A stretch of 64,000 nucleotides of DNA from Chthonomonadia bacterium (GTDB taxonomy: Bacteria > Armatimonadota > HRBIN16): positions 1-64,000 of the forward strand of contig JABUFA010000003.1 of the NCBI GenBank assembly GCA_013314755.1, written 5' to 3'. A program made the position numbers and the translations under genes. The notes under the pieces are model-generated. The model saw only the letters and a list, made by a program, of their open reading frames with translations. It had not been told where the DNA came from and searched no databases. Positions 1-64,000 of the stretch are shown one piece after another (the first letter of the stretch is position 1; each line of letters begins with the position of its first letter).

Positions 1-286
1 CCCGCACAGCCAATTGGGGAGCGGAGAGGACTGGTGCAGCGATTTGCACCGTGAGGCTCAGGATGCATACCGTTGCGAGTGTACGCACAAACGGAAAGCG
101 TCTCAGCATCTTAAAGCACCCTCCTTTGTGTTTTATTGAGAAAGTGTCTTGGCTCTCCCAAACCCACTGCGGGAGCTGTGCTACATGTTTCGGATATAGT
201 ATAGCAGGTATGTTTATCAGAGCCAATAGATTTTGGGGTGTTTTGGAGAAATTTTTCGAAAAATCTTCCGTTCAGGGGAGGTTGAC
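1..286. other. non-coding stretch, nothing recognised
   Basis: No ORF here has a convincing ribosome binding site or protein-like composition. The two ORFs in the track (51-317 plus, 111-554 minus) run into the repeat that follows and look like chance frames. No RNA gene is recognised. Confidence 0.4.
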
Positions 287-497
287 GGCTCACCGGGAGG
301 CTCGCCCTCCAGTATGAGGATCGCCGCCTCTCCCCGCGTCGGGGAGAGGTTGGGAGAGGGGTATCATCCATGGAGGGCGAGGCTCCTGCCGAGCCGGTTG
401 TTGACCTAACCCCCGGCACCTTCCCTGCGAGGGAAGGGGAGACTCGCCTCTCCCCACGTCGGGGTGAGGGCTGGCTCACCGGGAGATTCACCATCCA
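287..497. repeat. dispersed intergenic hairpin repeat, family 1 copy A
   Basis: Contains a perfect hairpin at 327-349 (CCTCTCCCC, 5-nt loop, GGGGAGAGG) and an imperfect second one at 447-469. Between and around them are the modules GGCTCACCGGGAGG and GGAGGGCGAGGCTCCTGCC. The same modules recur near 44.3 kb and 62.5 kb, always between genes. The repeat has no coding capacity that makes sense. Confidence 0.8.
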
Positions 498-580
498 GCT
501 GGACTCGACAGCACTGCAGGACAGAACCTCCCCCTCTGCGAATCCAGCGTACACATTAAGTCACTGGAGGCGCGTGGAGG

Positions 581-2443
581 ATGTTTATCCTGACCCTTTT
601 GCTGACGACTGTCCAGCCCGGTGTGGGGTGGTGGTGCACGCACGCCCTGCACAATGTGTTCCGCGACACGCCGCCGCCCGTTAGTGTTCAGCGTGAGGTG
701 CGGGTGTCCGCGGCACGCAATCAGTGGGTGGGAGCGCAGATTGTGCTGCGCCCAGCGGTGGATGAGCGAGTGGAGGGCGTGGAGTGCTCGCCCCTGCAGA
801 GGCAGGGAGGAAGAGGCACTATCCCAGCGTCCGCGTTCTGGTATGCGTTCGTGGAGTACCATCGCGTGGGGAAAAACTCAACGGCGACGCCCGAAGAGGA
901 ACTGGTGCGCAAAGCGCCTGCCGACTTCCCCGACGGTCTGCTGGAGCAGGAGGCGATAGACCTTCAGCCCGACCAGAACCAGCCGATATACGTGCAGTGG
1001 CGGATTCCCGACCGCACGCCTGCAGGAGAGTACCGCGGAACGGTCACCGTTCGCCTGCGAGGGGGCGCGATACAGGTTCCTGTGCGTCTTACCGTGTACG
1101 ACTTTGCCTTCCCTCAGCGACCGCGCCTGAAGGTCACCATCTGGATGAACGACGGTGCGCTGGCGAGGCATCACGGGGTGGAATATCTCTCGGAAGGGTT
1201 CTGGCAGGTGCTTCAGCGCACCGCTCGCCTGATGCGCCAGTATCACCAGAACACGATATGGACGCCGTGGTCGCTCACGCGGGCTACTCGCGGAGCGGAC
1301 GGCAAAGTGCGTTACGATTTCAGCCAGTTTGACCGCTGGGTGGAAACCTTCCTGCGGGAGGGCTTTGAAGTCATTGAACTGCACCACGTGGGCGGACGCG
1401 AGCATGGACAGTGGGAGGACAAAAACTTTGTGGCGTGGTCGCTGAGGTGCCGCAACGAGAGCTCGGGGCAGGATGAGTGGCTGCCTGTGGAAGAGTGGCT
1501 TCCTGCGCTTCAGGAGCACCTGCGCAAAAAGGGGTGGCTCAGTCGCACACTTCTGCATGTAGCGGACGAACCTATCGAGGTGAATGTGGATTCATGGAAA
1601 CAGCTTTCCGAGCGAGTGCATCGCCTTGCGCCCGACCTGCGCCGCATTGATGCCATCCACGTGCCCAATCTGGAAGGCTACTTAGAGGTGTGGGTGCCGC
1701 AACTGAACTTTTTAGCGCAGTGGTATGACCAGTTTCGGCGGGTGCAGGCACGCGGAGCGGAACTGTGGTTCTACGTGGCGTGGGTGCCGCAGGGGCAGTA
1801 CCCGAACCGCCTGATTGACTATCCGCTCATTAAAACGCGCATCATGCACTGGCTGAACCACCTGACCGAAACCACCGGCTTCCTGCACTGGGGATACAAT
1901 TTCTGGGATGCGCCGTTTGACCAGCAGCTGGCTCCGGGCGATAACTGGATTGTGTATGCTGGCAAAGAGGCGCCGCGAAGCAGTTTGCGTTACGAGGCGA
2001 TGCGCGAGGGCATTGAGGATTACGAGTACCTCTGCCTGCTGGAAGATTCCGCCCGACAGGTTGCGAAGAGGCTGAACCTGACGGACTTCGACGCGAAGGC
2101 TTGGGCGAAGGGCTATACCCGATTGGTCGCGCCCGGATACACCGATTACACCCGCGACCCCGGCAGGCTCTACGCGGTGAGGGACGCGGTTGCCCGTGCG
2201 ATAGAGTCTCTGCGACAGAGTGCGTTGCCCGTGCTGGCATGGCAAAAGGAGCGGGCGGGTGAAAATGTGACCATTGAGGGCGTTACTCTGCCCGGTGCGA
2301 AGGTCTCTGCAGGCAGTACCAGCGTCACGGCGGACGGAAAGGGCAGGTTCACGCTGAGAGTATCTGGCGTAAAGGGCAATTTGATTACGGTAGAGGCACA
2401 GCGACTCAGAACGCGAAACCGCCTGCCGGTTGCCGTGCCATAG
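581..2443 (+). CDS. DUF4091 domain-containing exported protein (glycoside-hydrolase-like)
   Basis: 620 aa. The N-terminus (MFILTLLLTTVQPG) is a short hydrophobic signal-like segment. It is followed by beta-rich regions and a segment (about residues 145-175) typical of the beta-domain before DUF4091 (AGEYRGTVTVRLRGG, then VYDFAFP). The central part resembles a TIM-barrel-like glycosidase core, and the C-terminal DUF4091 signature MREGIEDYEYLCLLE is near residue 470. A last ~60 aa looks like a small beta-sandwich. The family is abundant in carbohydrate-degrading bacteria but its substrate is mostly unknown. GGAGG lies 10 nt before the ATG. A second, larger DUF4091 protein is encoded at 30.9-33.9 kb. 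Its function as a glycosidase is an inference. Confidence 0.8.
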   Translation: MFILTLLLTTVQPGVGWWCTHALHNVFRDTPPPVSVQREVRVSAARNQWVGAQIVLRPAVDERVEGVECSPLQRQGGRGTIPASAFWYAFVEYHRVGKNSTATPEEELVRKAPADFPDGLLEQEAIDLQPDQNQPIYVQWRIPDRTPAGEYRGTVTVRLRGGAIQVPVRLTVYDFAFPQRPRLKVTIWMNDGALARHHGVEYLSEGFWQVLQRTARLMRQYHQNTIWTPWSLTRATRGADGKVRYDFSQFDRWVETFLREGFEVIELHHVGGREHGQWEDKNFVAWSLRCRNESSGQDEWLPVEEWLPALQEHLRKKGWLSRTLLHVADEPIEVNVDSWKQLSERVHRLAPDLRRIDAIHVPNLEGYLEVWVPQLNFLAQWYDQFRRVQARGAELWFYVAWVPQGQYPNRLIDYPLIKTRIMHWLNHLTETTGFLHWGYNFWDAPFDQQLAPGDNWIVYAGKEAPRSSLRYEAMREGIEDYEYLCLLEDSARQVAKRLNLTDFDAKAWAKGYTRLVAPGYTDYTRDPGRLYAVRDAVARAIESLRQSALPVLAWQKERAGENVTIEGVTLPGAKVSAGSTSVTADGKGRFTLRVSGVKGNLITVEAQRLRTRNRLPVAVP

Positions 2444-2448
2444 CCGGC

Positions 2449-4164
2449 TTACGCCGCTTCCAGCGCGTCCAGAAGCGGTGCGTTCGAGGAGATAAACGCC
2501 TTGGCAGTGACCTCTTCCAGGGTGGTAATGCCCTGTATCGCTTTCTCAATGCCGTCCTGTGACATGGGCACCATGCCCTTGCGCAGGGCGGCATCCATTA
2601 TCTGGGTGCTGGGGACACGCTGAACGGTCAGCGTGCGGATTTCATCGTCCACGACAAGGATTTCATGCACGCTGATGCGCCCCATGTAACCACGCCCGCC
2701 ACATGCAGGACAGCCCGCGCCTCGGTACAGCTTCTCCACGGGGCGCCCGATAACCCGGATTTCCGCCATAGAGGGTTCATACTCCTGTTTGCAGTGTGGG
2801 CAGATGACGCGTACCAGCCGCTGCGCCACCACTCCTATCAGCGACGAGCTGATGAGGAACGGCTCCACGCCCATATCCATCAGGCGCGGAATTGCGCTCA
2901 CCGCGTCGTTGGTGTGGAGGGTAGAGAGCACCAGGTGTCCGGTCATTGCCGCGCGACAGGCGATTTCGGCGGTTTCCTGGTCGCGGATTTCGCCGACCAG
3001 CACCACGTCGGGGTCCTGGCGCAGGATAGCACGCAACTGCGCCGCGAAAGTCAGCCCCGCTTTCTCATTCACATTGGACTGGTTGATGCCTTCCAGCTCG
3101 TACTCCACCGGATCCTCGCAGGTGATGATGTTCCGGGTTTCAGATTGAATCTCGCGCAGGGCGGCATACAGTGTGGTGGTCTTGCCGGAGCCTGTGGGAC
3201 CGGTGACCAGAATGATGCCGTTCGGTTGCTGGAGCAGCCAGCGGAAGGTTGCGAGGTTGCGCGGCGAGAAGCCCAGTTCGTCCAGCCGGCGGATGTTACG
3301 GTCGCGGTCCAGCACGCGCATCACCACCCGCTCGCCGTACTGGATGGGCAGAGTGGAAACGCGCAGGTCTATCTGTCTGCCCTCCACTTTGATGGTGATG
3401 CGTCCGTCCTGCGGGATGCGCCGTTCTGCGATGTCCATATCCGCCATGACCTTGATACGCGAGATGCACGCAGCCATCAGCTGGCGGGGAATATTGCGCA
3501 CGCGCTGCAGTTCGCCGTCGACGCGATAGCGCACCTCCATATGCGTCCTGCGGGGTTCCAGGTGCACATCGCTGGCACGTCCGTTGACCGCCTCCAGCAG
3601 TAACAGGTTCACCAGCCGTACCACCGGAGCGTCTTCTACGGCTCGGCGGAGGTCTTCCAGGTTCTCTTGCTCGCCTTCGTCGCTTGCTTCTGCACCCGAA
3701 ATCACGTCATCCAGTGATTCGGAGGCGGCGACTGTTGCGTTGTAGTGGAAATCAAGGGCTTTCAGCAGGTCTTCAGGGTTGGTATACACCACTTTGATAT
3801 ACATTCCTGTGTGGCGTTGCAGGACGTCAACGGCGTCCACGTCCAGCGGGTTCATCATCGCCACAATCAGCCGATTGTCTTCGGTACGCAGGGGCAGCGC
3901 TCTGAGCGTTTTCGCCATGTTGGCAGGTACTCGGACAATGGCTTCGGGGTCGATGTCCTCGATAGAGATTTTCTCATAGTCCACGTCGTATTGTTCTGCC
4001 TGCGCTTCGGCAAGCTGGTCGGCGTTGATGTAGCCGAGGCGTATCAGTACCTCGCCCAGCAAGCCACCGTTCTGCTGTTGCTCCCGCAGGGCTTCCTCCA
4101 GCTGCGCCAGGTCGATATATCCGAGGTCTACCAGTATCTCGCCAAGTTTGCGCCTGCCATACAT
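2449..4164 (-). CDS. pilB: type IV pilus / type II secretion assembly ATPase (PilB/GspE family)
   Basis: 571 aa, the usual length. N-terminal MshEN-type modules are seen as two tandem copies of an LGEILVDLGYI / LGEVLIRLGYI motif (residues 7-50). The ATPase core has Walker A GPTGSGKTTTLYAAL (about residue 321), an Asp box (ITCEDPVEYELEG), Walker B (PDVVLVGEIRDQETAE) and the His box (GHLVLSTLHTND). A zinc-binding pair CPHC ... CPACGGRGYMGR is present towards the C-terminus. It should energise extension of a type IV pilus or pseudopilus at the inner membrane. The prepilin-like protein at 34.3 kb is a plausible client. No pilC, pilM-Q or pilT is next to it, so the rest of the machine is elsewhere. 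Confidence 0.95.
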   Translation of the reverse strand: MYGRRKLGEILVDLGYIDLAQLEEALREQQQNGGLLGEVLIRLGYINADQLAEAQAEQYDVDYEKISIEDIDPEAIVRVPANMAKTLRALPLRTEDNRLIVAMMNPLDVDAVDVLQRHTGMYIKVVYTNPEDLLKALDFHYNATVAASESLDDVISGAEASDEGEQENLEDLRRAVEDAPVVRLVNLLLLEAVNGRASDVHLEPRRTHMEVRYRVDGELQRVRNIPRQLMAACISRIKVMADMDIAERRIPQDGRITIKVEGRQIDLRVSTLPIQYGERVVMRVLDRDRNIRRLDELGFSPRNLATFRWLLQQPNGIILVTGPTGSGKTTTLYAALREIQSETRNIITCEDPVEYELEGINQSNVNEKAGLTFAAQLRAILRQDPDVVLVGEIRDQETAEIACRAAMTGHLVLSTLHTNDAVSAIPRLMDMGVEPFLISSSLIGVVAQRLVRVICPHCKQEYEPSMAEIRVIGRPVEKLYRGAGCPACGGRGYMGRISVHEILVVDDEIRTLTVQRVPSTQIMDAALRKGMVPMSQDGIEKAIQGITTLEEVTAKAFISSNAPLLDALEAA

Positions 4165-4190
4165 ATTGACTGCCTCTCAACGCGCGTTCC

Positions 4191-4260
4191 TGTCATCTTG
4201 AGAGGTGTAAAGAAGGGCAGGAATTCTTCGCTTCGCCCAGAATGACAATCAGAATGACAG
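4191..4260. repeat. dispersed TGTCAT...AATGACA inverted repeat, family 3
   Basis: On the minus strand it reads CTGTCATTCTGATTGTCATTCTGGGCGAAGCGAAGAATTCC and then an inverted end (AAGATGACAGG). The palindromic core GAATTCTTCGCTTCGCCCAG with flanking (A)ATGACA is a kind of intergenic repeat met in many unrelated bacterial genomes. Only one copy is in the window. Confidence 0.5.
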
Positions 4261-4375
4261 TACCGCCTGCTATACCGCGTCACAGCGGGCAACCGCGGCG
4301 GGCTGCCCGTGCCGCGTTGCCTTCCGTACAATTATCGGCACAGAGGAACGTTACACTATAGAGGAGGAGCAGGGG

Positions 4376-4972
4376 CTACAGTTCCCGCCGCCATTCGAGG
4401 GCAGAAATGAGTGTTGCCTGGTCGGCATAGTCCAGGTCGCCGCCGACGGGCATTCCGTGTGCTAGCTGCGTGACGCGGATTCCGAGCGGCTTGATCAGGC
4501 GCGAGAGGTACAGCGCGGTGGCGTCTCCTTCAATGGTGGGGTTCATCGCGATGATGACCTCTTTGACGTGCCCCGATTGCAATCGCTGAAGCAGTTCCCG
4601 CACACGCAGTTGCTCGGCGCCCACGCCATCCATCGGCGAGATGACGCCCTGCAGGACGTGGTACAGCCCGCGATACTCCTGGGTGCGCTCAATCGCCATC
4701 AGGTCGCGCACATCTGCCACCACACACAGCACCGAGGCATCGCGCGAGGGGTTGCGACAGATGGGGCATACTTCCTCGTCGGTGAAGTTGAAGCACTGTT
4801 TGCACGTCGTGATGCGCTCTTTCACCTCCAGTATCGCTTCCGCCAGCGTGCGCGCCTCCTCTTCGGGCATGCGCAGGATATGAAATGCCATGCGCTGGGC
4901 GGACTTGGGTCCCACGCCGGGCATCTTTTCCAGTTCGCGAATCAGTTTTGCTAAGGGTCTGGCGTACTCCAT
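4376..4972 (-). CDS. recR: recombination mediator protein RecR
   Basis: 198 aa, the standard RecR length. It has a helix-hairpin-helix region (LEKMPGVGPKSAQRMAFH), a four-cysteine zinc finger (CKQCFNF...EVCPICRN, about residues 57-72), then a Toprim domain (LCVVADVRDLMAIERT) and the Walker-B-like C-terminal segment with VTQLAHGMPVGGDLDYAD. It acts with RecF/RecO to load RecA at gapped DNA. It starts 5 nt after the ybaB stop, as the last gene of the dnaX-ybaB-recR operon. Confidence 0.97.
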   Translation of the reverse strand: MEYARPLAKLIRELEKMPGVGPKSAQRMAFHILRMPEEEARTLAEAILEVKERITTCKQCFNFTDEEVCPICRNPSRDASVLCVVADVRDLMAIERTQEYRGLYHVLQGVISPMDGVGAEQLRVRELLQRLQSGHVKEVIIAMNPTIEGDATALYLSRLIKPLGIRVTQLAHGMPVGGDLDYADQATLISALEWRREL

Positions 4973-4977
4973 CGCGC

Positions 4978-5310
4978 TCAGAACAGGTTCCCCAGGTCAA
5001 GATTTGGCATTCCCGGAAGCGATGCCATGCGTTTGGCGGCTTCCGCCACTGCCTGCTCGCGGGCTTCATTCACAGCAGAGACAATCAGGTCCTGAAGCAT
5101 CTCCACGTCATTCGGGTCCACCACTATCGGGTTAATCTGGATGGAGATGAGTTCGCCTGTGCCGTCCACCACCGCTTTGACCACGCCGCCGCCCACAGAG
5201 GATTCCACTCGCAGGTTTTTCAGCTCTTCCTGCGCCTTTTGCATCTCCTGCATAGTCTGTTCCAGCATTCGCTGGAGGTCGCGCGGGTTCGCGCCAAAAG
5301 GATTACGCAT
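4978..5310 (-). CDS. ybaB: YbaB/EbfC family nucleoid-associated protein
   Basis: 110 aa. An N-terminal coiled-coil helix (LQRMLEQTMQEMQKAQEEL) precedes the compact beta-sheet core (VVKAVVDGTGELISIQINP) and a C-terminal helix (LIVSAVNEAREQA), which matches the family in length and order. These proteins form DNA-binding dimers that coat the nucleoid. Its position between dnaX and recR, with gaps of 2 and 5 nt, is the conserved arrangement found across bacteria. Confidence 0.95.
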   Translation of the reverse strand: MRNPFGANPRDLQRMLEQTMQEMQKAQEELKNLRVESSVGGGVVKAVVDGTGELISIQINPIVVDPNDVEMLQDLIVSAVNEAREQAVAEAAKRMASLPGMPNLDLGNLF

Positions 5311-5312
5311 TG

Positions 5313-6971
5313 CTAACCTCCTTCGATTTCAATATAGCCGTTGAAAGTCTGTGCCACTTCCTGCGCGTATTGTTCACCATCAATCGGTTCATTATCCTGT
5401 GTGTTTTTGTTCCCCGTCTGCGAGGCGTTCGCGCGATGCAGTTCACAGCGCAGGCTGACCGACCTGCCTCCCAGCACGCGCGAGATGGTCTGTTCCACAA
5501 ACTGGCGCCGTTTCTCTGACTGCATCTGCGAATAGGGGAACTCGTTCTGGAATCGCAGAACAATCACGTTCTCCCCCTCTATGCGCACTGGCGTTGCATC
5601 GCGCAAAACCTCTGCGCCGCCTCGGCTGCGTTCGGCTACCCGGGCGATAATCTGGTCCCATCGCCCCTGAACCAGCTTCAACAGGGCGAGGGCGTCCGCA
5701 TCCGTTTGCGTTGCGGTGGTGGAATCGGCGGGCATGGGGGCAGGCTCGCTCTCCGCCGGCTGGGTTGACGCTCCTGGCGCGGGAGACGGCGCCGGCTCCG
5801 GTTTTTTCACTTCCACGGGGGTGGGTTCCGACGGTGGAATACTCGCGGTCGGTTGTGTCTTTCGCGCTGGCTCGCTTTCCGCCTTCTCGTTCTTCGCGCT
5901 CGCTATCTGCACCATCGCCATGTCCAGCAGGATGCGCTGTTGCGGCACGTTGCGCAGTTGCGCTTGCGCGCGTACCAGAATGTCCAGCATCCTGCTTAGT
6001 GTGTCCGGGGTGAAGTGCTGCGCCTGTGCCCTCAGCGCGGCGAGGTCTGCTGTGGGCAGGCTTTCGTCCAGTGCCCCCACGCGCGCGTACAGCAGGTCGC
6101 GTACCCGCTGGGCGATGGCTTCCAGAATGGTGCGTACACTGCTTCCCCGGCGAATCATCTCGTCGGCTGCGCTCAGCGCTTTTGCCACGTCGCCCCGTGC
6201 GGCGGCATTAATTACGGCGCCAACCGCCTCCTCGTCTACGATGCCCAGCACCGAGCGCACGGTCTCGTAGTCCACGTGTCCATCCGCATAAGCCAGCACC
6301 TGCTCCAGCAGGCTCAGCGCATCGCGGAACGAACCATCTGCCGCGCGGGCGATTGCCTGAACGGCTTCTGGCTCGGCGGTCAAGCCCTCTCGTTCCAGCA
6401 CGGTGTTGATGCGCAGGATGAGGTCCTGCAGGGTGGCGCGGCGGAAGTCGAAGCGGATGCATCGCGAGCGGATAGTAATCGGCACGCGCTGAACCTCGGT
6501 GGTTGCCAGCACGAACACCACATGGGGCGGTGGCTCCTCCAGCGTTTTCAGCAGGGCGTCGAAGGCTTTGGTGGACAGGTCGTGCACCTCGTCGATAATG
6601 TACACCTTGTAGCGGGCTTGCTGGGGCATGTACTGCGCGTTCTCGATGATGGTTTCACGCACGTCATCGATGCCCGTCTCGGAGGCGGCATCCATCTCTA
6701 TCACGTCCACCGCCCTGCCTTCGCGGATAGCCACGCACATCGCACACCGGTTGCATGGGGTAGGGGTTGGACCTTGCTCGCAGTTCAGCGCCTTTGCCAG
6801 CAGGCGGGCGGTGGTGGTCTTGCCCGTGCCGCGCGGACCGCAGAACAGGTAAGCGTGGGCGACCTTCCCAGATCGGACGGCGTTCTGCAGGGTCTGCGTG
6901 ACGTGCAGCTGTCCGATGACGTCCTCAAACGTCTGCGAGCGGTATTTTCTATAGAGTGCGATGTGTGCCAT
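5313..6971 (-). CDS. dnaX: DNA polymerase III subunit gamma/tau
   Basis: 552 aa from MAHIALYRKYRSQTF; the track's earlier in-frame start adds eight unlikely residues. It has the Walker A GPRGTGKTTTARLLAKAL (about residues 44-61), a zinc finger of four cysteines (CEQG...CNRCAMC), Walker B (KVYIIDEVHDLS) and an SRC sensor motif (TIRSRCIRFDF). After the AAA+ and clamp-loader domains there is a Pro/Ala/Glu-rich linker (about 385-440) and a tau-like C-terminal domain. It is the clamp-loader motor at the replication fork. I see no obvious slippery heptamer giving a separate gamma form. It follows the hydrolase-like gene by 2 nt and precedes ybaB by 2 nt. Confidence 0.96.
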   Translation of the reverse strand: MAHIALYRKYRSQTFEDVIGQLHVTQTLQNAVRSGKVAHAYLFCGPRGTGKTTTARLLAKALNCEQGPTPTPCNRCAMCVAIREGRAVDVIEMDAASETGIDDVRETIIENAQYMPQQARYKVYIIDEVHDLSTKAFDALLKTLEEPPPHVVFVLATTEVQRVPITIRSRCIRFDFRRATLQDLILRINTVLEREGLTAEPEAVQAIARAADGSFRDALSLLEQVLAYADGHVDYETVRSVLGIVDEEAVGAVINAAARGDVAKALSAADEMIRRGSSVRTILEAIAQRVRDLLYARVGALDESLPTADLAALRAQAQHFTPDTLSRMLDILVRAQAQLRNVPQQRILLDMAMVQIASAKNEKAESEPARKTQPTASIPPSEPTPVEVKKPEPAPSPAPGASTQPAESEPAPMPADSTTATQTDADALALLKLVQGRWDQIIARVAERSRGGAEVLRDATPVRIEGENVIVLRFQNEFPYSQMQSEKRRQFVEQTISRVLGGRSVSLRCELHRANASQTGNKNTQDNEPIDGEQYAQEVAQTFNGYIEIEGG

Positions 6972-6973
6972 CG

Positions 6974-7993
6974 TTACAGGTTGGCAGAGAGCCACTCCTT
7001 CAGCGCGTCTATCAATCCGGGCGCGAGAGGAACCTGTGGATTCGTCAGGATGTCCTGGGTGTCGCCTGTCGGCGCCACCTTGAACGCATGAGCCGTGCCC
7101 GGGATTATTTTCAATGCCACTTTACTGTTTCCTGCGCTACGTGCTTGCTGGAACAGCAGTTCGCCGTCCTGTTTGGGCGACACCCGCCTGTCCATCTCGC
7201 CGTAAAGCAAGAGCACGGGGACCTTCACCGCCTTCAGCCGTGCTACCGGGTTTTCGAAGTAGAACTCCTGCAGGTAAGGGCGGTCGGGCATCATGAAATA
7301 GGGCGCGACGTCCTCGTGCAGAGGAGGCAGAGGCAAACGATAATACAGGGCGGCGATGCCGGCGTCAAAGTCTCCAAGCCGTTTCTGAATCTTGTCCGGC
7401 GAGAGTCCCTCACTGCGCCATCGCTGCTGGAGGTTCTCGCGCAGAATGATGGCAGGCGTGCGTCCGGGCGGGGCAAGGCATACCAGCACCTTTGGGGGGT
7501 TCGGCAGTTCGCCCGCCAGAGCCATACCAATCAAAGCGCCGTCCTCATAGCCCAGCACGCCCACCCGCTGGGGGTCAATCCCAGCCTGCTGGCGCAGGAA
7601 GTTATATGCGGCCACGGCGTCCAGCGCCATCTGCGTCAGAGAGGTGTTGTTCTGTTCCTCTTGGGGGAGCTGGCTGCCGCCGATGCCGCGCTTATCGTAG
7701 CGCAGGGTGGCGTAGCCCATCTGTGCCAGCCGTTGAGCCAGCTGGCGGTAGAGGTCGGTTTTCAGTCCGTCGCCGTTGCCGTTGCGATCCACCGAGCCGC
7801 TGCCCGGAATCATCAGCAGGGCAGGCGCCTGCGAAACGCCATCGGGTATGGTCAGTGTGCCTGCCAGCAGAACTTTTCCACTTAGGATACGTACCTCGCG
7901 CTCTTCCGCCCGGGCGAGCCATGCCGGCAGGAAGGCAAAGCACAGGCAAAAGAGCAGAAGCCGGTAACGTTTTATCGTACTTGTTCTGGACAT
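6974..7993 (-). CDS. alpha/beta-hydrolase-fold exported protein, nucleophile serine apparently missing
   Basis: 339 aa with an N-terminal signal peptide (LLLFCLCFAFLPAWLARA). It resembles the serine aminopeptidase S33/dienelactone hydrolase group: oxyanion region MIPGSGSVDRNGNG, RYDKRGIGGS, acid-residue region LLYGEMDRRV, and catalytic-His region PGTAHAF. At the nucleophile elbow, where G-x-S-x-G is expected, the sequence is GYEDG (in VGVLGYEDGALIG), so the serine is replaced by Glu. It may be inactive, or act with a carboxylate nucleophile. It sits between the SRP RNA gene and dnaX, and its stop is 2 nt from the dnaX start, so it is likely co-transcribed. Confidence 0.85.
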   Translation of the reverse strand: MSRTSTIKRYRLLLFCLCFAFLPAWLARAEEREVRILSGKVLLAGTLTIPDGVSQAPALLMIPGSGSVDRNGNGDGLKTDLYRQLAQRLAQMGYATLRYDKRGIGGSQLPQEEQNNTSLTQMALDAVAAYNFLRQQAGIDPQRVGVLGYEDGALIGMALAGELPNPPKVLVCLAPPGRTPAIILRENLQQRWRSEGLSPDKIQKRLGDFDAGIAALYYRLPLPPLHEDVAPYFMMPDRPYLQEFYFENPVARLKAVKVPVLLLYGEMDRRVSPKQDGELLFQQARSAGNSKVALKIIPGTAHAFKVAPTGDTQDILTNPQVPLAPGLIDALKEWLSANL

Positions 7994-8024
7994 GTTCGGG
8001 GAAACCAGTCACCACGTCAGTAAT

Positions 8025-8303
8025 AGAGTAGCCGTGCACCTGCCGTTGATGGACGCCTTCCGGGTGTCGACCTGCGCAGTTAACTCCGGCTGGGTAGGTC
8101 TGCGGCACACGGGGAACGTGCGGACCGTTGCTTCCTTCCGGACCTGGCGGGGTTGGCACGCCACCCGTTGCGCAGCGCCCAACCATCAACGCCACTTACG
8201 CAGGCACTGCCCACAAGACGCCACCGCGGGCAGGAGTTCACCCCCGCTATAGCGGATTGCGGGTACAGGGCACCGCTAGCTCCCCGGCTAGCACGGCTAC
8301 TCT
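8025..8303 (-). ncRNA. ffs: signal recognition particle RNA, long (Alu-containing) bacterial type
   Basis: The minus strand carries the SRP domain IV apical sequence AGGTCCGGAAGGAAGCAAC (GGAAGGAAGC at 8131-8140). The two ends pair perfectly: AGAGTAGCCGTG at the 5' end with CACGGCTACTCT at the 3' end. The 5' part (GTGCTAGCCGGGGAGCTAGC, then GGTGCCCTGTACCCGC) matches the Alu-domain start of Bacillus-type scRNA. At about 279 nt it is the long form, not the ~110-nt E. coli 4.5S form. It binds Ffh for co-translational membrane targeting. In Bacillus the scr gene also precedes dnaX-yaaK-recR, as here. Confidence 0.95.
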
Positions 8304-8309
8304 ATCACT

Positions 8310-8315
8310 ATTTTA
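8310..8315 (-). promoter_or_regulatory. candidate -10 box for the SRP RNA
   Basis: TAAAAT on the minus strand lies 6-7 nt upstream of the paired 5' end of the SRP RNA, the right distance for a -10 element. The matching -35 region is weak, so this is tentative. Confidence 0.3.
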
Positions 8316-8327
8316 ACACATGCAGGT

Positions 8328-9683
8328 CTATTCCTGCACCGGGTAGTCGGTGGCTTCGCCCTTGCCGCTGAGTAGCTGTTCGCGCGTCAACAGCAGGTGC
8401 TTGCGCACGCGGCGCACGGGCACGGTGTACCGCTTGCCGTCTTTATCCACAGTGGTTACTTCGTCCACGCGCAGGTATCGCTTGTCCGTCAACCCTTCGC
8501 CACGCCAGCCGATGCGGTCCTGCGTTTGCGGCGGCGCATACAGCGGGTTGAACCGTACCGTGACCACATAGCGCGGAGCCTTGAAGCTGTACATCATTGG
8601 GTCTTTGCTCATGTCGATCTTGCGCTTGAACTTGCCCTTGATGATGGCTATCTGCTCCTGCATGATGGTCACGTCGGGCACTTCGAAGGTGAACACTTTC
8701 TGCCGCCAGACCTCTCCTGCCTCCTTCTCGTCGGTAGGCAGGATGGAGGACTTATAGCCCTCATCGCGCAGGACGACGTCCACACGCCCCGGACGGAAGT
8801 CCATCTTCTGCATCTGCTGGTCAAAGTAGTTGCCCAGGTCCACCGTGCCGGAGACCTCGATAATCTTGGGCTCCACCACGCGCACCTTCACGTCGAACTT
8901 GACGTCGATGGGCGGCTGGGTGTCCGGCGGCTGTTTGAGATAACGGTTGTAGTTGCGCAGTTCGGTGAGAGAGTAATTGTGCTTGGCGACGTCCACGTTC
9001 ACCTTCGCCATGAACTCTTTCGGATGCGCCTTCGCGTACTGCTCGTGCCTCTGCAGGATGTCCTGCCAGGTGAGCAGTGCCTGGTCGATCAGCCCGGCTT
9101 TCTCCCATGCGTGAGCCAGCATGTGCCTTCGAGCGGGCGGGATACCCGGTGAGTACTCGTCGGGGCGGTCGGGGAACTCGTATGCCTTCTGGAACCACTG
9201 CACCGAGTTGTGCGCCTGCTTGATTTTGTCGTACCACATCCAGCCCATCTCGAAGTAGATGTCGTACACATCCGGGTTGTTCTCCACGCCCTCTTCCAGC
9301 AGTTTCAGCGCGGCGGAGAGGTAGCGTCGGTCGGAGCGCTGTTCGGTATCGGTGAAGTTATAGCCGATGTGCCACGCGCCGGTGCTGTATACGTCCAGAT
9401 TATGCGGGTCCAGCCACGTCACCAGTCGGATGATGGGCAGGATGGCGTCGTAGTTGCCCTCGTGGAAGAAGGAGTCGGCGCGTATCCACAGCGCACCTGC
9501 CACCACCTCGCGGAAGCCCAGCATCGTGCCGAAGATGTACTCGGTGGGCAGTCCGGTCATCTTACCGAACAGTCCCTGCACCTTCGGCTCGAACTGCTTG
9601 CGGTGGGGGTCAATCGCGGTTTGCAGTGCCGCGCTCAGCGCCCACAGTACGATAACGACAAGTAGAAGCTGCGTGCGTCGCAT
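8328..9683 (-). CDS. membrane-anchored TPR-like protein of unknown function
   Basis: 451 aa. An N-terminal hydrophobic anchor (LLLVVIVLWALSAALQTA) is followed by helical repeats of TPR character (ALKLLEEGVENNPDVYDIYFEMGWMWYD; ARRHMLAHAWEKAGLIDQALLTWQDIL) to about residue 230. The C-terminal half is beta-rich (VKVRVVEPKIIEVSGTVDLGNYF) and unassigned. It starts 3 nt after the stop of the ABC permease, so it belongs to the ABC operon read from the promoter at 11.47 kb. A role as an accessory or scaffold of that transporter is inferred from context only. Confidence 0.75.
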   Translation of the reverse strand: MRRTQLLLVVIVLWALSAALQTAIDPHRKQFEPKVQGLFGKMTGLPTEYIFGTMLGFREVVAGALWIRADSFFHEGNYDAILPIIRLVTWLDPHNLDVYSTGAWHIGYNFTDTEQRSDRRYLSAALKLLEEGVENNPDVYDIYFEMGWMWYDKIKQAHNSVQWFQKAYEFPDRPDEYSPGIPPARRHMLAHAWEKAGLIDQALLTWQDILQRHEQYAKAHPKEFMAKVNVDVAKHNYSLTELRNYNRYLKQPPDTQPPIDVKFDVKVRVVEPKIIEVSGTVDLGNYFDQQMQKMDFRPGRVDVVLRDEGYKSSILPTDEKEAGEVWRQKVFTFEVPDVTIMQEQIAIIKGKFKRKIDMSKDPMMYSFKAPRYVVTVRFNPLYAPPQTQDRIGWRGEGLTDKRYLRVDEVTTVDKDGKRYTVPVRRVRKHLLLTREQLLSGKGEATDYPVQE

Positions 9684-9686
9684 GGC

Positions 9687-10466
9687 TTACACCTCGCGCC
9701 GGTCAAAGATGATGACCGCGATAATCAGCAGAACCGCGATATACAGGATGGCATAGCCGATGTTCTGGATGTAGTACACCCCTTCGTTGATGATGCGCGT
9801 CTCCGGGTGGATAATCTTGTTCTGGATGTTGAAGTTGCCGAAGTTAGGCAGAAGGTAGTGGAGCACAGCACCGATGCCCTTCTGGATGATGGTGCGGTTC
9901 TCGCCCTTCATCAGCGACTCGGTGACGCTGGAAAGCGTACCGATGATGTACACCCCCAGGGACATGAAGAAGTTCACGAAGGGGGTCAGGAACACCGAGA
10001 AGAAAATCGCCAGCGATACCAGGATGCTCATCTGGAAGAAAATCATCAGAAACCCCTTCCAGAGGTCCAGAGCCTGTTTGGGCGTGCCTCGCCATGCCAC
10101 CACCACGAAGAAGACAATGCCCATGAACAGGATGTTGAACAGCATGGTGAGGATACCACCCAGAAACTTGCCCAGCACGAACTCGTATCGCTGAACCGGC
10201 TTGGAAAGCACGGTATAGATGGTGCGGCGTTCTATCTCGGCGGGTATCAGCGAGATGCCCATCACGATGCAGATGAACATAGATGCGAGCTGGATAACGC
10301 CCAGCCCCAGGCTTTTAAGCAGGGTCAGCTCCTCGCGCGGGGAGAGGAAGCTGAACAGGGGCGACAGAACAATCAGTACCAGTGCCCCAAATAGAAACAG
10401 CAACACCACACGCCGGCTCAACGCCTCACGCACGGTGTTGTAAGCGATAGCAAGTACTGCCGTCAT
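9687..10466 (-). CDS. ABC-2 family transporter permease
   Basis: 259 aa with six hydrophobic segments (e.g. VVLLFLFGALVLIVLSPLFSFL, SMFICIVMGISLIPAE, ILFMGIVFFVVVAWRG and a C-terminal ILYIAVLLIIAVIIF). The N-terminus AIAYNTVREALSRR is typical of ABC-2 permeases of the gliding/Nos-like group. It overlaps the ATPase gene by 4 nt (ATGA), so the two subunits are translationally coupled. The substrate is unknown. Confidence 0.88.
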   Translation of the reverse strand: MTAVLAIAYNTVREALSRRVVLLFLFGALVLIVLSPLFSFLSPREELTLLKSLGLGVIQLASMFICIVMGISLIPAEIERRTIYTVLSKPVQRYEFVLGKFLGGILTMLFNILFMGIVFFVVVAWRGTPKQALDLWKGFLMIFFQMSILVSLAIFFSVFLTPFVNFFMSLGVYIIGTLSSVTESLMKGENRTIIQKGIGAVLHYLLPNFGNFNIQNKIIHPETRIINEGVYYIQNIGYAILYIAVLLIIAVIIFDRREV

Positions 10467-11392
10467 TTCTTTTCGACCTCCTCAATCGTGGAAACGAAGA
10501 GCTCTTCCAGAGTGCGACGCTGTGGGATTAGCGAGCGGATGACGCCGTTGGCGCCTCGGATGATGTCCACCACCCTGTTAACAGAGGCGTCGTCTGGCTG
10601 GTGTACAATCACGCGCCCGTCCTGGCGCTGAACCTGTCCGCCCAGCGCGCGAATCTTCTCGGCGACGCCATCATCCACGTTCTCGGCAACGATTTCCACC
10701 CGTCCACTGGGTAGAAGTTCATCCAGCTTACCCGCCTTCAACAGCTTGCCGCGGTTGAGAATGGACACGCGGTCGCAGATGAGCTCCACTTCCAGCAGCT
10801 GGTGCGAGCTGAGGAACACCGTCTTGCCCTGCTGTTTCAGGCGGATAATCAGGTCACGGATTTCGATACGCGCCATCGGGTCCAGCCCGGAGGTCGGCTC
10901 ATCCAGGAAAAGCAGTTCGGGGTCGTTGATAAGCGCCTGCGCGACGCCAATGCGCTGCAACATTCCCTTCGAGTAGTTGCGCAGGGTTTTGTCCCCGTCG
11001 CGCGACAGCCCCACCATCTCCAACAGGGCATCTACTTTCTTCTTGCGCTCGCTGGCAGGGATGCCGAACAGGCGCGCGTAGAAATCGAGCACCTGTCGAC
11101 CGGTGAGGTACTCGTAGAAGTAGGGGCTTTCCGGCAGGTAGGCGATAATCTTTTTGACTCCCACATCGCCGATGGGCTTACCGAAAATCCAGGCATCGCC
11201 CTGGGTCGGGAAGATAAGCCCGAGCAGCATTTTAATGGTTGTGGTTTTGCCCGCGCCGTTGGGTCCTAAGAATCCGAAGATTTCTCCCTTATATACTTCC
11301 AGATGCAGGTCGTCCACAGCGCGGACCATTTTGCCTGTTGTTTTGTTCAGGTACTCCTTGGTGAGACCTTCGATTTTGATGGCTGACTCCAT
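10463..11392 (-). CDS. ABC transporter ATP-binding protein
   Basis: 309 aa. It has Walker A GPNGAGKTTTIKMLLG (about residue 43), a Q-loop region, signature YSKGMLQRIGVAQAL, Walker B ELLFLDEPTSGLDP and an H-loop (FLSSHQLLEVE). The C-terminal ~90 aa is the regulatory extension common in the DrrA/CcmA-like subfamily. It pairs with the permease directly downstream. A near-consensus promoter (TTGACA-17-TATACT) lies about 70 nt upstream. The substrate cannot be read from sequence. Confidence 0.95.
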   Translation of the reverse strand: MESAIKIEGLTKEYLNKTTGKMVRAVDDLHLEVYKGEIFGFLGPNGAGKTTTIKMLLGLIFPTQGDAWIFGKPIGDVGVKKIIAYLPESPYFYEYLTGRQVLDFYARLFGIPASERKKKVDALLEMVGLSRDGDKTLRNYSKGMLQRIGVAQALINDPELLFLDEPTSGLDPMARIEIRDLIIRLKQQGKTVFLSSHQLLEVELICDRVSILNRGKLLKAGKLDELLPSGRVEIVAENVDDGVAEKIRALGGQVQRQDGRVIVHQPDDASVNRVVDIIRGANGVIRSLIPQRRTLEELFVSTIEEVEKK

Positions 11393-11461
11393 CGGTTATA
11401 CCTTGCCTCCTTTTGGTTGGCGCCCGTGATATGGGTTTTGTGGCAAAAACCACCGTGCGAT

Positions 11462-11490
11462 AGTATACCGAAAGCCCTGCGCGGTGTCAA
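11462..11490 (-). promoter_or_regulatory. strong sigma-70-type promoter for the ABC operon
   Basis: On the minus strand there is a TTGACA -35 box, a 17-nt spacer and TATACT as -10. Transcription would start near 11455, giving a leader of about 60 nt before the ATPase start at 11392. Confidence 0.8.
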
Positions 11491-11649
11491 ACGGTGCCGT
11501 TCCTGCAGCAGGGCTCATACAGTATATACGGAAAGGAAGGCAAAAAGGTGCCCTCTGTGCCCGAAGGTTTCACGGTTTTTGGGAAAAACCGGTGGGTTTA
11601 CGGATAGGGGCGGGGTTGGAAGATTTTCCGCGTATCCTCGCAAAAAGGC

Positions 11650-11678
11650 TTGCAGTGTTACAAATCTTGTGTTATAAT
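11650..11678 (+). promoter_or_regulatory. sigma-70-type promoter for the TPR-RHS genes
   Basis: TTGCAG, a 17-nt spacer, and a perfect TATAAT. The start would be near 11685, about 23 nt before the ATG at 11708. It shows that the track's ORF start at 11650 lies inside the promoter and is not real. The rest of the 11393-11707 gap shows only the two divergent promoters. Confidence 0.8.
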
Positions 11679-11707
11679 AGAACAAACCGTATCGTGGGAG
11701 AGTGAGC

Positions 11708-12768
11708 ATGAAAGCATCAATTGCCATAGCAATCGTGTTCATGTGCTTCTCCAGTCTCCCAGCAACGGGGGGGGTACAGCTCCCTTCGCCGGGCCGTACA
11801 CCTTCGTTAGCCTAAATCTCCAGCAAGATACCGCCACGGACCCCGACAGCTTGCTCCGACAGGCGTACGCCATCAAAAGCGAGGGCAAACGGGAAGAAGC
11901 GCGTTCACTGTTTGAGAAGTTGATGCAGGACTACCCACGCACCGCTGCGGGGGTGGAGGCGCGCTGGATGGTCGCCTACTATCGCCTCAACGACAGGCAG
12001 TTCGACGAGGCGCAGAGGCTGTTCCAGCAGGTGGCAGATGACCCACTGGCAAAACCCGACATCGCAGCGGAGGCGTTGCTGCAAACGGGCTTTGTGTATC
12101 TCTCCCGTTTTTGGGCAGAGCCGCCCGTGTCTGGGGAGGAGCGATACAAGCTTCTGGAGGCGGCAAAGACGCGGCTGCTGCAGATTGCCAAGTACCTTTC
12201 CGCACGCACAGACGAGGTGGCGCGTACCGCGGCAGCCTACGCTTGGCTGGGAGTGGGAGAAGCGTTTTTGTATCAAGGCGACCCGCAAGGGGCAGAACCC
12301 CACTATCGGACGATTGTGGCGATGAAGGAGGGGGTCTCTCCGGTAGTTTTAGCGCAAGCGTGGTATGCGCTGGGCGTCAGCCTGTATCGGCAGCGTCGGT
12401 ATGGCGAGGCGCTGCAGGCGTTCGAGGCGGTGAAGCAATTCGGCGAGTCGGGCGAGGGGATAGTGCTTCGCTCGTTGGCGCTGGGGAACGCGTTGCCGGA
12501 ACGGGCGTGGCTGTGGCAAGGAGCGATTTGGGCACGATTGGGCAATGTGCCACGTTCGGTCGCTGCACTGGAACAGGGATTAGGGCGTCCGGAACGTCTG
12601 GCGGATGCGGGCAATGCAGCGTTATTGGCGCAGGCGCAGCGTTCGCTGACGGCGATGCGTCAGGCATTAGTTCGCCAACAGGAGCGCCAGCAGAGGCTGG
12701 CGGAGTTGCAACGACTGGCACAGCAGTTAGAGCGCAGTAGTGTGTCGGCGGTGCGCACGGTTCGTTAA
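11708..12768 (+). CDS. exported TPR protein, reading frame broken at a G8 tract
   Basis: The ATG at 11708 follows the promoter and a GGGAGAG ribosome site and encodes a clear signal peptide (MKASIAIAIVFMCFSSLPA). Its frame stops after 35 codons. The long TPR-like frame (DSLLRQAYAIKSEGKREEARSLFEKL, then several helical repeats to a Gln-rich end) is one frame off. The switch falls at a run of eight G at 11767-11774; a nine-G version would join signal peptide and body seamlessly (PATGGGTAPFAG). So this is either an assembly error or a slippage (phase-variable) site. The body is a ~320-aa TPR repeat protein. The RHS gene begins 15 nt after its stop, so they are probably co-expressed. Confidence 0.7.
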
Positions 12769-12783
12769 GAGGGAGGGCCACAG

Positions 12784-15700
12784 ATGCGACGTTCAGGTAT
12801 TGTTCTAATACTGACAGGGCTGCTGTTTGGCTTTTGCGCGTTCAGTTGGGGCAAGGCGAACAAGGCGGGCGACCCGCCTCCGGGCGTGGAACCACCACCG
12901 CCGCCGTGGACAGGTTGTTGCCCCTTTGACCCGCCGGGTTGTCCCGTGCCGGATCCTGGGGAGGGAGGCGAACCTCCGGGCGGTGGCGGTACGTGCGCAC
13001 CGGTGGGAGCATATCCGATGTATGCGCCCAGTGCAGGCGACCCTGTGAATCTGGCAGCCGGGGTGGAGGCGTACCGCCCGACAGACGACCTGTTGGTGTA
13101 CAATCCGTATGGTCCGCGTGTGGTATGGCGACGGCATTACTATGGCGGTCTGGCGGCAGGCGACGGTTATAGTTCGCCCGGTTTGCCTGTCGGCTGGGTG
13201 CACTCCTATGACATTACCTTGCAAAACACGGGTGAAAGTTGGGATGTGACGCTGGTCTACCCGTATGGCGCGGCGGAGCCTCTGCAGGCGGAATTGAACG
13301 CGCAAGGGCAACCGACAGGAGTCTTGACCCCTCCGAGTGGTAGCCCCTACCTCGTGCACGGAGTACCATCGCCAACACCGTATGTGTGGCAGTCGGTGAC
13401 CATCACCTGGCGCGATCAGACGCAGTGGACGTTCGTGCCTCTCAACGGCAATGTATATGTTTTGAGTGCGATTACCAACCGCGTCGGACGTTCAGTTACC
13501 CTCACATGGGATGCAGGGCGTCGGCTGCTACGGGTGACGGAGGCGGGAAGCGGCATGGTGTTGTTAAGCCTGACCTACAATGCCCAGAACCTGGTGGCTT
13601 CGGTTACCGATGCGTATGGTCGTCAGGTGTCTTACCAGTATTCAGTTCCCGCCAATCTATCGGTGCTGTGCCTGACGTGGGTGTCACAGGTGGTGCCAGC
13701 AGGTACTCCGAACCCACCAATGCGCTATTCTTATGGATATGTGGCGTATGGTACGGATAAGCCACTGCTTTCCAGCATTACCGTGCCCAGTCCTACCGGT
13801 ATGGGAAGCGCGACCTCCACGTTGCAATACAGCAACGGACGCGTAGTGGCGCGGGTAGACGCCAGCGGCAATCGCACAGAGTACCAATATGACCTTACGG
13901 GACAAGCAACGACGGTGACGGTCAAAGACCCAGCGGGTAACTTGGTATACCGGTGGATACAGAAGTATACCGGCTCCCGCTGCAACGCGGGCACCGTAGA
14001 CGCACTGGGCAACCAGAGCACCGTCGAGTATAACGACCCCGCGAACCCGTATCGGCCCACGCGCATTGTGGACCGGGATGGTAAGCAGACCACCTACACC
14101 TACGATGCGTACGGCAACGTACTGACGGTGACCAACCCGCGGGGCGTCACGACCACCTACACCTACGACTACTCGGCCTTCCCACTCGGACGTCTGGTAC
14201 AGGTGCAGGAGGGTAGCAAGCCGCCCACCACCTATACCTACTACGAGCCATCGGGTTTGGTGCAGAGCGTGACCTCGCCCAAGCCGGGTTCAGTGAACGG
14301 GGAGACGGTGACTACCAGCTACACGTATGATGCACTGGGCAATGTGTTAACGGTGACGGCGCCGGGCAACAACGCGACGCCGCTGATGGTGACCACCTAC
14401 AACTACACGCAGGACGGCAGTTACACACAGCCTGCCAAAGTAGGGCAGCCCCTGACGGTGACGGACAATCTGGGCAATGTCACGCACTACCGGTACGATG
14501 CGCGGGGCAACCGCACGGTGGTGATAGACGCCAACGGCAACCGCACGGACTTTGCCTACAACATCGCCGACCAGCTGGCGGAGGTGCAGTATCCGGCGAC
14601 CGGTCAGCAAGGCAGCGGGCGGGCGCGCACGCAAAACGTGTATCTGTATGCGGGTGGGCCGCTGCGACAGGTGCTGGAGTTTGACGAGAGCGGCACCCAA
14701 ATCCGGCAGGTGACTTACACCTACGGGGCAGAGGGGCAGTTGCTACAGCGCACGGGCAGCACGGAGGTGGTCAGTTACGTCTATGATGCCGCTTATCGGG
14801 TGGTCCAGGTGCGCGATGGGAAGGGCAATGCCACGTCGTTCGCGTACAACCTGCGCGGCGATTTGTTGCAAATCACCTATCCGGGTGGGGATAGCGTGCA
14901 GTTTGCGTATGACGCCGCCGGGCGCGTGGTGCAACGGAGGGATGGACGAGGTATCTTGACCAACTATGTGTATAACGACCCCGAAGGGCTGTTGACCGGC
15001 ATCGAGTATCCGGCTTACCCTGCGCTGAACGTGAGTTTCACGTATGACTCCGATGGTCGACGAGCGAGCATGACCGACGCTACAGGGATAACCACCTACA
15101 GTTACGACCATGTGGGCAACCTGTTGAGCGTAAGCGTGACCTATGCGGGCTTGCCGACGCGGGTCATCACCTACAGTTACTATCCGGATGGCAGTCGGGC
15201 AACCATGAGTACTCCAGCGGGCACGTATACCCACAGTTATGACGCCGCTGGTCGCCTCGTGGGGCTAAGCGCACTGGGTTGGAGCGCGAGCTGGACCTAC
15301 GCGCCCAACGGCTGGCTGTTGACTCAGACGCTGAACGGGGCAAGTACGACATACGAGTATAATGCGCGCGGCTTCTTAACCCGCTTGACCAACCGCGACG
15401 CCAGGGGCAATGTACTGTCGGACTTCCAGAACCTGCGTTACGACGGGGTGGGCAACCGCACGCAGATGACGGTGTCGTTCCCCGCCATGCCCAGTTTGGG
15501 AGGGGTGACCAACTACAGTTACGACACCAAGAACCAGTTACTGCAGGAGCAGTCCACACGGGTGGGAGGCTACACCTTCACCTTCGTTTACGACCCTGCA
15601 CAAAACCCGACGCAGTTCAAGGGGCAGTCTCGCACTTACAACGCGAACAACCAGCTCATCGGTGCGGGCTTTGCGTATGACGGCAACGGCAACCCGGTGC

Positions 15701-16638
15701 TGTATAAGGGCGTGAACCTGTCGTTTGACGCCGAGAACCGGATGACCGCTTATGGGAACATCCTCACTGCCGGTTACAACGGGGACGGCTTGCGCGCATG
15801 GAAACAGACGGCGTCGGGCAGGAGGTATTATCTGTATGACGGCGAAGAGTTAGTGTGTGAGCTGGACGCGGCGGGCAACCCCGTGGCAGGGGTAGTGTTT
15901 GGGGCGAACGGCTTGCTGGTGTATGGCGCCACCGGCTACCAGTTTGACCCGCAGGGCAACGCCACGCACCTGATGGACGATGACGGTTTGGTGGTAGCGC
16001 ACCTTGCCTACGATGCGTGGGGTCAGCGCATGTCTGGTAATAACCCGACACCATACGGCTACAAAGGACAGTGGGGCTACTACACGGACGGAGAGACAGG
16101 TCTACTGCTTCTAACGCACCGTTACCTTGACCCCGCGACAGGGCGGTTTTTGACCCGAGACCCGATTGGGGTGGAGGGTGGGATTAATCTGTATGCGTAT
16201 GTGGGCAATGGGGTGGTTATCGGAAGCGACCGTTCGGGCTTGAAATTAGAGTTTTGCACGCGACCGGTAGGGCCTTGCGATCAGCACAACGCCAAGTTTT
16301 GTCATTGGTTCTTTGCCAGCACCGAATGTGGGTGTGTTGGATATGGTCCACAAGGGCCACATGATGACTGTTCGGAACACTTTGGCAAAAAAGAGCACTG
16401 GTGTAAGCGAGTTAACACCACCCCGTCTCAAGAGCGGTGCATCTGCGAGAATTTCAGGAACGCCCAGAAAGGATGGAAAATGTGTGGTGAACAGTGGCTC
16501 CCTAAAGGCGGCAAGGAAGGTGCTTATAATTGGCTCGACCATAACTGTCAGCACTTTATCATCTGCTTAGCTAGAAAGTGCGGAGTAAAGTATCCATTTC
16601 CGCCCTCGTTAACACCTTATCATCCAAAGGTATATTGA
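12784..16638 (+). CDS. secreted RHS-repeat polymorphic toxin with cysteine-rich C-terminal tip
   Basis: 1284 aa. It has a signal peptide (IVLILTGLLFGFCAFSWG), a Pro/Gly/Cys-rich linker (about 25-80), an N-terminal beta domain (DPVNLAAGVEAY, then HYYGGL), and many YD repeats (TYTYDAYGNVLTV-type) forming the RHS shell. It ends in the RHS core (YGYKGQWGYYTDGETGLLLL, then RYLDPATGRFLTRDPIG), near residues 1090-1150. The variable tip of about 134 aa holds 13 cysteines and the motif DHNCQHFIICLARKC. NC-x-HF motifs occur in papain-like thiol peptidase folds, but assignment here is only suggestive. GAGGGAGG precedes the ATG. The known family role is contact-dependent killing or surface interaction. 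No VgrG or T6SS gene is adjacent, so export is probably Sec-based. Confidence 0.93.
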   Translation: MRRSGIVLILTGLLFGFCAFSWGKANKAGDPPPGVEPPPPPWTGCCPFDPPGCPVPDPGEGGEPPGGGGTCAPVGAYPMYAPSAGDPVNLAAGVEAYRPTDDLLVYNPYGPRVVWRRHYYGGLAAGDGYSSPGLPVGWVHSYDITLQNTGESWDVTLVYPYGAAEPLQAELNAQGQPTGVLTPPSGSPYLVHGVPSPTPYVWQSVTITWRDQTQWTFVPLNGNVYVLSAITNRVGRSVTLTWDAGRRLLRVTEAGSGMVLLSLTYNAQNLVASVTDAYGRQVSYQYSVPANLSVLCLTWVSQVVPAGTPNPPMRYSYGYVAYGTDKPLLSSITVPSPTGMGSATSTLQYSNGRVVARVDASGNRTEYQYDLTGQATTVTVKDPAGNLVYRWIQKYTGSRCNAGTVDALGNQSTVEYNDPANPYRPTRIVDRDGKQTTYTYDAYGNVLTVTNPRGVTTTYTYDYSAFPLGRLVQVQEGSKPPTTYTYYEPSGLVQSVTSPKPGSVNGETVTTSYTYDALGNVLTVTAPGNNATPLMVTTYNYTQDGSYTQPAKVGQPLTVTDNLGNVTHYRYDARGNRTVVIDANGNRTDFAYNIADQLAEVQYPATGQQGSGRARTQNVYLYAGGPLRQVLEFDESGTQIRQVTYTYGAEGQLLQRTGSTEVVSYVYDAAYRVVQVRDGKGNATSFAYNLRGDLLQITYPGGDSVQFAYDAAGRVVQRRDGRGILTNYVYNDPEGLLTGIEYPAYPALNVSFTYDSDGRRASMTDATGITTYSYDHVGNLLSVSVTYAGLPTRVITYSYYPDGSRATMSTPAGTYTHSYDAAGRLVGLSALGWSASWTYAPNGWLLTQTLNGASTTYEYNARGFLTRLTNRDARGNVLSDFQNLRYDGVGNRTQMTVSFPAMPSLGGVTNYSYDTKNQLLQEQSTRVGGYTFTFVYDPAQNPTQFKGQSRTYNANNQLIGAGFAYDGNGNPVLYKGVNLSFDAENRMTAYGNILTAGYNGDGLRAWKQTASGRRYYLYDGEELVCELDAAGNPVAGVVFGANGLLVYGATGYQFDPQGNATHLMDDDGLVVAHLAYDAWGQRMSGNNPTPYGYKGQWGYYTDGETGLLLLTHRYLDPATGRFLTRDPIGVEGGINLYAYVGNGVVIGSDRSGLKLEFCTRPVGPCDQHNAKFCHWFFASTECGCVGYGPQGPHDDCSEHFGKKEHWCKRVNTTPSQERCICENFRNAQKGWKMCGEQWLPKGGKEGAYNWLDHNCQHFIICLARKCGVKYPFPPSLTPYHPKVY
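16054..16242 (+). repeat. RHS core repeat, copy 1 (in the full-length gene)
   Basis: A 189-nt segment encoding the conserved RHS core up to the tip junction. It aligns without gaps to 17661-17849 and partly to 19768-19880. Such shared cores are the expected crossover sites for swapping toxin tips. Confidence 0.9.
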
Positions 16639-16649
16639 GGTGTGAAAGC

Positions 16650-17585
16650 GTGCGAACTGAAACTGAGACGAATGTCCTTTGCCGTTGGGTCATTGTCGTC
16701 TTCGCGGTTGGGAGTGTTGGGTATTGGCTTTCGTTCGTGGGCGTAACCTTATTGTGGTTTTCTGTCGACCCACCCCCCGAGTTCACCTGGCCAGACTTGC
16801 CATTGTATGAAAAGGTCCACCTGCTGTTCTTGTTAAGCGCCGCGTGGTACAACGTCTACTTTGCCTTTCTATTCCAGACTGCTCTTAGCGCCACCATCCT
16901 CTTTTACTGGGTAGAGCTAGATAGTGCATATCGACCTCGTCCTGTGAATCTTTCTGCTGCTGCAGCGCTGTTGATTGTCGGCAGTCTGTTCTTGTTCGCG
17001 ATACAGAAGAGAGGGCAAATTGACTGGGACTGGCTTCAATACGTGTATTTGCCAACTATAATCTGCACCTTTGTAGTGGGAATGTTCTTCGTGCCCTGGT
17101 TAGCCTCAAGATGGCGTATTCGCCAAACAGACATCAGTATTCGGGTGCTCCTGCACAGGGTGGTTTCATGGTACTCTTGCGTTTTTGTAGGGGCTGCCGT
17201 TTTATGGGGGGCGAGCCGTTTTCTTCCTCCGAACGAGTTTGGCTCGCTCGCGGAGCCAGTCAGTTTATTGACCTATGCCCTCAGATTATCTCCCACGCCA
17301 TGGTGGATAATACTTCCTGCTATTGTTGCCGTAGTGCTACCTGCTTGCTTAATCAGCTTACTGTATCCCTGGTCTGCGGTTTCGGAGTTACGGTGTGTAT
17401 CGGTGTTAGCCAGTTCAATGTTAGCTGGCGTGCTACTGTTTGACGTCCTTACCAGCGCTCAGCAGCAATCGTTGCCGTGGCCGACTGTAGTGTTGGTGAC
17501 GTTGATAGCAGCGGCGGTACTACTCGGCGATCGGCTTTGCAAGAGCTTGGTAAGTGTACGCCGTCGCTACCATCTAGGCGGTTAG
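16650..17585 (+). CDS. multi-pass membrane protein, candidate immunity or tip-associated protein
   Basis: 311 aa from the GTG at 16650, with GAGGTG 8 nt upstream and only 11 nt after the RHS stop. The track's longer version starts inside the RHS gene without a good ribosome site. About eight hydrophobic segments are visible (e.g. VIVVFAVGSVGYWLSFVGV, AAAALLIVGSLFLFAI, IICTFVVGMFFVPWLA, WIILPAIVAVVLPACLISLL). No family is recognised. Its place immediately behind an RHS tip is where immunity genes usually lie, and membrane immunity proteins are known for toxins acting in the envelope. That role is inferred. Confidence 0.7.
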   Translation: MRTETETNVLCRWVIVVFAVGSVGYWLSFVGVTLLWFSVDPPPEFTWPDLPLYEKVHLLFLLSAAWYNVYFAFLFQTALSATILFYWVELDSAYRPRPVNLSAAAALLIVGSLFLFAIQKRGQIDWDWLQYVYLPTIICTFVVGMFFVPWLASRWRIRQTDISIRVLLHRVVSWYSCVFVGAAVLWGASRFLPPNEFGSLAEPVSLLTYALRLSPTPWWIILPAIVAVVLPACLISLLYPWSAVSELRCVSVLASSMLAGVLLFDVLTSAQQQSLPWPTVVLVTLIAAAVLLGDRLCKSLVSVRRRYHLGG

Positions 17586-17645
17586 GAATGTGATAAGCAA
17601 AAGCATCTGTCAGGCAGTAGCACCCGGAATTAGCGCATATGCGGC

Positions 17646-18305
17646 ATGAACAACACGCGATACGGCTACAAAGGGCAGTGGGGTTACTACACCGACGGGG
17701 AGACAGGACTGCTGTTACTGACGCACCGTTACTTAGACCCCGCGACAGGAAGGTTTTTGACCCGAGACCCGGTGGGGTTTGACGGGGGAATCAATCTGTA
17801 TGCGTATGTGAGGAATGGGGTGGTGATGGGAAGCGACCCGGCTGGCTTGCACAATAAAGACAAGTGTTTCGAAGCCATCCGAGAGGCGCGCGAACTGGCA
17901 GATAAAATTGAGGAACACTTACAGAAAATAAGAGATAACCTGCCATCCATGGCTGGACTGTGTATTCCCAACGAGCTTTGTGCTGCTCTTCCCCGAAGAC
18001 CTGCCGATAAGACGCTGTTTGAAAAATGGGAAGAGTATCGGGGGCATGTGCGGGACGTAGAGGGCTTGAAACGTACACTAGAAGAGGAACCAAGAAAGAT
18101 AGACAATAACTGTAACAATCATTGGAAAAACTACTTCGGGGCGGAAATCAAGTATTTCCAAAGTGTCCTGATTGCACCCGTCCCTGAAGGGTCTGGCGGC
18201 GTATTCCCTTGCATTCCACTACCGGACATGAGAGTGCCTCGTGTGCCCCTGCCACGTCCGGTGCCAATCCGCCCACCGATGATTGTGCCAGTCTCGTTGC
18301 GCTGA
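17646..18305 (+). CDS. orphan RHS core plus alternative toxin tip
   Basis: 219 aa. It begins straight into the RHS core (YGYKGQWGYYTDGETGLLLL) and ends in a tip unlike that of the full-length gene: charged helices (CFEAIREARELADKIEEHLQ), a Cys/Asn stretch (KIDNNCNNHW), and a Pro-rich tail (RVPLPRPVPIRPPMIV). There is no signal peptide and no ribosome binding site before the ATG, so it looks like a silent cassette able to replace the tip of the upstream RHS gene, or the remnant of an earlier full-length gene. The next gene overlaps its stop (TGATG), the layout of a toxin-immunity pair. Tip function is unknown. Confidence 0.75.
   Translation: MNNTRYGYKGQWGYYTDGETGLLLLTHRYLDPATGRFLTRDPVGFDGGINLYAYVRNGVVMGSDPAGLHNKDKCFEAIREARELADKIEEHLQKIRDNLPSMAGLCIPNELCAALPRRPADKTLFEKWEEYRGHVRDVEGLKRTLEEEPRKIDNNCNNHWKNYFGAEIKYFQSVLIAPVPEGSGGVFPCIPLPDMRVPRVPLPRPVPIRPPMIVPVSLR
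17661..17849 (+). repeat. RHS core repeat, copy 2 (orphan cassette)
   Basis: 189 nt, same length and register as 16054-16242, differing mostly at third positions plus the last ~12 codons before the tip. The reading frame is intact. Confidence 0.9.
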
Positions 18306-19093
18306 TGACGCACTCCTGCCGCCATATTCGTTACTGGCTCAAGCGATGGGCGCATGGCAAGCGAGACGAAAGCCTCAGACGCTTCAGACAACGGCTGGGC
18401 ATCCTCCCTTTGAAAGAGGCGTACTTGCAGGTGCTCGCCTGCGTCAAGAATAGTGATGACCCAGACATCATTGAGACAACCCCGCTGCTCTTGCGGGAAG
18501 TACGCAATTGGCACAGGAAGGTTCCCAACCGAACGCACCAGCAGGTGTGGTACTCCCTGAGGCATTTCATCTCTCGACGCCTCAGACAACGTCGCGTCAA
18601 AGTGCTTGAGGCTGCCTTACACGCCGTCGACAACGCTTTTTGCTACAGTACTGCCGACAAGCGGCGGCTATTCCTGCAAAGCATTCTGCATCCGCAGCCA
18701 CAGGTTTGGCTGACGATTGTTGACTGGGCGGAGTATGTGCTGTGGCGTGACCTGGTTTCTTTGCTTTTGCGGGAAACAGCATGGCGGAGCGGAACCGCGT
18801 GGAACGTGCTATTTGCTCTAGACATCGCCGTGATAGACCGCATGGACGAGGAGCAAAGAGAGGGACTTTTAGGCGCTCTAAAAGAGGTACTGTTTTACGT
18901 AGACCAGTTGTGTGTGAGGCGAGAGGTAGAAGAGATGGCACTGTGGAAGATTTGCGAGACGATAGGGTTCCACATTCGGGGGGATGCCGCTAAAACCATC
19001 TTGGAACAGGTGGCAAAGGAGTGCCGCAGCTGGGCTGTTCGAGCCCAATGCCTTAGCGCTATCCGTGACTACTGGGAAGCAGACGCATGGTAG
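18305..19093 (+). CDS. all-helical protein, candidate immunity partner of the orphan tip
   Basis: 262 aa from the ATG at 18305, which overlaps the orphan-tip stop (TGATG); the track's earlier start lies inside the tip gene in another frame. The sequence is helix-rich and repetitive in character (VLEAALHAVDNAFCY; LVSLLLRETAWRSGTAWNVLFALDIAV; AKTILEQVAKECRSWAVRAQCLSAIRDYW), reminiscent of HEAT/ARM-like immunity proteins. No catalytic motif or signal peptide is seen, so it is probably cytoplasmic. Context suggests it neutralises the tip encoded just upstream; no family is recognised. Confidence 0.7.
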   Translation: MTHSCRHIRYWLKRWAHGKRDESLRRFRQRLGILPLKEAYLQVLACVKNSDDPDIIETTPLLLREVRNWHRKVPNRTHQQVWYSLRHFISRRLRQRRVKVLEAALHAVDNAFCYSTADKRRLFLQSILHPQPQVWLTIVDWAEYVLWRDLVSLLLRETAWRSGTAWNVLFALDIAVIDRMDEEQREGLLGALKEVLFYVDQLCVRREVEEMALWKICETIGFHIRGDAAKTILEQVAKECRSWAVRAQCLSAIRDYWEADAW

Positions 19094-19138
19094 GGTATCA
19101 TATATCCAGCAGAGGCGGTTGTGCATTCGGAGGGAATG

Positions 19139-19378
19139 ATGAGCACTTCTACTTGGCAGGAGCGCATCGTGATTGACCCCAGCATCTGTCACGGCAAGCC
19201 GGTCATTCGCGGGTTGCGTTATCCCGTGGAGACCATTCTGGAACTGATGGCTTCGGGGATGACCTTTGAGCAGATACTGGAGGACTATCCCGACCTCGAG
19301 CGTGAGGACCTGGTGGCGTGCCTGCAGTATGCGGTGAAGATGGTGCGCACGGAGCAGTTACAGGAACTGGTGCGATGA
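19139..19378 (+). CDS. DUF433 family antitoxin
   Basis: 79 aa from MSTSTWQERIVIDP; GGAGGG lies 5 nt before this ATG, better placed than for the alternatives 3 or 18 nt upstream. It has the DUF433 pattern: IDPSICHGKPVIRGLRYPV, then a helix-turn-helix-like segment (ILELMASGMTFEQILEDYPDLEREDLVACLQYA). In this family (VapB45-like) the protein neutralises and represses the neighbouring PIN-like toxin. It overlaps the toxin gene by 4 nt (ATGA). Confidence 0.92.
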   Translation: MSTSTWQERIVIDPSICHGKPVIRGLRYPVETILELMASGMTFEQILEDYPDLEREDLVACLQYAVKMVRTEQLQELVR

Positions 19379-19728
19379 GGTTTCTGGTCGACGCGCAGCT
19401 ACCCCGAAGGTTGGCGTCCTTCTTGCAGCAGGCGGGGCACGAGGCAATACACACTCTGGATTTGCCCGAGGGGAACCGCACCCCAGATGAGGAGATAGAG
19501 GCTACCTCACGGGAGCAACACGCTGTGCTGGTCACCAAAGACAGAGGCTTCATCCACCATCTTGCGCTCGGAACAGGGGCGTACAAACTGCTGTTGATAA
19601 GCACTCGTAATATCAGTAACGATGAATTACTGTCTCTGTTTGTTGGACATCTTGCCGATGTGGAGATGGCATTGCAGGGGCATGCATTTGTGGAATTGAC
19701 GCGCGAGCGGTTGATTGTTCATTGGTAA
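19375..19728 (+). CDS. DUF5615 PIN-like toxin
   Basis: 117 aa from the ATG overlapping the antitoxin stop. It shows the PIN-like acidic sites: MRFLVDAQLPRRLASFL, EGNRTPDEEIEATSREQHAVLVTKDRGF and a hydrophobic strand (YKLLLISTRNIS). DUF5615 proteins are predicted RNases acting as toxins in DUF433 pairs. The pair sits between RHS core copies 2 and 3, so it may have entered the RHS locus as a cassette of its own or serve to keep the locus. Confidence 0.92.
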   Translation: MRFLVDAQLPRRLASFLQQAGHEAIHTLDLPEGNRTPDEEIEATSREQHAVLVTKDRGFIHHLALGTGAYKLLLISTRNISNDELLSLFVGHLADVEMALQGHAFVELTRERLIVHW

Positions 19729-19767
19729 ACACGAGAACTCTGTTGCGGCTACCTGACCTTCGCAGAC

Positions 19768-19880
19768 GACGGCTACAAGGGTCAGTGGGGCTACTACACC
19801 GACGGGGAGACGAGGCTGCTGTTGCTCACTTACCGCTTCTTTGACCACGCGACGGGAAGGTTCTTGACCCGATACCGCGC
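19768..19880 (+). pseudogene. decayed RHS core remnant, copy 3
   Basis: Translates as DGYKGQWGYYTDGETRLLLL, then TYRFFDHATGRFLTRYR, clearly the RHS core with substitutions at conserved positions (Gly to Arg, His-Arg-Tyr to Tyr-Arg-Phe, Asp-Pro to Tyr-Arg). There is no start, and no tip follows. It is the trace of a third cassette and marks the right edge of the RHS locus. Confidence 0.85.
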
Positions 19881-19891
19881 CTATTGCCCCC

Positions 19892-19920
19892 TTGACGAAA
19901 ATCGATAAACGTGCTAATCT
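19892..19920 (+). promoter_or_regulatory. sigma-70-type promoter for the dockerin gene
   Basis: TTGACG, 17-nt spacer, TAATCT. The start would be near 19927, about 95 nt before the ATG at 20022. It begins only 12 nt after the RHS remnant. Confidence 0.6.
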
Positions 19921-20021
19921 TTCCCCGAAAAGCGATACGGCGAGCAACAACTGCCGGTAGGTCTTCTAGAAGAACACGCTCGCTATTTGTCCTCATCTAG
20001 GTGAAGAAAGGAGTGATTGCC

Positions 20022-21356
20022 ATGCGTTCACGAACGGCACTTTTGGCTTTTGCACTGCTGCTCGCGTGTGCCCTCGTATCGGCACAACGCAAGTACGACT
20101 TCGTGATGTCCCCAGCCGATTCCAACCTGAACGTGCGCGTATCGGTGCAAGCGTTGACGTCCGGCACGTTGGTGGGCAACTACGACCCCAACACCAACCC
20201 CACCGGCACGCGTACCAAGCCGGGCATCTTCGGTAGCTTTGGTCCCACCGAGAACGTGCCCGTGCCGGTCGAAGTCAACCCGTCTGTGGAGGGGAATGTG
20301 GCTTCAAAACCGGCAGGCTCCTTCAGCATGGTGTTGAACCCGGAAGCGGGCACGGTGGTGCTGATGGACTACTTCTCTGACCTGCTTCATTCGGGTGCAG
20401 TCAGCCTGCCCGCCAGCGCGGAGTTCGCCACCGACGGCTTTCGTACGCGCGACCCGACCTCTACCTATCCAGCCGGACGGTTCACGGTACCGCTGGGCGA
20501 TGTGCTGGTCTCCGCGCTGACCATCACGCAAACGGGCGACCCCGTCGTGGGAACGCTGGCACCGCTGGGGGGCAACCGCTACGCCTTTGCCGTCGCGCCG
20601 ACGGTGGTGCTGTTTATCCACGCTGAAATGCAGGGCTACGTGCTGGAGACCACCTCCAACCCCAACCCGCTACCCCTTGTCGGAGAGGTGCAGATCGACG
20701 GTGACACCGCGACCATCCTCTCGGTGAACACCATCGACTGGTCGGACGTGGATACTCCGAATCAGCCCATCCCGCAATTCGCAATGGACTTACCGACCGT
20801 GTTCCCGCCGGGTGATGTGGCGCACCTGCTGTTTGACCTCACGCTGAATGAGGTGCGCACGCGCGTGAGCGGCACCTACACCATCGCCGCCAGCGGAGCG
20901 GCGGTCTATCGGACGGTCAGTGGTGTCGTCGCGCTCGGCGATTACGCCGCGCCGACCGGCGGGATGAACATACCCATCGAGGTGCGCGCCCCCGGTGATG
21001 TCACGCCGCTGGAAACACATCTGGTTGCGCTCAACGATGCAGGCGAGTATCAGTTCCAGACGGCATTGTGGGGCAGCTTTGACCTTTCCGCAAAGGGTTC
21101 GCACTGGCTGAGGCAGACAGCAGGAGGAATCTCCTTAGAGAAGAACGTACAGGTAGACTTTGTGCTGACCAACGGCGATATCGACGGCGATAACGAGGTC
21201 ACCCTGTTTGACTTCGGACAGCTGGTGTCTGCGTTCGGTACGATGCCGGGCGACATCGGATGGAACCCCAATGCCGACCTGGACGGGGACGAGGAGGTAA
21301 CGCTGTTTGATTTCGGCGTGCTGGTCAGGAACTTTGGAGCGATAGGAGATGAGTAA
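20022..21356 (+). CDS. exported protein with C-terminal dockerin-type calcium-binding repeats
   Basis: 444 aa from MRSRTALLAFALLLACALVSAQ (signal peptide; AGGAG upstream). The body is beta-rich with an internal repeat pattern (FVMSPADSNLNVRVSVQALTSG; ASGAAVYRTVSGVVALGDYA) and no recognised catalytic motif. The end carries two dockerin-like EF-hand repeats, GDIDGDNEVTLFDFGQLVSAFG and ADLDGDEEVTLFDFGVLVRNFG. In cellulosomes dockerins bind cohesins; in bacteria without cohesins they are structural calcium sites or surface attachment modules, more likely here. The downstream Tat-peptide gene overlaps its end by 8 nt. Confidence 0.82.
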   Translation: MRSRTALLAFALLLACALVSAQRKYDFVMSPADSNLNVRVSVQALTSGTLVGNYDPNTNPTGTRTKPGIFGSFGPTENVPVPVEVNPSVEGNVASKPAGSFSMVLNPEAGTVVLMDYFSDLLHSGAVSLPASAEFATDGFRTRDPTSTYPAGRFTVPLGDVLVSALTITQTGDPVVGTLAPLGGNRYAFAVAPTVVLFIHAEMQGYVLETTSNPNPLPLVGEVQIDGDTATILSVNTIDWSDVDTPNQPIPQFAMDLPTVFPPGDVAHLLFDLTLNEVRTRVSGTYTIAASGAAVYRTVSGVVALGDYAAPTGGMNIPIEVRAPGDVTPLETHLVALNDAGEYQFQTALWGSFDLSAKGSHWLRQTAGGISLEKNVQVDFVLTNGDIDGDNEVTLFDFGQLVSAFGTMPGDIGWNPNADLDGDEEVTLFDFGVLVRNFGAIGDE

Positions 21357-21648
21357 ATCCGGCTTTACCCGTCGCCAGTTTACCCTGATGCTGGTGGCGT
21401 CCACAGCGGGCTGGGCATCGCAGGGCGAGCCTCAACAGCCCGCCCCTCAGCCTGCGGAGGCGCCTCCAGCGTCGGACATCAATACCTGGCTTCCCCAGCC
21501 GATGCCTGCAGAACAGGCGCAGAAGGTTGCGGAGGCGATTAAATCTCTGCAAAAGACGCAGGAGAGGTTGAGGGCGTACCCGCTGGCGGAAGGCTCGGAG
21601 CCTGCGTTTACCTTTCACCCTGCACCCTTGCGCGAGGCGAAGCGATGA
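21349..21648 (+). CDS. small twin-arginine signal protein upstream of amidase
   Basis: 99 aa. A Tat-type N-terminus (TRRQFTLMLVASTAGWA) is followed by a Pro/Ala/Gln-rich linker and a helical segment (AEQAQKVAEAIKSLQKTQERL). The start overlaps the dockerin gene stop by 8 nt and its end overlaps the amidase start by 4 nt (ATGA), so all three are translated as an operon. The Tat signal on so small a protein suggests it is exported, perhaps as a partner of another Tat substrate. No family is recognised. Confidence 0.75.
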   Translation: MSKSGFTRRQFTLMLVASTAGWASQGEPQQPAPQPAEAPPASDINTWLPQPMPAEQAQKVAEAIKSLQKTQERLRAYPLAEGSEPAFTFHPAPLREAKR

Positions 21649-23042
21649 ACGATGACCTGCTCTTTCTCACTGTCACCGAACAGGCGAAACTGCTGAAATC
21701 CCGCAAAGTGTCCTCGGTGGAGCTGACGCAGGCGTACCTGTCTGCGCTGGAAGAGCGGGCGAAGCCCCTTAACGCCGTCGCCGAGATAACCGCTGATCTG
21801 GCGATGGAGCAGGCACAGCAGGCGGACAGGGAGATTGCCGCGGGCAGGTATCGCGGCGTTCTGCACGGTATTCCCTACGGCGCGAAAGACCTGTTCGCCA
21901 CACAGGGCATCCCGACGCGCTGGGGGTCGCCCGCGCACCAGAAGCAGGTTTTTGACTACGATGCCACCGTCATCCAACGCCTGCGCCGGGCGGGGGCAGT
22001 GCTGGTTGCCAAGCTGGCGATGATAGAGCTGGCGGGCGCGGGCGGCTACGAATACGCCCATGCTTCCGCTACAGGAGCCTGTTTGAACCCCTGGAACAGG
22101 ACGCGCTGGGCGGGAGGCTCTTCCAGCGGGTCGGGGGCGGCGGTGGCGGCGGGCGCGGTCGGCTTTGCGCTGGGCACGGAGACATGGGGATCCATCACCG
22201 TTCCAGCGGCGTTTTGCGGGATAACAGGTTTGCGCCCCACCTATGGCAGGGTCAGTCGTTATGGAGCGATGGCGCTCTCATGGACGATGGACAAGGTGGG
22301 ACCGATGGCACGCAGTGCCGAAGATTGTGCCCACATCCTGCAGGCGATTGCGGGCTACGACCCGCGCGACCCGTCCAGCGCCAGCCAGTCTTTCCAGTAT
22401 CGCTTCGCGCGATGGAGGGGGCATCGCTTTCGCATCGGGCTTCTGCCAGTGGACTTCGCGCAGAACAGGGCGCCCGACGCCGAACGCTGTTTCAACGCGG
22501 TGCTGGAGGTATTCAAAAAGCGCAGAATGGAGTTCACCGAGGTGAAACTGCCCGACCTGCCGTATAACGAGGCGGCTGAGATTATCATCATGGCGGAAGG
22601 CTCCTCGGCGTTCGAAAACCTCATCCGAAGCGGCAGGGTGAACGAGCTGGCGGACGGGTCGCAGGTGGTAGGCTTGTTATCGGGGCTGTCCATTCCTGCG
22701 GTGGACTATCTGCGAGCCATGCGCGTGCGGGCGGAGGCGATGCGGGCGGTGGCGAAAGTGTTCGAAGCCTGCGACGTGTTGATGGCGCCGACGCTCCTGC
22801 AGGGCGCACCGCCCGTGGACCGAAGCCTGAATGAAACCTGGGTGAACATGGGCGGCAACGGCGGCTTCGCCAACCTGACGGGACTGCCCTCCATCTCCGT
22901 GCCGATGGGCTTCGCCGCCGATGGCTTGCCGCTTGGGCTGGAGATTATCGGTGCGCCCTACGAAGAGGCGAAAGTGATTGCGCTGGCGCAGATATTCCAG
23001 CAGGAAACCGACTGGCACCGTCGGCGGGCGCCTATGCCGTAA
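21645..23042 (+). CDS. amidase signature family enzyme
   Basis: 465 aa. The Ser-cisSer-Lys triad is readable: Lys81 in HGIPYGAKDLFATQ, cis-Ser about 159 in WAGGSSSGSGAAVAAG, nucleophile Ser183 in GTETWGSITVPAAFCG. The second half has the usual FANLTGLPSISVPMGFAADG. The family hydrolyses amides or transfers ammonia (GatA-like). No gatB or gatC neighbour is present, and an exported partner lies upstream, so a stand-alone amidase or peptide amidase is more likely than GatA. No signal peptide is seen. Its last 11 nt overlap the convergent isomerase gene. Confidence 0.92.
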   Translation: MNDDLLFLTVTEQAKLLKSRKVSSVELTQAYLSALEERAKPLNAVAEITADLAMEQAQQADREIAAGRYRGVLHGIPYGAKDLFATQGIPTRWGSPAHQKQVFDYDATVIQRLRRAGAVLVAKLAMIELAGAGGYEYAHASATGACLNPWNRTRWAGGSSSGSGAAVAAGAVGFALGTETWGSITVPAAFCGITGLRPTYGRVSRYGAMALSWTMDKVGPMARSAEDCAHILQAIAGYDPRDPSSASQSFQYRFARWRGHRFRIGLLPVDFAQNRAPDAERCFNAVLEVFKKRRMEFTEVKLPDLPYNEAAEIIIMAEGSSAFENLIRSGRVNELADGSQVVGLLSGLSIPAVDYLRAMRVRAEAMRAVAKVFEACDVLMAPTLLQGAPPVDRSLNETWVNMGGNGGFANLTGLPSISVPMGFAADGLPLGLEIIGAPYEEAKVIALAQIFQQETDWHRRRAPMP

Positions 23043-24027
23043 TCTCCAGTCCCTCCTCGGGTATCCACTGGCGCAGGTACTCGGCGTTGCGCTTAAGTTC
23101 GTTCAGCAGGATGTCCTCGCGCTTGGTGGACCCCGGGATAATCTCACAAATCAGGTAGATATTCTGGGGCAGGGGAAGCCACTCCGCCCAGGGCTGATTC
23201 TGACGGTTGTGCAGGCTCTCGGCGATGGCGTCCAGTATTCTGGGAATCTCGATATGCCCCTTTGCGTTGTATTCGGGGGTGAAGGGCCAGTGTGCGCTGG
23301 CGTCGGGCGGGGTCTGCTGGAGGTGGATGACCTCTGCCGCCGTGCCGAACCGCCGTACCCACTCGGTGTAGTCCAGGTCGGGACCGGTCAGTCCGTAGTG
23401 CATGCCCGCGCAGTGTCCCACGTCCAGCGTCAGGTAGACGGGTATGCCTTTGCGCTCGCGGTTGACCTCCACCAGAAACTCTTCTGCCTCTGCCAGCGTC
23501 CATGGCGCCTCGCTGGGGATGTACATCTGCTCCTGATACAGCGCACGGATTCCCTTTTGCGCGAGGGCTTCGGAAAGCTCGCGGAAGATGGCGTGCTGGC
23601 GCTTGAGAGCCTGCCGATGCCGTTCGGGGTCGGAAAGCACCTCCACCGAGAAGGCGTCCCAGTGCCCACCGATGGCATCCACGCCCATGGCGTTTGCGAT
23701 GTCGGCGCAGTCCAGGATCCACTCCTTCATGCGCTGGCGTACGCGCGGGTCGGAATGGCTCAATCCATGAAAGCGATGGGTCGCCATGCCGGTGTAGATG
23801 TCATTGATGAACACGCCGTATTTGTGCCCTGCCTCGCGGGTGGCGCGGGCGGTCTCTATCTGATATTCTCTATCCCCTGAGAAGAAGGGGTCCAACACAT
23901 CCGCGCAGAACGAATGTACCCGGTATCCACACTCGCGGGTAAGGCGCATCCAGTTTTCAGGTTCTTCCCATCGTCGCGTGATGAACGCGCCGTTAATGCC
24001 CAGCCACAGACGCACGCTCTTGCTCAT
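23032..24027 (-). CDS. sugar phosphate isomerase/epimerase-like TIM-barrel protein
   Basis: 331 aa of the xylose-isomerase-like (AP endonuclease 2) superfamily. Metal-binding positions are readable: Glu in RALYQEQMYIPSE, Asp/His in LTLDVGHCAGMH, His in VIHLQQTPPD and a late Glu in YLICEII. Such enzymes isomerise or epimerise keto-sugars in the cytoplasm. The gene overlaps the upstream alkyltransferase-like gene by 4 nt (ATGA), an odd operon partner. Confidence 0.85.
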   Translation of the reverse strand: MSKSVRLWLGINGAFITRRWEEPENWMRLTRECGYRVHSFCADVLDPFFSGDREYQIETARATREAGHKYGVFINDIYTGMATHRFHGLSHSDPRVRQRMKEWILDCADIANAMGVDAIGGHWDAFSVEVLSDPERHRQALKRQHAIFRELSEALAQKGIRALYQEQMYIPSEAPWTLAEAEEFLVEVNRERKGIPVYLTLDVGHCAGMHYGLTGPDLDYTEWVRRFGTAAEVIHLQQTPPDASAHWPFTPEYNAKGHIEIPRILDAIAESLHNRQNQPWAEWLPLPQNIYLICEIIPGSTKREDILLNELKRNAEYLRQWIPEEGLEITA

Positions 24028-24365
24028 ATCTCCTCCTCATCAGGTTGCCAGCGGCAGATGTCCATATTCACCCGTCCGTCCTCGTGGAAGATTACCCCTT
24101 CCTGTGCCAGCAGATGACGTTGCAGGCGTGCCATCTGCGGGTCGCGTTTGAGGATTAGCAGGTCGCCGTCCTTGCCTACCACGCGCCACCAGGGAACGTC
24201 ATCGGAGGCGTGGTACATGATTCTGCCCACCACACGCGCGGAAAGGGGCGGAATCACGGTGTCGCCTACCTGCCCGTAAGACATCACCCTGCCGGCAGGG
24301 ATTTGCCGAACAAGGTCGTAGACTCTTTGCAGAATCGAGTTCTGATTGACTTCTCGGCGTAACAT
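24024..24365 (-). CDS. alkyltransferase-like (ATL/MGMT-fold) protein lacking the acceptor cysteine
   Basis: 113 aa. It covers only the DNA-binding C-terminal domain of O6-alkylguanine-DNA alkyltransferase: VYDLVRQIPAGRVMSYGQVG (helix-turn-helix), RVVGRIMYHA (Arg finger region), then VPWWRVVGKDG where active MGMT has PCHRV. The acceptor Cys is Trp and the following His is also Trp. Alkyltransferase-like proteins bind O6-alkylguanine and pass it to nucleotide excision repair without repairing it themselves; that function is the likely one here. Confidence 0.92.
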   Translation of the reverse strand: MLRREVNQNSILQRVYDLVRQIPAGRVMSYGQVGDTVIPPLSARVVGRIMYHASDDVPWWRVVGKDGDLLILKRDPQMARLQRHLLAQEGVIFHEDGRVNMDICRWQPDEEEI

Positions 24366-24470
24366 TTGCTCCGCAGTTGCAGTCTGTATGTTGAACGGAC
24401 AGCAGGAAATTTCGCTGTGAAGGCGGGTTCATCCTGCCATAATGGTATGGGAAAGGTGCAGGGCAGACAG

Positions 24471-25382
24471 ATGAGGTTTAAAGGGCTGGGGATAGCCATT
24501 GTTCTACTGCTGGCTCTGTGGGTCGGCACATCGGCGCAACAGGCTCCGGCGGAGCAGTTTCGCTACCGCTTCGAGCCAAACAACCAGAGCAGATACCACG
24601 TCAGCGCACAGATGTCTGGCACGCTGCCTCTGTTCGGTGGTTTGCCGGTGCAAAAGGTGCTGGTGGAGATGACGATGGTGCTGAAGGTACGTCAGGTGCG
24701 CCCCGACGGTAATGCGGAGCTGGGCATGGATATCGAAGCGTTCAAGGCAGAAATGGATGGGCAGGCTCTGCCTCTGCCGCTGGAGCGGCTGCGTGCCAGC
24801 GTGCGCGACCTGCTTTATGTGGTCAACCCGCAGGGCGAGGTTGTCGAGCGCAAAGGAGCGGGCGTGTTGCCGTTCAATCTGCCGGTGCCCGGCGTGGAGG
24901 TCAGCCAGCTTCCTCTGCTGGTGCTCCAGCTGGTTTTTCCGAAAGAGCCAATATCGTCCGACAGGGAGTGGGTCTACTCCCGCGTGATGACCAGCGTTCC
25001 CAACGACACCCCCGCCCAGTTCACCGCACGCTGGCTGAAGGATGAGCCCCTGAACGGTCTGTCCGCTTCGCTGTTCAGTCAGAAGATGCGCTGGAGCCGC
25101 TCGTTCAAAGCGGACATTTTCGACCAGCCTACAGCCGACGAGAGCTTGATGGTCAAGCAGATTGAGCAGTCGGTGACGGGAGAGGCGCAGATATGGTTCA
25201 ACCGGCAGGAGGGCAAACTGTTGAAGGCAACCCTGAATGCCCAGTACGTCCAGCAAACCCGGCAGCTGAACCCATCCGAATCTTCCGCCGAGCCGACGTC
25301 TGTGCAGCTCACAGCAAAAGTGCAGATTACACGCGAGGACCTGGGGCCTCGCGAAACCGAAACCAAACAAACCGGAACGTAG
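24471..25382 (+). CDS. exported protein of unknown function (DUF6263-like)
   Basis: 303 aa from MRFKGLGIAIVLLLALWVGTSAQ, a good signal peptide; the track's 35 extra residues are improbable. The mature part is beta-strand rich (FRYRFEPNNQSRYHVSAQMSG; LVEMTMVLKVRQVRPDGNAEL; VTGEAQIWFNRQEGKLLKATL) with no motif I can name. It is followed 15 nt later by a protein of the same general plan, so the two are probably distant paralogues in one operon, both outside the cytoplasm. Confidence 0.75.
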   Translation: MRFKGLGIAIVLLLALWVGTSAQQAPAEQFRYRFEPNNQSRYHVSAQMSGTLPLFGGLPVQKVLVEMTMVLKVRQVRPDGNAELGMDIEAFKAEMDGQALPLPLERLRASVRDLLYVVNPQGEVVERKGAGVLPFNLPVPGVEVSQLPLLVLQLVFPKEPISSDREWVYSRVMTSVPNDTPAQFTARWLKDEPLNGLSASLFSQKMRWSRSFKADIFDQPTADESLMVKQIEQSVTGEAQIWFNRQEGKLLKATLNAQYVQQTRQLNPSESSAEPTSVQLTAKVQITREDLGPRETETKQTGT

Positions 25383-25397
25383 AAAGGGGTTACGAAC

Positions 25398-26273
25398 ATG
25401 CGACTGATGACACGAGTATTGACCGCGCTGGCATTGCTGGCGTTTGTGGGAGCGGCGGTGTTGCCGGTGGTGGCACAGCCCGCGACCGGCTATAAACTGC
25501 GCCGCGCCTTCAAGGTCAACGACATCCGCTACTACAAGCTGGTCATGGATATGAACGGCGAGATGCAGATGGGCGAGAACTCCATGCCACTGAACATGCA
25601 GATGGTGATGGAGTTCCGCGAGAAAGTAGCGGGTATCAAGGACGGCAAGGCGACCATCCACACCAGCTTCGAAGGCATGAAGATGTACATGAACGGGCAG
25701 GAGTTTGTCCCGCCCATGCCGCCTGATACTGACCTGAGCAAGATAATCATCACCACAGTAGTTGACGAGCGCAACAAGGTGCACGAAATCCGGGGTCTGG
25801 AACGCATGGCGATGGGCACTCCGGGAATGAGCAATATGAACCTTGGTACAGGGTTCGGTTCGCCTGCCGCCTTTCCTGAAGAGGAGGTTAAAGTAGGGGA
25901 CACGTGGGAGACCGAAATCCCCATCCCGGGTGCTCAGGACATGAAGATCACCACGAAGCAGACCTTCGTGAGCGTGGAGAAGGTCGGTGGTGTGGATGCG
26001 GCCCGCATCAAGACCGAGTTCGAAGTGCCCTTCGAGAAGTTGATGTCCGCCATGGCGGGGCAGATGCCTGCCGGAACGCCGGCGATGACCGGAACCATGA
26101 AGATGGTGGCGTACACCTATTTTGACCTCGCTACGGGCAACGTCCTGAAGATGGACGGCGATATGGTCATGAGCGTGCAGATGAGCGGCGGGCAGAACCC
26201 GCAGATGCCCCAGAACATGCAGATGAACATGACCGCCAAGATGGCTCTGACCCAGGTCAAGAAGACAAAGTAG
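25398..26273 (+). CDS. exported Met-rich protein of unknown function (DUF6263-like)
   Basis: 291 aa with a signal peptide (VLTALALLAFVGAAVLPVVAQ) and GAAAGGGG before the ATG. It is a beta-rich body with unusual methionine content (MDMNGEMQMGENSMPLNMQM; QMPQNMQMNMTAKMALTQ). It has the same layout as the preceding protein (strand-rich, a VKVGDTWETEIPIPG segment, a closing FDLATGNVLKMDGDMVMSV). The methionines might bind metal or may only reflect composition; I cannot decide from sequence. Confidence 0.78.
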   Translation: MRLMTRVLTALALLAFVGAAVLPVVAQPATGYKLRRAFKVNDIRYYKLVMDMNGEMQMGENSMPLNMQMVMEFREKVAGIKDGKATIHTSFEGMKMYMNGQEFVPPMPPDTDLSKIIITTVVDERNKVHEIRGLERMAMGTPGMSNMNLGTGFGSPAAFPEEEVKVGDTWETEIPIPGAQDMKITTKQTFVSVEKVGGVDAARIKTEFEVPFEKLMSAMAGQMPAGTPAMTGTMKMVAYTYFDLATGNVLKMDGDMVMSVQMSGGQNPQMPQNMQMNMTAKMALTQVKKTK

Positions 26274-26347
26274 TCGTCATCTCTGAGAACCTGTCACGCC
26301 CGCCTTCTTCTTGGCGGAGAGGTGGGCGTGATGTTCCTTTTTGTTCC

Positions 26348-27265
26348 ATGAGCGGACTGATTCGCCTGAGCACATACACCATGGGCTGCGATTTTGAGGT
26401 GTTCGCCTTCGGTGAGGAGAGGACGCACGTTCGCGCCGCCGCCGAAGCCGCCATTGAGGAGATCGAGCGCATTGAGCACCTGCTGAGCCATTACCTGCCC
26501 GACAGTGAAATCTCCTACATCAACGCCCACGCGGCAAACGAACCTGTGCATGTGCATCCCGAGGTGTTCGACCTGATTGCCCGGGCACTTCGCCTGTCCG
26601 AGCAGACGGAAGGGGCTTTCGATATCACGGTGATGCCTCTGATCCGCTGCTGGGGATTTTTTGAGGGTGAAGGTCGCGTTCCCGACCGACGAACGCTGGC
26701 TGAGGCGATGGAGCGCGTGGGCTTTACCCACCTGCATCTGGACCATGAAGAGAACTCTATCGCTTTCGACACGGAGGGCGTGGAGATTCATCTGGGAGCC
26801 ATCGGCAAGGGTTATGCGGTGGACAGAGCCATCGAGGTATTGCGCGAAGCAGGCGTGCCGGCGGCGATGGTGCATGGCGGACACAGCAGCGTGTGTGCCT
26901 ACGGTGGCATGCCGGGAATGCGCGGCTGGCAAGTCAACCTGCCTCATCCGCTGGAACCAGAGCGCAGTATGGCGTATCTGCTTCTGTGTGACCGGGCAAT
27001 CTCCACATCGGCATCTACCGAGCAGTTTTTCGAGCGGGGGGGACGGCGATACGGACACATTCTGGACCCGCGCTCGGGTCTGCCCGTGCAGAGCAATCTG
27101 CTATCCGTCAGCGTGCTTGCCGACGAGGCGACGGTTGCGGATGCGCTTTCCACCGCCTTTTTCGTGCTGGGCGAAGAGGGTATCCGCCGGTATGTACAGA
27201 GGTACCCGGGCGTGCAGGTCGCCATCCTGCGCCGGGAAGACGAGGGGCTGGAGTGGATACAGTGA
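26348..27265 (+). CDS. apbE: FAD:protein FMN transferase
   Basis: 305 aa. It shows the ApbE pattern: STYTMGCDFEVFAFG at the start, EIERIEHLLSHYLPDSEIS (about 40-60), GAFDITVMPLIRCWGF, the flavin/Mg site LGAIGKGYAVDRAIEVLREAG (about 158), and DPRSGLPVQSNLLSVSV with EATVADALSTAFFVLG near the end. It transfers FMN from FAD to Thr/Ser of target flavoproteins, usually at the outer face of the membrane. It lacks a clear signal peptide or lipobox, so it may act in the cytoplasm. No flavoprotein target (Rnf, Nqr) is adjacent. Confidence 0.95.
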   Translation: MSGLIRLSTYTMGCDFEVFAFGEERTHVRAAAEAAIEEIERIEHLLSHYLPDSEISYINAHAANEPVHVHPEVFDLIARALRLSEQTEGAFDITVMPLIRCWGFFEGEGRVPDRRTLAEAMERVGFTHLHLDHEENSIAFDTEGVEIHLGAIGKGYAVDRAIEVLREAGVPAAMVHGGHSSVCAYGGMPGMRGWQVNLPHPLEPERSMAYLLLCDRAISTSASTEQFFERGGRRYGHILDPRSGLPVQSNLLSVSVLADEATVADALSTAFFVLGEEGIRRYVQRYPGVQVAILRREDEGLEWIQ

Positions 27266-27368
27266 GCCTGCACAGGAGAAGTCTCATCACTCGGTGAAGT
27301 ATAATAAGTATAGTGAAGATACTCGCTGTGGATACAGCTTCCAGAGCAGTTGAAGGAGGTCGGCTTCC

Positions 27369-28730
27369 ATGTCTGAGGACAAGAACATCCGCGTATCGCG
27401 GCGTGAGTTTCTGCGCGATTCGGCGTGGGCTGCTGCCGCTGCTGCTTTTGCTTCTGCCCTGCAGGAGAGGTTAGAGGCACAGCAGAAGAAGACCCAGCCA
27501 GCAAAGCCCCAGCCCGCCAGACCGACAACCCAGCAAAGACCAGCAACGACGGCACAGCCTGCTCGCAACCTGCCTCCGGTGAACATCGGCTTTATCGGAA
27601 CGGGCACGCAGGGACAGACTCTGCTCCAGCGTCTGGTGCGCATTCCGGGCGTGCGCGTGCTGGCAGTCTGCGATATCTATCCGTCGCATCTGGCGCGTGG
27701 ACTGCGCATGGCAGGACCGCAGGCGAAAGGCTACGAGGATTACCGGCAGGTTCTGGACCGCAAGGATATTGACGCTGTCATCATCGCCACTCCTTTGCAC
27801 CTGCATGCCCCAATGACCATCGATGCTCTGCAGGCGGGCAAGCACGTGTTCTGTGAGAAGACGATGGCTTACTCGGTGGAGGATGCTCGTCGGATGGTGC
27901 AGGTGTCGCGCGAAACGGGCAAGCACCTGCAAATCGGGCATCAGCGGCACTACAGCCCCATCTACGCACACGCGCGTGAGATGATGGTGGAGCAGGAGGT
28001 CATCGGCAAGCTGGTGCACGTGCGCGCGTGGTGGCACCGCAACAACTCGTGGAGACGCCCCGTGCCCGATAAGAAGTACGAGGAGCTGCTGAACTGGCGC
28101 CTGTACCGCAAGTACTCCCAGGGACTGATGGCAGAACTTGCCAGCCACCAGATCGACGTGGTGAACTGGTTCATGGATGCGACACCCATCTCGGTGATGG
28201 GCATGGGCGGTATTGATTACTGGAAGGACGGGCGCGAAGTATGGGATAACGTGGAGGTCATCTACGAATATCCCAACGGCGTGAAGGTGGTATACACCTC
28301 CATCCTCTCCAACCAGTATGATGGCTACGCCGAGCAGTTCATGGGCGATAAGGGCACGCTGTTGCTCACCAACGAGAAGGATGGCTTCCTGTTCAAGGAG
28401 CCAACCGCCGAGGAGCTCGGCTGGGAAGAGCACGCCAAGAAGACCACCGGCAAAGGCGGAACCACCGGGCTGGTGCTGGATGTGACCGCCACCAAGAAGA
28501 AAGGCACCGGCGCGGTTATCGGTGGGCAGAAGATGGCAGCCGGCTACGAGCTGAAAGATGCCTACGTGCTGGAGCTGGAGAGCTTCGTGAACGATGTGGT
28601 TCGCAACGGACAGAAGCCTCTCTGCGATGCGGAAGTAGGCTTCAAGACGGCGGTTGCCGTGTTGATGGCGAATCAAGCCATCGAGCAGGGCATCAAGATT
28701 AACTTCACACCAGAGATGTTCCAGGTGTAG
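27369..28730 (+). CDS. Tat-exported Gfo/Idh/MocA family oxidoreductase
   Basis: 453 aa. A twin-arginine signal (VSRREFLRDSAWAAAAAAFAS) and a long Pro/Gln/Thr linker precede the NAD-binding Rossmann fold (NIGFIGTGTQGQTLLQRL, about 74-91). The catalytic region has KHVFCEKTMAYS (Lys of the EKP-like motif, with Thr-Met for Pro) and GHQRHYSPIYAHARE. The C-terminal beta-sheet domain follows. The family oxidises or reduces sugars and sugar derivatives; Tat-exported members such as Gfo carry their cofactor out with them. A GAAGGAGGT ribosome site precedes the ATG. The substrate is unknown. Confidence 0.93.
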   Translation: MSEDKNIRVSRREFLRDSAWAAAAAAFASALQERLEAQQKKTQPAKPQPARPTTQQRPATTAQPARNLPPVNIGFIGTGTQGQTLLQRLVRIPGVRVLAVCDIYPSHLARGLRMAGPQAKGYEDYRQVLDRKDIDAVIIATPLHLHAPMTIDALQAGKHVFCEKTMAYSVEDARRMVQVSRETGKHLQIGHQRHYSPIYAHAREMMVEQEVIGKLVHVRAWWHRNNSWRRPVPDKKYEELLNWRLYRKYSQGLMAELASHQIDVVNWFMDATPISVMGMGGIDYWKDGREVWDNVEVIYEYPNGVKVVYTSILSNQYDGYAEQFMGDKGTLLLTNEKDGFLFKEPTAEELGWEEHAKKTTGKGGTTGLVLDVTATKKKGTGAVIGGQKMAAGYELKDAYVLELESFVNDVVRNGQKPLCDAEVGFKTAVAVLMANQAIEQGIKINFTPEMFQV

Positions 28731-28731
28731 C

Positions 28732-28760
28732 AAAAAAGGCGGCGCAGAGATTGCGCCGCC
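28732..28760. terminator. bidirectional-looking rho-independent terminator
   Basis: Stem GGCGGCGCA / TGCGCCGCC (9 bp) with loop GAGAT, preceded by six A on the plus strand, which is a T6 tract for the minus-strand gene at 28778. It separates the convergent genes. Confidence 0.85.
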
Positions 28761-28777
28761 TGCCCCTGCATGACTGG

Positions 28778-29509
28778 TTAGAAATTGTACGAATAGTAAA
28801 CCGCAATGCTCCTTCTGCGGGCATACTCTTCTACGTCCCAGCTGGTAATCATATGCATTACCAGCACCGGGAAGAGATCAGGGTAAACACCCTGCAACCG
28901 GCTCAGCTTACGCCGAATGAAATTGTCCACCTCGTTTTTGGAGAGCTGGGACTTGCTTTCCCCAATGATGGTGACTGTTTGTCCGTTACGCCTTGCCTGT
29001 CCGAAGATATTGACTTCGATATACTGTCCCTGCTTGTCCTGGATGAATCTCCTCTTGAGCCGTTCTTCTATCATCAAGCCGTAATCGCGTGCCAGCAGGG
29101 CAGGGAGTGCCTGATACGCACGATTTTCGAGGCTGTAGCCGACTGTCGTCGCGAGACCACCCAGCTGCTTGCGAGTCTCCCGCATCTCCTCCGTGAGCCG
29201 ACGTATCTCCAGCTCATTGCGCCGTTGCGCTTCCGCGACCTCAGCGAGAGTGGCTTCGATACGTGCGAAGCGGGCTTCGGAGGCTGTCTGCGCAGATGCC
29301 TGTTGCTCTGCTATAGCCTGGAGAGTCTGGTGAATAGAGGCTATCTGGCTGTCCAGTTTCTGAAACCATTTTTCTGCCGAAGACTCCTGCAGGTGCGTAA
29401 ATGCCTCGCTGATAACCTCTGCAATAGTCTCCGCAGCGTCTGGTTCCAGCGCTTGTTTCAGCTTTTCGTAGATTTTAAGAGTGTTCAGCATCTCGCATTC
29501 CCTGCCCAC
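28778..29509 (-). CDS. coiled-coil protein with PD-(D/E)XK-like nuclease domain (DUF3782-like)
   Basis: 243 aa. A long heptad-rich coiled coil (about 45-125: IHQTLQAIAEQQASAQTASE; AEAQRRNELEIRRLTEEM) leads into a C-terminal domain with YIEVNIFGQARRNGQ and VTIIGESKSQL, where an acidic strand followed by E-x-K fits the core of a PD-(D/E)XK nuclease fold. Families of this build (DUF3782-like) are common and often multi-copy in thermophiles; their role is unknown. It lies 16 nt after the ceramidase-like gene in the same direction. Confidence 0.72.
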   Translation of the reverse strand: MGRECEMLNTLKIYEKLKQALEPDAAETIAEVISEAFTHLQESSAEKWFQKLDSQIASIHQTLQAIAEQQASAQTASEARFARIEATLAEVAEAQRRNELEIRRLTEEMRETRKQLGGLATTVGYSLENRAYQALPALLARDYGLMIEERLKRRFIQDKQGQYIEVNIFGQARRNGQTVTIIGESKSQLSKNEVDNFIRRKLSRLQGVYPDLFPVLVMHMITSWDVEEYARRRSIAVYYSYNF

Positions 29510-29525
29510 TGTCGATTATACCCTT

Positions 29526-30863
29526 TCAGCTCGCCTCCGTCGAATATGGTGTCCAGTCTGGCTCCTCTATGTCCAGCAGGTCGTATACCTCCTCGCGGAT
29601 GAGCCGTTCGCAGTCGGCAGTGACCATCAGCGTGCCATAGTAGCGATATGCCATGTCCACCTCGTAGCCGCCGATGGCGTAATCCGCCGCGGTGGGAATG
29701 TAGCCCCAGCACCCGTTGCTGTAGCCCAGAACGATGGTGGGCTGATGGGGCGACTGGCGTTCAATGTCCAGCGCATACTGCACGAACATCTCCGCCGGGA
29801 ATGCCACGAAACGAGCATCGCCAATGCGAAGCAGATGGATTTCGAAGGGCATCGTTTTCGGTTCGCCTTGCTCGACAGCAAGCAGGAGGTCCTGTGCCCA
29901 GCGTACCATGTCGCGCTTCCACATCAGCATCCCCAGCGGTGCGCCTTCTTCTTCCGCGCGTTTCCACTCCTCTTCCGCCTGGCTCAGGTACTGCTGTGCC
30001 TGCTCGCGGGAGGGGAACTGATAAGGCAGGTGCACGGTGCGAAGTGTGCCATCAATCGGCACGCCCTCTATCGGTTCGGACAGATGCGAGCCGGCAACCG
30101 TCGCCGCGCCCAGTACCTCGCCCAGTTTGCGCACATGTGTGAAGGTTGCGCCAGTGTGGATGGGGTTGATATTGCCCGCACAGCCCTGCAGGAACATCGG
30201 CATGTGGAAACCCGCACGTTTGAGGAACTCACACGCCGCGCCCGGATAGTCCGCGCTGACCCACAGGTTCTGCCCGCCCAGTACCACCGGATGCGTAGCG
30301 TAAGCCAGCATCACCGCCAGCGGAGTCTGGTCCTCGCGGTCCACGCGCAGGACGTGCACGTAAGGCTGAACGTGTCCGCCCGGGTTCTGCCCGATAACGG
30401 TCTGTCTATCGCGTCGTTCCCTGCGATTGATGCCAATCTGCACGGGCGCGCGTCCCCAGCGCAGGCTGACCGGCTCCACCATGTCCGCTGCCTGCTGTAC
30501 TGCGCCCACCACCTTGCGTGCCATCACGTTGCAGTAGTGCTCATCGCGCTCGCCCATGGTGCGGAAGGTGCGCGTGCCTGGACCGGCGTGTGTGTGCGAG
30601 CAGTTCAGCAGGATTCGCTCGTAAGGGATGCCCGTTTTGCGGTTGATACCATCCCGTATCGATTCCACCAGGTCAAAGTCCAGCGCAATTAGGTCCATGC
30701 TGACAATGCACGCCAGGCTCAGCCCATCGTCCAGCACCAGTGCGCGCGCGTAGAGCTCGTCGTGCACGCCGATGCATCCGGTGGAACGCCCGGCGTATCC
30801 GGCAAGCCACACGCCAAGGGGCGGGGTGATGTTGGTCTCACAGACGCCTGCCTTCAGTGCCAT
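29526..30863 (-). CDS. neutral/alkaline ceramidase-like N-terminal domain protein
   Basis: 445 aa, no signal peptide. It shows the family start (KAGVCETNITPPLGVWLAGYAGR), SMDLIALDFDLVESIRDGI, the metal-binding NCSHTHAGPGTRTFR (about residue 95), and the later FLQGCAGNINPIHTGATFTH. Bacterial members with only this domain are often annotated as ceramidase-like but may act on other amides or glycoconjugates. Its ATG overlaps the DUF4091 stop by one base (TAATG). Confidence 0.9.
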   Translation of the reverse strand: MALKAGVCETNITPPLGVWLAGYAGRSTGCIGVHDELYARALVLDDGLSLACIVSMDLIALDFDLVESIRDGINRKTGIPYERILLNCSHTHAGPGTRTFRTMGERDEHYCNVMARKVVGAVQQAADMVEPVSLRWGRAPVQIGINRRERRDRQTVIGQNPGGHVQPYVHVLRVDREDQTPLAVMLAYATHPVVLGGQNLWVSADYPGAACEFLKRAGFHMPMFLQGCAGNINPIHTGATFTHVRKLGEVLGAATVAGSHLSEPIEGVPIDGTLRTVHLPYQFPSREQAQQYLSQAEEEWKRAEEEGAPLGMLMWKRDMVRWAQDLLLAVEQGEPKTMPFEIHLLRIGDARFVAFPAEMFVQYALDIERQSPHQPTIVLGYSNGCWGYIPTAADYAIGGYEVDMAYRYYGTLMVTADCERLIREEVYDLLDIEEPDWTPYSTEAS

Positions 30864-33800
30864 TACCGTTCCTCCTGAGCATAGTTTGCACGCCCGCCAG
30901 CCAGCTTCTGCAGGCGTTCGATCATTCTGGCGACTTTCCGCCGATGCTCCAGCAGGGGGCGCGGGTCGGTGGTGAAGTTTGTCAGGTCTTTGGAGATGTG
31001 TTCGGGCACTTCCAACAGCTTTTGTGCCTCGGCAAGCAGGCTGGCGGGGGCTGTGCCCTGCAACCGCTCAACCAGCGCCTGCAGAATCGCGAAGTACTCG
31101 TAATCTTCCACGCCGTCGCGCAGGTTTTCCCAGCGGATGGAGGAGATGGGCGGCTGGATGGCGGGCGGATGTTGCTGATTGGGGTCGCGACGAGGCGGAT
31201 ACAGGAAGCGTCCGTCCCCGTTGCCCCAGAACTGCTTGGTGCCGACGGGAGTGCCGTATCCGGTGACGTAACTCATCGGGTCTTCCCACGGGTTCTGCAG
31301 GCTGTTGGGAAAAGCAGTGTTACTGGTCCAGTAGTTGGTCTGCCAGATAAGAATGCCCTGGATGCCGTACTGCCACGATTGCCACGCCCACAGGCGCATC
31401 TCCACCGCCGGGTGCTCGATAAACAGCCCAATGTAGGGCGCGCGCGGTCCGGTGCAGATATACCACCACACCTCTTCGCCCGCTTTGCGCCGCTCGGCGA
31501 CGCGCTCCTTCGTCCATTCCGGCGTCAGCCCGCACCATATCTCCACATGCCCATACAGCAGCGGTTCGGGCTGTTCGGTGAGCAGGCGACGGATGCCGGG
31601 CGCATGTCGGCGGATTCTCTGCATCCCCTCGATGACGAACTCATAGTCGCGCGGCTCCGGCTCGTCGAACCAGTAGACGTACGCCTTCTCCAGCCAGCCC
31701 TTTTCGCGCAGGTGGGATTCTATCTGGTGCAGGTAGTCACCAAAAAGTCGCTCATATTCCGGCGTGCCTGCTTTGAACCCGCCGAACTCGCCCTCGTAGC
31801 GCTCGTAGAAGGTGCCGCCGCCCAGCCCCTGAATGGGCAGGAGGAAGGCATTGAACTTCATCTCGTTCAGGTAGCGCTCCGCCGCGCGGTCGAACTCGGT
31901 AAAGTCCACGATAACCTTTTTCGCCTCGCCCTCGCCCTCAAATCGTACATGGATGGGTGCATAGGCGTAGAACGAGTAGGGGGCGATTCGGTGCTCCGCG
32001 AACGAGCGCATGTACAGGTCCCACACGGTGCGCTTCTGCTCGTCGGTCTGCAGATGGTGGTAGCGCTCGATCTCCCACGCACCCAGACCGAAGCCGCTGC
32101 GCAGGGTGGTCTCTTTGGGCAGGGAGAAGTCGAACACCTGAACCCTCAGCGGCACGCTCAGCCTGCCCCGATTGGTCTGGAAGGTAATGGTTCCGTTGTA
32201 GGTGCCAGCGGGTGCGCTCTCGGGGACGTGAACCAGTATCCAGATTGCCTGATTGCGCTCGTGGGGCAGGGTGAACGGCGTCTGCAGGGGTGGAAGCGGG
32301 TCGGGGTACTCGCCAGCCGTGCCGAGATTGTCGCTGGGGTGCTCGACCTGCACGGTAGCCACTTCGAACAGCTTCACCTGCGAAGCAGGGATAGTGGTTC
32401 TGGTGCTTTTCAGGTCCGAGACCGTCACTCCTTGCAGGACGGTGTTCGGATGCTTGGCACGAAGAACCACCTGCGCCGGCTCGAACTCCCCTCGCGCCGC
32501 CTCGATAAGAACAGCTGCAGAGGGCTTCCCAATGGGAGACGGGCGGTTTCGTCCCACCTTCCACGCCCCCTCGCACCACCACACCTCGCCGAAGTCGGGC
32601 GATGCCTGCAGGGGGTAGCCATAATGCGATTCATCCAGTACCATGCGTGTCACCTCAAATTGTGCTGAGTAAAGCGATGTTCTGCCCGTTGTCGCTCGTA
32701 TCTGCACGACCTGCTTTCCAGCAGGCAGTCCGGGTAGCGCGAGCGGCTGGTCCTTGGTCGCGCCGGCAGGCAGGGTGAGTTTACCGATGGGGGTCCAGCG
32801 TCCGTTAATGCCTATCGCCACCTCCACAGGAAGCGAGCGGGTGTTTCTGTTCGTCCAGCGTAATTTCCAGTCGGTATCCTGTGCCTGCCACTGCACCTTC
32901 AGCGACGGCGAGGTCTGACGCTCTTCCACGATAAGGGTGTTTCCCGTCCGTTCCGCGCCGCGGTAGTCTGTTTTCGCCTGCAGGCGCACGTAGTCCACCT
33001 GCGCATAGGCGTTGTTTCCCTCTACCTGAATGCGCACGAACAGCTGCTTTGTGGGGAACAGGGTTTCGGGTAAGGGAGCTTCTATCAGTTCCACACGGGA
33101 GCCGCGGGCAAAGCTCTGCCAGTTTTCGCCGTCTGTGCTGGCGCTCAGCACTACCGTTCCGCTTGTGTAGTAGTTGATGTTGGCGCGAATCACCGCCGAG
33201 CGCATCGGGAACGGCAGGGTATAGCGGTACACCACCTCATCGCCGGGGGACAGCACCCACCGATTGGTGTTCAGGTAGGCGCGCTGGCGCCACAGCGTTC
33301 GGTGGATATTGGAGCCGTACCAGCCGGGCTGATGGGTGTCCACATACTCGCCAGTGCGAAGCCGTTCGCCTTCGCCCAGCTCCAGCTCCCCCCAGCGGCG
33401 ATGCACCACCTGCGCAGGATACATCTCCACGCGGTCAAAGTAAACGGTTCCCTTCACGTGCCAGTGCCCCACCCGCGCAAAAAGCGGGGTGGCTTCAGGA
33501 ACACGGAAGGCAAAGCTGTATTCCTGCCACTTTGAAGATGGTCCGAAGTCACGGTTAACCAGGTTGGAACCGCTGATGATGGTGCCGCTGCCATCTGCGC
33601 GGGCGCGAAATCGGAAGACGTATGCGCTTCCCGGCGGAAGGACAAGGTCGGGTGTGCGCCAGAATGCGCTGTCTTCGCCCGTTCCATGCACTGCCAGCAC
33701 AGGCTTGCCGTCTATCGTTGTGCGCGAAACAGCGGCTTTCACATTCCAGTCGGCAGGCACGCCGCCGTCCTGACCTGCCTGCCATGCTGACAGGGGAGGC

Positions 33801-33874
33801 AACAGGTTTTGCGCCTGTGCTATGCCAGCCATGACCCCGAAAGTCACCAGTAACACGATGCCATGCGCTTTCAT
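30863..33874 (-). CDS. large exported DUF4091 protein (glycoside-hydrolase-like)
   Basis: 1003 aa with a signal peptide (GIVLLVTFGVMAGIAQA). The N-terminal third is beta-sandwich, CBM-like (AYVFRFRARADGSGTIISGSN; ANINYYTSGTVVLSASTDG). The middle has the pre-DUF4091 beta domain (APAGTYNGTITFQTNRGRLS, then VFDFSLPKETTL), a TIM-barrel-like part (KGWLEKAYVYWFDEPEPRDYE, about residues 720-740), and the C-terminal DUF4091 signature WENLRDGVEDYEYFAILQAL. The acidic pair in WFDEPEP is the best candidate for catalysis. It is translationally coupled to the ceramidase-like gene, suggesting degradation of a glycosylated lipid or glycan by the pair. Confidence 0.88.
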   Translation of the reverse strand: MKAHGIVLLVTFGVMAGIAQAQNLLPPLSAWQAGQDGGVPADWNVKAAVSRTTIDGKPVLAVHGTGEDSAFWRTPDLVLPPGSAYVFRFRARADGSGTIISGSNLVNRDFGPSSKWQEYSFAFRVPEATPLFARVGHWHVKGTVYFDRVEMYPAQVVHRRWGELELGEGERLRTGEYVDTHQPGWYGSNIHRTLWRQRAYLNTNRWVLSPGDEVVYRYTLPFPMRSAVIRANINYYTSGTVVLSASTDGENWQSFARGSRVELIEAPLPETLFPTKQLFVRIQVEGNNAYAQVDYVRLQAKTDYRGAERTGNTLIVEERQTSPSLKVQWQAQDTDWKLRWTNRNTRSLPVEVAIGINGRWTPIGKLTLPAGATKDQPLALPGLPAGKQVVQIRATTGRTSLYSAQFEVTRMVLDESHYGYPLQASPDFGEVWWCEGAWKVGRNRPSPIGKPSAAVLIEAARGEFEPAQVVLRAKHPNTVLQGVTVSDLKSTRTTIPASQVKLFEVATVQVEHPSDNLGTAGEYPDPLPPLQTPFTLPHERNQAIWILVHVPESAPAGTYNGTITFQTNRGRLSVPLRVQVFDFSLPKETTLRSGFGLGAWEIERYHHLQTDEQKRTVWDLYMRSFAEHRIAPYSFYAYAPIHVRFEGEGEAKKVIVDFTEFDRAAERYLNEMKFNAFLLPIQGLGGGTFYERYEGEFGGFKAGTPEYERLFGDYLHQIESHLREKGWLEKAYVYWFDEPEPRDYEFVIEGMQRIRRHAPGIRRLLTEQPEPLLYGHVEIWCGLTPEWTKERVAERRKAGEEVWWYICTGPRAPYIGLFIEHPAVEMRLWAWQSWQYGIQGILIWQTNYWTSNTAFPNSLQNPWEDPMSYVTGYGTPVGTKQFWGNGDGRFLYPPRRDPNQQHPPAIQPPISSIRWENLRDGVEDYEYFAILQALVERLQGTAPASLLAEAQKLLEVPEHISKDLTNFTTDPRPLLEHRRKVARMIERLQKLAGGRANYAQEER

Positions 33875-34105
33875 CTGTGCATAGCTCCTGTTCTTCGGAA
33901 GGTTTGCTTGGTGCGGTACTTGGCGGTGGGGAAGCAGGTTTCCTGCAGAACGAATTGCTCAAACTGAACATATCGCCTCACAGGGGCGCACTTGCACCGG
34001 CTCAGCTCCCCATAAAGGGATCTCAGATGACACCCGGCAAGGGGGCGACGTTAGCAAGTGCAGGGGCACGTGCTTGCGCGTGCCCTGATCGTTTAATCTC
34101 AAGAA

Positions 34106-34123
34106 AATATCTTCGAAAATATT
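34106..34123. promoter_or_regulatory. near-perfect 18-bp palindrome, candidate operator
   Basis: AATATCTTCGAAAATATT, symmetric around TTCGAA with one mismatched pair. It ends 11 nt upstream of the TTGACA box of the prepilin promoter, a typical place for an activator or repressor site. The rest of the 33875-34296 gap holds only the promoter and the leader. Confidence 0.35.
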
Positions 34124-34134
34124 CCCCAAACTAC

Positions 34135-34163
34135 TTGACAAGTGTGGCGCAGGTTGGTATGCT
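34135..34163 (+). promoter_or_regulatory. sigma-70-type promoter of the prepilin-like gene
   Basis: TTGACA, 17-nt spacer, TATGCT. The predicted start near 34170 leaves a leader of about 125 nt, which can form at least one hairpin (GATTGGG / CCCAATC around 34238-34260). The leader does not match a riboswitch class I know. Confidence 0.8.
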
Positions 34164-34296
34164 TAAGGTGTGAATACGTATTCTCAAGCGATGTTGGTTG
34201 CTTATTCCTGAGAGTACGGCGACAACGAAGTCGGCTAAGACAGATTGGGTACCATTGCCCAATCGTTAGCATATCACGTCAAAGGGGGTATTTCAC

Positions 34297-35166
34297 ATGC
34301 TCAAGCGTCACGCATTTACCTTGATCGAGCTGCTGGTTGTCATCGCGATTATCGCGATACTGGCAGCTATCCTGTTCCCGGTGTTCTCCCAGGCTCGTGA
34401 CAAGGCGCGGCAGACGTCTGACCTGAGCAACCTGAAGCAGATGGGGCTTGCTGTGCAGATGTACGCTCAGGACTATGACGAAACGATGGCTCCTGCCGAG
34501 GGCTGGCGACCAGACCTCGCTGCGGACCCGGGACAGTTCGTCACGTGGATGGCGCTGGTTCTGCCATACACCAAGAACTCTCAGATTTTCCGGTCTCCGA
34601 AGTATGCTTTACTCTATCCCGAGAACATTGCCAACTGGCTGAACTACGGCTTGCACGGCAACATTGTGCAGGGCACTGCTCCCAACCGCATGTTGCCCGT
34701 CTCCTACGCCGCGGTCAACCTGCGCTGGTCCACCTGGCCCCATCAGACGACAGTCAGCTCCAATAGCGGCTACGGTGGCAAAGGTGGTATGTATGCCTCC
34801 TATCCGCAGTGGACCTCGGGCGACACGCCGGTCAGCCTGGCGGCAATCGAGGAGGTCGCTGCGACCCGTATTATCGTGAACGGCATCAACTACCATCTGA
34901 TCAGCGGGTGCGACCTAGACGTGCTGGACGACAGCGGCAACCTGCCCTGTGGGTACACCGCGGTGACCTATATGAACACGGGTGGTCAGCCGCCCTGGGC
35001 AATCAACATGAACCCGCCAAACCGAAGCACGCTGGCGCCTTTTGCGGGCAATATGAACGTGGTCTTCGCCGATGGGCACGCCAAGGCAGTGCCGTGGGGA
35101 ACCGGCTGTCCGCATGAGTACACCGTGGAGGCGGACCGCTCGGTAGTGCCCTCGCGCTGTCGGTAA
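34297..35166 (+). CDS. prepilin-type N-terminal cleavage/methylation protein (DUF1559/H-X9-DG type)
   Basis: 289 aa. It has a class III signal ([20 protein letters not shown]) with Ala instead of the usual Gly before the cleaved Phe, then [20 protein letters not shown] and [11 protein letters not shown], the pattern typical of Armatimonadota and Planctomycetes pseudopilins. The C-terminus has the H-X9-DG region ([16 protein letters not shown]). Many paralogues occur per genome in these phyla, and their role at the surface is mostly unknown. AAAGGGGGT precedes the ATG. Assembly could use the pilB-type ATPase at 2.4 kb. Confidence 0.93.
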
Positions 35167-35177
35167 GGAGGAGCGAG

Positions 35178-35354
35178 ATGGCACGCCGTGAAATCCCTGT
35201 GCCGGTGGCAATCGGCATCATCGTGGCGATTATCCTCGTGGCAGTAGCCATCATGTGGAAGCAGACCTCTCAGCCCAAGGAGCAGGTGCTCAAGCAGTGG
35301 GCGCCGTACCCGCAGATTCCCGTGCAGGGACCTGGAGCACAAGCCTCGCGTTAG
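35178..35354 (+). CDS. small single-span membrane protein (not in the ORF track)
   Basis: 58 aa, ATG at 35178 preceded by AAGGAGGAG, only 11 nt after the prepilin stop. Its N-terminus (MARREIPVPV) is followed by one strong transmembrane helix (AIGIIVAIILVAVAIMW) and a Pro/Gln tail. A terminator follows, so it is the last gene of the prepilin transcript and may help that protein in the membrane. No family is recognised. Confidence 0.75.
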   Translation: MARREIPVPVAIGIIVAIILVAVAIMWKQTSQPKEQVLKQWAPYPQIPVQGPGAQASR

Positions 35355-35373
35355 AAAGGCTTCCCTGATACTT

Positions 35374-35404
35374 GCCCCTCCTGAACGGGAGGGGCTTTTT
35401 CTTT
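35374..35404 (+). terminator. rho-independent terminator after the prepilin operon
   Basis: Stem GCCCCTCC / GGAGGGGC with a short loop, followed by TTTTTCTTTT. Confidence 0.92.
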
Positions 35405-35494
35405 TGCGTTGGCTGTGGAGGGAAAGACTATTCGCCGATAATGTACTGATAACCTGTTCCGCTTTGCGCAAAACGGGATAAGGGGGGAAGCGCC

Positions 35495-35698
35495 ATGAAC
35501 CCCGACGAGATGACCGTTCGCCCTGTGGTGTACGGCACGTCCGTTCGTCCGGTGCACCGCGAGTCGCCGCCGCGCGACTCCACGTCGCGCCAGCCTTCGC
35601 ACAGGCAGGAGAATACCCAGCCTGAAGAGCCGAACGAACCGCCGGAAGAGGTGCCGCAGGATGGCGGGCAGACACACCTGATAGACCTGCGCGTGTAG
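35495..35698 (+). CDS. small Pro/Glu-rich protein of unknown function
   Basis: 67 aa. AGGGGGGAAG lies before the ATG, and the next gene starts 10 nt after its stop. The sequence is charged and disordered-looking (RPVHRESPPRDSTSRQ; QPEEPNEPPEEVPQDGG) with a hydrophobic last stretch (HLIDLRV). No family is recognised. It is supported mainly by the ribosome site and its tight position at the head of the operon. Confidence 0.55.
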   Translation: MNPDEMTVRPVVYGTSVRPVHRESPPRDSTSRQPSHRQENTQPEEPNEPPEEVPQDGGQTHLIDLRV

Positions 35699-35708
35699 AG
35701 GAGGAAGG

Positions 35709-36251
35709 ATGGGTTACATCGGATACCTGAGCGCCGGAGAGGTAGAGCCTTCTTTGTTCATCGGTGCGGCGATGTGCACAGACGGGTTCGGCTTGCCTGT
35801 GGAGTTCCGCTACACCGAGCCGGTGCGCGCTACGCCGCTACAGCGCATCCTGTACGGAGGCGCTCTTCACCGCTACCTGTGCCGGGAGGTAATAGCCTCC
35901 ACCCTGTTACAGGCGATGGAGACGGTTCCCGACGTGTGGATTGTGCGGGACGAGATGCTGTTGGAGCCGCTGGAGGGGATGCGTGCACCGGTGGTGATGC
36001 TGTTCCCAACCGACATGGCACCGATGAGCGACCTGGGGGCGACCATGCCCGCGGGGGACGGCGAGATGCTGGTTCAGCTCTCACTGGCAGGCGCGCCCCT
36101 GCGTGTGCGTTTTGGCAGTCAGGACACCGCTCAACACCGCCAGGCGATTCAGGCGTTGACCGAAGTGGCGCACACAATGGATGTGCTGGAGCCATTAACC
36201 CGCCTTCAGCAGGCAATCCGGGCGGTGCAGGAGGGACTGGAAGCGGCTTGA
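35709..36251 (+). CDS. conserved-looking hypothetical protein
   Basis: 180 aa, GAGGAAGG before the ATG. It reads like a compact alpha/beta protein: IGYLSAGEVEPSLFIGAAM, then GLPVEFRYTEPVRATPLQRI, LYGGALHRYLCREVIAST, VWIVRDEMLLEPL, and a C-terminal helical end. No catalytic motif or transmembrane helix is apparent. Its stop overlaps the TTG start of the next gene (TTGA). Confidence 0.78.
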   Translation: MGYIGYLSAGEVEPSLFIGAAMCTDGFGLPVEFRYTEPVRATPLQRILYGGALHRYLCREVIASTLLQAMETVPDVWIVRDEMLLEPLEGMRAPVVMLFPTDMAPMSDLGATMPAGDGEMLVQLSLAGAPLRVRFGSQDTAQHRQAIQALTEVAHTMDVLEPLTRLQQAIRAVQEGLEAA

Positions 36252-37057
36252 ACGCATCCTGGTGGGGACGTCTCTGGCTTCGAGCGTTGACGTGGGCGTT
36301 CTATTCTGAGCCACCTCAGGTGCACGGTGGGAATCTGGCAATCCTGCCCCCACGGGCGGTTGCGTTCCCGCTGAGGCAGGAAGTACCGATTGTTCGTCGC
36401 CCGCGTCCTGTATGCTGTCGGGTGCGGGGCGTGTCGGCAGAGGCGAACCGCTGTGCGATGCGGGTTATCGCTCGTCCCAAAACACGGGTTCGCACGGTAT
36501 GTGCTCCCTCTACGGCTGTTCGGCAACACAGGATTTCTCTGGCGATTGGCGCACGCCCCCACAAACTCGTACCTATACGTGCAACCTTAGCCGCTTCCCA
36601 TCGCGTATTAATAAGCAGCACTCAGCCTGCTGTGCACGCCCGGGTACGCCTGCTGCCCAATCGGGTTGGGACGTGCGCCGTGCAGTTACGCTGGCGTTGC
36701 CTGGCACAGCCCTTAGCGGTCGAGCGGTTTCGTTGTGGAAATGTCTCTTCCTCGCTGGTATGGCGGTTGCCCCTGTCCCGGCGTGCGGTGTCTTTCAGGC
36801 AGCTGAATGCGGAGTGGCGCCGTCGTTGCGTGGAGGCGCTGGAGAGGGCAGCGAAAGGATATGCGCGTGTTCAAAGCGTATACTACCCTGTGCCGGCGCA
36901 CACTGTGATGAGGCTTGAGATAGACGAGACGCTCGGCGTGCTGTATGTGTATCCCCGCAGGGGGCGCAACGATATGCCTCCCGGTTGTCTGTGGGTTGTG
37001 TGTGGGACGCGAGTGATGGACGGTCAACCGGTGCGCGCGGTGCTGAGGGTGAGTTAA
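36248..37057 (+). CDS. Arg-rich hypothetical protein, TTG start coupled to the previous gene
   Basis: 269 aa from a TTG that overlaps the upstream stop (TTGA), with CAGGAGGG upstream at a rather long spacing. The track's frame runs upstream but is meaningless there. The start is Trp-rich and amphipathic (SWWGRLWLRALTWAFYSEPP). The middle (about 50-165) is oddly rich in Arg, Cys and Val, and the last 90 aa look like a folded domain (NAEWRRRCVEALERAAKGYA; MRLEIDETLGVLYVYPRRGR). The middle part might be fast-evolving or contain an undetected frameshift. The function is unknown. Confidence 0.6.
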   Translation: MNASWWGRLWLRALTWAFYSEPPQVHGGNLAILPPRAVAFPLRQEVPIVRRPRPVCCRVRGVSAEANRCAMRVIARPKTRVRTVCAPSTAVRQHRISLAIGARPHKLVPIRATLAASHRVLISSTQPAVHARVRLLPNRVGTCAVQLRWRCLAQPLAVERFRCGNVSSSLVWRLPLSRRAVSFRQLNAEWRRRCVEALERAAKGYARVQSVYYPVPAHTVMRLEIDETLGVLYVYPRRGRNDMPPGCLWVVCGTRVMDGQPVRAVLRVS

Positions 37058-37533
37058 TGGACGTGCTTTTTTTGGTAGCGCAAGCGGCTCTGCTGATTCT
37101 AGCGGGCGTGATGGTTCTGCGCGTGCGTGAGGAGCTGCAGTTACTGGTGCGTCAGGCGACCTCCTCACAGCAGAGCGAGCAAATAAAGCACTTGCAGGAG
37201 GAGCTTCAGCAGACCCTGCGCGAGGTGCGTGTGACCCTGAGCGAGGGCATTGCAAAGCTGGAGGAGCGCATCGCCCGGGCGGAACAGGTTCTGCACGCGC
37301 TGGAGGTACACGCCCCAAACGCACCGCAGGAGGTTGCGGCTGAGCCGGGGGTTCGGGTGCCGGTGGAGCGTATTCTGGCGCTGGCGGACTCGGGCTGCGA
37401 TGTGAAGGAGATTGCGCGGTTGACCGGCATTGCAGAGGGTGAGGTGCAGCTGGTTTTGCAGATTCGGGCACAGCGCTCGGAGAAGGAGTCTTCAGGCAAC
37501 TCTGTCCAGAGGAACGAGAGGACGGAAGAATGA
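37057..37533 (+). CDS. membrane-anchored coiled-coil protein with C-terminal HTH (DUF6115/DUF2802-like)
   Basis: 158 aa from the ATG in TAATG overlapping the previous stop. One N-terminal membrane helix (VLFLVAQAALLILAGVMVL), a coiled coil (about 25-85, LQEELQQTLREVRVTLSE), a linker, and a small helix-turn-helix (ILALADSGCDVKEIARLTGI, then EGEVQLVLQIRA). This order matches DUF6115/DUF2802-like proteins, which in other bacteria sit in flagellar or pilus-related operons. The role is inferred at best. Confidence 0.72.
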   Translation: MDVLFLVAQAALLILAGVMVLRVREELQLLVRQATSSQQSEQIKHLQEELQQTLREVRVTLSEGIAKLEERIARAEQVLHALEVHAPNAPQEVAAEPGVRVPVERILALADSGCDVKEIARLTGIAEGEVQLVLQIRAQRSEKESSGNSVQRNERTEE

Positions 37534-37550
37534 GAGGAGAAAGAAACACG

Positions 37551-38618
37551 ATGCACAGATGGCTACCGCTGATGATTGCTACGTCGGTAGCGATGTTACT
37601 GGTAACCGCTGGTTGTGGCAGGAAGACGGTTGGCAAGGTCAACGACAAGCCGATTAGCCAGGCGGAATACTACAAACTGTTAGAGCGGATGGCGGTACCG
37701 CTCACCCAGGGGGAGAACCCGATACGAGACCCTGCCACCGGTCGCCTTGTTCGCGAGCAGGCGGGGTATCTCGCACTGCGGATGCTGGTAGACCGCCAGA
37801 TTATTCTGGAGATGGCGGAGAAAGAGAAAGTCATGCCCACCGAAGAGGAAATTAAAAAGGAGCTGGAGCGTCAGAAGAAGCTGCCCGACTTTAACGAGCG
37901 ATTGAAGACGCTCGGCTATACGCAGGACGACCTGAAAGAGGACATCAAGGTGGAGCTGGCGGCGTTTAAACTGCTGACCAAAGGCATTACCGTCAGCGAT
38001 GACGAGGTAAAGAAGGCGTACCAGCAGAATATCCAGCAGTTCACCATTCCTGCGCAGGTGCAGGTGGCGCTGATTCTGGTCAACAACCGCAAGACGCTGA
38101 ACGAAGTGCAGGATATGCTGAAAAAGGGCAACGACTTTCACGTGGTCGCGATGCAGAAGTCCCTCAAACTACCCAACATGCCGCAGGGGTTAGGTGGGGT
38201 GTGGCTGCGTGAGAACGACCAGACGTTCAAACAGTTTCCGCAGTGGTGGCAGCTACTTCAGAAGACACCCGTCGGCGGCGTGACGCAACCGGTTGTTGCC
38301 AAACTGCCCACACCGCAGGGTGGGGAAGAGAACGGCTGGATTATCTTCAAGGTACTGGACAAGAAGCCTCGCCAGGTGCGACCACTGGATGAGGTCAAGG
38401 AGGACCTGCGGCGATTGCTGATGCAGGCGAAGAGCAAGCGCAACCTGGGTCGTGAACTAATGCAGATGCGCGCTCAGGCGAAGGTGTCCTTCGAGATACC
38501 GCGCTTCAATCGCCGCTGGCAGCAGGACATCAAGCAACTGCAGGAACAGCTCAGCCAGGCTCAGGTGCCGGCGTCGTCTGCCGTGCCAGCCCCTGCCGCG
38601 ACGGGCACTTCGCCGTAG
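37551..38618 (+). CDS. SurA/PpiC-like peptidyl-prolyl isomerase lipoprotein
   Basis: 355 aa from MHRWLPLM (AGGAGA 9 nt upstream); an alternative start at 37530 overlaps the previous stop (ATGA) and is also possible. The lipobox LVTAGC puts it in the envelope. A SurA N-terminal-like region follows (LRMLVDRQIILEMAEKEKVM, then TEEEIKKELERQKKLP), then a parvulin-like domain (about 165-300: VQVALILVNNRKTLNEVQDM; NGWIIFKVLDKKP). It likely acts as a chaperone or foldase for exported proteins. The long C-terminal Gln/Ala/Pro tail looks disordered. It closes the operon. Confidence 0.85.
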   Translation: MHRWLPLMIATSVAMLLVTAGCGRKTVGKVNDKPISQAEYYKLLERMAVPLTQGENPIRDPATGRLVREQAGYLALRMLVDRQIILEMAEKEKVMPTEEEIKKELERQKKLPDFNERLKTLGYTQDDLKEDIKVELAAFKLLTKGITVSDDEVKKAYQQNIQQFTIPAQVQVALILVNNRKTLNEVQDMLKKGNDFHVVAMQKSLKLPNMPQGLGGVWLRENDQTFKQFPQWWQLLQKTPVGGVTQPVVAKLPTPQGGEENGWIIFKVLDKKPRQVRPLDEVKEDLRRLLMQAKSKRNLGRELMQMRAQAKVSFEIPRFNRRWQQDIKQLQEQLSQAQVPASSAVPAPAATGTSP

Positions 38619-38648
38619 GCTGGTCGGCATCTGTTGCGGAAATAGGAC

Positions 38649-38680
38649 GGGGCAGCCGAGACGGTTGCCCCGGTTCTGTT
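38649..38680. terminator. rho-independent terminator between convergent genes
   Basis: Stem GGGGCAGCCG / CGGTTGCCCC (one G-U pair) with loop AGA, followed on the plus strand by GGTTCTGTTTT. Confidence 0.8.
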
Positions 38681-38695
38681 TTGTGCAGGGCGTTA

Positions 38696-39736
38696 TCAGG
38701 AACCTGCCTTATCAATGCCAAGCTGGCGTGCCTGCTCTCGCAGATACTGCGCGGTCTCCTCGGAGATGGCAGTGGTGATGTAGATACCGCTTCCCAGTTC
38801 GAAGCCAGCGGGCGTGGTCAGGCGTGGCACAATCTCCAGGTGCCAGTGGTAGTAGTCCATACAGCTGTCGCGCAGGGGGGCGGTGTGTAGCACGGCGTTA
38901 TAGTCGGGATTGTTAGCGGCGCGATACAGCAGAAGCAGGGTGCGACGCAGGATGTCAGCCAGCGGTCCGATATCCTCGTACTTGGCGTCAAAGACAAACG
39001 ACGGGCTGTGGGAGCGCGGCAGTATCATCAGCTCGAAGGGAAAGCGTGACGCGAATGGTGCCAGCACCACATAGCGCTCGCTCTGCAGCACGATGCGCTC
39101 GCCCGCCTCCAGCTCTTTCTCCAGCAGGTAGCAGTACACGCAGGTGACGCGGTCGTCGTAGAAGCGTCGCGCCTCCTCGATCTCCTCACGGATGTTGGTG
39201 GGCACAATCGGGGTGGCAATCAGCTGAGAGTGGGGATGTACTAATGATGTTCCCGCCGCCGCTCCGTGATTGCGGAACACCTGCACAAAGGCGATACGAT
39301 TCTCCTGTGCCAGCGTGCGCATCCGTCGGAGTACCACCTGCAGTACGCCCTCCACCTGTTCCTGGGGAAGCGTTGCCAGCGTTTGATTGTGCTGGGGCGT
39401 TTCAATGATGACCTCGTGTGCGCCGTAGCCGCTGATGGTGGTGAAGATTTCGGGATGCTGGACACCTTCCCACTTTGTGGACAGCGATAGCGCGGCAAAC
39501 TTGTTCGGCACCACGCGCACCTTCCAGCCGGGCTGGTTGGGCTCGCTGCCGTTGCGCAGGGCGTACACTTCGGGCGGGGTTTGCGCCTCATTGCCCTCGC
39601 AGAACGGGCAGTCATCGCGAGGGTCGGGCTCCTCCTGAACGGTTACCTGCTTCAGGAACTGGTGCGGGCGTTTGGCTCGCTCCTTCGAGACGATTACCCA
39701 TCGCTTGGTAGCGATGTCCTGACGCAATTCAGACAT
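38696..39736 (-). CDS. galT: galactose-1-phosphate uridylyltransferase
   Basis: 346 aa from MSELRQDIATKRWVIVS; GGAGG lies 8 nt before this ATG. It has the zinc site DDCPFCEGNEAQTPPEV, the HIT-like active site LVHPHSQLIATP (His-Pro-His, about residues 165-170), and the second metal half (ILPRSHSPSF; YYHWHLEIVPR). It moves UMP between UDP-glucose and galactose-1-phosphate in the Leloir pathway. It overlaps the thioesterase gene by 8 nt. No galK or galE is adjacent. Confidence 0.95.
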   Translation of the reverse strand: MSELRQDIATKRWVIVSKERAKRPHQFLKQVTVQEEPDPRDDCPFCEGNEAQTPPEVYALRNGSEPNQPGWKVRVVPNKFAALSLSTKWEGVQHPEIFTTISGYGAHEVIIETPQHNQTLATLPQEQVEGVLQVVLRRMRTLAQENRIAFVQVFRNHGAAAGTSLVHPHSQLIATPIVPTNIREEIEEARRFYDDRVTCVYCYLLEKELEAGERIVLQSERYVVLAPFASRFPFELMILPRSHSPSFVFDAKYEDIGPLADILRRTLLLLYRAANNPDYNAVLHTAPLRDSCMDYYHWHLEIVPRLTTPAGFELGSGIYITTAISEETAQYLREQARQLGIDKAGS

Positions 39737-40265
39737 TATTGTCGCCTCCTTCTGGTCCATCCGTCCTGTCCTCTATGTCGGCCTGAAACTGCTGTATCAG
39801 CTCCTGCGGTGAGACGGCGTCGGGGTCATGAATCATCATCTGCAGGATTTGCGCGGTGCGCTCTTTGCCAATGGAGACGTATTTGCCGGTAGCGCGGACG
39901 TACACCGTGCCCTTCTCGTCCACGATTTCGCCGTGTGTATACCATACCCTGCCTCGCCGCTGGGTCATTTGCGCCCTGGCGGTCAGCGGTGTGTGCAGAG
40001 GTACAGGTTTCAGGAAACGTGTGTTGATTTCGGCGGAAACGCTGAACTCGCCCGTCTGCATCGTCGCCGCCCAGCCCATCAGCTCGTCCAGTATGCTCAT
40101 CAGCACGCCGCCGTGTGCGATGCCCGGATAGCCCATCTGTTCCTCGCGCAGAAGCAAAGGCACATATGCGCTGTGGTCATCCGCGAAAAAACGCACGTTC
40201 AACCCCTTCGGGTTACTCTCTCCACAGACAAAACAGGTATGAGAATGTGGTAACTTGCGCGGCAT
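39729..40265 (-). CDS. PaaI-type hotdog thioesterase
   Basis: 178 aa from MPRKLPHSHTCFVC; starts 18 or 42 nt upstream are possible. It has HTCFVCGESNPKGLNVRFF, a small Cys-x2-Cys-like head, then the hotdog core with the HGG motif GYPGIAHGGVLMSILDELMGWA and a matching second half (VSAEINTRFLKPVPLHTPL). The C-terminal ~40 aa (IHDPDAVSPQELIQQFQADI) is acidic and unusual for the family. The enzyme hydrolyses acyl-CoA thioesters; the substrate is unknown. Its coupling to galT is probably coincidental. Confidence 0.88.
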   Translation of the reverse strand: MPRKLPHSHTCFVCGESNPKGLNVRFFADDHSAYVPLLLREEQMGYPGIAHGGVLMSILDELMGWAATMQTGEFSVSAEINTRFLKPVPLHTPLTARAQMTQRRGRVWYTHGEIVDEKGTVYVRATGKYVSIGKERTAQILQMMIHDPDAVSPQELIQQFQADIEDRTDGPEGGDNNV

Positions 40266-40422
40266 ACTCTCCAGAACCTCCATCTTCCAGATGCCAGCAC
40301 CATACAATTACCCGACAGATTGGCAAGAATCCTGTGAGGTAGCAGGAATGGTGGACCTTCAGCGAATTACAATGGTATACAGGGCGGCGCTGATGAGCCG
40401 TCGCACAGTGGGGAGTACAGGG

Positions 40423-43400
40423 ATGCGAAAGGTTGTTTTGCTCATCGTGGTGGGAATAATAAGCATCACAGCAGGGAGGGCGGATACCGTGTCCAAAAAG
40501 ACTCTGGCTCTTTTCAGCACCGAACAGGTGCAGCGTGCCCGGCATCGACTGGCAAAAGAGGAATCGGCTCGCCAGGCGGTGCAGGACATCCTGCAGATGG
40601 CACAGCAGTGGGCGCAGTTCAGCGATGAGTATCTTCGCGAAACTATCCCACCGCCCCAGGTGCCTCGCGCCTTCAATATCAGCTTCTCAGGATGCCCGGT
40701 GTGCGGCAGGGAGACCTTCAAATACGGGAACTATGGCTTCGAAACGCCGCTGGAGAGACCCTGGAAGGTCATCTGCCCGAACTGCAAGAGCGAGTTCCCC
40801 TCCAACGACTTCGGCGCGTTCCTGAAGAGCGGGATGAAGGATCGCTCTCTGCTCACGGGCGATTACCCCGATGACGGCTGGGGCTGGAGGAAGCCCGGCG
40901 AAGAGAAGAAATACTGGTTTGTCGCCTACTATTGCCACTGGCACTGGCTTCGCCATATCATTCCTGCAGTGCACAACCTGTCGCGGACATATCTGCTGAC
41001 GGGCGACCGCCGCTATGCCCACAAGGCGCTGGTGATGCTGTGTCGGATTGCCGACTACTATCCCGATATGGACCACAACAAACAGTCGCGCTACGCCACC
41101 GAATTTGTGCCTTCATACACCGGCAAAATCGTGAACGCCATCTGGGAGACCGGCGTCGCTACCAACCTGGCGGAGGCGGTAGATTTCGTGTGGGACGCCA
41201 TTGAGGAGGACACGGCTCTTCAGCAGGCGCTGGGCATGGACGCCGACGCCATCAAAGGGCACCTCTACCGCAACCTGCTGATGGAGTTTGTGAAGGCGAT
41301 TCGGGAGTATCGTATCTCCGGAAATTACGGAATGCACCAGAAGACGCTTCTGACCACCGCCATTGTCTCGCAGGATCCCGAGCTGTTGAAGTGGTCGCTG
41401 GATTATTTGTTAAATAATACGGGCGATAGATATACACATGAGGGGCTTCACTTTGCGCTGACCAACCTCTTCTTCCGCGAGGGGATGGGACACGAGTCTG
41501 CTCCCGGTTACCATTTTATCTGGAATCAGGAGGTGGCGCGCATCTGCGACTATCTGCTGAAAGCGGGAGTTAACCTGTTTGAGCATCCCATCGTCAAACG
41601 CCTGTTCTACTATCCGTTCGAGTTGAGCGTAGCAGGCAGGTTCACGCCCACCATCGGCGATTCGGGAAGCGTGGATACCTCGCGCATTGACCTGCCCGTG
41701 TGGATGGCGGAGATTGCCTACCGTCAGTACGGTGACCCGCTGTTCTATCCCCTCCTGCCCAAACCGCAGGGCGGCGCTGAGCGCGCCTACGCCCAGTTCA
41801 TCGATTTGTTCCTGCCTCCTCTGCCAGAGCCTCCCTCTACCAGAGCAGATTTGACGCCCTACGAGCGGTCGCGCAATCTGGGAGATTATGGACTGGCAAT
41901 CCTGCGCAGTGGGCAGGGCGATGATCGGCGTGCACTGACGCTTTACTATGGCTGGGCGGGAGGCGGACATGGACATTACGACCGCCTGAATATCGAACTG
42001 TTCGGATTTGGCAGGAAGTTACTGCCCGACCTGGGCTATCCGCAGTTCGCCGCCGATGACCCGGAGCCGCCGGGCTGGACCCAGCATACCGTCAGCCACT
42101 GCACGGTGATGATTGATGCTCAGCGTCAGTATAACTTTGATAGAGGTTCCTTGCACCGATTTGCGCATACCGACTGGGTGCAGTTCGCCGACGCCTCTGC
42201 CGAAAGTGTCTACCCCGATAAGGCGTCCCTCTATCGCCGGCAAACGGCGCTGATAGACCTGCCCGGTGGCGAGTCGTTCTACGTGCTGGATGTGTTCCAT
42301 GTTCAGGGCGGCAAACGGCACGATTACTCGCTCCATCTGCCCGGCGCAGAGGTTGTCTATCTGGGGATTGATTTTCCGGAGCCTCGTGCGGGCACGCTGG
42401 CAGGCGAGGATGTACCGTTCAGCAGGATGTACGATGACCCTCAGCGGGCGAACGCCTCTTCAGGCTTTCACGGATATATGGGCAGCGGCTTCGCGTTCCT
42501 GACCCATCCCCAGGAGACCTCCACCGACCGCCCCTGGCTGGCAAGCTGGCGTCAGGGCGACCTTCGTCTGCGCATTCACTGGCTGCCCACGCGCCCCATG
42601 CGCTTCATCGCCTGCAACGGCTACCCGAAGGGCAACCTCACAAACCCACCATTGAAATACCTGATAGCCAGCACGCAGGCGGAAGATGCCCAACCTCTGC
42701 GCAGTGCTTTCGTGACGGTGATTGAGGCATCACGAGCCACGCCCTTGATTCGCAGTGTGCGGTTGCTGTCTCCATCGCCTGCCGACCCCGACGTCGTGGC
42801 GGTGGAGGTCTCGCATCGCGACGGACGCGATGTGCTCTGGCTTTCGCTCAGCCCGGAACGACGCGCCTCTCTGCCCGACGGTATTGCCTGCCAGGCGGCG
42901 CTGGCGGTGATGCGTTTTGACCGTGCTGGCGTGCTCCAGCGGGCTTTCGTGAGCGGTGGAGAGACGTCGGTGGATGGGCAGAGACTTCATGCTCCTGACA
43001 TCAGCGGCACCGTGCAGAAGGTGATCCCCGAAAAGCATGAGGTCGTCGTGCGCCTGCAGGGTAACGTCAATGAGCAGGCACTGCGCCATCGTTCCGTTCG
43101 GTTTCGCGCCGGAGCGCATCAGGCAGATTATGAAATCTTCGGCGCCCGGCGTGAGGGCGGGGAGTGGCATCTGTGGCTGGGCGATTACGAGTTCCTGCGA
43201 GGCAGGGCACGGGTCGGCGAGGTGGACGAATCGCAGAAAGTGGTGCGCACTCCCACGGTACTGGCGCTGGAGGCGGTGGCGCCGGTAGAGGGCATGTCGG
43301 TCAGTGATGAGGCACGCCGGGTGTGGTGGAGGCTGAAATCTGCCCGACGAAGTGAGCTGACCCTTCACGGAGAGGAGCCGCTTGCTCCCCTCCGACAGGA

Positions 43401-43494
43401 CGCCGACGGAGATGGTCGCCCCATAGTGCTGATATGGGACTTCGGCGTAGGCGACGGGGTGCTCATCCCCGGTCAGGCAGAGTACCGGCGTTAA
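40423..43494 (+). CDS. heparinase II/III-like exported polysaccharide lyase
   Basis: 1023 aa from MRKVVLLIVVGIISITAG (signal peptide); the track start 56 codons earlier overlaps the divergent gene. It has an N-terminal alpha/alpha toroid with an unusual four-cysteine, zinc-ribbon-like insertion (SGCPVCGRETF, then VICPNCKSEF), and catalytic-type residues in the toroid (RISGNYGMHQKTLLTTAIVS; HESAPGYHFIW). The heparinase II/III C-terminal beta-sandwich follows (GHGHYDRLNIELFGFGRKLL, then DLGYPQF, near residue 515). It would cleave uronic-acid-containing polysaccharide outside the cytoplasm. The last two bases overlap the convergent gene's stop. Confidence 0.88.
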   Translation: MRKVVLLIVVGIISITAGRADTVSKKTLALFSTEQVQRARHRLAKEESARQAVQDILQMAQQWAQFSDEYLRETIPPPQVPRAFNISFSGCPVCGRETFKYGNYGFETPLERPWKVICPNCKSEFPSNDFGAFLKSGMKDRSLLTGDYPDDGWGWRKPGEEKKYWFVAYYCHWHWLRHIIPAVHNLSRTYLLTGDRRYAHKALVMLCRIADYYPDMDHNKQSRYATEFVPSYTGKIVNAIWETGVATNLAEAVDFVWDAIEEDTALQQALGMDADAIKGHLYRNLLMEFVKAIREYRISGNYGMHQKTLLTTAIVSQDPELLKWSLDYLLNNTGDRYTHEGLHFALTNLFFREGMGHESAPGYHFIWNQEVARICDYLLKAGVNLFEHPIVKRLFYYPFELSVAGRFTPTIGDSGSVDTSRIDLPVWMAEIAYRQYGDPLFYPLLPKPQGGAERAYAQFIDLFLPPLPEPPSTRADLTPYERSRNLGDYGLAILRSGQGDDRRALTLYYGWAGGGHGHYDRLNIELFGFGRKLLPDLGYPQFAADDPEPPGWTQHTVSHCTVMIDAQRQYNFDRGSLHRFAHTDWVQFADASAESVYPDKASLYRRQTALIDLPGGESFYVLDVFHVQGGKRHDYSLHLPGAEVVYLGIDFPEPRAGTLAGEDVPFSRMYDDPQRANASSGFHGYMGSGFAFLTHPQETSTDRPWLASWRQGDLRLRIHWLPTRPMRFIACNGYPKGNLTNPPLKYLIASTQAEDAQPLRSAFVTVIEASRATPLIRSVRLLSPSPADPDVVAVEVSHRDGRDVLWLSLSPERRASLPDGIACQAALAVMRFDRAGVLQRAFVSGGETSVDGQRLHAPDISGTVQKVIPEKHEVVVRLQGNVNEQALRHRSVRFRAGAHQADYEIFGARREGGEWHLWLGDYEFLRGRARVGEVDESQKVVRTPTVLALEAVAPVEGMSVSDEARRVWWRLKSARRSELTLHGEEPLAPLRQDADGDGRPIVLIWDFGVGDGVLIPGQAEYRR

Positions 43495-44117
43495 GGAAAC
43501 ATCCCCTGCAGGGCGTTACCCAGCGCCTGGGGTTTCATGCCCAGCGTGACGGCGATGGCGGGCCAGCTCTGGCGCATCTGGCGCATCTCGAAGACCCGTT
43601 CCGGGGTGGAGCTGGTCGCCTTGGCGATGCCATACCCGAGGATGATGGAACTCAGGGTATAGCCCTTCTCGCGATAGCGCTGGACGTCGGATTGAGACGC
43701 CTTAAAGAAATCCACGATACGCTGAACAATCCACTGTTCCTGTCCCTGACGCACCACCGACTTTTCCGCTATCGCCAGCATGGTCTGGGCAATCGCCACC
43801 TCGGCGTCTATCGCGATGCGCTCCGTCAGCACCTTTCCCCGCTGTTCGAGTTCAGGGTACTGCTGACCGACCTCCACCTCGCGCACCACGCGCTTCATCA
43901 ACTCGGTTAAAGCAGCCACATCGGTGCGTGCCTGCCTGCCTGTTTCGTCCACCTCGCGTACCAGCTTCTCTACCAGCGCATCCGAGGCGGGCTGAGTAGC
44001 TGGTGGTTGTGTGGTGGTCTGTGAGCGCAACGGCTGGATACTGCTGCCAAGCAAGAAACCGACCAGCAGAGCTATCACAATACCGCCAGTCGTTTTGAGA
44101 GAAGGCGTGAACCTCAT
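43491..44117 (-). CDS. membrane-anchored helical protein of unknown function
   Basis: 208 aa with one N-terminal transmembrane helix (GGIVIALLVGFLLGSSI), a Thr/Pro/Gln linker, and a long helical body (ALVEKLVREVDETGRQARTD; LTERIAIDAEVAIAQTMLAI). The end (about 150-205) has a helix-turn-helix-like periodicity (EKGYTLSSIILGYGIAKATS; MRQSWPAIAVTLGMKPQALG). Probably an envelope protein; no family is recognised. Confidence 0.68.
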   Translation of the reverse strand: MRFTPSLKTTGGIVIALLVGFLLGSSIQPLRSQTTTQPPATQPASDALVEKLVREVDETGRQARTDVAALTELMKRVVREVEVGQQYPELEQRGKVLTERIAIDAEVAIAQTMLAIAEKSVVRQGQEQWIVQRIVDFFKASQSDVQRYREKGYTLSSIILGYGIAKATSSTPERVFEMRQMRQSWPAIAVTLGMKPQALGNALQGMFP

Positions 44118-44253
44118 GGTGCTTTATTCCTCCCGCTGGCAAAGGTTTTCAATATACAGACGTTCTGGAAGGGAAAAAGTTGCTAAGAACAGGAACCGTG
44201 CCTGCAAGATTCCTCCCTGCCTGCGGGGGGGTTAGGAGGGGCTGTCTGAAAAC

Positions 44254-44407
44254 CACCTAATCCCCAGCCCCTTCCCTGCGAGGGAAGGGGAGAATCGCCT
44301 CTCCCCGCGTCGGGGAGAGGCTGGGAGAGGGGTTGGCTCACCAGGAGGTTCACCCTCCAATTTGGGCGGACGCGCTATCCCTGGAGGGCGAGGCTCCTGC
44401 CGAGCCG
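44254..44407. repeat. dispersed intergenic hairpin repeat, family 1 copy B
   Basis: Carries the hairpin CCTCTCCCC-N5-GGGGAGAGG at 44298-44320, the CTTCCCTGCGAGGGAAGG hairpin just before, and the modules GGCTCACCAGGAGG and GGAGGGCGAGGCTCCTGCC. The remainder of the 44118-44565 gap is unremarkable. Confidence 0.8.
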
Positions 44408-44565
44408 TTTGCCCCCTTTCCTCGTGGACAGGTCAGTGGACAACCACAGAGGGTTGCTCCTCCAATTTGGGCATATTCGGCAGGAATAGACCGCCATGCG
44501 GGCGAAACCTAATGCGTACTTTATCATTAAGGTTTTAACTTTGTCGGAGGTGAGCAGAGGCGTCC

Positions 44566-47500
44566 ATGTTGAAACATCCTGAATTGACTCTGGCGCGAGT
44601 GGAGCGTTTCATCCGCAACGAACTGCTGCCGCGCCTCTGGGAACAGCAGATACCCATGCAGGCGGCGGTATATCGTCCAGAGGGGAAGTTCCCACCGGAA
44701 GAGGCTCCGCAAAAGCCGTACGTTCCCATACAGCCCGGTTATCAGTGGGGACCCGTGTGGAGCGATGCCTGGTTCCGTTTTGTGGGGGTGGTGCCCCCGG
44801 AGTGGCGTGGCAAAACGGTGTGCGCGCTGATAGATTGCGGTGCGGAAGCCGTGGTGTGGGTGGGCAACGACCCCCGACAGGGCATTGACGAAAACCACCG
44901 CGAGTATCTGGTCATCGAGTCCGCGCAGGGTGGTGAAGAGGTCACTCTGTACGTGCAGGCGACGGGCATGAATCCGCACGTCAGCGTGGACGCCAGACCC
45001 ATCGAGCCGCCTCCGACGCCTTTTACCTTCCGCTATGCGAACCTGGCGGTGTGGGACAGGGAGATGACCGCGCTCTGTTTTGACATGCAGGTCGCTCTGG
45101 AGGTTCTGAAAGAGTTACCGCCCAATGAACCCCGTCGGATGCAGTTGCTCTACGCGCTGAACGAAGCGGTCAATGCATTTAACCCCGACGACCGCAAGAC
45201 CATCACATTATGTCAAAAGATAGTTGCCAAAACCTACAACAAATCTGCTTGTCCTTCGGCGCATCAGATTAGCGCGATAGGGCACGCCCATATCGATACG
45301 GCGTGGCTGTGGCCTCTGGAGCGCACCCAGCAGAAGTGCATCCACACTTTCGCCACCGCCCTGCGCCTGATGGATATGTATCCCGAGTACAAGTTCATCT
45401 GCTCGCAGGCGCAGCAGTATGCATGGGTCAAGGAGCTGGCTCCCCGCCTTTACGAACGCATCAAGCAGAAGGTGCGCGAAGGGCAATGGGAGATAGCAGG
45501 TTCCATGTGGGTAGAGGCGGACTGCAACATCACCGGCGGCGAGTCGCTGGTGCGCCAGATCCTGTACGGCAAACGCTTCTGGATGCAGGAGTTTGGCGTG
45601 GAGACGGTAGACCTGTGGCTGCCCGATGTGTTCGGTTATGCAGCGTGCCTGCCCCAGATACTTCAGAAGGCGGGCATCCGCTACTTTATGACCCAGAAAA
45701 TCAGCTGGAATCAGGTTAACAGGTTCCCGCACCATACCTTCCTGTGGCAGGGCATTGACGGCACGCGCATCTTCACGCACTTCCCGCCCGCCGACACCTA
45801 CAACGGCAAGATGACCCCGCGCGAGCTGATGTACCACGTACACAACTTCCGCGAGCACGACCGCGCCAACCGTGCCCTGTACATCTACGGCTATGGCGAC
45901 GGCGGCGGCGGTCCCACCATGGCGATGCTGGAATACGCCCGGCGTTTGCGGGACGTGGAAGGGATGCCCCGGGTAACGCTGGAGTTTGCCCGCGACTTCT
46001 TTGCCAAGGCGGAGGCGGAAGCGAAAGACCTGCCTGTATGGGTGGGCGAGCTGTATCTGGAGCTCCATCGGGGCACTTACACCACCCAGGCTCGCAACAA
46101 GCGTCACAACCGCCAGTGCGAGTTCCTGTTGCGCGATGCCGAGTTTCTGGCTTGTGTGCGACCGGATGGGCTGAAAAACTATCCCGCGCAGGAGCTGGAA
46201 CGCGCCTGGAAGCTGGTACTGCTGAACCAGTTCCACGACATCATCCCGGGCTCATCGGTGAATGAGGTGTACCGCGACTCCGAGCGCGACTACGCGGAGG
46301 TGCGCGAGATTGCCGAGCGGATTATTCAGGAAAGCCTGCAGGCGATTGGCGAGCGGGTACCGACCGCAGGGATGAAGATGCCCGTTCTGGTCGTTCGTAC
46401 CACGCCCGGCACCTCCACGCCGCCTCTGGTTGCTGTGCCTCTGCCCGAAGGGTTTACTCCGGGCTGTGTCGTGCTGGAGGACGAGATTGCCCCGGTGCAG
46501 ATTGTTGAAGAAAAAGGGCAGCGGTACGCGTTGATAGAGGACGTCAAGGGCTACGAATCCTATTCGTACACCGTGTATGACCTGCGCGAAAAGCCTCGCG
46601 CGGAGGACGAGGAGAACGGCTTTAAGGTATCGCCTCGCCTGCTGGACAACGGTGTCCTGCGGGTGGAGTTCGACAAGAACGGACTGATCAGCCGCATCTA
46701 TGACCACTCTGCCATGCGTGAGGTGCTTATTCCCGGCGAGAAGGGCAACCAGCTGCAGTTGTTTGAGGACAAGCCGCTCTACTGGGATGCCTGGGACATT
46801 GACATCTTCTACCAGGAGAAGGGGCGGGTCATCACCGAGCTGGACAGCGTGGAGGTTGTGGAGCAGGGACCCCTGCGCGCAGCAATCCGTTTCACCCGCA
46901 CCTTCGGCAACTCGCGCATCGTGCAGACGGTGCGCCTGGCGAGGGAAAGCCGGCGGCTGGATTTCGTCACCGAGGTGGACTGGCACGAGGAGTATAAGCT
47001 GCTGAAGGTAGCGTTCCCGGTGGCAATTAACAGCCAGCGAGCGACCTATGAGATTCAGTATGGGCACGTGGAGCGCCCAACACACTACAACACCAGCTGG
47101 GACATGGCACGTTTCGAGGTCGCTGCGCAGAAGTGGGTGGACATCAGCGAACACGGCTACGGCGTCGCCCTGCTGAACGATTGCAAGTACGGACACGATG
47201 TGTTCGGCAGCACCTTGCGACTGACCCTTCTGCGTGCGCCCAAAGCACCCGACCCCGAAGCGGATATGGGACACCACGAGTTCACCTACTCGCTGTTCCC
47301 GCACACGGGCAGTTTCCAGGAGGCAGGCGTCATCGAGGAGGCATATGCGCTCAACTCGCCACCCCGGGCGATACTGCTGAAGCCCGGCAGGCGCGGCAGG
47401 CTGGATGAAGACGAAAGATGGTTCTTCATAGTGCATCGCGAGGGAGTCATTATCGAGTCTGTCAAGAAAGCGGAAGATGAGCCTGCCATTATCCTTCGCC

Positions 47501-47688
47501 TATACGAGGCGTACAACTCGGGAGTACCAGCCAGGATTTCCACTACCCTGCCGGTACGTGAGGTGATGCTGTGTGACCTGCTGGAGCGGGACATCCAGCC
47601 CCTGCGTATGGACCGAGAGGGCGATGTGGTTGTCCCGTTCCGACCGTTCGAGATAGTGACGTTAAAGCTGCGGTTACAGGGGCGGTAG
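44566..47688 (+). CDS. alpha-mannosidase, glycoside hydrolase family 38
   Basis: 1040 aa, no signal peptide. GH38 landmarks are present: AIGHAHIDTAWLWPLERT (zinc His and Asp, about residue 239), GSMWVEADCNITGGESLVRQ, and the catalytic nucleophile Asp in DLWLPDVFGYAACLPQIL (about 353). Then come the His in NQFHDIIPGSS and the C-terminal beta domains (FDKNGLISRIYDHSAMREV; RLDFVTEVDWHEEYKLLKVA). It releases mannose from alpha-linked glycans, probably in the cytoplasm on imported oligosaccharides. GGAGGTGAG precedes the ATG. Confidence 0.95.
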   Translation: MLKHPELTLARVERFIRNELLPRLWEQQIPMQAAVYRPEGKFPPEEAPQKPYVPIQPGYQWGPVWSDAWFRFVGVVPPEWRGKTVCALIDCGAEAVVWVGNDPRQGIDENHREYLVIESAQGGEEVTLYVQATGMNPHVSVDARPIEPPPTPFTFRYANLAVWDREMTALCFDMQVALEVLKELPPNEPRRMQLLYALNEAVNAFNPDDRKTITLCQKIVAKTYNKSACPSAHQISAIGHAHIDTAWLWPLERTQQKCIHTFATALRLMDMYPEYKFICSQAQQYAWVKELAPRLYERIKQKVREGQWEIAGSMWVEADCNITGGESLVRQILYGKRFWMQEFGVETVDLWLPDVFGYAACLPQILQKAGIRYFMTQKISWNQVNRFPHHTFLWQGIDGTRIFTHFPPADTYNGKMTPRELMYHVHNFREHDRANRALYIYGYGDGGGGPTMAMLEYARRLRDVEGMPRVTLEFARDFFAKAEAEAKDLPVWVGELYLELHRGTYTTQARNKRHNRQCEFLLRDAEFLACVRPDGLKNYPAQELERAWKLVLLNQFHDIIPGSSVNEVYRDSERDYAEVREIAERIIQESLQAIGERVPTAGMKMPVLVVRTTPGTSTPPLVAVPLPEGFTPGCVVLEDEIAPVQIVEEKGQRYALIEDVKGYESYSYTVYDLREKPRAEDEENGFKVSPRLLDNGVLRVEFDKNGLISRIYDHSAMREVLIPGEKGNQLQLFEDKPLYWDAWDIDIFYQEKGRVITELDSVEVVEQGPLRAAIRFTRTFGNSRIVQTVRLARESRRLDFVTEVDWHEEYKLLKVAFPVAINSQRATYEIQYGHVERPTHYNTSWDMARFEVAAQKWVDISEHGYGVALLNDCKYGHDVFGSTLRLTLLRAPKAPDPEADMGHHEFTYSLFPHTGSFQEAGVIEEAYALNSPPRAILLKPGRRGRLDEDERWFFIVHREGVIIESVKKAEDEPAIILRLYEAYNSGVPARISTTLPVREVMLCDLLERDIQPLRMDREGDVVVPFRPFEIVTLKLRLQGR

Positions 47689-47742
47689 GGTAGTTCCGAA
47701 ATCTAAGCAAGTATGGACTGCTGAAGCCATGCTTCAGCCCTG

Positions 47743-47829
47743 CCCTTGCGATTAGAAATCGCAGGCTACACCTGGCAAAACCTGCTGACGCAGGTTAATG
47801 TGGAGTGCTGAAGCCATGCTTCAGCAGTG
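47743..47829. repeat. hairpin repeat family 2, unit 1
   Basis: 87 nt identical to 48041-48127 at 85 positions. It contains three small inverted repeats: GCGATTAGAAATCGC, AACCTGCTGACGCAGGTT, and CTGAAGCCATGCTTCAG. Confidence 0.9.
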
Positions 47830-47873
47830 ATGAGTAGCCCGCAACTTCCAGCTGCAGGGTTGTTTTCACGGCA

Positions 47874-47957
47874 ACCTTGCGATTGGAAATCACAGGCAAC
47901 ACAGAACGAAACCTGCTGAAACAGGTTAGGGGTTGCTGAAGCAAGCTTCAGCACTCC
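47874..47957. repeat. hairpin repeat family 2, diverged unit
   Basis: Same order of three inverted repeats as the two flanking units but with several substitutions (GCGATTGGAAATCACAGG; AACCTGCTGAAACAGGTT; GCTGAAGCAAGCTTCAGC). Between units, GTAGCCCGCAACTTCCAG with TGCAGGGTTGT occurs twice (from 47834 and 47993). Confidence 0.85.
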
Positions 47958-48040
47958 AAAGAGGTTAGCCTCCTGCGGAGGCTTCGTCAAGGGTAGCCCG
48001 CAACTTCCAGTTGCAGGGTTGTCCTCTCCTATTTCTCTAT

Positions 48041-48127
48041 CCCTTGCGATTAGAAATCGCAGGATACACTTGGCAAAACCTGCTGACGCAGGTTAATGTG
48101 GAGTGCTGAAGCCATGCTTCAGCAGTG
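48041..48127. repeat. hairpin repeat family 2, unit 2
   Basis: Near-identical copy of 47743-47829 (two differences). It ends 26 nt before the -35 box of the next gene's promoter. The array fills the whole 47689-48150 gap. Confidence 0.9.
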
Positions 48128-48153
48128 CAGGGATGCCTCCTGTCCTGTTCGGC

Positions 48154-48183
48154 TTGTGGCTCGTTTCGCATTTGGGGTATACT
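48154..48183 (+). promoter_or_regulatory. sigma-70-type promoter of the LolA-TlpA fusion gene
   Basis: TTGTGG, 18-nt spacer, TATACT; start expected near 48190, about 27 nt before the ATG. It begins just after the repeat array. Confidence 0.6.
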
Positions 48184-48216
48184 GCGGTAAAGCAACGACG
48201 CGAGGAGGTATCGAGG

Positions 48217-49362
48217 ATGAGAAAGATAGCACTCATCGGCTGTGTGGCGTTTGCCGTTGGGCTTGCCAGCACCGTGTTTGCTCAGGGGTTGACGCCCAAA
48301 AAGGTGATGCAGGACATTCGCCAGGCTTACGGTAAAGTGCAGAGCCTGAAGGGCACGGTTCAGGTAAAGACCAGCGGGCAGACGTTCGTGTCCACCGTGC
48401 AGTTTCAGCGTCCCGGTCGGTTTGTGGTAGAGGTCAAGCAGGACGGGAATCTGATGCAGTCCTACACCAGCGACGGCAAGACCTACACCACCTACAACGC
48501 GACGGACAAAAGCTACCTCCAGCAAGAGGTTCGCGCGGATACCCCGTTAATCGGCGGGCACCTTACCTTCGCCGGTTTCACAGGGTTGGCGATGGAGCCC
48601 CGGTTTGGCGAGATGCTGGAAGGTTACATCCAGCAGAACTTCCAGAAGGCGCAGGCAAAAGGCACACAGAAGGTGGGAACCGTTCCGTGTCGGGTGGTGG
48701 AGCTGACCGGCAACGAGGGCACGATGACCCTCTTCCTGGGCAATACGGATGGGCTGGTGTATCGGATGGTGTACAAGATGTCTGGCGGCGGCACCTACGA
48801 GGAGATGGTTACCAGCCTGCAGGTGAACCCCCGTATCCCGCAGACCGCCTTTGCCTTTAAGCCGCCTGCCGACGCGAAGAAGCTGGAGCCAAAACAAATG
48901 GCAGAGGAGCAATCCCAGGATACCAGTGCCCTGCAGGGACAGGACGCTCCAAGCTTTACCCTGACCGACATGGAAGGCAACACCGTTTCACTGGGCGACC
49001 TGAAGGGCAAGGTGGTGTTTCTGGATTTCTGGGCGACGTGGTGCCCGCCCTGCCGCGAGTCCCTGCCGCATACGCAGTCGCTCAGCCAGCACGAGAAGGC
49101 AAAGTCGGGCGACCTGGTGGTGCTTGCGGTCAACGCCCGCGAAGAGGTGGACAAAGTGAAGCAGTTCATGCAGGAGAAGGGCTTCACCTTCCGTGTGCTG
49201 ATGGACAAGGACGGCGCGGTACTGAATGCGTATAAGGTTCAGGGTATTCCCACCTTTGTGCTGATTGACCGCCAGGGCAAGGTAGCATGGGTGCAGGTCG
49301 GCTTCGGTCCCGGCACCGAAAAGCAGATGGAAGAAGCGGTCAATAAACTGCTGGCTCAGTGA
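48217..49362 (+). CDS. LolA-like domain fused to TlpA-type thioredoxin, exported
   Basis: 381 aa from MRKIALIGCVAFAVGLAST (signal peptide; GAGGAGG upstream); the track's earlier start lies inside the repeat. The first ~215 aa resemble the LolA/outer-membrane lipoprotein-sorting beta fold (VMQDIRQAYGKVQSLKGTVQ; QFQRPGRFVVEVKQDG; LFLGNTDGLVYRMVYKMS). Residues about 235-381 are a TlpA/ResA-like thioredoxin with FWATWCPPCRESLPH (active-site Cys about 275 and 278) and cis-Pro VQGIPTFVLIDRQG. Probably an envelope thiol-disulfide enzyme whose lipid-binding-like front half tethers it to lipoprotein or outer-membrane substrates (inference). Confidence 0.88.
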   Translation: MRKIALIGCVAFAVGLASTVFAQGLTPKKVMQDIRQAYGKVQSLKGTVQVKTSGQTFVSTVQFQRPGRFVVEVKQDGNLMQSYTSDGKTYTTYNATDKSYLQQEVRADTPLIGGHLTFAGFTGLAMEPRFGEMLEGYIQQNFQKAQAKGTQKVGTVPCRVVELTGNEGTMTLFLGNTDGLVYRMVYKMSGGGTYEEMVTSLQVNPRIPQTAFAFKPPADAKKLEPKQMAEEQSQDTSALQGQDAPSFTLTDMEGNTVSLGDLKGKVVFLDFWATWCPPCRESLPHTQSLSQHEKAKSGDLVVLAVNAREEVDKVKQFMQEKGFTFRVLMDKDGAVLNAYKVQGIPTFVLIDRQGKVAWVQVGFGPGTEKQMEEAVNKLLAQ

Positions 49363-49586
49363 CCTTTCGGAGCGTTGAGGGGCACGGGCGCGGCGGCTTG
49401 AGGTTCCAGCAAAACCTCCACCCGGCTCGTGCCCAGCAACTGCAGTATCAAACTTCCCGATGGCAGGTACTGGTGCGGTGAGGTGACTCTAACTGGCACG
49501 TCATAAACCCTCGCGTGCACCCGGGCGGCGCCATAAGCCGAAGTAGTAAGCCACATCCGCACGAACAGGGCAGACCGTGCGAGCAC
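49356..49586 (-). CDS. small protein downstream of herA, unknown
   Basis: 76 aa with a GTG start; GGGAGG stands 9 nt upstream, between the herA stop and this start (24 nt). The sequence (ARVYDVPVRVTSPHQYLPSG; LILQLLGTSRVEVLLEPQ) reads like a real beta-strand protein. It overlaps the end of the convergent LolA-TlpA gene by 7 nt. Support is limited to ribosome site and position. Confidence 0.45.
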   Translation of the reverse strand: MLARSALFVRMWLTTSAYGAARVHARVYDVPVRVTSPHQYLPSGSLILQLLGTSRVEVLLEPQAAAPVPLNAPKGH

Positions 49587-49610
49587 AATACAAGCCTCCC
49601 TACCAATCCC

Positions 49611-51596
49611 CTAAAAATTAAACGGGTCGTCGGGATCGAATTCCTCATCGCGGGCAGGGTTGAAGGCTGGCCCCGTCAGCCCCGTGGGTGAGGTCAGCAC
49701 CGAGCTGCTAACTTGCTTCGGCAGGTGGGCGCGGAACCGCTCCAGCACGCGCGAGGGGTCCGGTCGCTCCTGCAGGACGCGGTGCATGGCTTCGCTGATG
49801 CGATCCTCGTCGATGCCGTTGCTGTGGGCGGCGACGTCGTCGATGACGGCTTTCACCTGAGCATACTCCAGGGCAGGGTTTAACTTCTGCAGGGTCTCCC
49901 AGACCGCCACGTCAAACGGCTTCTCCTCGGGCGGGTACTTGCGGATGCCATCGGAGCCGCGCAGGAAGCAGGGACGCGGGAAGCGCACAAACACCGGCTG
50001 GGTAAAATGGGGATGGCGGATCAGTACCTCGCCCGGCTCGCACGATGCCAGCTTCTCCTTCACCGCCTGACCGAACACGCTGTAGCCCGGCTGTGCCAGC
50101 TCCTCCATCTCGATGCGCCCGTAGAAGCTGGTAGCACAGTTGCCCGCCACGCGCCGCTCGACCTGCGAGTGAAACTGCTGTGCCCCAAACAGCACCAGCC
50201 CCAGATAACGCCCGCGCTCGGTGATGTCCAGCAGGGTGCGAAGCATGTAGGTCTCCCTGCCGAAGGAGGGCGCGTATTTATTCAGCTCGTCCACCACCAC
50301 AATCAGGTGGTCCACGCCCAGCTTGTGGCTCTCCATCCGCTTGCGCAGTTCGGCAATCACGCGGGTGATGATGAGGTCCTGCTCCTCCTGTTCCAGCTGC
50401 GACACGTCGATAACGTATACCGTGCGGTCTTCAAAGCGATCGGGCAGGTCGGAGATGTAGCCGCTCTCGCCAATCAGCCCGCGATAGCGTGTGGTGAGGT
50501 TGCTAAGGCGGTTGTATACTTTGCGGATGGTGGGGTAGGCGTGCGAACGCCATGCCTCGCGCCCGCGCGATTCGGCAACCTTGAGAACCGTGTCCAGCCA
50601 CGCGGTCAGCTCCGCGAAATTGGTCACGGGCATAGAGGCAGGCGCGCCTGCCTGCTGTTCCTCCTGGTCAAACTCGAACTTACCGGGGTCTACCGCCCGC
50701 TGTTTGATGAACTGCAGGAAGGCGTCGGCTTTCACGTCGATGTCGTCGCGGTTAAGCATCACCTCGGTGTAGTCCAGTACCTCTTTCAGCCCCCAGTGCA
50801 GGGGCAGGACGTTATGGCGCAGGGCAGGGTTCGAACGCAGGGTGTTCAGGTTCACGCGGTCGGGCTTGAAAGGTGCGTAGTACTTCACCTGTTCGAAGGG
50901 TTTCGGAACAACTCCCAGTGCGTCGTACATCCGCAGGTCTTCGTCGGTAAGAAAGCCCGGCTCAGGCGGCAGGTCGATAAACAGCAGGTCGCCGCCCTTC
51001 ACGTTGAACAACAGCGCCGCGACGCTTTCATCCTGCGGCAGTTTCTGAAAGATAGCCTGCAGGAGGAACATAATCGCGCTGGTCTTGGCAGCCAGTCCCG
51101 AAGTACCCGTGACGTTCAGGTGTCCTGCCTCGGGACCGAGCAGAAACCGACTGTCCAGCAGGATGGGCGAGAGGTTTTCGCCGTTGCGGTACACGCCTGC
51201 CGGGATGGCACGTTCCGCGAAGTTCTCCATGCGCAACGCCATGCGCACCTCCGCCTCGTCCGCCAGGTACACGGGAGCGATGGGAGCAGGCTGGACAGGC
51301 TCTTCCGGTTGCTGGCGGAGCACGGAGGCAACATACAGCCGCATTTCGGGGCGCAGGGTGGGCGATTCGGCTTCCGCCACTCCATCCGAGCCAATATAGT
51401 CGTACATGGGAGCTTCCAGGTCGTTATAGCCGAAGCCTTCGGTGACCACTCCCCACACAGTGCGCCCTTTGCCCCGCACCACCACGATGGTTCCGATGCC
51501 TACCGGCGCGTCGGGCGTGCACCAGAAGTTGAAAGTAAAGGCGGTGTTCGGCTTCTTCTCCGTGCCGACAACCTTACCGATTGCTGACGTTGCCAT
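49611..51596 (-). CDS. herA: HerA-like DNA translocase ATPase
   Basis: 661 aa. It has an N-terminal HAS-barrel (GTIVVVRGKGRTVWGVVTEG), P-loop region HLNVTGTSGLAAKTSAIMFL (about 160-180), Walker B HLIVVVDELNKYAPSFGRET, and a C-terminal sensor region (ATSFYGRIEMEELAQPGYSV). The P-loop is GTSGLAAKT instead of GxxGxGKT, with Ala in the glycine position. With NurA it forms a ring translocase-nuclease complex that resects DNA ends. It starts 48 nt after the nurA stop. Its ATPase activity is likely but the altered P-loop leaves some doubt. Confidence 0.88.
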   Translation of the reverse strand: MATSAIGKVVGTEKKPNTAFTFNFWCTPDAPVGIGTIVVVRGKGRTVWGVVTEGFGYNDLEAPMYDYIGSDGVAEAESPTLRPEMRLYVASVLRQQPEEPVQPAPIAPVYLADEAEVRMALRMENFAERAIPAGVYRNGENLSPILLDSRFLLGPEAGHLNVTGTSGLAAKTSAIMFLLQAIFQKLPQDESVAALLFNVKGGDLLFIDLPPEPGFLTDEDLRMYDALGVVPKPFEQVKYYAPFKPDRVNLNTLRSNPALRHNVLPLHWGLKEVLDYTEVMLNRDDIDVKADAFLQFIKQRAVDPGKFEFDQEEQQAGAPASMPVTNFAELTAWLDTVLKVAESRGREAWRSHAYPTIRKVYNRLSNLTTRYRGLIGESGYISDLPDRFEDRTVYVIDVSQLEQEEQDLIITRVIAELRKRMESHKLGVDHLIVVVDELNKYAPSFGRETYMLRTLLDITERGRYLGLVLFGAQQFHSQVERRVAGNCATSFYGRIEMEELAQPGYSVFGQAVKEKLASCEPGEVLIRHPHFTQPVFVRFPRPCFLRGSDGIRKYPPEEKPFDVAVWETLQKLNPALEYAQVKAVIDDVAAHSNGIDEDRISEAMHRVLQERPDPSRVLERFRAHLPKQVSSSVLTSPTGLTGPAFNPARDEEFDPDDPFNF

Positions 51597-51644
51597 TGGA
51601 GCACCTCGCTTTGCCGTAATCGTATTCCAGTAGAAATTTCTCTA

Positions 51645-52712
51645 TTAAAACGCGGTTTCCTGCATCGGCGTGGAAGGTACCATCTGCACCAGTGCTTCCA
51701 GCTGGGCGGTGCTGGGAGCGATAGCCCGCAGGTACTGCTCGCAATCACGCATGGGATAGAGCAGGCGGTCGTAGCGCGGGTCGGGCACACTGAGAGGAAC
51801 CCTGTCCTGCAATAACCACGAGGAGAGCTGGTCTACATGTTTGAGCAAATCATGCACCGCTGGCATCTCCACTCGCAGTAGTCCGAAAAGCAGGCTGCCC
51901 TTTTGCGGGTCATGCAGGCGCACAAACCACGAATAGGTCGCGGGCTGTCCCGGTCGGGAGATGGCGAACACGCTGGTACGCTCGCCCTTTGCCAGTCCGT
52001 ACACCACGCGCATCTGTTCGGGGGTCAGGCTTCGCTCCACGCCTGTGCTCGTTTTCGCCAGCCCAATCAGCCGCGTTTCTGGCTTCGCGGCGGAGATTTC
52101 GCCGATACCGCCGTCCACCACGAGCCAGTCTTCTGAACCGCTCTCCTGCAGGTGCTGGAGCCAGCGTTGCGCCAGTTCGCGTTCCAGCAGTTCGCGGTCG
52201 TTGGAGATTCGGTTGGCGGACTGCTGGACCAGCGTGGGGTGCGGAGGAAGGGGTGTCCCTGCCTCCGTATCGCGCACGGGGATGCCGTGCTGACGTAATC
52301 CTTCTGCATCCACGTAACGCAGGGGAGCATACAGCCCATCCCGCTGGAGCAGGGCAGGGGTGTGCTGGAGTTGCAGACAGCACATTCGCCCGTCCACGCG
52401 CGAGCGTACCACCGCGGACAGATAGGCGTAGAACACCGGCACCACGCCTTCATAGTAGAGAATGCGCTGGCGCTGGATGCCATCCAGAAAATGGCGCAAG
52501 GCGTTCGGCTGGTCGGCGGGCGGGACCGCGGTTGCCCTCATCGTGTCGTGTTCAATTACCTGCAAGCTGGCGATAGATTCTTCCGGGGAAGGCTGTTGAG
52601 CTTGAGCCAGCATCTCCATCTGTTCTTCGGGGGTAGGGGCAGCTCGCAGGCGGCTGCGGTTCTGGCGCAGATAGCTGCGCACGCGCTCTAAGGTTGTTGC
52701 TCCCTGCACCAT
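51645..52712 (-). CDS. nurA: NurA-domain nuclease, partner of HerA
   Basis: 355 aa. The NurA core is readable: ESGSEDWLVVDGGIGEISAA (about 196-215, acidic catalytic strand), RLIGLAKTSTGVERSLTPEQ, SWFVRLHDPQKGSLLFGLLR and a last DRLLYPMRDCEQYLRAI. NurA is a 5'-3' exo/endonuclease of the RNase H-like group first known from archaea; in bacteria it occurs with HerA in scattered lineages. A promoter lies right upstream and herA downstream in the same transcript. Confidence 0.85.
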   Translation of the reverse strand: MVQGATTLERVRSYLRQNRSRLRAAPTPEEQMEMLAQAQQPSPEESIASLQVIEHDTMRATAVPPADQPNALRHFLDGIQRQRILYYEGVVPVFYAYLSAVVRSRVDGRMCCLQLQHTPALLQRDGLYAPLRYVDAEGLRQHGIPVRDTEAGTPLPPHPTLVQQSANRISNDRELLERELAQRWLQHLQESGSEDWLVVDGGIGEISAAKPETRLIGLAKTSTGVERSLTPEQMRVVYGLAKGERTSVFAISRPGQPATYSWFVRLHDPQKGSLLFGLLRVEMPAVHDLLKHVDQLSSWLLQDRVPLSVPDPRYDRLLYPMRDCEQYLRAIAPSTAQLEALVQMVPSTPMQETAF

Positions 52713-52735
52713 CGTTGTCTCCTCGCCATCACATC

Positions 52736-52765
52736 ATTGTAGCCTATCGCGAGGCAGGGGGGCAA
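52736..52765 (-). promoter_or_regulatory. promoter of the nurA-herA operon
   Basis: Minus strand TTGCCC, 18-nt spacer, TACAAT; start expected near 52729, leaving a leader of about 17 nt with GAGGAG before the ATG. Confidence 0.55.
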
Positions 52766-53167
52766 GGGGTCTGCCAGCGTCAGGGCGTATTCCAGCCACC
52801 ACCCGGGCTTGCTTCGGCGCACCGCGAAGCCGGCAAGCAGATGCGTCGTCCTCCGCTCGCAGACAGAGGAAGCGACAGAGAAGCATGATGAATTCCTCAC
52901 GGGGTGACTGACGGCATATCCCCCTGCGGATGCCATCCTTCGCGGGTGGCTCCCTGCTGCCCCCTCTGCGTATATAGACGCAGAATAAGATGGAATGTTT
53001 CATTTCTTAGCATAGAACGTCAAAAATCGTCTTTCGTAGGCAACAGAAGCTGCGCAGTCGCCACCAAACAGTGTTGTCATCTGAAACAGCGTGAAGGGTT
53101 TTATAAAGGAGCCTTTGCCCCCTCCGTAGAAAGAGCAGTTGATACCGATACGCATGGAGGCAAAACG
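52766..53167. other. non-coding gap, nothing recognised
   Basis: The overlapping minus-strand ORFs (52688-52936, 52734-53003) and the upstream extension of the DUF1080 ORF show no ribosome site or protein-like composition. No repeat of the three families is present. Confidence 0.4.
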
Positions 53168-53911
53168 ATGGCACAGCTTGGCTACGATGATACCCCGTTC
53201 CTGCCCGGTGGAAAGTGGCGTGTACACGACGGCAACCGCCCACAGCCGCCCGTTGTCACGCCCGGCACGTTCAGCACGCAGGAGACGCCCGGCGAGCCGC
53301 CCTCGGACGCAGTGGTGCTGTTTGACGGAACCGACCTGTCGCAGTGGGAATCGGTCAGCGGCGGACCGGCGCAGTGGAAGGTTGAAAACGGCTATATGGA
53401 GGTCGTGCCCGGTACAGGCGACATCCAGACCAGGGTGCATTTCGGCGACTGTCAGCTGCATCTGGAGTGGGCTGCGCCTGCGGTGGTGAAGGGCGAGGGA
53501 CAGGGACGTGGCAACAGCGGCGTGTTCCTGATGGGCAGATATGAAATCCAGGTGCTGGATTGCTACCAGAACCTGACCTATCCAGACGGCACCACGGCGG
53601 CTATCTACGGACAGTACCCTCCGCTCGTAAACGCCTGCCGTAAGCCGGGCGAGTGGCAGACCTATGACATCATCTGGCTGGCGCCGCGCTTTGAGGGCGA
53701 CCGGCTGGTGCGCCCTGCTATAGTGACCGTCCTGCACAACGGCATTGTCGTGCACCACGCTACCGAGCTGATGGGTCCGACGGGACACCGCGTCGTGCCC
53801 CAGTACGAGCCTCATCCGCCGGTCGGTCCTCTGCGCCTGCAGGACCATGGTGACCTGGTGCGTTACCGCAACATCTGGTATCGCCCGCTCAAAGGTTACG
53901 ACGAAGGGTAG
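53168..53911 (+). CDS. DUF1080 (3-keto-disaccharide hydrolase-like) protein
   Basis: 247 aa from [25 protein letters not shown] stands 8 nt upstream and the track's 88 extra residues are improbable. It is the concanavalin-like DUF1080 fold: [74 protein letters not shown], and a closing YRNIWYRPL. The family includes enzymes hydrolysing 3-keto-sugars made by Gfo/Idh/MocA-type oxidoreductases such as the one at 27.4 kb. No signal peptide is seen. Confidence 0.9.
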
Positions 53912-53954
53912 ACGGCTCAGAGCATAGCCGGAGGCGGGCGACGCCTCCGGCAGG

Positions 53955-56084
53955 TTAACGCATCTCCTCCGGGATCCACACCGGGAGATGGGCTACCCGG
54001 GCGCGGGCAGAGGACGATATCGGCACGCCCCACAGGTCAAAGAACGGCGCCAGGTTCCTGCCCACCGCGTGCGATAATCGCACCATCCACTCATCGCGTT
54101 TCTGGTCGTCGTTGCGGGGGCGTTGATGGTCGGGTAGCCTGCGGTACTCGGCTATCACCTGTTTAATAGGCTCCCAGCCGAACTGCTCGATGACCTGAAT
54201 GTACATGGTGAGCGCAAGGAAGGGGTCGCTCTGCCATTCCGCGAAGCGTGCACCACGCGCAAGATACTGCTTCACTCGTTCCAGCCGCTTCTGGCGGTCG
54301 CGAATGGCAGGGTGTCCCTGGTCAAACGGCTGACGCAGGACGCGGTGATAGATATACATGGAGAAGAGGTTGACGGTTACCTCGCCTGTGCCCTCAAACG
54401 TCCAGTCGGGGCTTTGGTGGTTGTGTCCCATCTCGTGGAAGTGTCCCCACGAGCCTTCCGTGCGCAGGCGCGAAACGTCTACCACCAGCGGCGCCACGTC
54501 CATCCAGGTCATAATCGGATAGCCGGAGTGCATATAGCCAGCGGATATTTGCTGGTCGCAGACGTAACGCTCGGGATAGGGGCGGTCGAGCGGTTGTGCG
54601 GCGAGCTCGGCGCAGGCATCAACCACCTCATCCCAGAACGCCAGCACGCTCTCGGGGTCATCCAGCTGCCGAACTACCTGAGAAGGCACACTGAGGATAA
54701 CTCTTTTGCCCTGAAGCTCCGCCCATGGCGCTGGCGCGTAGCGGATGCGTCTCCTCCATTCGCCGGGGTCGGTTTCACTGCGCACGTAGTACGGAGCTTC
54801 TACCGCGCCCTCAATGGTCACGGGCACTGTGCCTGCCGTGCAGTTATCGGGAACCTCTATCAGCACCGCTCCACCGAAAGCGTTCCCAGCGTAGGTGACA
54901 GGCGAGCGCATGGGGAAGCGGAAGCTGATTTCCGGGGCGCGTTCCCACTTATCCAGATGCCATAAGGTATCGGTGTGCACGCCAATGCGCACTCCCAGCC
55001 CTTTGTTTACTGCGGAGGCGGGTATACGCACGGTAATCGTCTCGCCGGGGGCGGCGTATAGCCCCGTGCTGTGCCAGCGCGGGATGCGCGTGTCTATCGC
55101 TACCGTGCGGCGCACGCGGGGAGCCTCACGAGGCACCGCTCCCGGAAACCGCTGTGCGGATGGGTGTGCCCGTATCCGCCGGGGGTCCGTGCGCCTGAGC
55201 TGCTCAATCTCCACCGCCATTGCCAGACGCGCCAGTGGTTCCTTCTGCGTGATGGGCTGAAGCAGGGCGCGGTACTCAGGCGTCACGGTGGCACACACCT
55301 TCTGAAGGGTGGGTATGAACTGTTTGTCTGAGGCGGGCAGGGTGCGAACCGCCTGCACCAGCGTCTGCTCCATCTGCGCTGTGATAGGCTTTCCTGCCCG
55401 AAGCGCGCGCAGTGCCGTCAGCGCATGGCATTCCTCTGGCGGTGCGATATCCGTGCGATATCCGTGAGGCGAAGTTCGGGACAGGTATCCATCAGCCCAA
55501 AACACTCCAAAGGGCGCCGTCAACAGGTTGCCGTGATGCTGTTGAATGGTTTTATCGGGGTTCAGCTGGAGCCAGCCCCAGCCCAAATCCGCCAGCAGTA
55601 AGCCCACTCCCCGGCGCATGGCGTCTTGCACTTCTCTAATCTGGGTGCTGTTCAGCGAAGCAGGCGAACAACAGAACACCTGCACCGCACGGAGCTGTTC
55701 TCGCCATCGGTCGGAGGTAATCTCTATAACCTGCAGGCGGTGTTGACGCAGGAAGTCGGCAAGCGCAGGCTGCCCGTAAACACCAACCGCTGGCGACGCT
55801 GTCTCTTTACTCAGCCACCGCACCGCGTTAAGCAACAGCCTGCCTGTGTCGGCGGTGGCGATTGCCTCCGCGCCAAAGTAGCCCGGATGCCCCAGCGCCA
55901 CAGCACGCGCCTGCTTCTCCTCAACGACAGCAACAACAGGCTCATACACGTTCCGGGCAGATTGAGCACATGCTACCACACTGGCATTAGGTGAGACAAC
56001 TACCAGAGGTCCGGGGATTCCCGGCGCGGCGATTTCGCGTACCTCTTCAAGCAGACGCCGGCGTGCCTGTTCAACCGTTTGCAT
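53955..56084 (-). CDS. M60-like (enhancin-type) metallopeptidase
   Basis: 709 aa from the ATG at 56084, which has GGAGG 5 nt upstream; the track start is a GTG two codons earlier. The gluzincin motif GHFHEMGHNHQSPDWTFEGT gives HExxH (near residue 550) and EVTVNLFSMYIYHRVL contains the downstream Glu. Before it comes the M60 beta domain (APGETITVRIPASAVNKGLG), and at the front a Rossmann/GATase-like region (GPLVVVSPNASVVACA; GLLLADLGWGWLQLN). M60 enzymes cut mucin-like glycoproteins. No signal peptide is visible, which is odd for the class. It follows the AAA gene by 51 nt. Confidence 0.87.
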   Translation of the reverse strand: MQTVEQARRRLLEEVREIAAPGIPGPLVVVSPNASVVACAQSARNVYEPVVAVVEEKQARAVALGHPGYFGAEAIATADTGRLLLNAVRWLSKETASPAVGVYGQPALADFLRQHRLQVIEITSDRWREQLRAVQVFCCSPASLNSTQIREVQDAMRRGVGLLLADLGWGWLQLNPDKTIQQHHGNLLTAPFGVFWADGYLSRTSPHGYRTDIAPPEECHALTALRALRAGKPITAQMEQTLVQAVRTLPASDKQFIPTLQKVCATVTPEYRALLQPITQKEPLARLAMAVEIEQLRRTDPRRIRAHPSAQRFPGAVPREAPRVRRTVAIDTRIPRWHSTGLYAAPGETITVRIPASAVNKGLGVRIGVHTDTLWHLDKWERAPEISFRFPMRSPVTYAGNAFGGAVLIEVPDNCTAGTVPVTIEGAVEAPYYVRSETDPGEWRRRIRYAPAPWAELQGKRVILSVPSQVVRQLDDPESVLAFWDEVVDACAELAAQPLDRPYPERYVCDQQISAGYMHSGYPIMTWMDVAPLVVDVSRLRTEGSWGHFHEMGHNHQSPDWTFEGTGEVTVNLFSMYIYHRVLRQPFDQGHPAIRDRQKRLERVKQYLARGARFAEWQSDPFLALTMYIQVIEQFGWEPIKQVIAEYRRLPDHQRPRNDDQKRDEWMVRLSHAVGRNLAPFFDLWGVPISSSARARVAHLPVWIPEEMR

Positions 56085-56141
56085 TCTCACCTCCAGAAGC
56101 GTTCATGTTCTGTGTGCGGATGCTTGATCTGTGCCAGATCC

Positions 56142-57677
56142 TTAGTCCGCGGACGTGTCTTTGTTAGCTTTGCTTCGAGGTTTTTCCTTATCTGGCGCTG
56201 ATGAAGCCGGGCGGGCGCGGTCAGATGCCCAAATCCTGAGCGCAGAGATATGCTCACGCATGGTGCGAGACAGAGGCACGGTATGCTTGATCTCCCTCAG
56301 GATGGCTTCGTCGTCCAGGTCTGTACCGCGATGGAAGGCGTCAAAGAGCGCAGAGATGATCACCTGCTCGATCTCGGCGCCACTGAAGCCCTCCGCTGCC
56401 TGTGCCAGTTTGGGGATATTGAACTTCTGGGGGTCACGTCCACGCTTGCGCAGGTGGATGGTGAAAATCTCCTCGCGCTCCTTCTGGGTGGGCAGGTCGA
56501 TGAAGAAGATTTCGTCGAACCGCCCCTTGCGCAGAAGCTCGGGGGGCAGGGCGCTGACATCGTTGGCGGTGGCGACCACGAACACCGGCGATTGCTTTTC
56601 CTGCAGCCAAGTCAGGAACGAGGCGAACACCCGCGCGGTAGTACCTCCATCCGAAAAGCCTGACGACTGTGAGCCAGCGAAGCCTTTCTCCAGTTCGTCA
56701 ATCCACAGCACCGCAGGCGCGACCGACTCCGCCGTGCGAATCGCCCGACGCATGTTCTCTTCGGATGCGCCGACCAGCCCGGCGAAGATACGCCCCACGT
56801 CCATCCTCAGCACGGGCAGTTTCCACAACGAGCCGATAGACCGCGCGGCGAGGCTTTTGCCACATCCCTGCACGCCAATCAACAGCACTCCCTTTGGCGC
56901 AGGCAGTCCGAAACTCTGCGCTTCATCGGTGAAGGCGCGGGTGCGCTTGCGTATCCAGTCCTTCAGCAGGTCCAGCCCGCCCACGTTCTCGAAGGCTTCG
57001 GTCGCGCGATAGTACTCCAGGATGCCCGACTTGCGGATAATCTGCTCCTTCTCCCACAGTACCACTTCCACGTCCAGCCTCCGTTTCTGCACCAGCGAGC
57101 GGGCAAACACGTTCTCTGCCTCCATCAGCGTCAGCCCTGTCGACGCCTTCAACAGCATCTCGCGCTCCTGCGGGGTCAGCGAAACATCCACGTTAGGGTT
57201 ATCTTTGACCGACTCGATGACCCTGTCCAGCAGTTCGCCAAGCTCTTCCACCGTCGGCAGGGGCACGTCAATCACCGCTATCTCTTTCTCCAGCTCAGGG
57301 GGCAGAACCAGCACAGGCGCAAGGATGAAAAGCGAGATATAGGTACGGCGCAGAGACTCGCTCAGATCACGCAGCCGCCGCTTGACCACGTTATCGGTCA
57401 GCGCGATGTGGAAATCTTTGAGCAGGACCACCGAGTTCTGGGGAAGCTTCTCCACGCTCAACAATGCCTCGATGGGGCGCAGGGTGGAGCTGTTTACCTG
57501 GTCGGGTCGGTCGGTGAGACCTCGGGTGATGCTCCAGGTGTACAGTCGCTTGTTCATCCGGGCGGCAACCTCGCGCAGCTCTTCCTCTACGCGCTGTTCC
57601 TCGGAGGAAAGGAGGTACACAATTGGGTAGCGTGCCCGAATCAGCGTCTCGAGTTCTCCGCGAAAGGTGCTGGTCAT
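56142..57677 (-). CDS. Ycf46-type AAA+ ATPase
   Basis: 511 aa. The N-terminal half matches the degenerate AAA of the Ycf46 family (LETLIRARYPIVYLLSSEEQ; VLLKDFHIALTDNVVKRRL). The active AAA domain begins near residue 255: Walker A GVQGCGKSLAARSIG, Walker B AVLWIDELEKGFAG, sensor 1 FVVATANDVSALPPELL and the Arg finger region RKGRFDEIFFIDLP. Ycf46 is conserved in cyanobacteria and chloroplasts with a poorly known role in CO2 response; in other bacteria it is unassigned. It overlaps the MFS gene by 4 nt (ATGA). The C-terminus is Lys/Ser/Asp-rich. Confidence 0.9.
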   Translation of the reverse strand: MTSTFRGELETLIRARYPIVYLLSSEEQRVEEELREVAARMNKRLYTWSITRGLTDRPDQVNSSTLRPIEALLSVEKLPQNSVVLLKDFHIALTDNVVKRRLRDLSESLRRTYISLFILAPVLVLPPELEKEIAVIDVPLPTVEELGELLDRVIESVKDNPNVDVSLTPQEREMLLKASTGLTLMEAENVFARSLVQKRRLDVEVVLWEKEQIIRKSGILEYYRATEAFENVGGLDLLKDWIRKRTRAFTDEAQSFGLPAPKGVLLIGVQGCGKSLAARSIGSLWKLPVLRMDVGRIFAGLVGASEENMRRAIRTAESVAPAVLWIDELEKGFAGSQSSGFSDGGTTARVFASFLTWLQEKQSPVFVVATANDVSALPPELLRKGRFDEIFFIDLPTQKEREEIFTIHLRKRGRDPQKFNIPKLAQAAEGFSGAEIEQVIISALFDAFHRGTDLDDEAILREIKHTVPLSRTMREHISALRIWASDRARPASSAPDKEKPRSKANKDTSAD

Positions 57678-58885
57678 ACCTGTCCTCCTGTTTTGGCTTC
57701 GGGAAGGGTGATTCTCAGCCGCGCCTCAGCCGGGGCGGTATGGCGAGCCAGCGTAAAGAACACTGCCGAGCCCACCAGCGACAGCGCAAACAGTGAGCCG
57801 TACAGCGCGGGCAGTCCCCACACGTCGGCAACAGCCCCGGCAACGAATGGCATTGTCGCCGAGGCGAGGGAGGTGGTTGCCATCAAAAGCCCCTGTCCGC
57901 TGGCACGCAGGCGTGGCTCCACCCGGTCGGCAATGAACGCCATCGACACAGCGGTGATAATACTGAACGTCAATCCGTGCATGGTCTGGGTAAGCAGTAC
58001 GGGCACAGGCGCACGGAACAGGGTTAACAGCAGTAGCCGAATAGGAAGCGCGATAAAGGCAACCGCCAGCACGTAGGTGCGCCCAACGCGGTCGGAAAGT
58101 TTGCCCATCAGTATCATAAAAGGCATTTCGAAGAGCGCGCTGGTCATATAGGCGAGGCTGATAAAGGGTTTGGACGCCTCCATCCACTGCAGGTAGAGGC
58201 TCAGATTTGCCGTGGCGGTCATCAGTGCACCCACGAAACAGAAGTGTGCGACCACATAGAGGGCAATCTCGCGTCGGTGCAGAAGGTGAACCACCTCCTG
58301 CGGAGAGAGGCGTGCGGATTCCTCCGCCTGTTCCGGGTTTTCGGGGGCTAATAGAGCCGCCAGCGCGGACAGTGCCAGAAGAAGGGCGACGCTGGTGAAC
58401 ATTTTATCGGGAGCCAGCAGGGGCGAGTTCTGCCACAGCACCAGCGTCAGCAGCACCAGCAGGTAGCCGATGGTGCCGAACACGCGCAGCTGTCCGAAGG
58501 AGCCTGCTGTGCCCTGGTGGCGGAACAGGTCGACAACCAGTGCCATCATCACTGCCTGACTGGACATGACACAGCCGCCGATGACCGCGCCCAGCAGAAG
58601 AGCCGGCGCGAACGAATGGACGAACGGGAAGAGCAGATAGCCTCCCGCTCCTATCAACATACTGCCGACAATATATCGCCTGCGCTGACGCCGCTGGTCC
58701 GAACGCCAGCCAATCAGGATGCTTGTCACCGCGCCTGCCAGAGAAAACGCCGACAGCACAGCACCCACCTGCACATACGAGAAGCCTCGCTCGCGCAGGA
58801 ACACCGGAAAGAAGGGGTGCGTAAATGCTACCGCAGCAAACAGCAAAAAGTAATAACTGGCTATACTGAACTTTGCCCGAAACAA
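57674..58885 (-). CDS. major facilitator superfamily transporter
   Basis: 403 aa from a TTG at 58885, preceded by AAGGAGG at 5 nt; the track's TTG at 58900 lies upstream of that ribosome site and is unlikely. Twelve hydrophobic segments can be counted, with the first-loop motif GWRSDQRRQRRRYIVGSM and its echo LSDRVGRTYVLAVAFIALPI in the second half. It resembles the nucleoside/sugar or phenylpropionate (MFS_1-like) group. The substrate is unknown. Confidence 0.9.
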   Translation of the reverse strand: MFRAKFSIASYYFLLFAAVAFTHPFFPVFLRERGFSYVQVGAVLSAFSLAGAVTSILIGWRSDQRRQRRRYIVGSMLIGAGGYLLFPFVHSFAPALLLGAVIGGCVMSSQAVMMALVVDLFRHQGTAGSFGQLRVFGTIGYLLVLLTLVLWQNSPLLAPDKMFTSVALLLALSALAALLAPENPEQAEESARLSPQEVVHLLHRREIALYVVAHFCFVGALMTATANLSLYLQWMEASKPFISLAYMTSALFEMPFMILMGKLSDRVGRTYVLAVAFIALPIRLLLLTLFRAPVPVLLTQTMHGLTFSIITAVSMAFIADRVEPRLRASGQGLLMATTSLASATMPFVAGAVADVWGLPALYGSLFALSLVGSAVFFTLARHTAPAEARLRITLPEAKTGGQV

Positions 58886-59096
58886 CCTTGCCTCCTTCAA
58901 TAAGTATTCGCTTCATAAGCATACCACTATTCAACCTCTTTGGGCAAATACCTGTCGCCTTGAGCGTACCGTGGACTGAAGAATCTGACAGTACAAGATG
59001 CCCCTACACAAAACCTTGTGAACCTCCTATAATAGGATTGTAACCTGCATCGCCTTCCCCATAAGGAAAGCGTGTAACAATCAAGGAGGTGCAAAC

Positions 59097-61247
59097 ATGA
59101 AAGGTGTGCTCCGATTGCGCACAGGAGCTCTCGCCGGGTTCCTTGTGCTGTTCGCGATGACGTTGCTCGTTGGTTGTGGTGGAGGGGGTGGCGGTGGTGG
59201 CGTCGATACCTTTACCCTCAGCGGCGATGTGTACGTCCCCAGCGGAACCCGACAGGTCGGCGGCGATACCCCGCTGGCTGATGCAACAGTGAAAGCCTAC
59301 CTCTGGCCCGACCTCAATGAGCCGATTGCCCAGGGCACTACCGACGCCAACGGTCACTATCTGCTGGTGTTGCCTTCTTCTGCGGCAGGCAAGGACGTGG
59401 TGGTGATTGCCACCAAGCAGATTGGGGGCAAGACCGTGCGTGTGGCAACGGTCAGCGCTGACGTGCCGGCAGAGGGGCGTTCCGGCGTCAACCTGGATGC
59501 CATCACCACCTTTGCCCTCGAGGAGATGGCGCGCATCCGCGAGCAAGAGGGTCTCAGCGACCTGTCACCGGGTGGTGTCTCCACGGTGATAGCGCGCATC
59601 CGCGAACAGCTGGGCGGCTGGAATGACGACCTCTCGAGTGTCCTGCCCCCTCAAATCGGTGGAGGTTTGCAGGATAACAGCCTTCAGCAGACCGTGCAGA
59701 ATGTGGTGAACCAGCATAAAGGCGCGCTCAAAGGCTCCACTGGTAATCCTGATGTGGACACAGGGCGCAGGATGATGCAGACCATGCGCGATATGCTGGG
59801 AACCATCGCGGGGAACAGCAAGGATGAAGGAACAGCCGTTGACGCCGCGCTGAACATGACAGAGAGCGCGCTGGATGCACAGCTGGCAACGGCTGATGCT
59901 TTCGGAAAGCGGTTCGACGTGATGATGAACATGCTGGACCGGCTTGGCGAGCAGTTGCCGGGAGAGTATCGGCTCGTCCAAAACCAGTGGGGCGATTTCC
60001 AGCTCCAGCGTGTTGGCGACATCGCCGGTGGTAAGACGTGGAAAGTCACCTCGCAGGTAGAAGGCGAATCGAACGGCATGGTGCTCACCGTTACGGTGGA
60101 GAACCCCATAGAAAGGTTCTACTTCGACCCGGCTGCCGGCAAGTACACCATCAGTGTGACCAAATCCGGGGTGAACTACACTGCCACGCTGACGCCTGCT
60201 ATTAACCAGGCCAACCGTACCATAACGTTCACCGCTTCTATCAACCTGCAGGACAGCGCACTCAGCCGCGCGATAACCTTCAACGGCACGCTGGTTGCTA
60301 CTTTAGCACAGATGCCTTCTGAAGACGCGCCGCCCCAGATTACCAGTGCCACTTTCAACGGCACGCTTGACTCGCAGTTCGGCAGCGCGCAGGTGAGCAA
60401 TCTGCGGGTGGAGTTCGACCCCGACTCCTCTGCGGAAGACTCGCTGAAGCGCATTTCGCTGGACAGCCTACAGGCGCAAATCACTGCCCGCCCGTTCTCC
60501 ATCACTCTGCGAGGAGTCAATATCCCCTTCATGAAACTGAACGGCGGCGGTCAGGCTCCCACGCAGGTTAGCATTAACACCCTGCAGGTCACCGGGCGTG
60601 ACAGGAACGATAAGCAGATGAGCCTCACTATCTCTGAGGTGAACGCCACGTTTATCGAGTATCGCGACCCGGTCAACGGCGTGGGCAGTGGCGTTATCAA
60701 GACCCTGCAGGGCAAGCTGACCTTCGCTTCCGACAGGCTGTCGTTGAGCGGTGAGGTGAACGGCACGTGGAACAACCCGGTGCCCTTCGGGCAGATTTCC
60801 TCGGTTGGACATCGGCTATCTACCTTCCCGGACGGCACCATCCGCATCAAAGGCAACATGACGCCGGCAATTGGCAAGCCCGCGGCGGTGGACATTACTT
60901 TCACCTCGTCGCCAAGGGCAACAACGCCTAAAGCCACGGCAAGCGCCACCTTCTCGTACGGCAACGAGAGCATGACGGCGAGTTTCGAAGCGAGACTGGT
61001 AGAGGACAGCGAGGGAGTGCATCCTTCAACGGGCACATTGACCATGACTCACTCGCCGTCGGGGATGAAGGTGGAAATCACAGCCCGGTGGGACGAGCCT
61101 CCGACCGGTACCATCAAGAAAGCGGATGGCACCAAGATAGCCGACATCGGCGAAGCGCAGGCACTGGGCATCGCGGAACTGGGACGCACCGGCATTGTGA
61201 AGTACGTGGACGGCACGTTTGAGACGCTGGAGTCTCTCCTGCCGTAG
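59097..61247 (+). CDS. large lipoprotein with carboxypeptidase-regulatory-like domain
   Basis: 716 aa. A lipoprotein signal (FLVLFAMTLLVGCGGGGG) has eight glycines after the Cys. Next is a small beta-sandwich typical of carboxypeptidase regulatory-like domains (FTLSGDVYVPSG; ADATVKAYLWPD; AQGTTDANGHYLLVLP). A helical segment (about 120-290) and a long beta-rich, repeat-like body follow. GGAGGTGC lies before the ATG, and TATAAT at 59028-59033 may be its -10 box. Probably an outer-membrane or surface protein. The next gene encodes a barrel-like protein, so they may work together. Confidence 0.78.
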   Translation: MKGVLRLRTGALAGFLVLFAMTLLVGCGGGGGGGGVDTFTLSGDVYVPSGTRQVGGDTPLADATVKAYLWPDLNEPIAQGTTDANGHYLLVLPSSAAGKDVVVIATKQIGGKTVRVATVSADVPAEGRSGVNLDAITTFALEEMARIREQEGLSDLSPGGVSTVIARIREQLGGWNDDLSSVLPPQIGGGLQDNSLQQTVQNVVNQHKGALKGSTGNPDVDTGRRMMQTMRDMLGTIAGNSKDEGTAVDAALNMTESALDAQLATADAFGKRFDVMMNMLDRLGEQLPGEYRLVQNQWGDFQLQRVGDIAGGKTWKVTSQVEGESNGMVLTVTVENPIERFYFDPAAGKYTISVTKSGVNYTATLTPAINQANRTITFTASINLQDSALSRAITFNGTLVATLAQMPSEDAPPQITSATFNGTLDSQFGSAQVSNLRVEFDPDSSAEDSLKRISLDSLQAQITARPFSITLRGVNIPFMKLNGGGQAPTQVSINTLQVTGRDRNDKQMSLTISEVNATFIEYRDPVNGVGSGVIKTLQGKLTFASDRLSLSGEVNGTWNNPVPFGQISSVGHRLSTFPDGTIRIKGNMTPAIGKPAAVDITFTSSPRATTPKATASATFSYGNESMTASFEARLVEDSEGVHPSTGTLTMTHSPSGMKVEITARWDEPPTGTIKKADGTKIADIGEAQALGIAELGRTGIVKYVDGTFETLESLLP

Positions 61248-61298
61248 GTGCGCCACCAGCAGGTAAAAGGCAGAGTACGAGCGAACCAGAAAACCGTG

Positions 61299-62408
61299 AT
61301 GAAGCAACCTGTTCGCTGGCTTCGCACGGGCGGTTCGCTCGTGCTCCTTTTTCTGATAGCCCTTGCCGCCGCTGCCGAGCCGGTGGTGCTTCCGCCCGTC
61401 TGGACTGAGGCTCAGCTGGTTCAACATCTGACCGCTTCTCCTTTTGACGGGCGAGCACAGGTGGAGGGGAACCACTCTCTGAAGGCGCAGACGAACGTGA
61501 AGCCTCTCTTGCAGGACGAGGGCGGGTTCACCGGAGAGTACGGCTACTATCGCTTCTCCTCGCTGAGCGAACTGCGGATAAACCTCGCCCGCTGGCGGCT
61601 GAGCTACGCCTTCGGAATGGCAGACCGATTTGAAGGCGACGAAGGTGGAGCGCAGCTTTACCTGTACGGGGTGAACCTCGCTCAAATCCCTTCCGGCACG
61701 CTGAGCATCAGAGCGAAGCTCAACCGCTCGGCGGTCAATCGCTGGACCCTGGAACACCTTGTGTCCGTGCCGAGGGGATGGGTTTTGCTTGCGGGCAGCC
61801 TGTATCTGTCGCGGCGAGTCCAGCAGGGCACTCTGGCAGGTGCGTGGCAGGGCGGAGAGTTCGACGGGCAGATGGTGCTGGATTCCACGCGCGGGCTGGA
61901 TCCTGTTGAAACCCGAAGCGTGGGGTTGGGGGCACACCTGGCAGTTTCCCTGTCGCTTTCAGAGCGATGGCGGTTCGGCTTTTGGGGCGAAAACCTGCTG
62001 GGACACCTCTGGCAGCGCAAGGTGCGGCGAGTTACGGCTCATGTGCAGGCAAATACCATCGTGCCCGATGCGGACGGCTTCCTCCATGCAGCGCCTTTCC
62101 TGTCGGGGCGCGTGGACGACCTGTCGCGCGACCTCTCCCTCCAGAGGCAGGTTACCCTGGGGCTGGCATATCGCGGGCGCGGAGGTGCATGGCTCTTGTT
62201 CGCCTCGCATCGGGATGGCTGGGACTGGGCGCTGGGACACGCCCTGCGACACCGATGGCTTTTGTGCCATCTTCCCGATGGGCAGGTACAGGCTGGCTGG
62301 AAAGCAGGACAGTGGCAGGTGGTGTTGGGCTTATCGCACCTGAACCCTCTTCAGGCGAAACATGCCACGCTGGAGGTGCAGTGGGCGGTTCCACTGGGCG
62401 ATAAGTGA
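61299..62408 (+). CDS. exported beta-barrel-like protein, unknown
   Basis: 369 aa from MKQPVRWLRTGGSLVLLFLI (signal peptide ending AAAAEP); the track's GTG start adds 17 residues. The mature part alternates polar and hydrophobic residues like outer-membrane strands (INLARWRLSYAFGMADRF; VTLGLAYRGRGGAWLLFASH; VVLGLSHLNPLQAKHATLEV). No family is recognised. It begins 51 nt after the lipoprotein stop, in the same direction. Confidence 0.72.
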   Translation: MKQPVRWLRTGGSLVLLFLIALAAAAEPVVLPPVWTEAQLVQHLTASPFDGRAQVEGNHSLKAQTNVKPLLQDEGGFTGEYGYYRFSSLSELRINLARWRLSYAFGMADRFEGDEGGAQLYLYGVNLAQIPSGTLSIRAKLNRSAVNRWTLEHLVSVPRGWVLLAGSLYLSRRVQQGTLAGAWQGGEFDGQMVLDSTRGLDPVETRSVGLGAHLAVSLSLSERWRFGFWGENLLGHLWQRKVRRVTAHVQANTIVPDADGFLHAAPFLSGRVDDLSRDLSLQRQVTLGLAYRGRGGAWLLFASHRDGWDWALGHALRHRWLLCHLPDGQVQAGWKAGQWQVVLGLSHLNPLQAKHATLEVQWAVPLGDK

Positions 62409-62419
62409 TACGGCGAGTT

Positions 62420-62672
62420 CTCTGGAGGACGAGGCTCACACGGAGGTGTTGTCCACCTGCGGGTGGGCAACCACAAGGGGTTGCCCCTACAGACGGCTCA
62501 CCCGGAGGTTCGCCCTCCAATTGGGCGGGCAGGTCATTGTCTGGAGGGCGAGGCTCCCGCCGAGCCGATGCGCATCTAACCCTCACGAGGGAAGGGGAGA
62601 TTCTCCTCTCCCCGCGTCGGGGAGAGGAGGGGAGAGGGGTTTCAACCCTGGAAGGCGAGTCTCCCGCCGATC
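62420..62672. repeat. dispersed intergenic hairpin repeat, family 1 copy C
   Basis: The hairpin CCTCTCCCC-N5-GGGGAGAGG lies at 62605-62627, with GGCTCACCCGGAGGTTCGCC and two GGAGGGCGAGGCTCCCGCC-type modules around it. There is also a GCAACCACAAGGGGTTGCC hairpin near 62467. It occupies most of the 62409-62778 gap; a short CGTGTATAATGATAAC segment (62704-62719) may hold the -10 box of the next gene. Confidence 0.8.
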
Positions 62673-62778
62673 TATCATCGCTCTTTGAGCGAAGCGTGCG
62701 TAACGTGTATAATGATAACACTTGAGCAGGAAACCCTCTACCTCGGAGAACGATTTGCACACAGGCAGGAAGCACAGG

Positions 62779-64000
62779 ATGATCACCGTTGTCGGTCTGG
62801 GAGCAGGTTCGTCGTCCGCACTGTCGGCGCAGGCGTGGGAAGCGTTGCGTTCGGGGAAGCCGGTGTGGCTCCGCACGGCGATTCACCCCACGGTGACAGC
62901 CCTTCAGCAGGCGGGCATCCCTTTTCAATCCTTTGATTCGCTCTACGAGCAGGCAGAAGATTTCGACTCGCTGTATGCCCGGATTGTCGAGCAGGTCCTC
63001 GCGATGGCGCAGGAAGGGGACATCATCTATGCAGTGCCCGGTCACCCCTTAGTGGGCGAAGAGACGGTGCGCCTTCTGCTGGAGCGGGCGAAAGAGCAGG
63101 GCATCGCCGTGCATATCGTGGGCAGTAGCAGTTTCCTGGAGCCGACGCTGGAGGCTCTGGGGCTGTGTATTACCGATGGCGTGCAGGTAATTGATGCCCT
63201 CAGTGCCTCGCGGTATCCGCCCGACCAGTACATGCATGTGCTCTACTACCAGGTGTATGACCGTCTCGTGGCGTCTGAACTGAAGCTTCTTCTCCTGCGC
63301 TACTATCCTGAAGGGCATACCGTGCATGTGGTGCGGGCGGCGGGCGTGCCCACCGAGCAGAGTGTGCAGGCTGTGCCCCTGTACCAGCTGGACCGCGTGC
63401 AGGTGGACCATCTGACCAGCGTGCACGTTCCCCCTCTGCCTGCGGACGACCGGCGTGACTTTGCCGGACTGGTGCATATTGTGGCACGCCTTCGTGGACC
63501 CGGAGGGTGTCCCTGGGACAGGGAGCAGACGCACGAAACCCTGCGCACCTACCTGCTGGAGGAGACCTACGAGGTGCTGGATGCTATCAACGCGCATGAC
63601 GACGTGAAACTCTGCGAGGAGCTGGGCGATGTGCTGTTGCAGGTGGTGCTTCATGCGCAGCTGGCGAGCGAGGAAGGGCGTTTCGACATTCAGGACGTGG
63701 TGTACGAGCAGTGTGAGAAACTGGTGCGCCGGCATCCGCATGTGTTTGGCGATGTACAGGTGAAGGACAGCGCGGAGGTTCTGCGCAACTGGGAGCGCAT
63801 CAAGGCGGAAGAGAACAATCACGCTCCGCGACAGTCGGTGATGGACGGGGTGATACCCTCGCTACCTGCCCTGATGTTTGCGCTGGAGGTATCCAAGCGG
63901 GCGGTGAAGGTTGGCTTCGAGTGGCCCGACCTGCAGGGCGTGTTGGACAAGTTCCGCGAAGAGCAGGAGGAGCTGGCGGAAGCCATTGCGCAGGGCGACC
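62779..64000 (+). CDS. mazG: YabN-like methylase domain fused to MazG nucleotide pyrophosphohydrolase (cut by window end)
   Basis: 407 complete codons in the window, no stop; missing from the ORF track because it runs off the edge. The first ~225 aa resemble the tetrapyrrole-methylase fold of YabN (MITVVGLGAGSSSALSAQAW; GDIIYAVPGHPLVGEETVRL). MazG follows: LRGPGGCPWDREQTHETL (about 240), LLEETYEVLDAI and EELGDVLLQVVLHA with the metal-binding Glu/Asp, then KLVRRHPHVFGDV. A second MazG half starts near the edge (KFREEQEELAEAIAQ). It removes damaged or excess NTPs as pyrophosphate plus NMP. Confidence 0.93.
   Translation, partial: MITVVGLGAGSSSALSAQAWEALRSGKPVWLRTAIHPTVTALQQAGIPFQSFDSLYEQAEDFDSLYARIVEQVLAMAQEGDIIYAVPGHPLVGEETVRLLLERAKEQGIAVHIVGSSSFLEPTLEALGLCITDGVQVIDALSASRYPPDQYMHVLYYQVYDRLVASELKLLLLRYYPEGHTVHVVRAAGVPTEQSVQAVPLYQLDRVQVDHLTSVHVPPLPADDRRDFAGLVHIVARLRGPGGCPWDREQTHETLRTYLLEETYEVLDAINAHDDVKLCEELGDVLLQVVLHAQLASEEGRFDIQDVVYEQCEKLVRRHPHVFGDVQVKDSAEVLRNWERIKAEENNHAPRQSVMDGVIPSLPALMFALEVSKRAVKVGFEWPDLQGVLDKFREEQEELAEAIAQGD

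Follow-up and report, generated by a model that had tools for sequence, protein, structure and literature searches.

FipA, a protein of the DUF2802 family, is a partner of FlhF in polarly flagellated gammaproteobacteria, where it binds FlhF via its C-terminal domain and helps to place the flagellum (PMC11620751), and a review groups it with HubP/FimV as FlhF landmarks (PMC12826062). The flagellar system of Bacillus subtilis includes SwrB, which is small and membrane-anchored and is described as confined to Bacillus (PMC4526659). Foldases of the PrsA/SurA/PpiC type carry SurA_N and rotamase domains and a lipoprotein signal, and endonuclease V (EndoV) and PIWI domains have an RNase H-like fold. 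In the literature collection searched there was no paper on DUF6115, and none that helped with the fliA loci of Armatimonadetes. The block of five genes described here has products that recall each of these systems, and very probably serves the flagellum as an accessory operon; it would once have formed the 3' end of an ancestral flhA-flhF-flhG-...-fliA operon and now lies apart from fliA, as judged by gene order and sequence comparison.

The window, a stretch of 64,000 nucleotides at the start of contig JABUFA010000003.1 from a Chthonomonadia bacterium (HRBIN16, Armatimonadota; assembly GCA_013314755.1), contains five frames and three overlaps at 35495-38618, all at the positions given in an earlier note on this DNA (Table 1). 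In a genus-level search of nine genomes the block was present in the same order in eight, in one of which (G006) a contig edge cuts it within the P269 gene, and was missing from the ninth, which is 77 % complete. The five-gene coupled operon of the earlier note is thus confirmed, and its genes are not scattered in relatives, since both order and junctions are retained across the genus. The overlaps of the four coupled genes are not chance, but such overlaps do not entail the fixed stoichiometry that had been read from them. Upstream, a prepilin-like gene with a type IV N-terminus and the gene of a 58-aa single-TM protein (34297-35354) are conserved at this place throughout the genus, and on the downstream side galT and a hotdog-type gene are convergently oriented.

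Table 1 Features of the five-gene block and its upstream region (window coordinates)
Feature	Position	Strand	Description
Sigma-28 (FliA)-like -10 element, GCCGATAAT	35434..35442	+	In front of the operon
67-aa gene	35495..35698	+	Pro/Glu-rich protein, C-terminal end HLIDLRV
180-aa gene (P180)	35709..36251	+	RNase H-like fold by prediction, closest to endonuclease V/PIWI; probably inactive
269-aa gene (P269)	36248..37057	+	Arg/Cys-rich; predicted N-terminal helix, disordered middle, folded C-terminal domain
158-aa gene (P158)	37057..37533	+	N-terminal TM, coiled coil, HTH-like end; DUF6115, FipA-like
362-aa gene	37530..38618	+	SurA/PrsA-like peptidyl-prolyl isomerase with lipoprotein signal
TTGA overlap	36248-36251	+	Joins P180 and P269 genes
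TAATG overlap	37055-37059	+	Joins P269 and P158 genes
ATGA overlap	37530-37533	+	Joins P158 and foldase genes

Identity to the window protein in same-genus relatives is 77-85 % for P180, 41-62 % for P269 (full length in seven of them), 61-76 % for P158 and 66-81 % for the foldase, and the 67-aa protein is 42-61 % identical across the genus. The median dN/dS, with dS near saturation, is 0.09 for P180, 0.30 for P269, 0.24 for P158 and 0.13 for the foldase; purifying selection acts on all four coupled genes and is weakest on P269. These values, together with the codon-position differences, establish all four coupled frames as real genes, including that of the Arg-rich P269, whose conservation the earlier note had made a condition of its reading. 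The TTG start noted for P269 is not conserved, the codon being TTA or CTG in some relatives, with ATG two codons further on.

The membrane coiled-coil protein with an HTH-like end that had been recognized from the letters alone, P158, matches DUF6115 (PF19610) with 29.9 bits, above the 27-bit cut-off, which is also exceeded by its equivalents in six other genus members. It is alike to FipA in size, single N-terminal TM, coiled coil and C-terminal HTH-like domain, and the genes of FipA and of DUF6115 proteins both occur near flhF/flhG/fliA. G113 and E129 of P158 are invariant in 12 of 12 homologs, with the same 16-residue spacing as the invariant G110/E126 of Vibrio parahaemolyticus FipA (PMC11620751), and the third FipA residue, L129, has its Leu counterpart in the window protein, although this Leu is not invariant among the relatives. 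P158 passes the DUF6115 cut-off but fails that of DUF2802 (PF10975; 18.4 bits, cut-off 33.5), against which a fliA-adjacent homolog in another armatimonad (G019) reaches 26.7 bits, and FlhF binding is a property of FipA. The likeness to SwrB is one of description, both proteins being small and membrane-anchored, and P158 differs in its occurrence outside Bacillus. The shared build and the key Gly/Glu spacing suggest that P158 is the anchor of an FlhF- or export-linked complex and, by analogy with FipA, it may recruit or activate FlhF or the export apparatus.

The 362-aa protein bears out the earlier description of a SurA-like foldase lipoprotein, with Pfam matches to Rotamase_2 (1.7e-15, 58.4 bits, cut-off 27) and SurA_N_3 (9e-10, 39 bits, cut-off 27.2) and a lipobox, VTAGC, read off the sequence. 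It shares these domains and the lipoprotein signal with PrsA/SurA/PpiC foldases but its gene forms one unit with a flagellar-locus gene for a DUF6115 protein, and its matches to NCBIfam peptidylprolyl isomerase models all fall below cut-off. It would help to fold flagellar parts outside the membrane.

Elsewhere in the Armatimonadota the same tail comes directly after the flagellar sigma factor gene fliA, in the order flhG-fliA-small protein-DUF6115 protein-foldase (-mazG). At the 30 best DUF6115-like loci in the phylum, the recognized upstream neighbour is fliA 12 times and P180-P269 11 times, and at 29 of them a foldase gene lies downstream; some of these sequences were used to build the profiles, which inflates the E-values but leaves gene order unaffected. 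Two genomes (G015 and G029) have flhG-TM protein-fliA-small protein-DUF6115-foldase-mazG, a third (G051) has flhF-flhG-fliA-small protein-DUF6115, and G019 has fliA-DUF6115-foldase about 4-5 kb from flhA. By family, the DUF6115 gene follows fliA in f7, f5 and f11, with a similar small protein before it in f7 and f5, the same foldase after it in f7 and f11, and mazG next in f7, as in f22. P180 itself follows fliA in G252, in the order fliM...flhB-flhA-flhF-flhG-...-fliA-small protein-P180, a full flagellar export operon that also has fliR (gene names other than the FlhA and sigma-factor matches were assigned by reading the sequences). The protein between fliA and P180 in G252 has 105 aa and ends in HLIDIRV, close to the end of the window 67-aa protein, and the small proteins in the corresponding place behind fliA for the most part begin with an I/V-R-x-V-like stretch and end in HLIDIRV, HLDIAV, HIDIIT or HILDVKV. 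From these short end motifs and its position, the 67-aa protein appears to be the equivalent of the small protein between fliA and DUF6115.

A flhA match was obtained in 70 of 75 genomes with a DUF6115-like gene and in 134 of 216 others (Fisher p 3e-8, ignoring relatedness), and in about 14 genomes the two genes lie within about 7 kb of each other on the same contig. The genome of the window has flhA-flhF on one contig and a flhG-like gene and fliA on another, plus flagellins, and by this gene content the host is flagellated. The earlier statement that no named pathway fits is overturned by this genome content and by the linkage of DUF6115-foldase and P180 to fliA in other Armatimonadota, and five unannotated genes thereby gain a pathway. 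The range of FipA/DUF6115-type flagellar proteins also widens to take in the Armatimonadota, in which they come coupled with a foldase. In the genus of the window the operon adjoins no flagellar gene, and in family f22 it lies beside unrelated genes. Most simply, the operon would have lost its tail from the neighbourhood of fliA by relocation; in this genus the tail would have been cut loose and would now stand alone behind the sigma-28-like -10 element.

That element, CCGATAAT, lies about 50-65 nt upstream of the first gene; it is identical in eight of nine genus members, and the remaining one has CCAATAAT. Across 10 genus genomes the sigma-28-type pattern TAAA-N13-16-CCGATAAT has 43 occurrences, compared with 3 for reversed-pattern controls, and is found before a flagellin gene and before the flhG-like gene. 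A -35 TAAA is not evident at the window site, so the element is supportive only; on the promoter sequence, FliA control of the operon is likely. A housekeeping promoter sharing the same -10 was considered and rejected, as TTGA-N16-19-CCGATAAT is rare (10, against 4 in controls).

The AlphaFold2 model of P180 (pLDDT 94.0, pTM 0.90) has a confidently predicted RNase H-like fold, and its best Foldseek matches are EndoV and PIWI, with E from 3.6e-6, TMq of about 0.4-0.6 (at most about 0.6) and 10-15 % identity. P269 is modelled with a helix at 3-19, pLDDT below 50 at 23-172 and a C-terminal domain from about 175 with pLDDT mostly 75-95; this domain is conserved as far as the Vampirovibrionales, and so common to two phyla, but a fold search gave nothing below E 0.8 and it has no known fold. 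No Pfam or NCBIfam family was found for the 67-, 180- and 269-aa proteins, P180 has no real PDB sequence match (that of its profile to 6nyr is a repeat artefact in which no single stretch is significant), and neither P180 nor P269 matches a known defence protein in PADLOC. Unlike endonuclease V/PIWI, P180 lacks an invariant acidic triad: the invariant residues of the alignment are Y6, P30, E32, F33, R34, Q45, L48, Y49, G50, L150, P162 and R165, of which E32 is the only acidic one, and endonuclease models match none of 26 family members. P180 is probably catalytically dead, its invariant residues being unlike the acidic catalytic triad.

By profile search P180 occurs in 33 of the 291 Armatimonadota genomes, and also in Vampirovibrionia and Hydrogenothermaceae, followed by a gene of one of two kinds. 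A P269-like partner occurs in genus g1, family f22 (including Capsulimonadaceae), G251, Vampirovibrionales and Gastranaerophilales; an SNF2 helicase occurs in G031, G042, G090, G107 and others, and in Hydrogenothermaceae. The Vampirovibrionales loci (L037-L048) form a conserved five-gene set, FliA-type sigma-P180-P269-PAS histidine kinase-response regulator, in a group that includes predatory bacteria. Every genome with a P269-type pair, or with P180 cut at a contig end, has a flhA match; since 70 % of the phylum has flhA and the pair carriers fall in four families, this association alone is not significant. P180-P269 is missing from most flagellated armatimonads and is hence no general requirement, and because P180 relatives also pair with SNF2 helicases, P180 itself is not flagellum-specific.

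It is conceivable, though unlikely, that P180-P269 forms a module for handling nucleic acids, like that of the SNF2-paired relatives, and is only a passenger in a flagellar operon. The predicted EndoV/PIWI-like fold, the occurrence of P180 relatives immediately upstream of SNF2 helicases in Hydrogenothermaceae and in several armatimonad families, and the P269 pI near 11.6 agree with such a role, but in two different phyla both genes come after a FliA-type sigma gene, P180 has no invariant acidic triad, and P269 has no detectable homology to the SNF2 N-terminal region. In the helicase gene pairs, including Shango/BREX-like clusters (L098-L100), a P180 relative is directly 5' of the helicase gene, whereas the window operon has no helicase and P269 is a different partner; a derivation of P269 from the N-terminus of an SNF2 helicase, suggested by a composition that is alike by eye, was rejected when HMM and profile comparison found nothing.

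An action of P180-P269 on sigma-28, as anti-sigma factor or co-regulator, would explain the place behind fliA, which is directly adjacent and in Vampirovibrionales overlapping or nearly so, with the histidine kinase and response regulator coming next, but is less probable still, as the pair is absent from most fliA-bearing armatimonads and has no resemblance to FlgM or other anti-sigma factors in Pfam or NCBIfam. The envelope assembly module suggested by the earlier note, in which foldase and membrane protein assemble envelope proteins unrelated to flagella, accords with the action of SurA/PrsA-type lipoprotein foldases on exported proteins and with the conserved prepilin-like gene just upstream, but is very improbable, because the DUF6115-foldase pair lies behind fliA in several families, P180 follows fliA, DUF6115-like genes co-occur with flhA, the genome is flagellated, and the prepilin gene is about 330 bp from the operon in a pairing not seen in most other families read.

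Under the preferred reading of a flagellar accessory operon, the block most likely represents new protein families within a known kind of system. P180 would be an RNase H-fold adaptor without catalytic activity and would bind P269, which is strongly basic and for the most part disordered, and the two would act as a cytoplasmic adaptor pair at or near the P158 anchor. P269 is basic (pI near 11.6) and P180 acidic (pI near 4.6) throughout the genus, but opposite charges are not universal across families, P269 of L042 being slightly acidic. More tentatively, and less likely than not, P180 could found a family of inactive RNase H-fold (EndoV/PIWI-like) adaptors that bind disordered regions of a partner encoded next to them, which in flagellar operons is a basic scaffold and elsewhere an SNF2 helicase; if true, flagellar control would be linked to a fold of the nucleic-acid type. 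The family, until now unannotated, is newly exposed, with its genes following fliA in two phyla and neighbouring SNF2 helicases in others, and is open to testing in two quite different settings.

P180 relatives lie directly upstream of SNF2 helicase genes in L050-L052 (Hydrogenothermaceae), L024, L025 and L088-L097, where several SNF2 N-terminal regions end in a G-K-x-F/Y-like motif, and SNF2 helicases beside P180 relatives match generic SNF2 defence models in PADLOC. Around 3.9-9.4 kb of L098 (L098-L100), a distant P180 relative occurs amid two BrxC/BrxD-like ATPases, one of which also matches SngB, and an SNF2 helicase, a cluster that resembles a Shango/BREX-type defence locus. Sigma-28-like promoters were also noted at G000:C5:197350 and C35:29937 (L138, L140), before genes that, read by eye, encode a probable globin-coupled sensor and another sigma factor.
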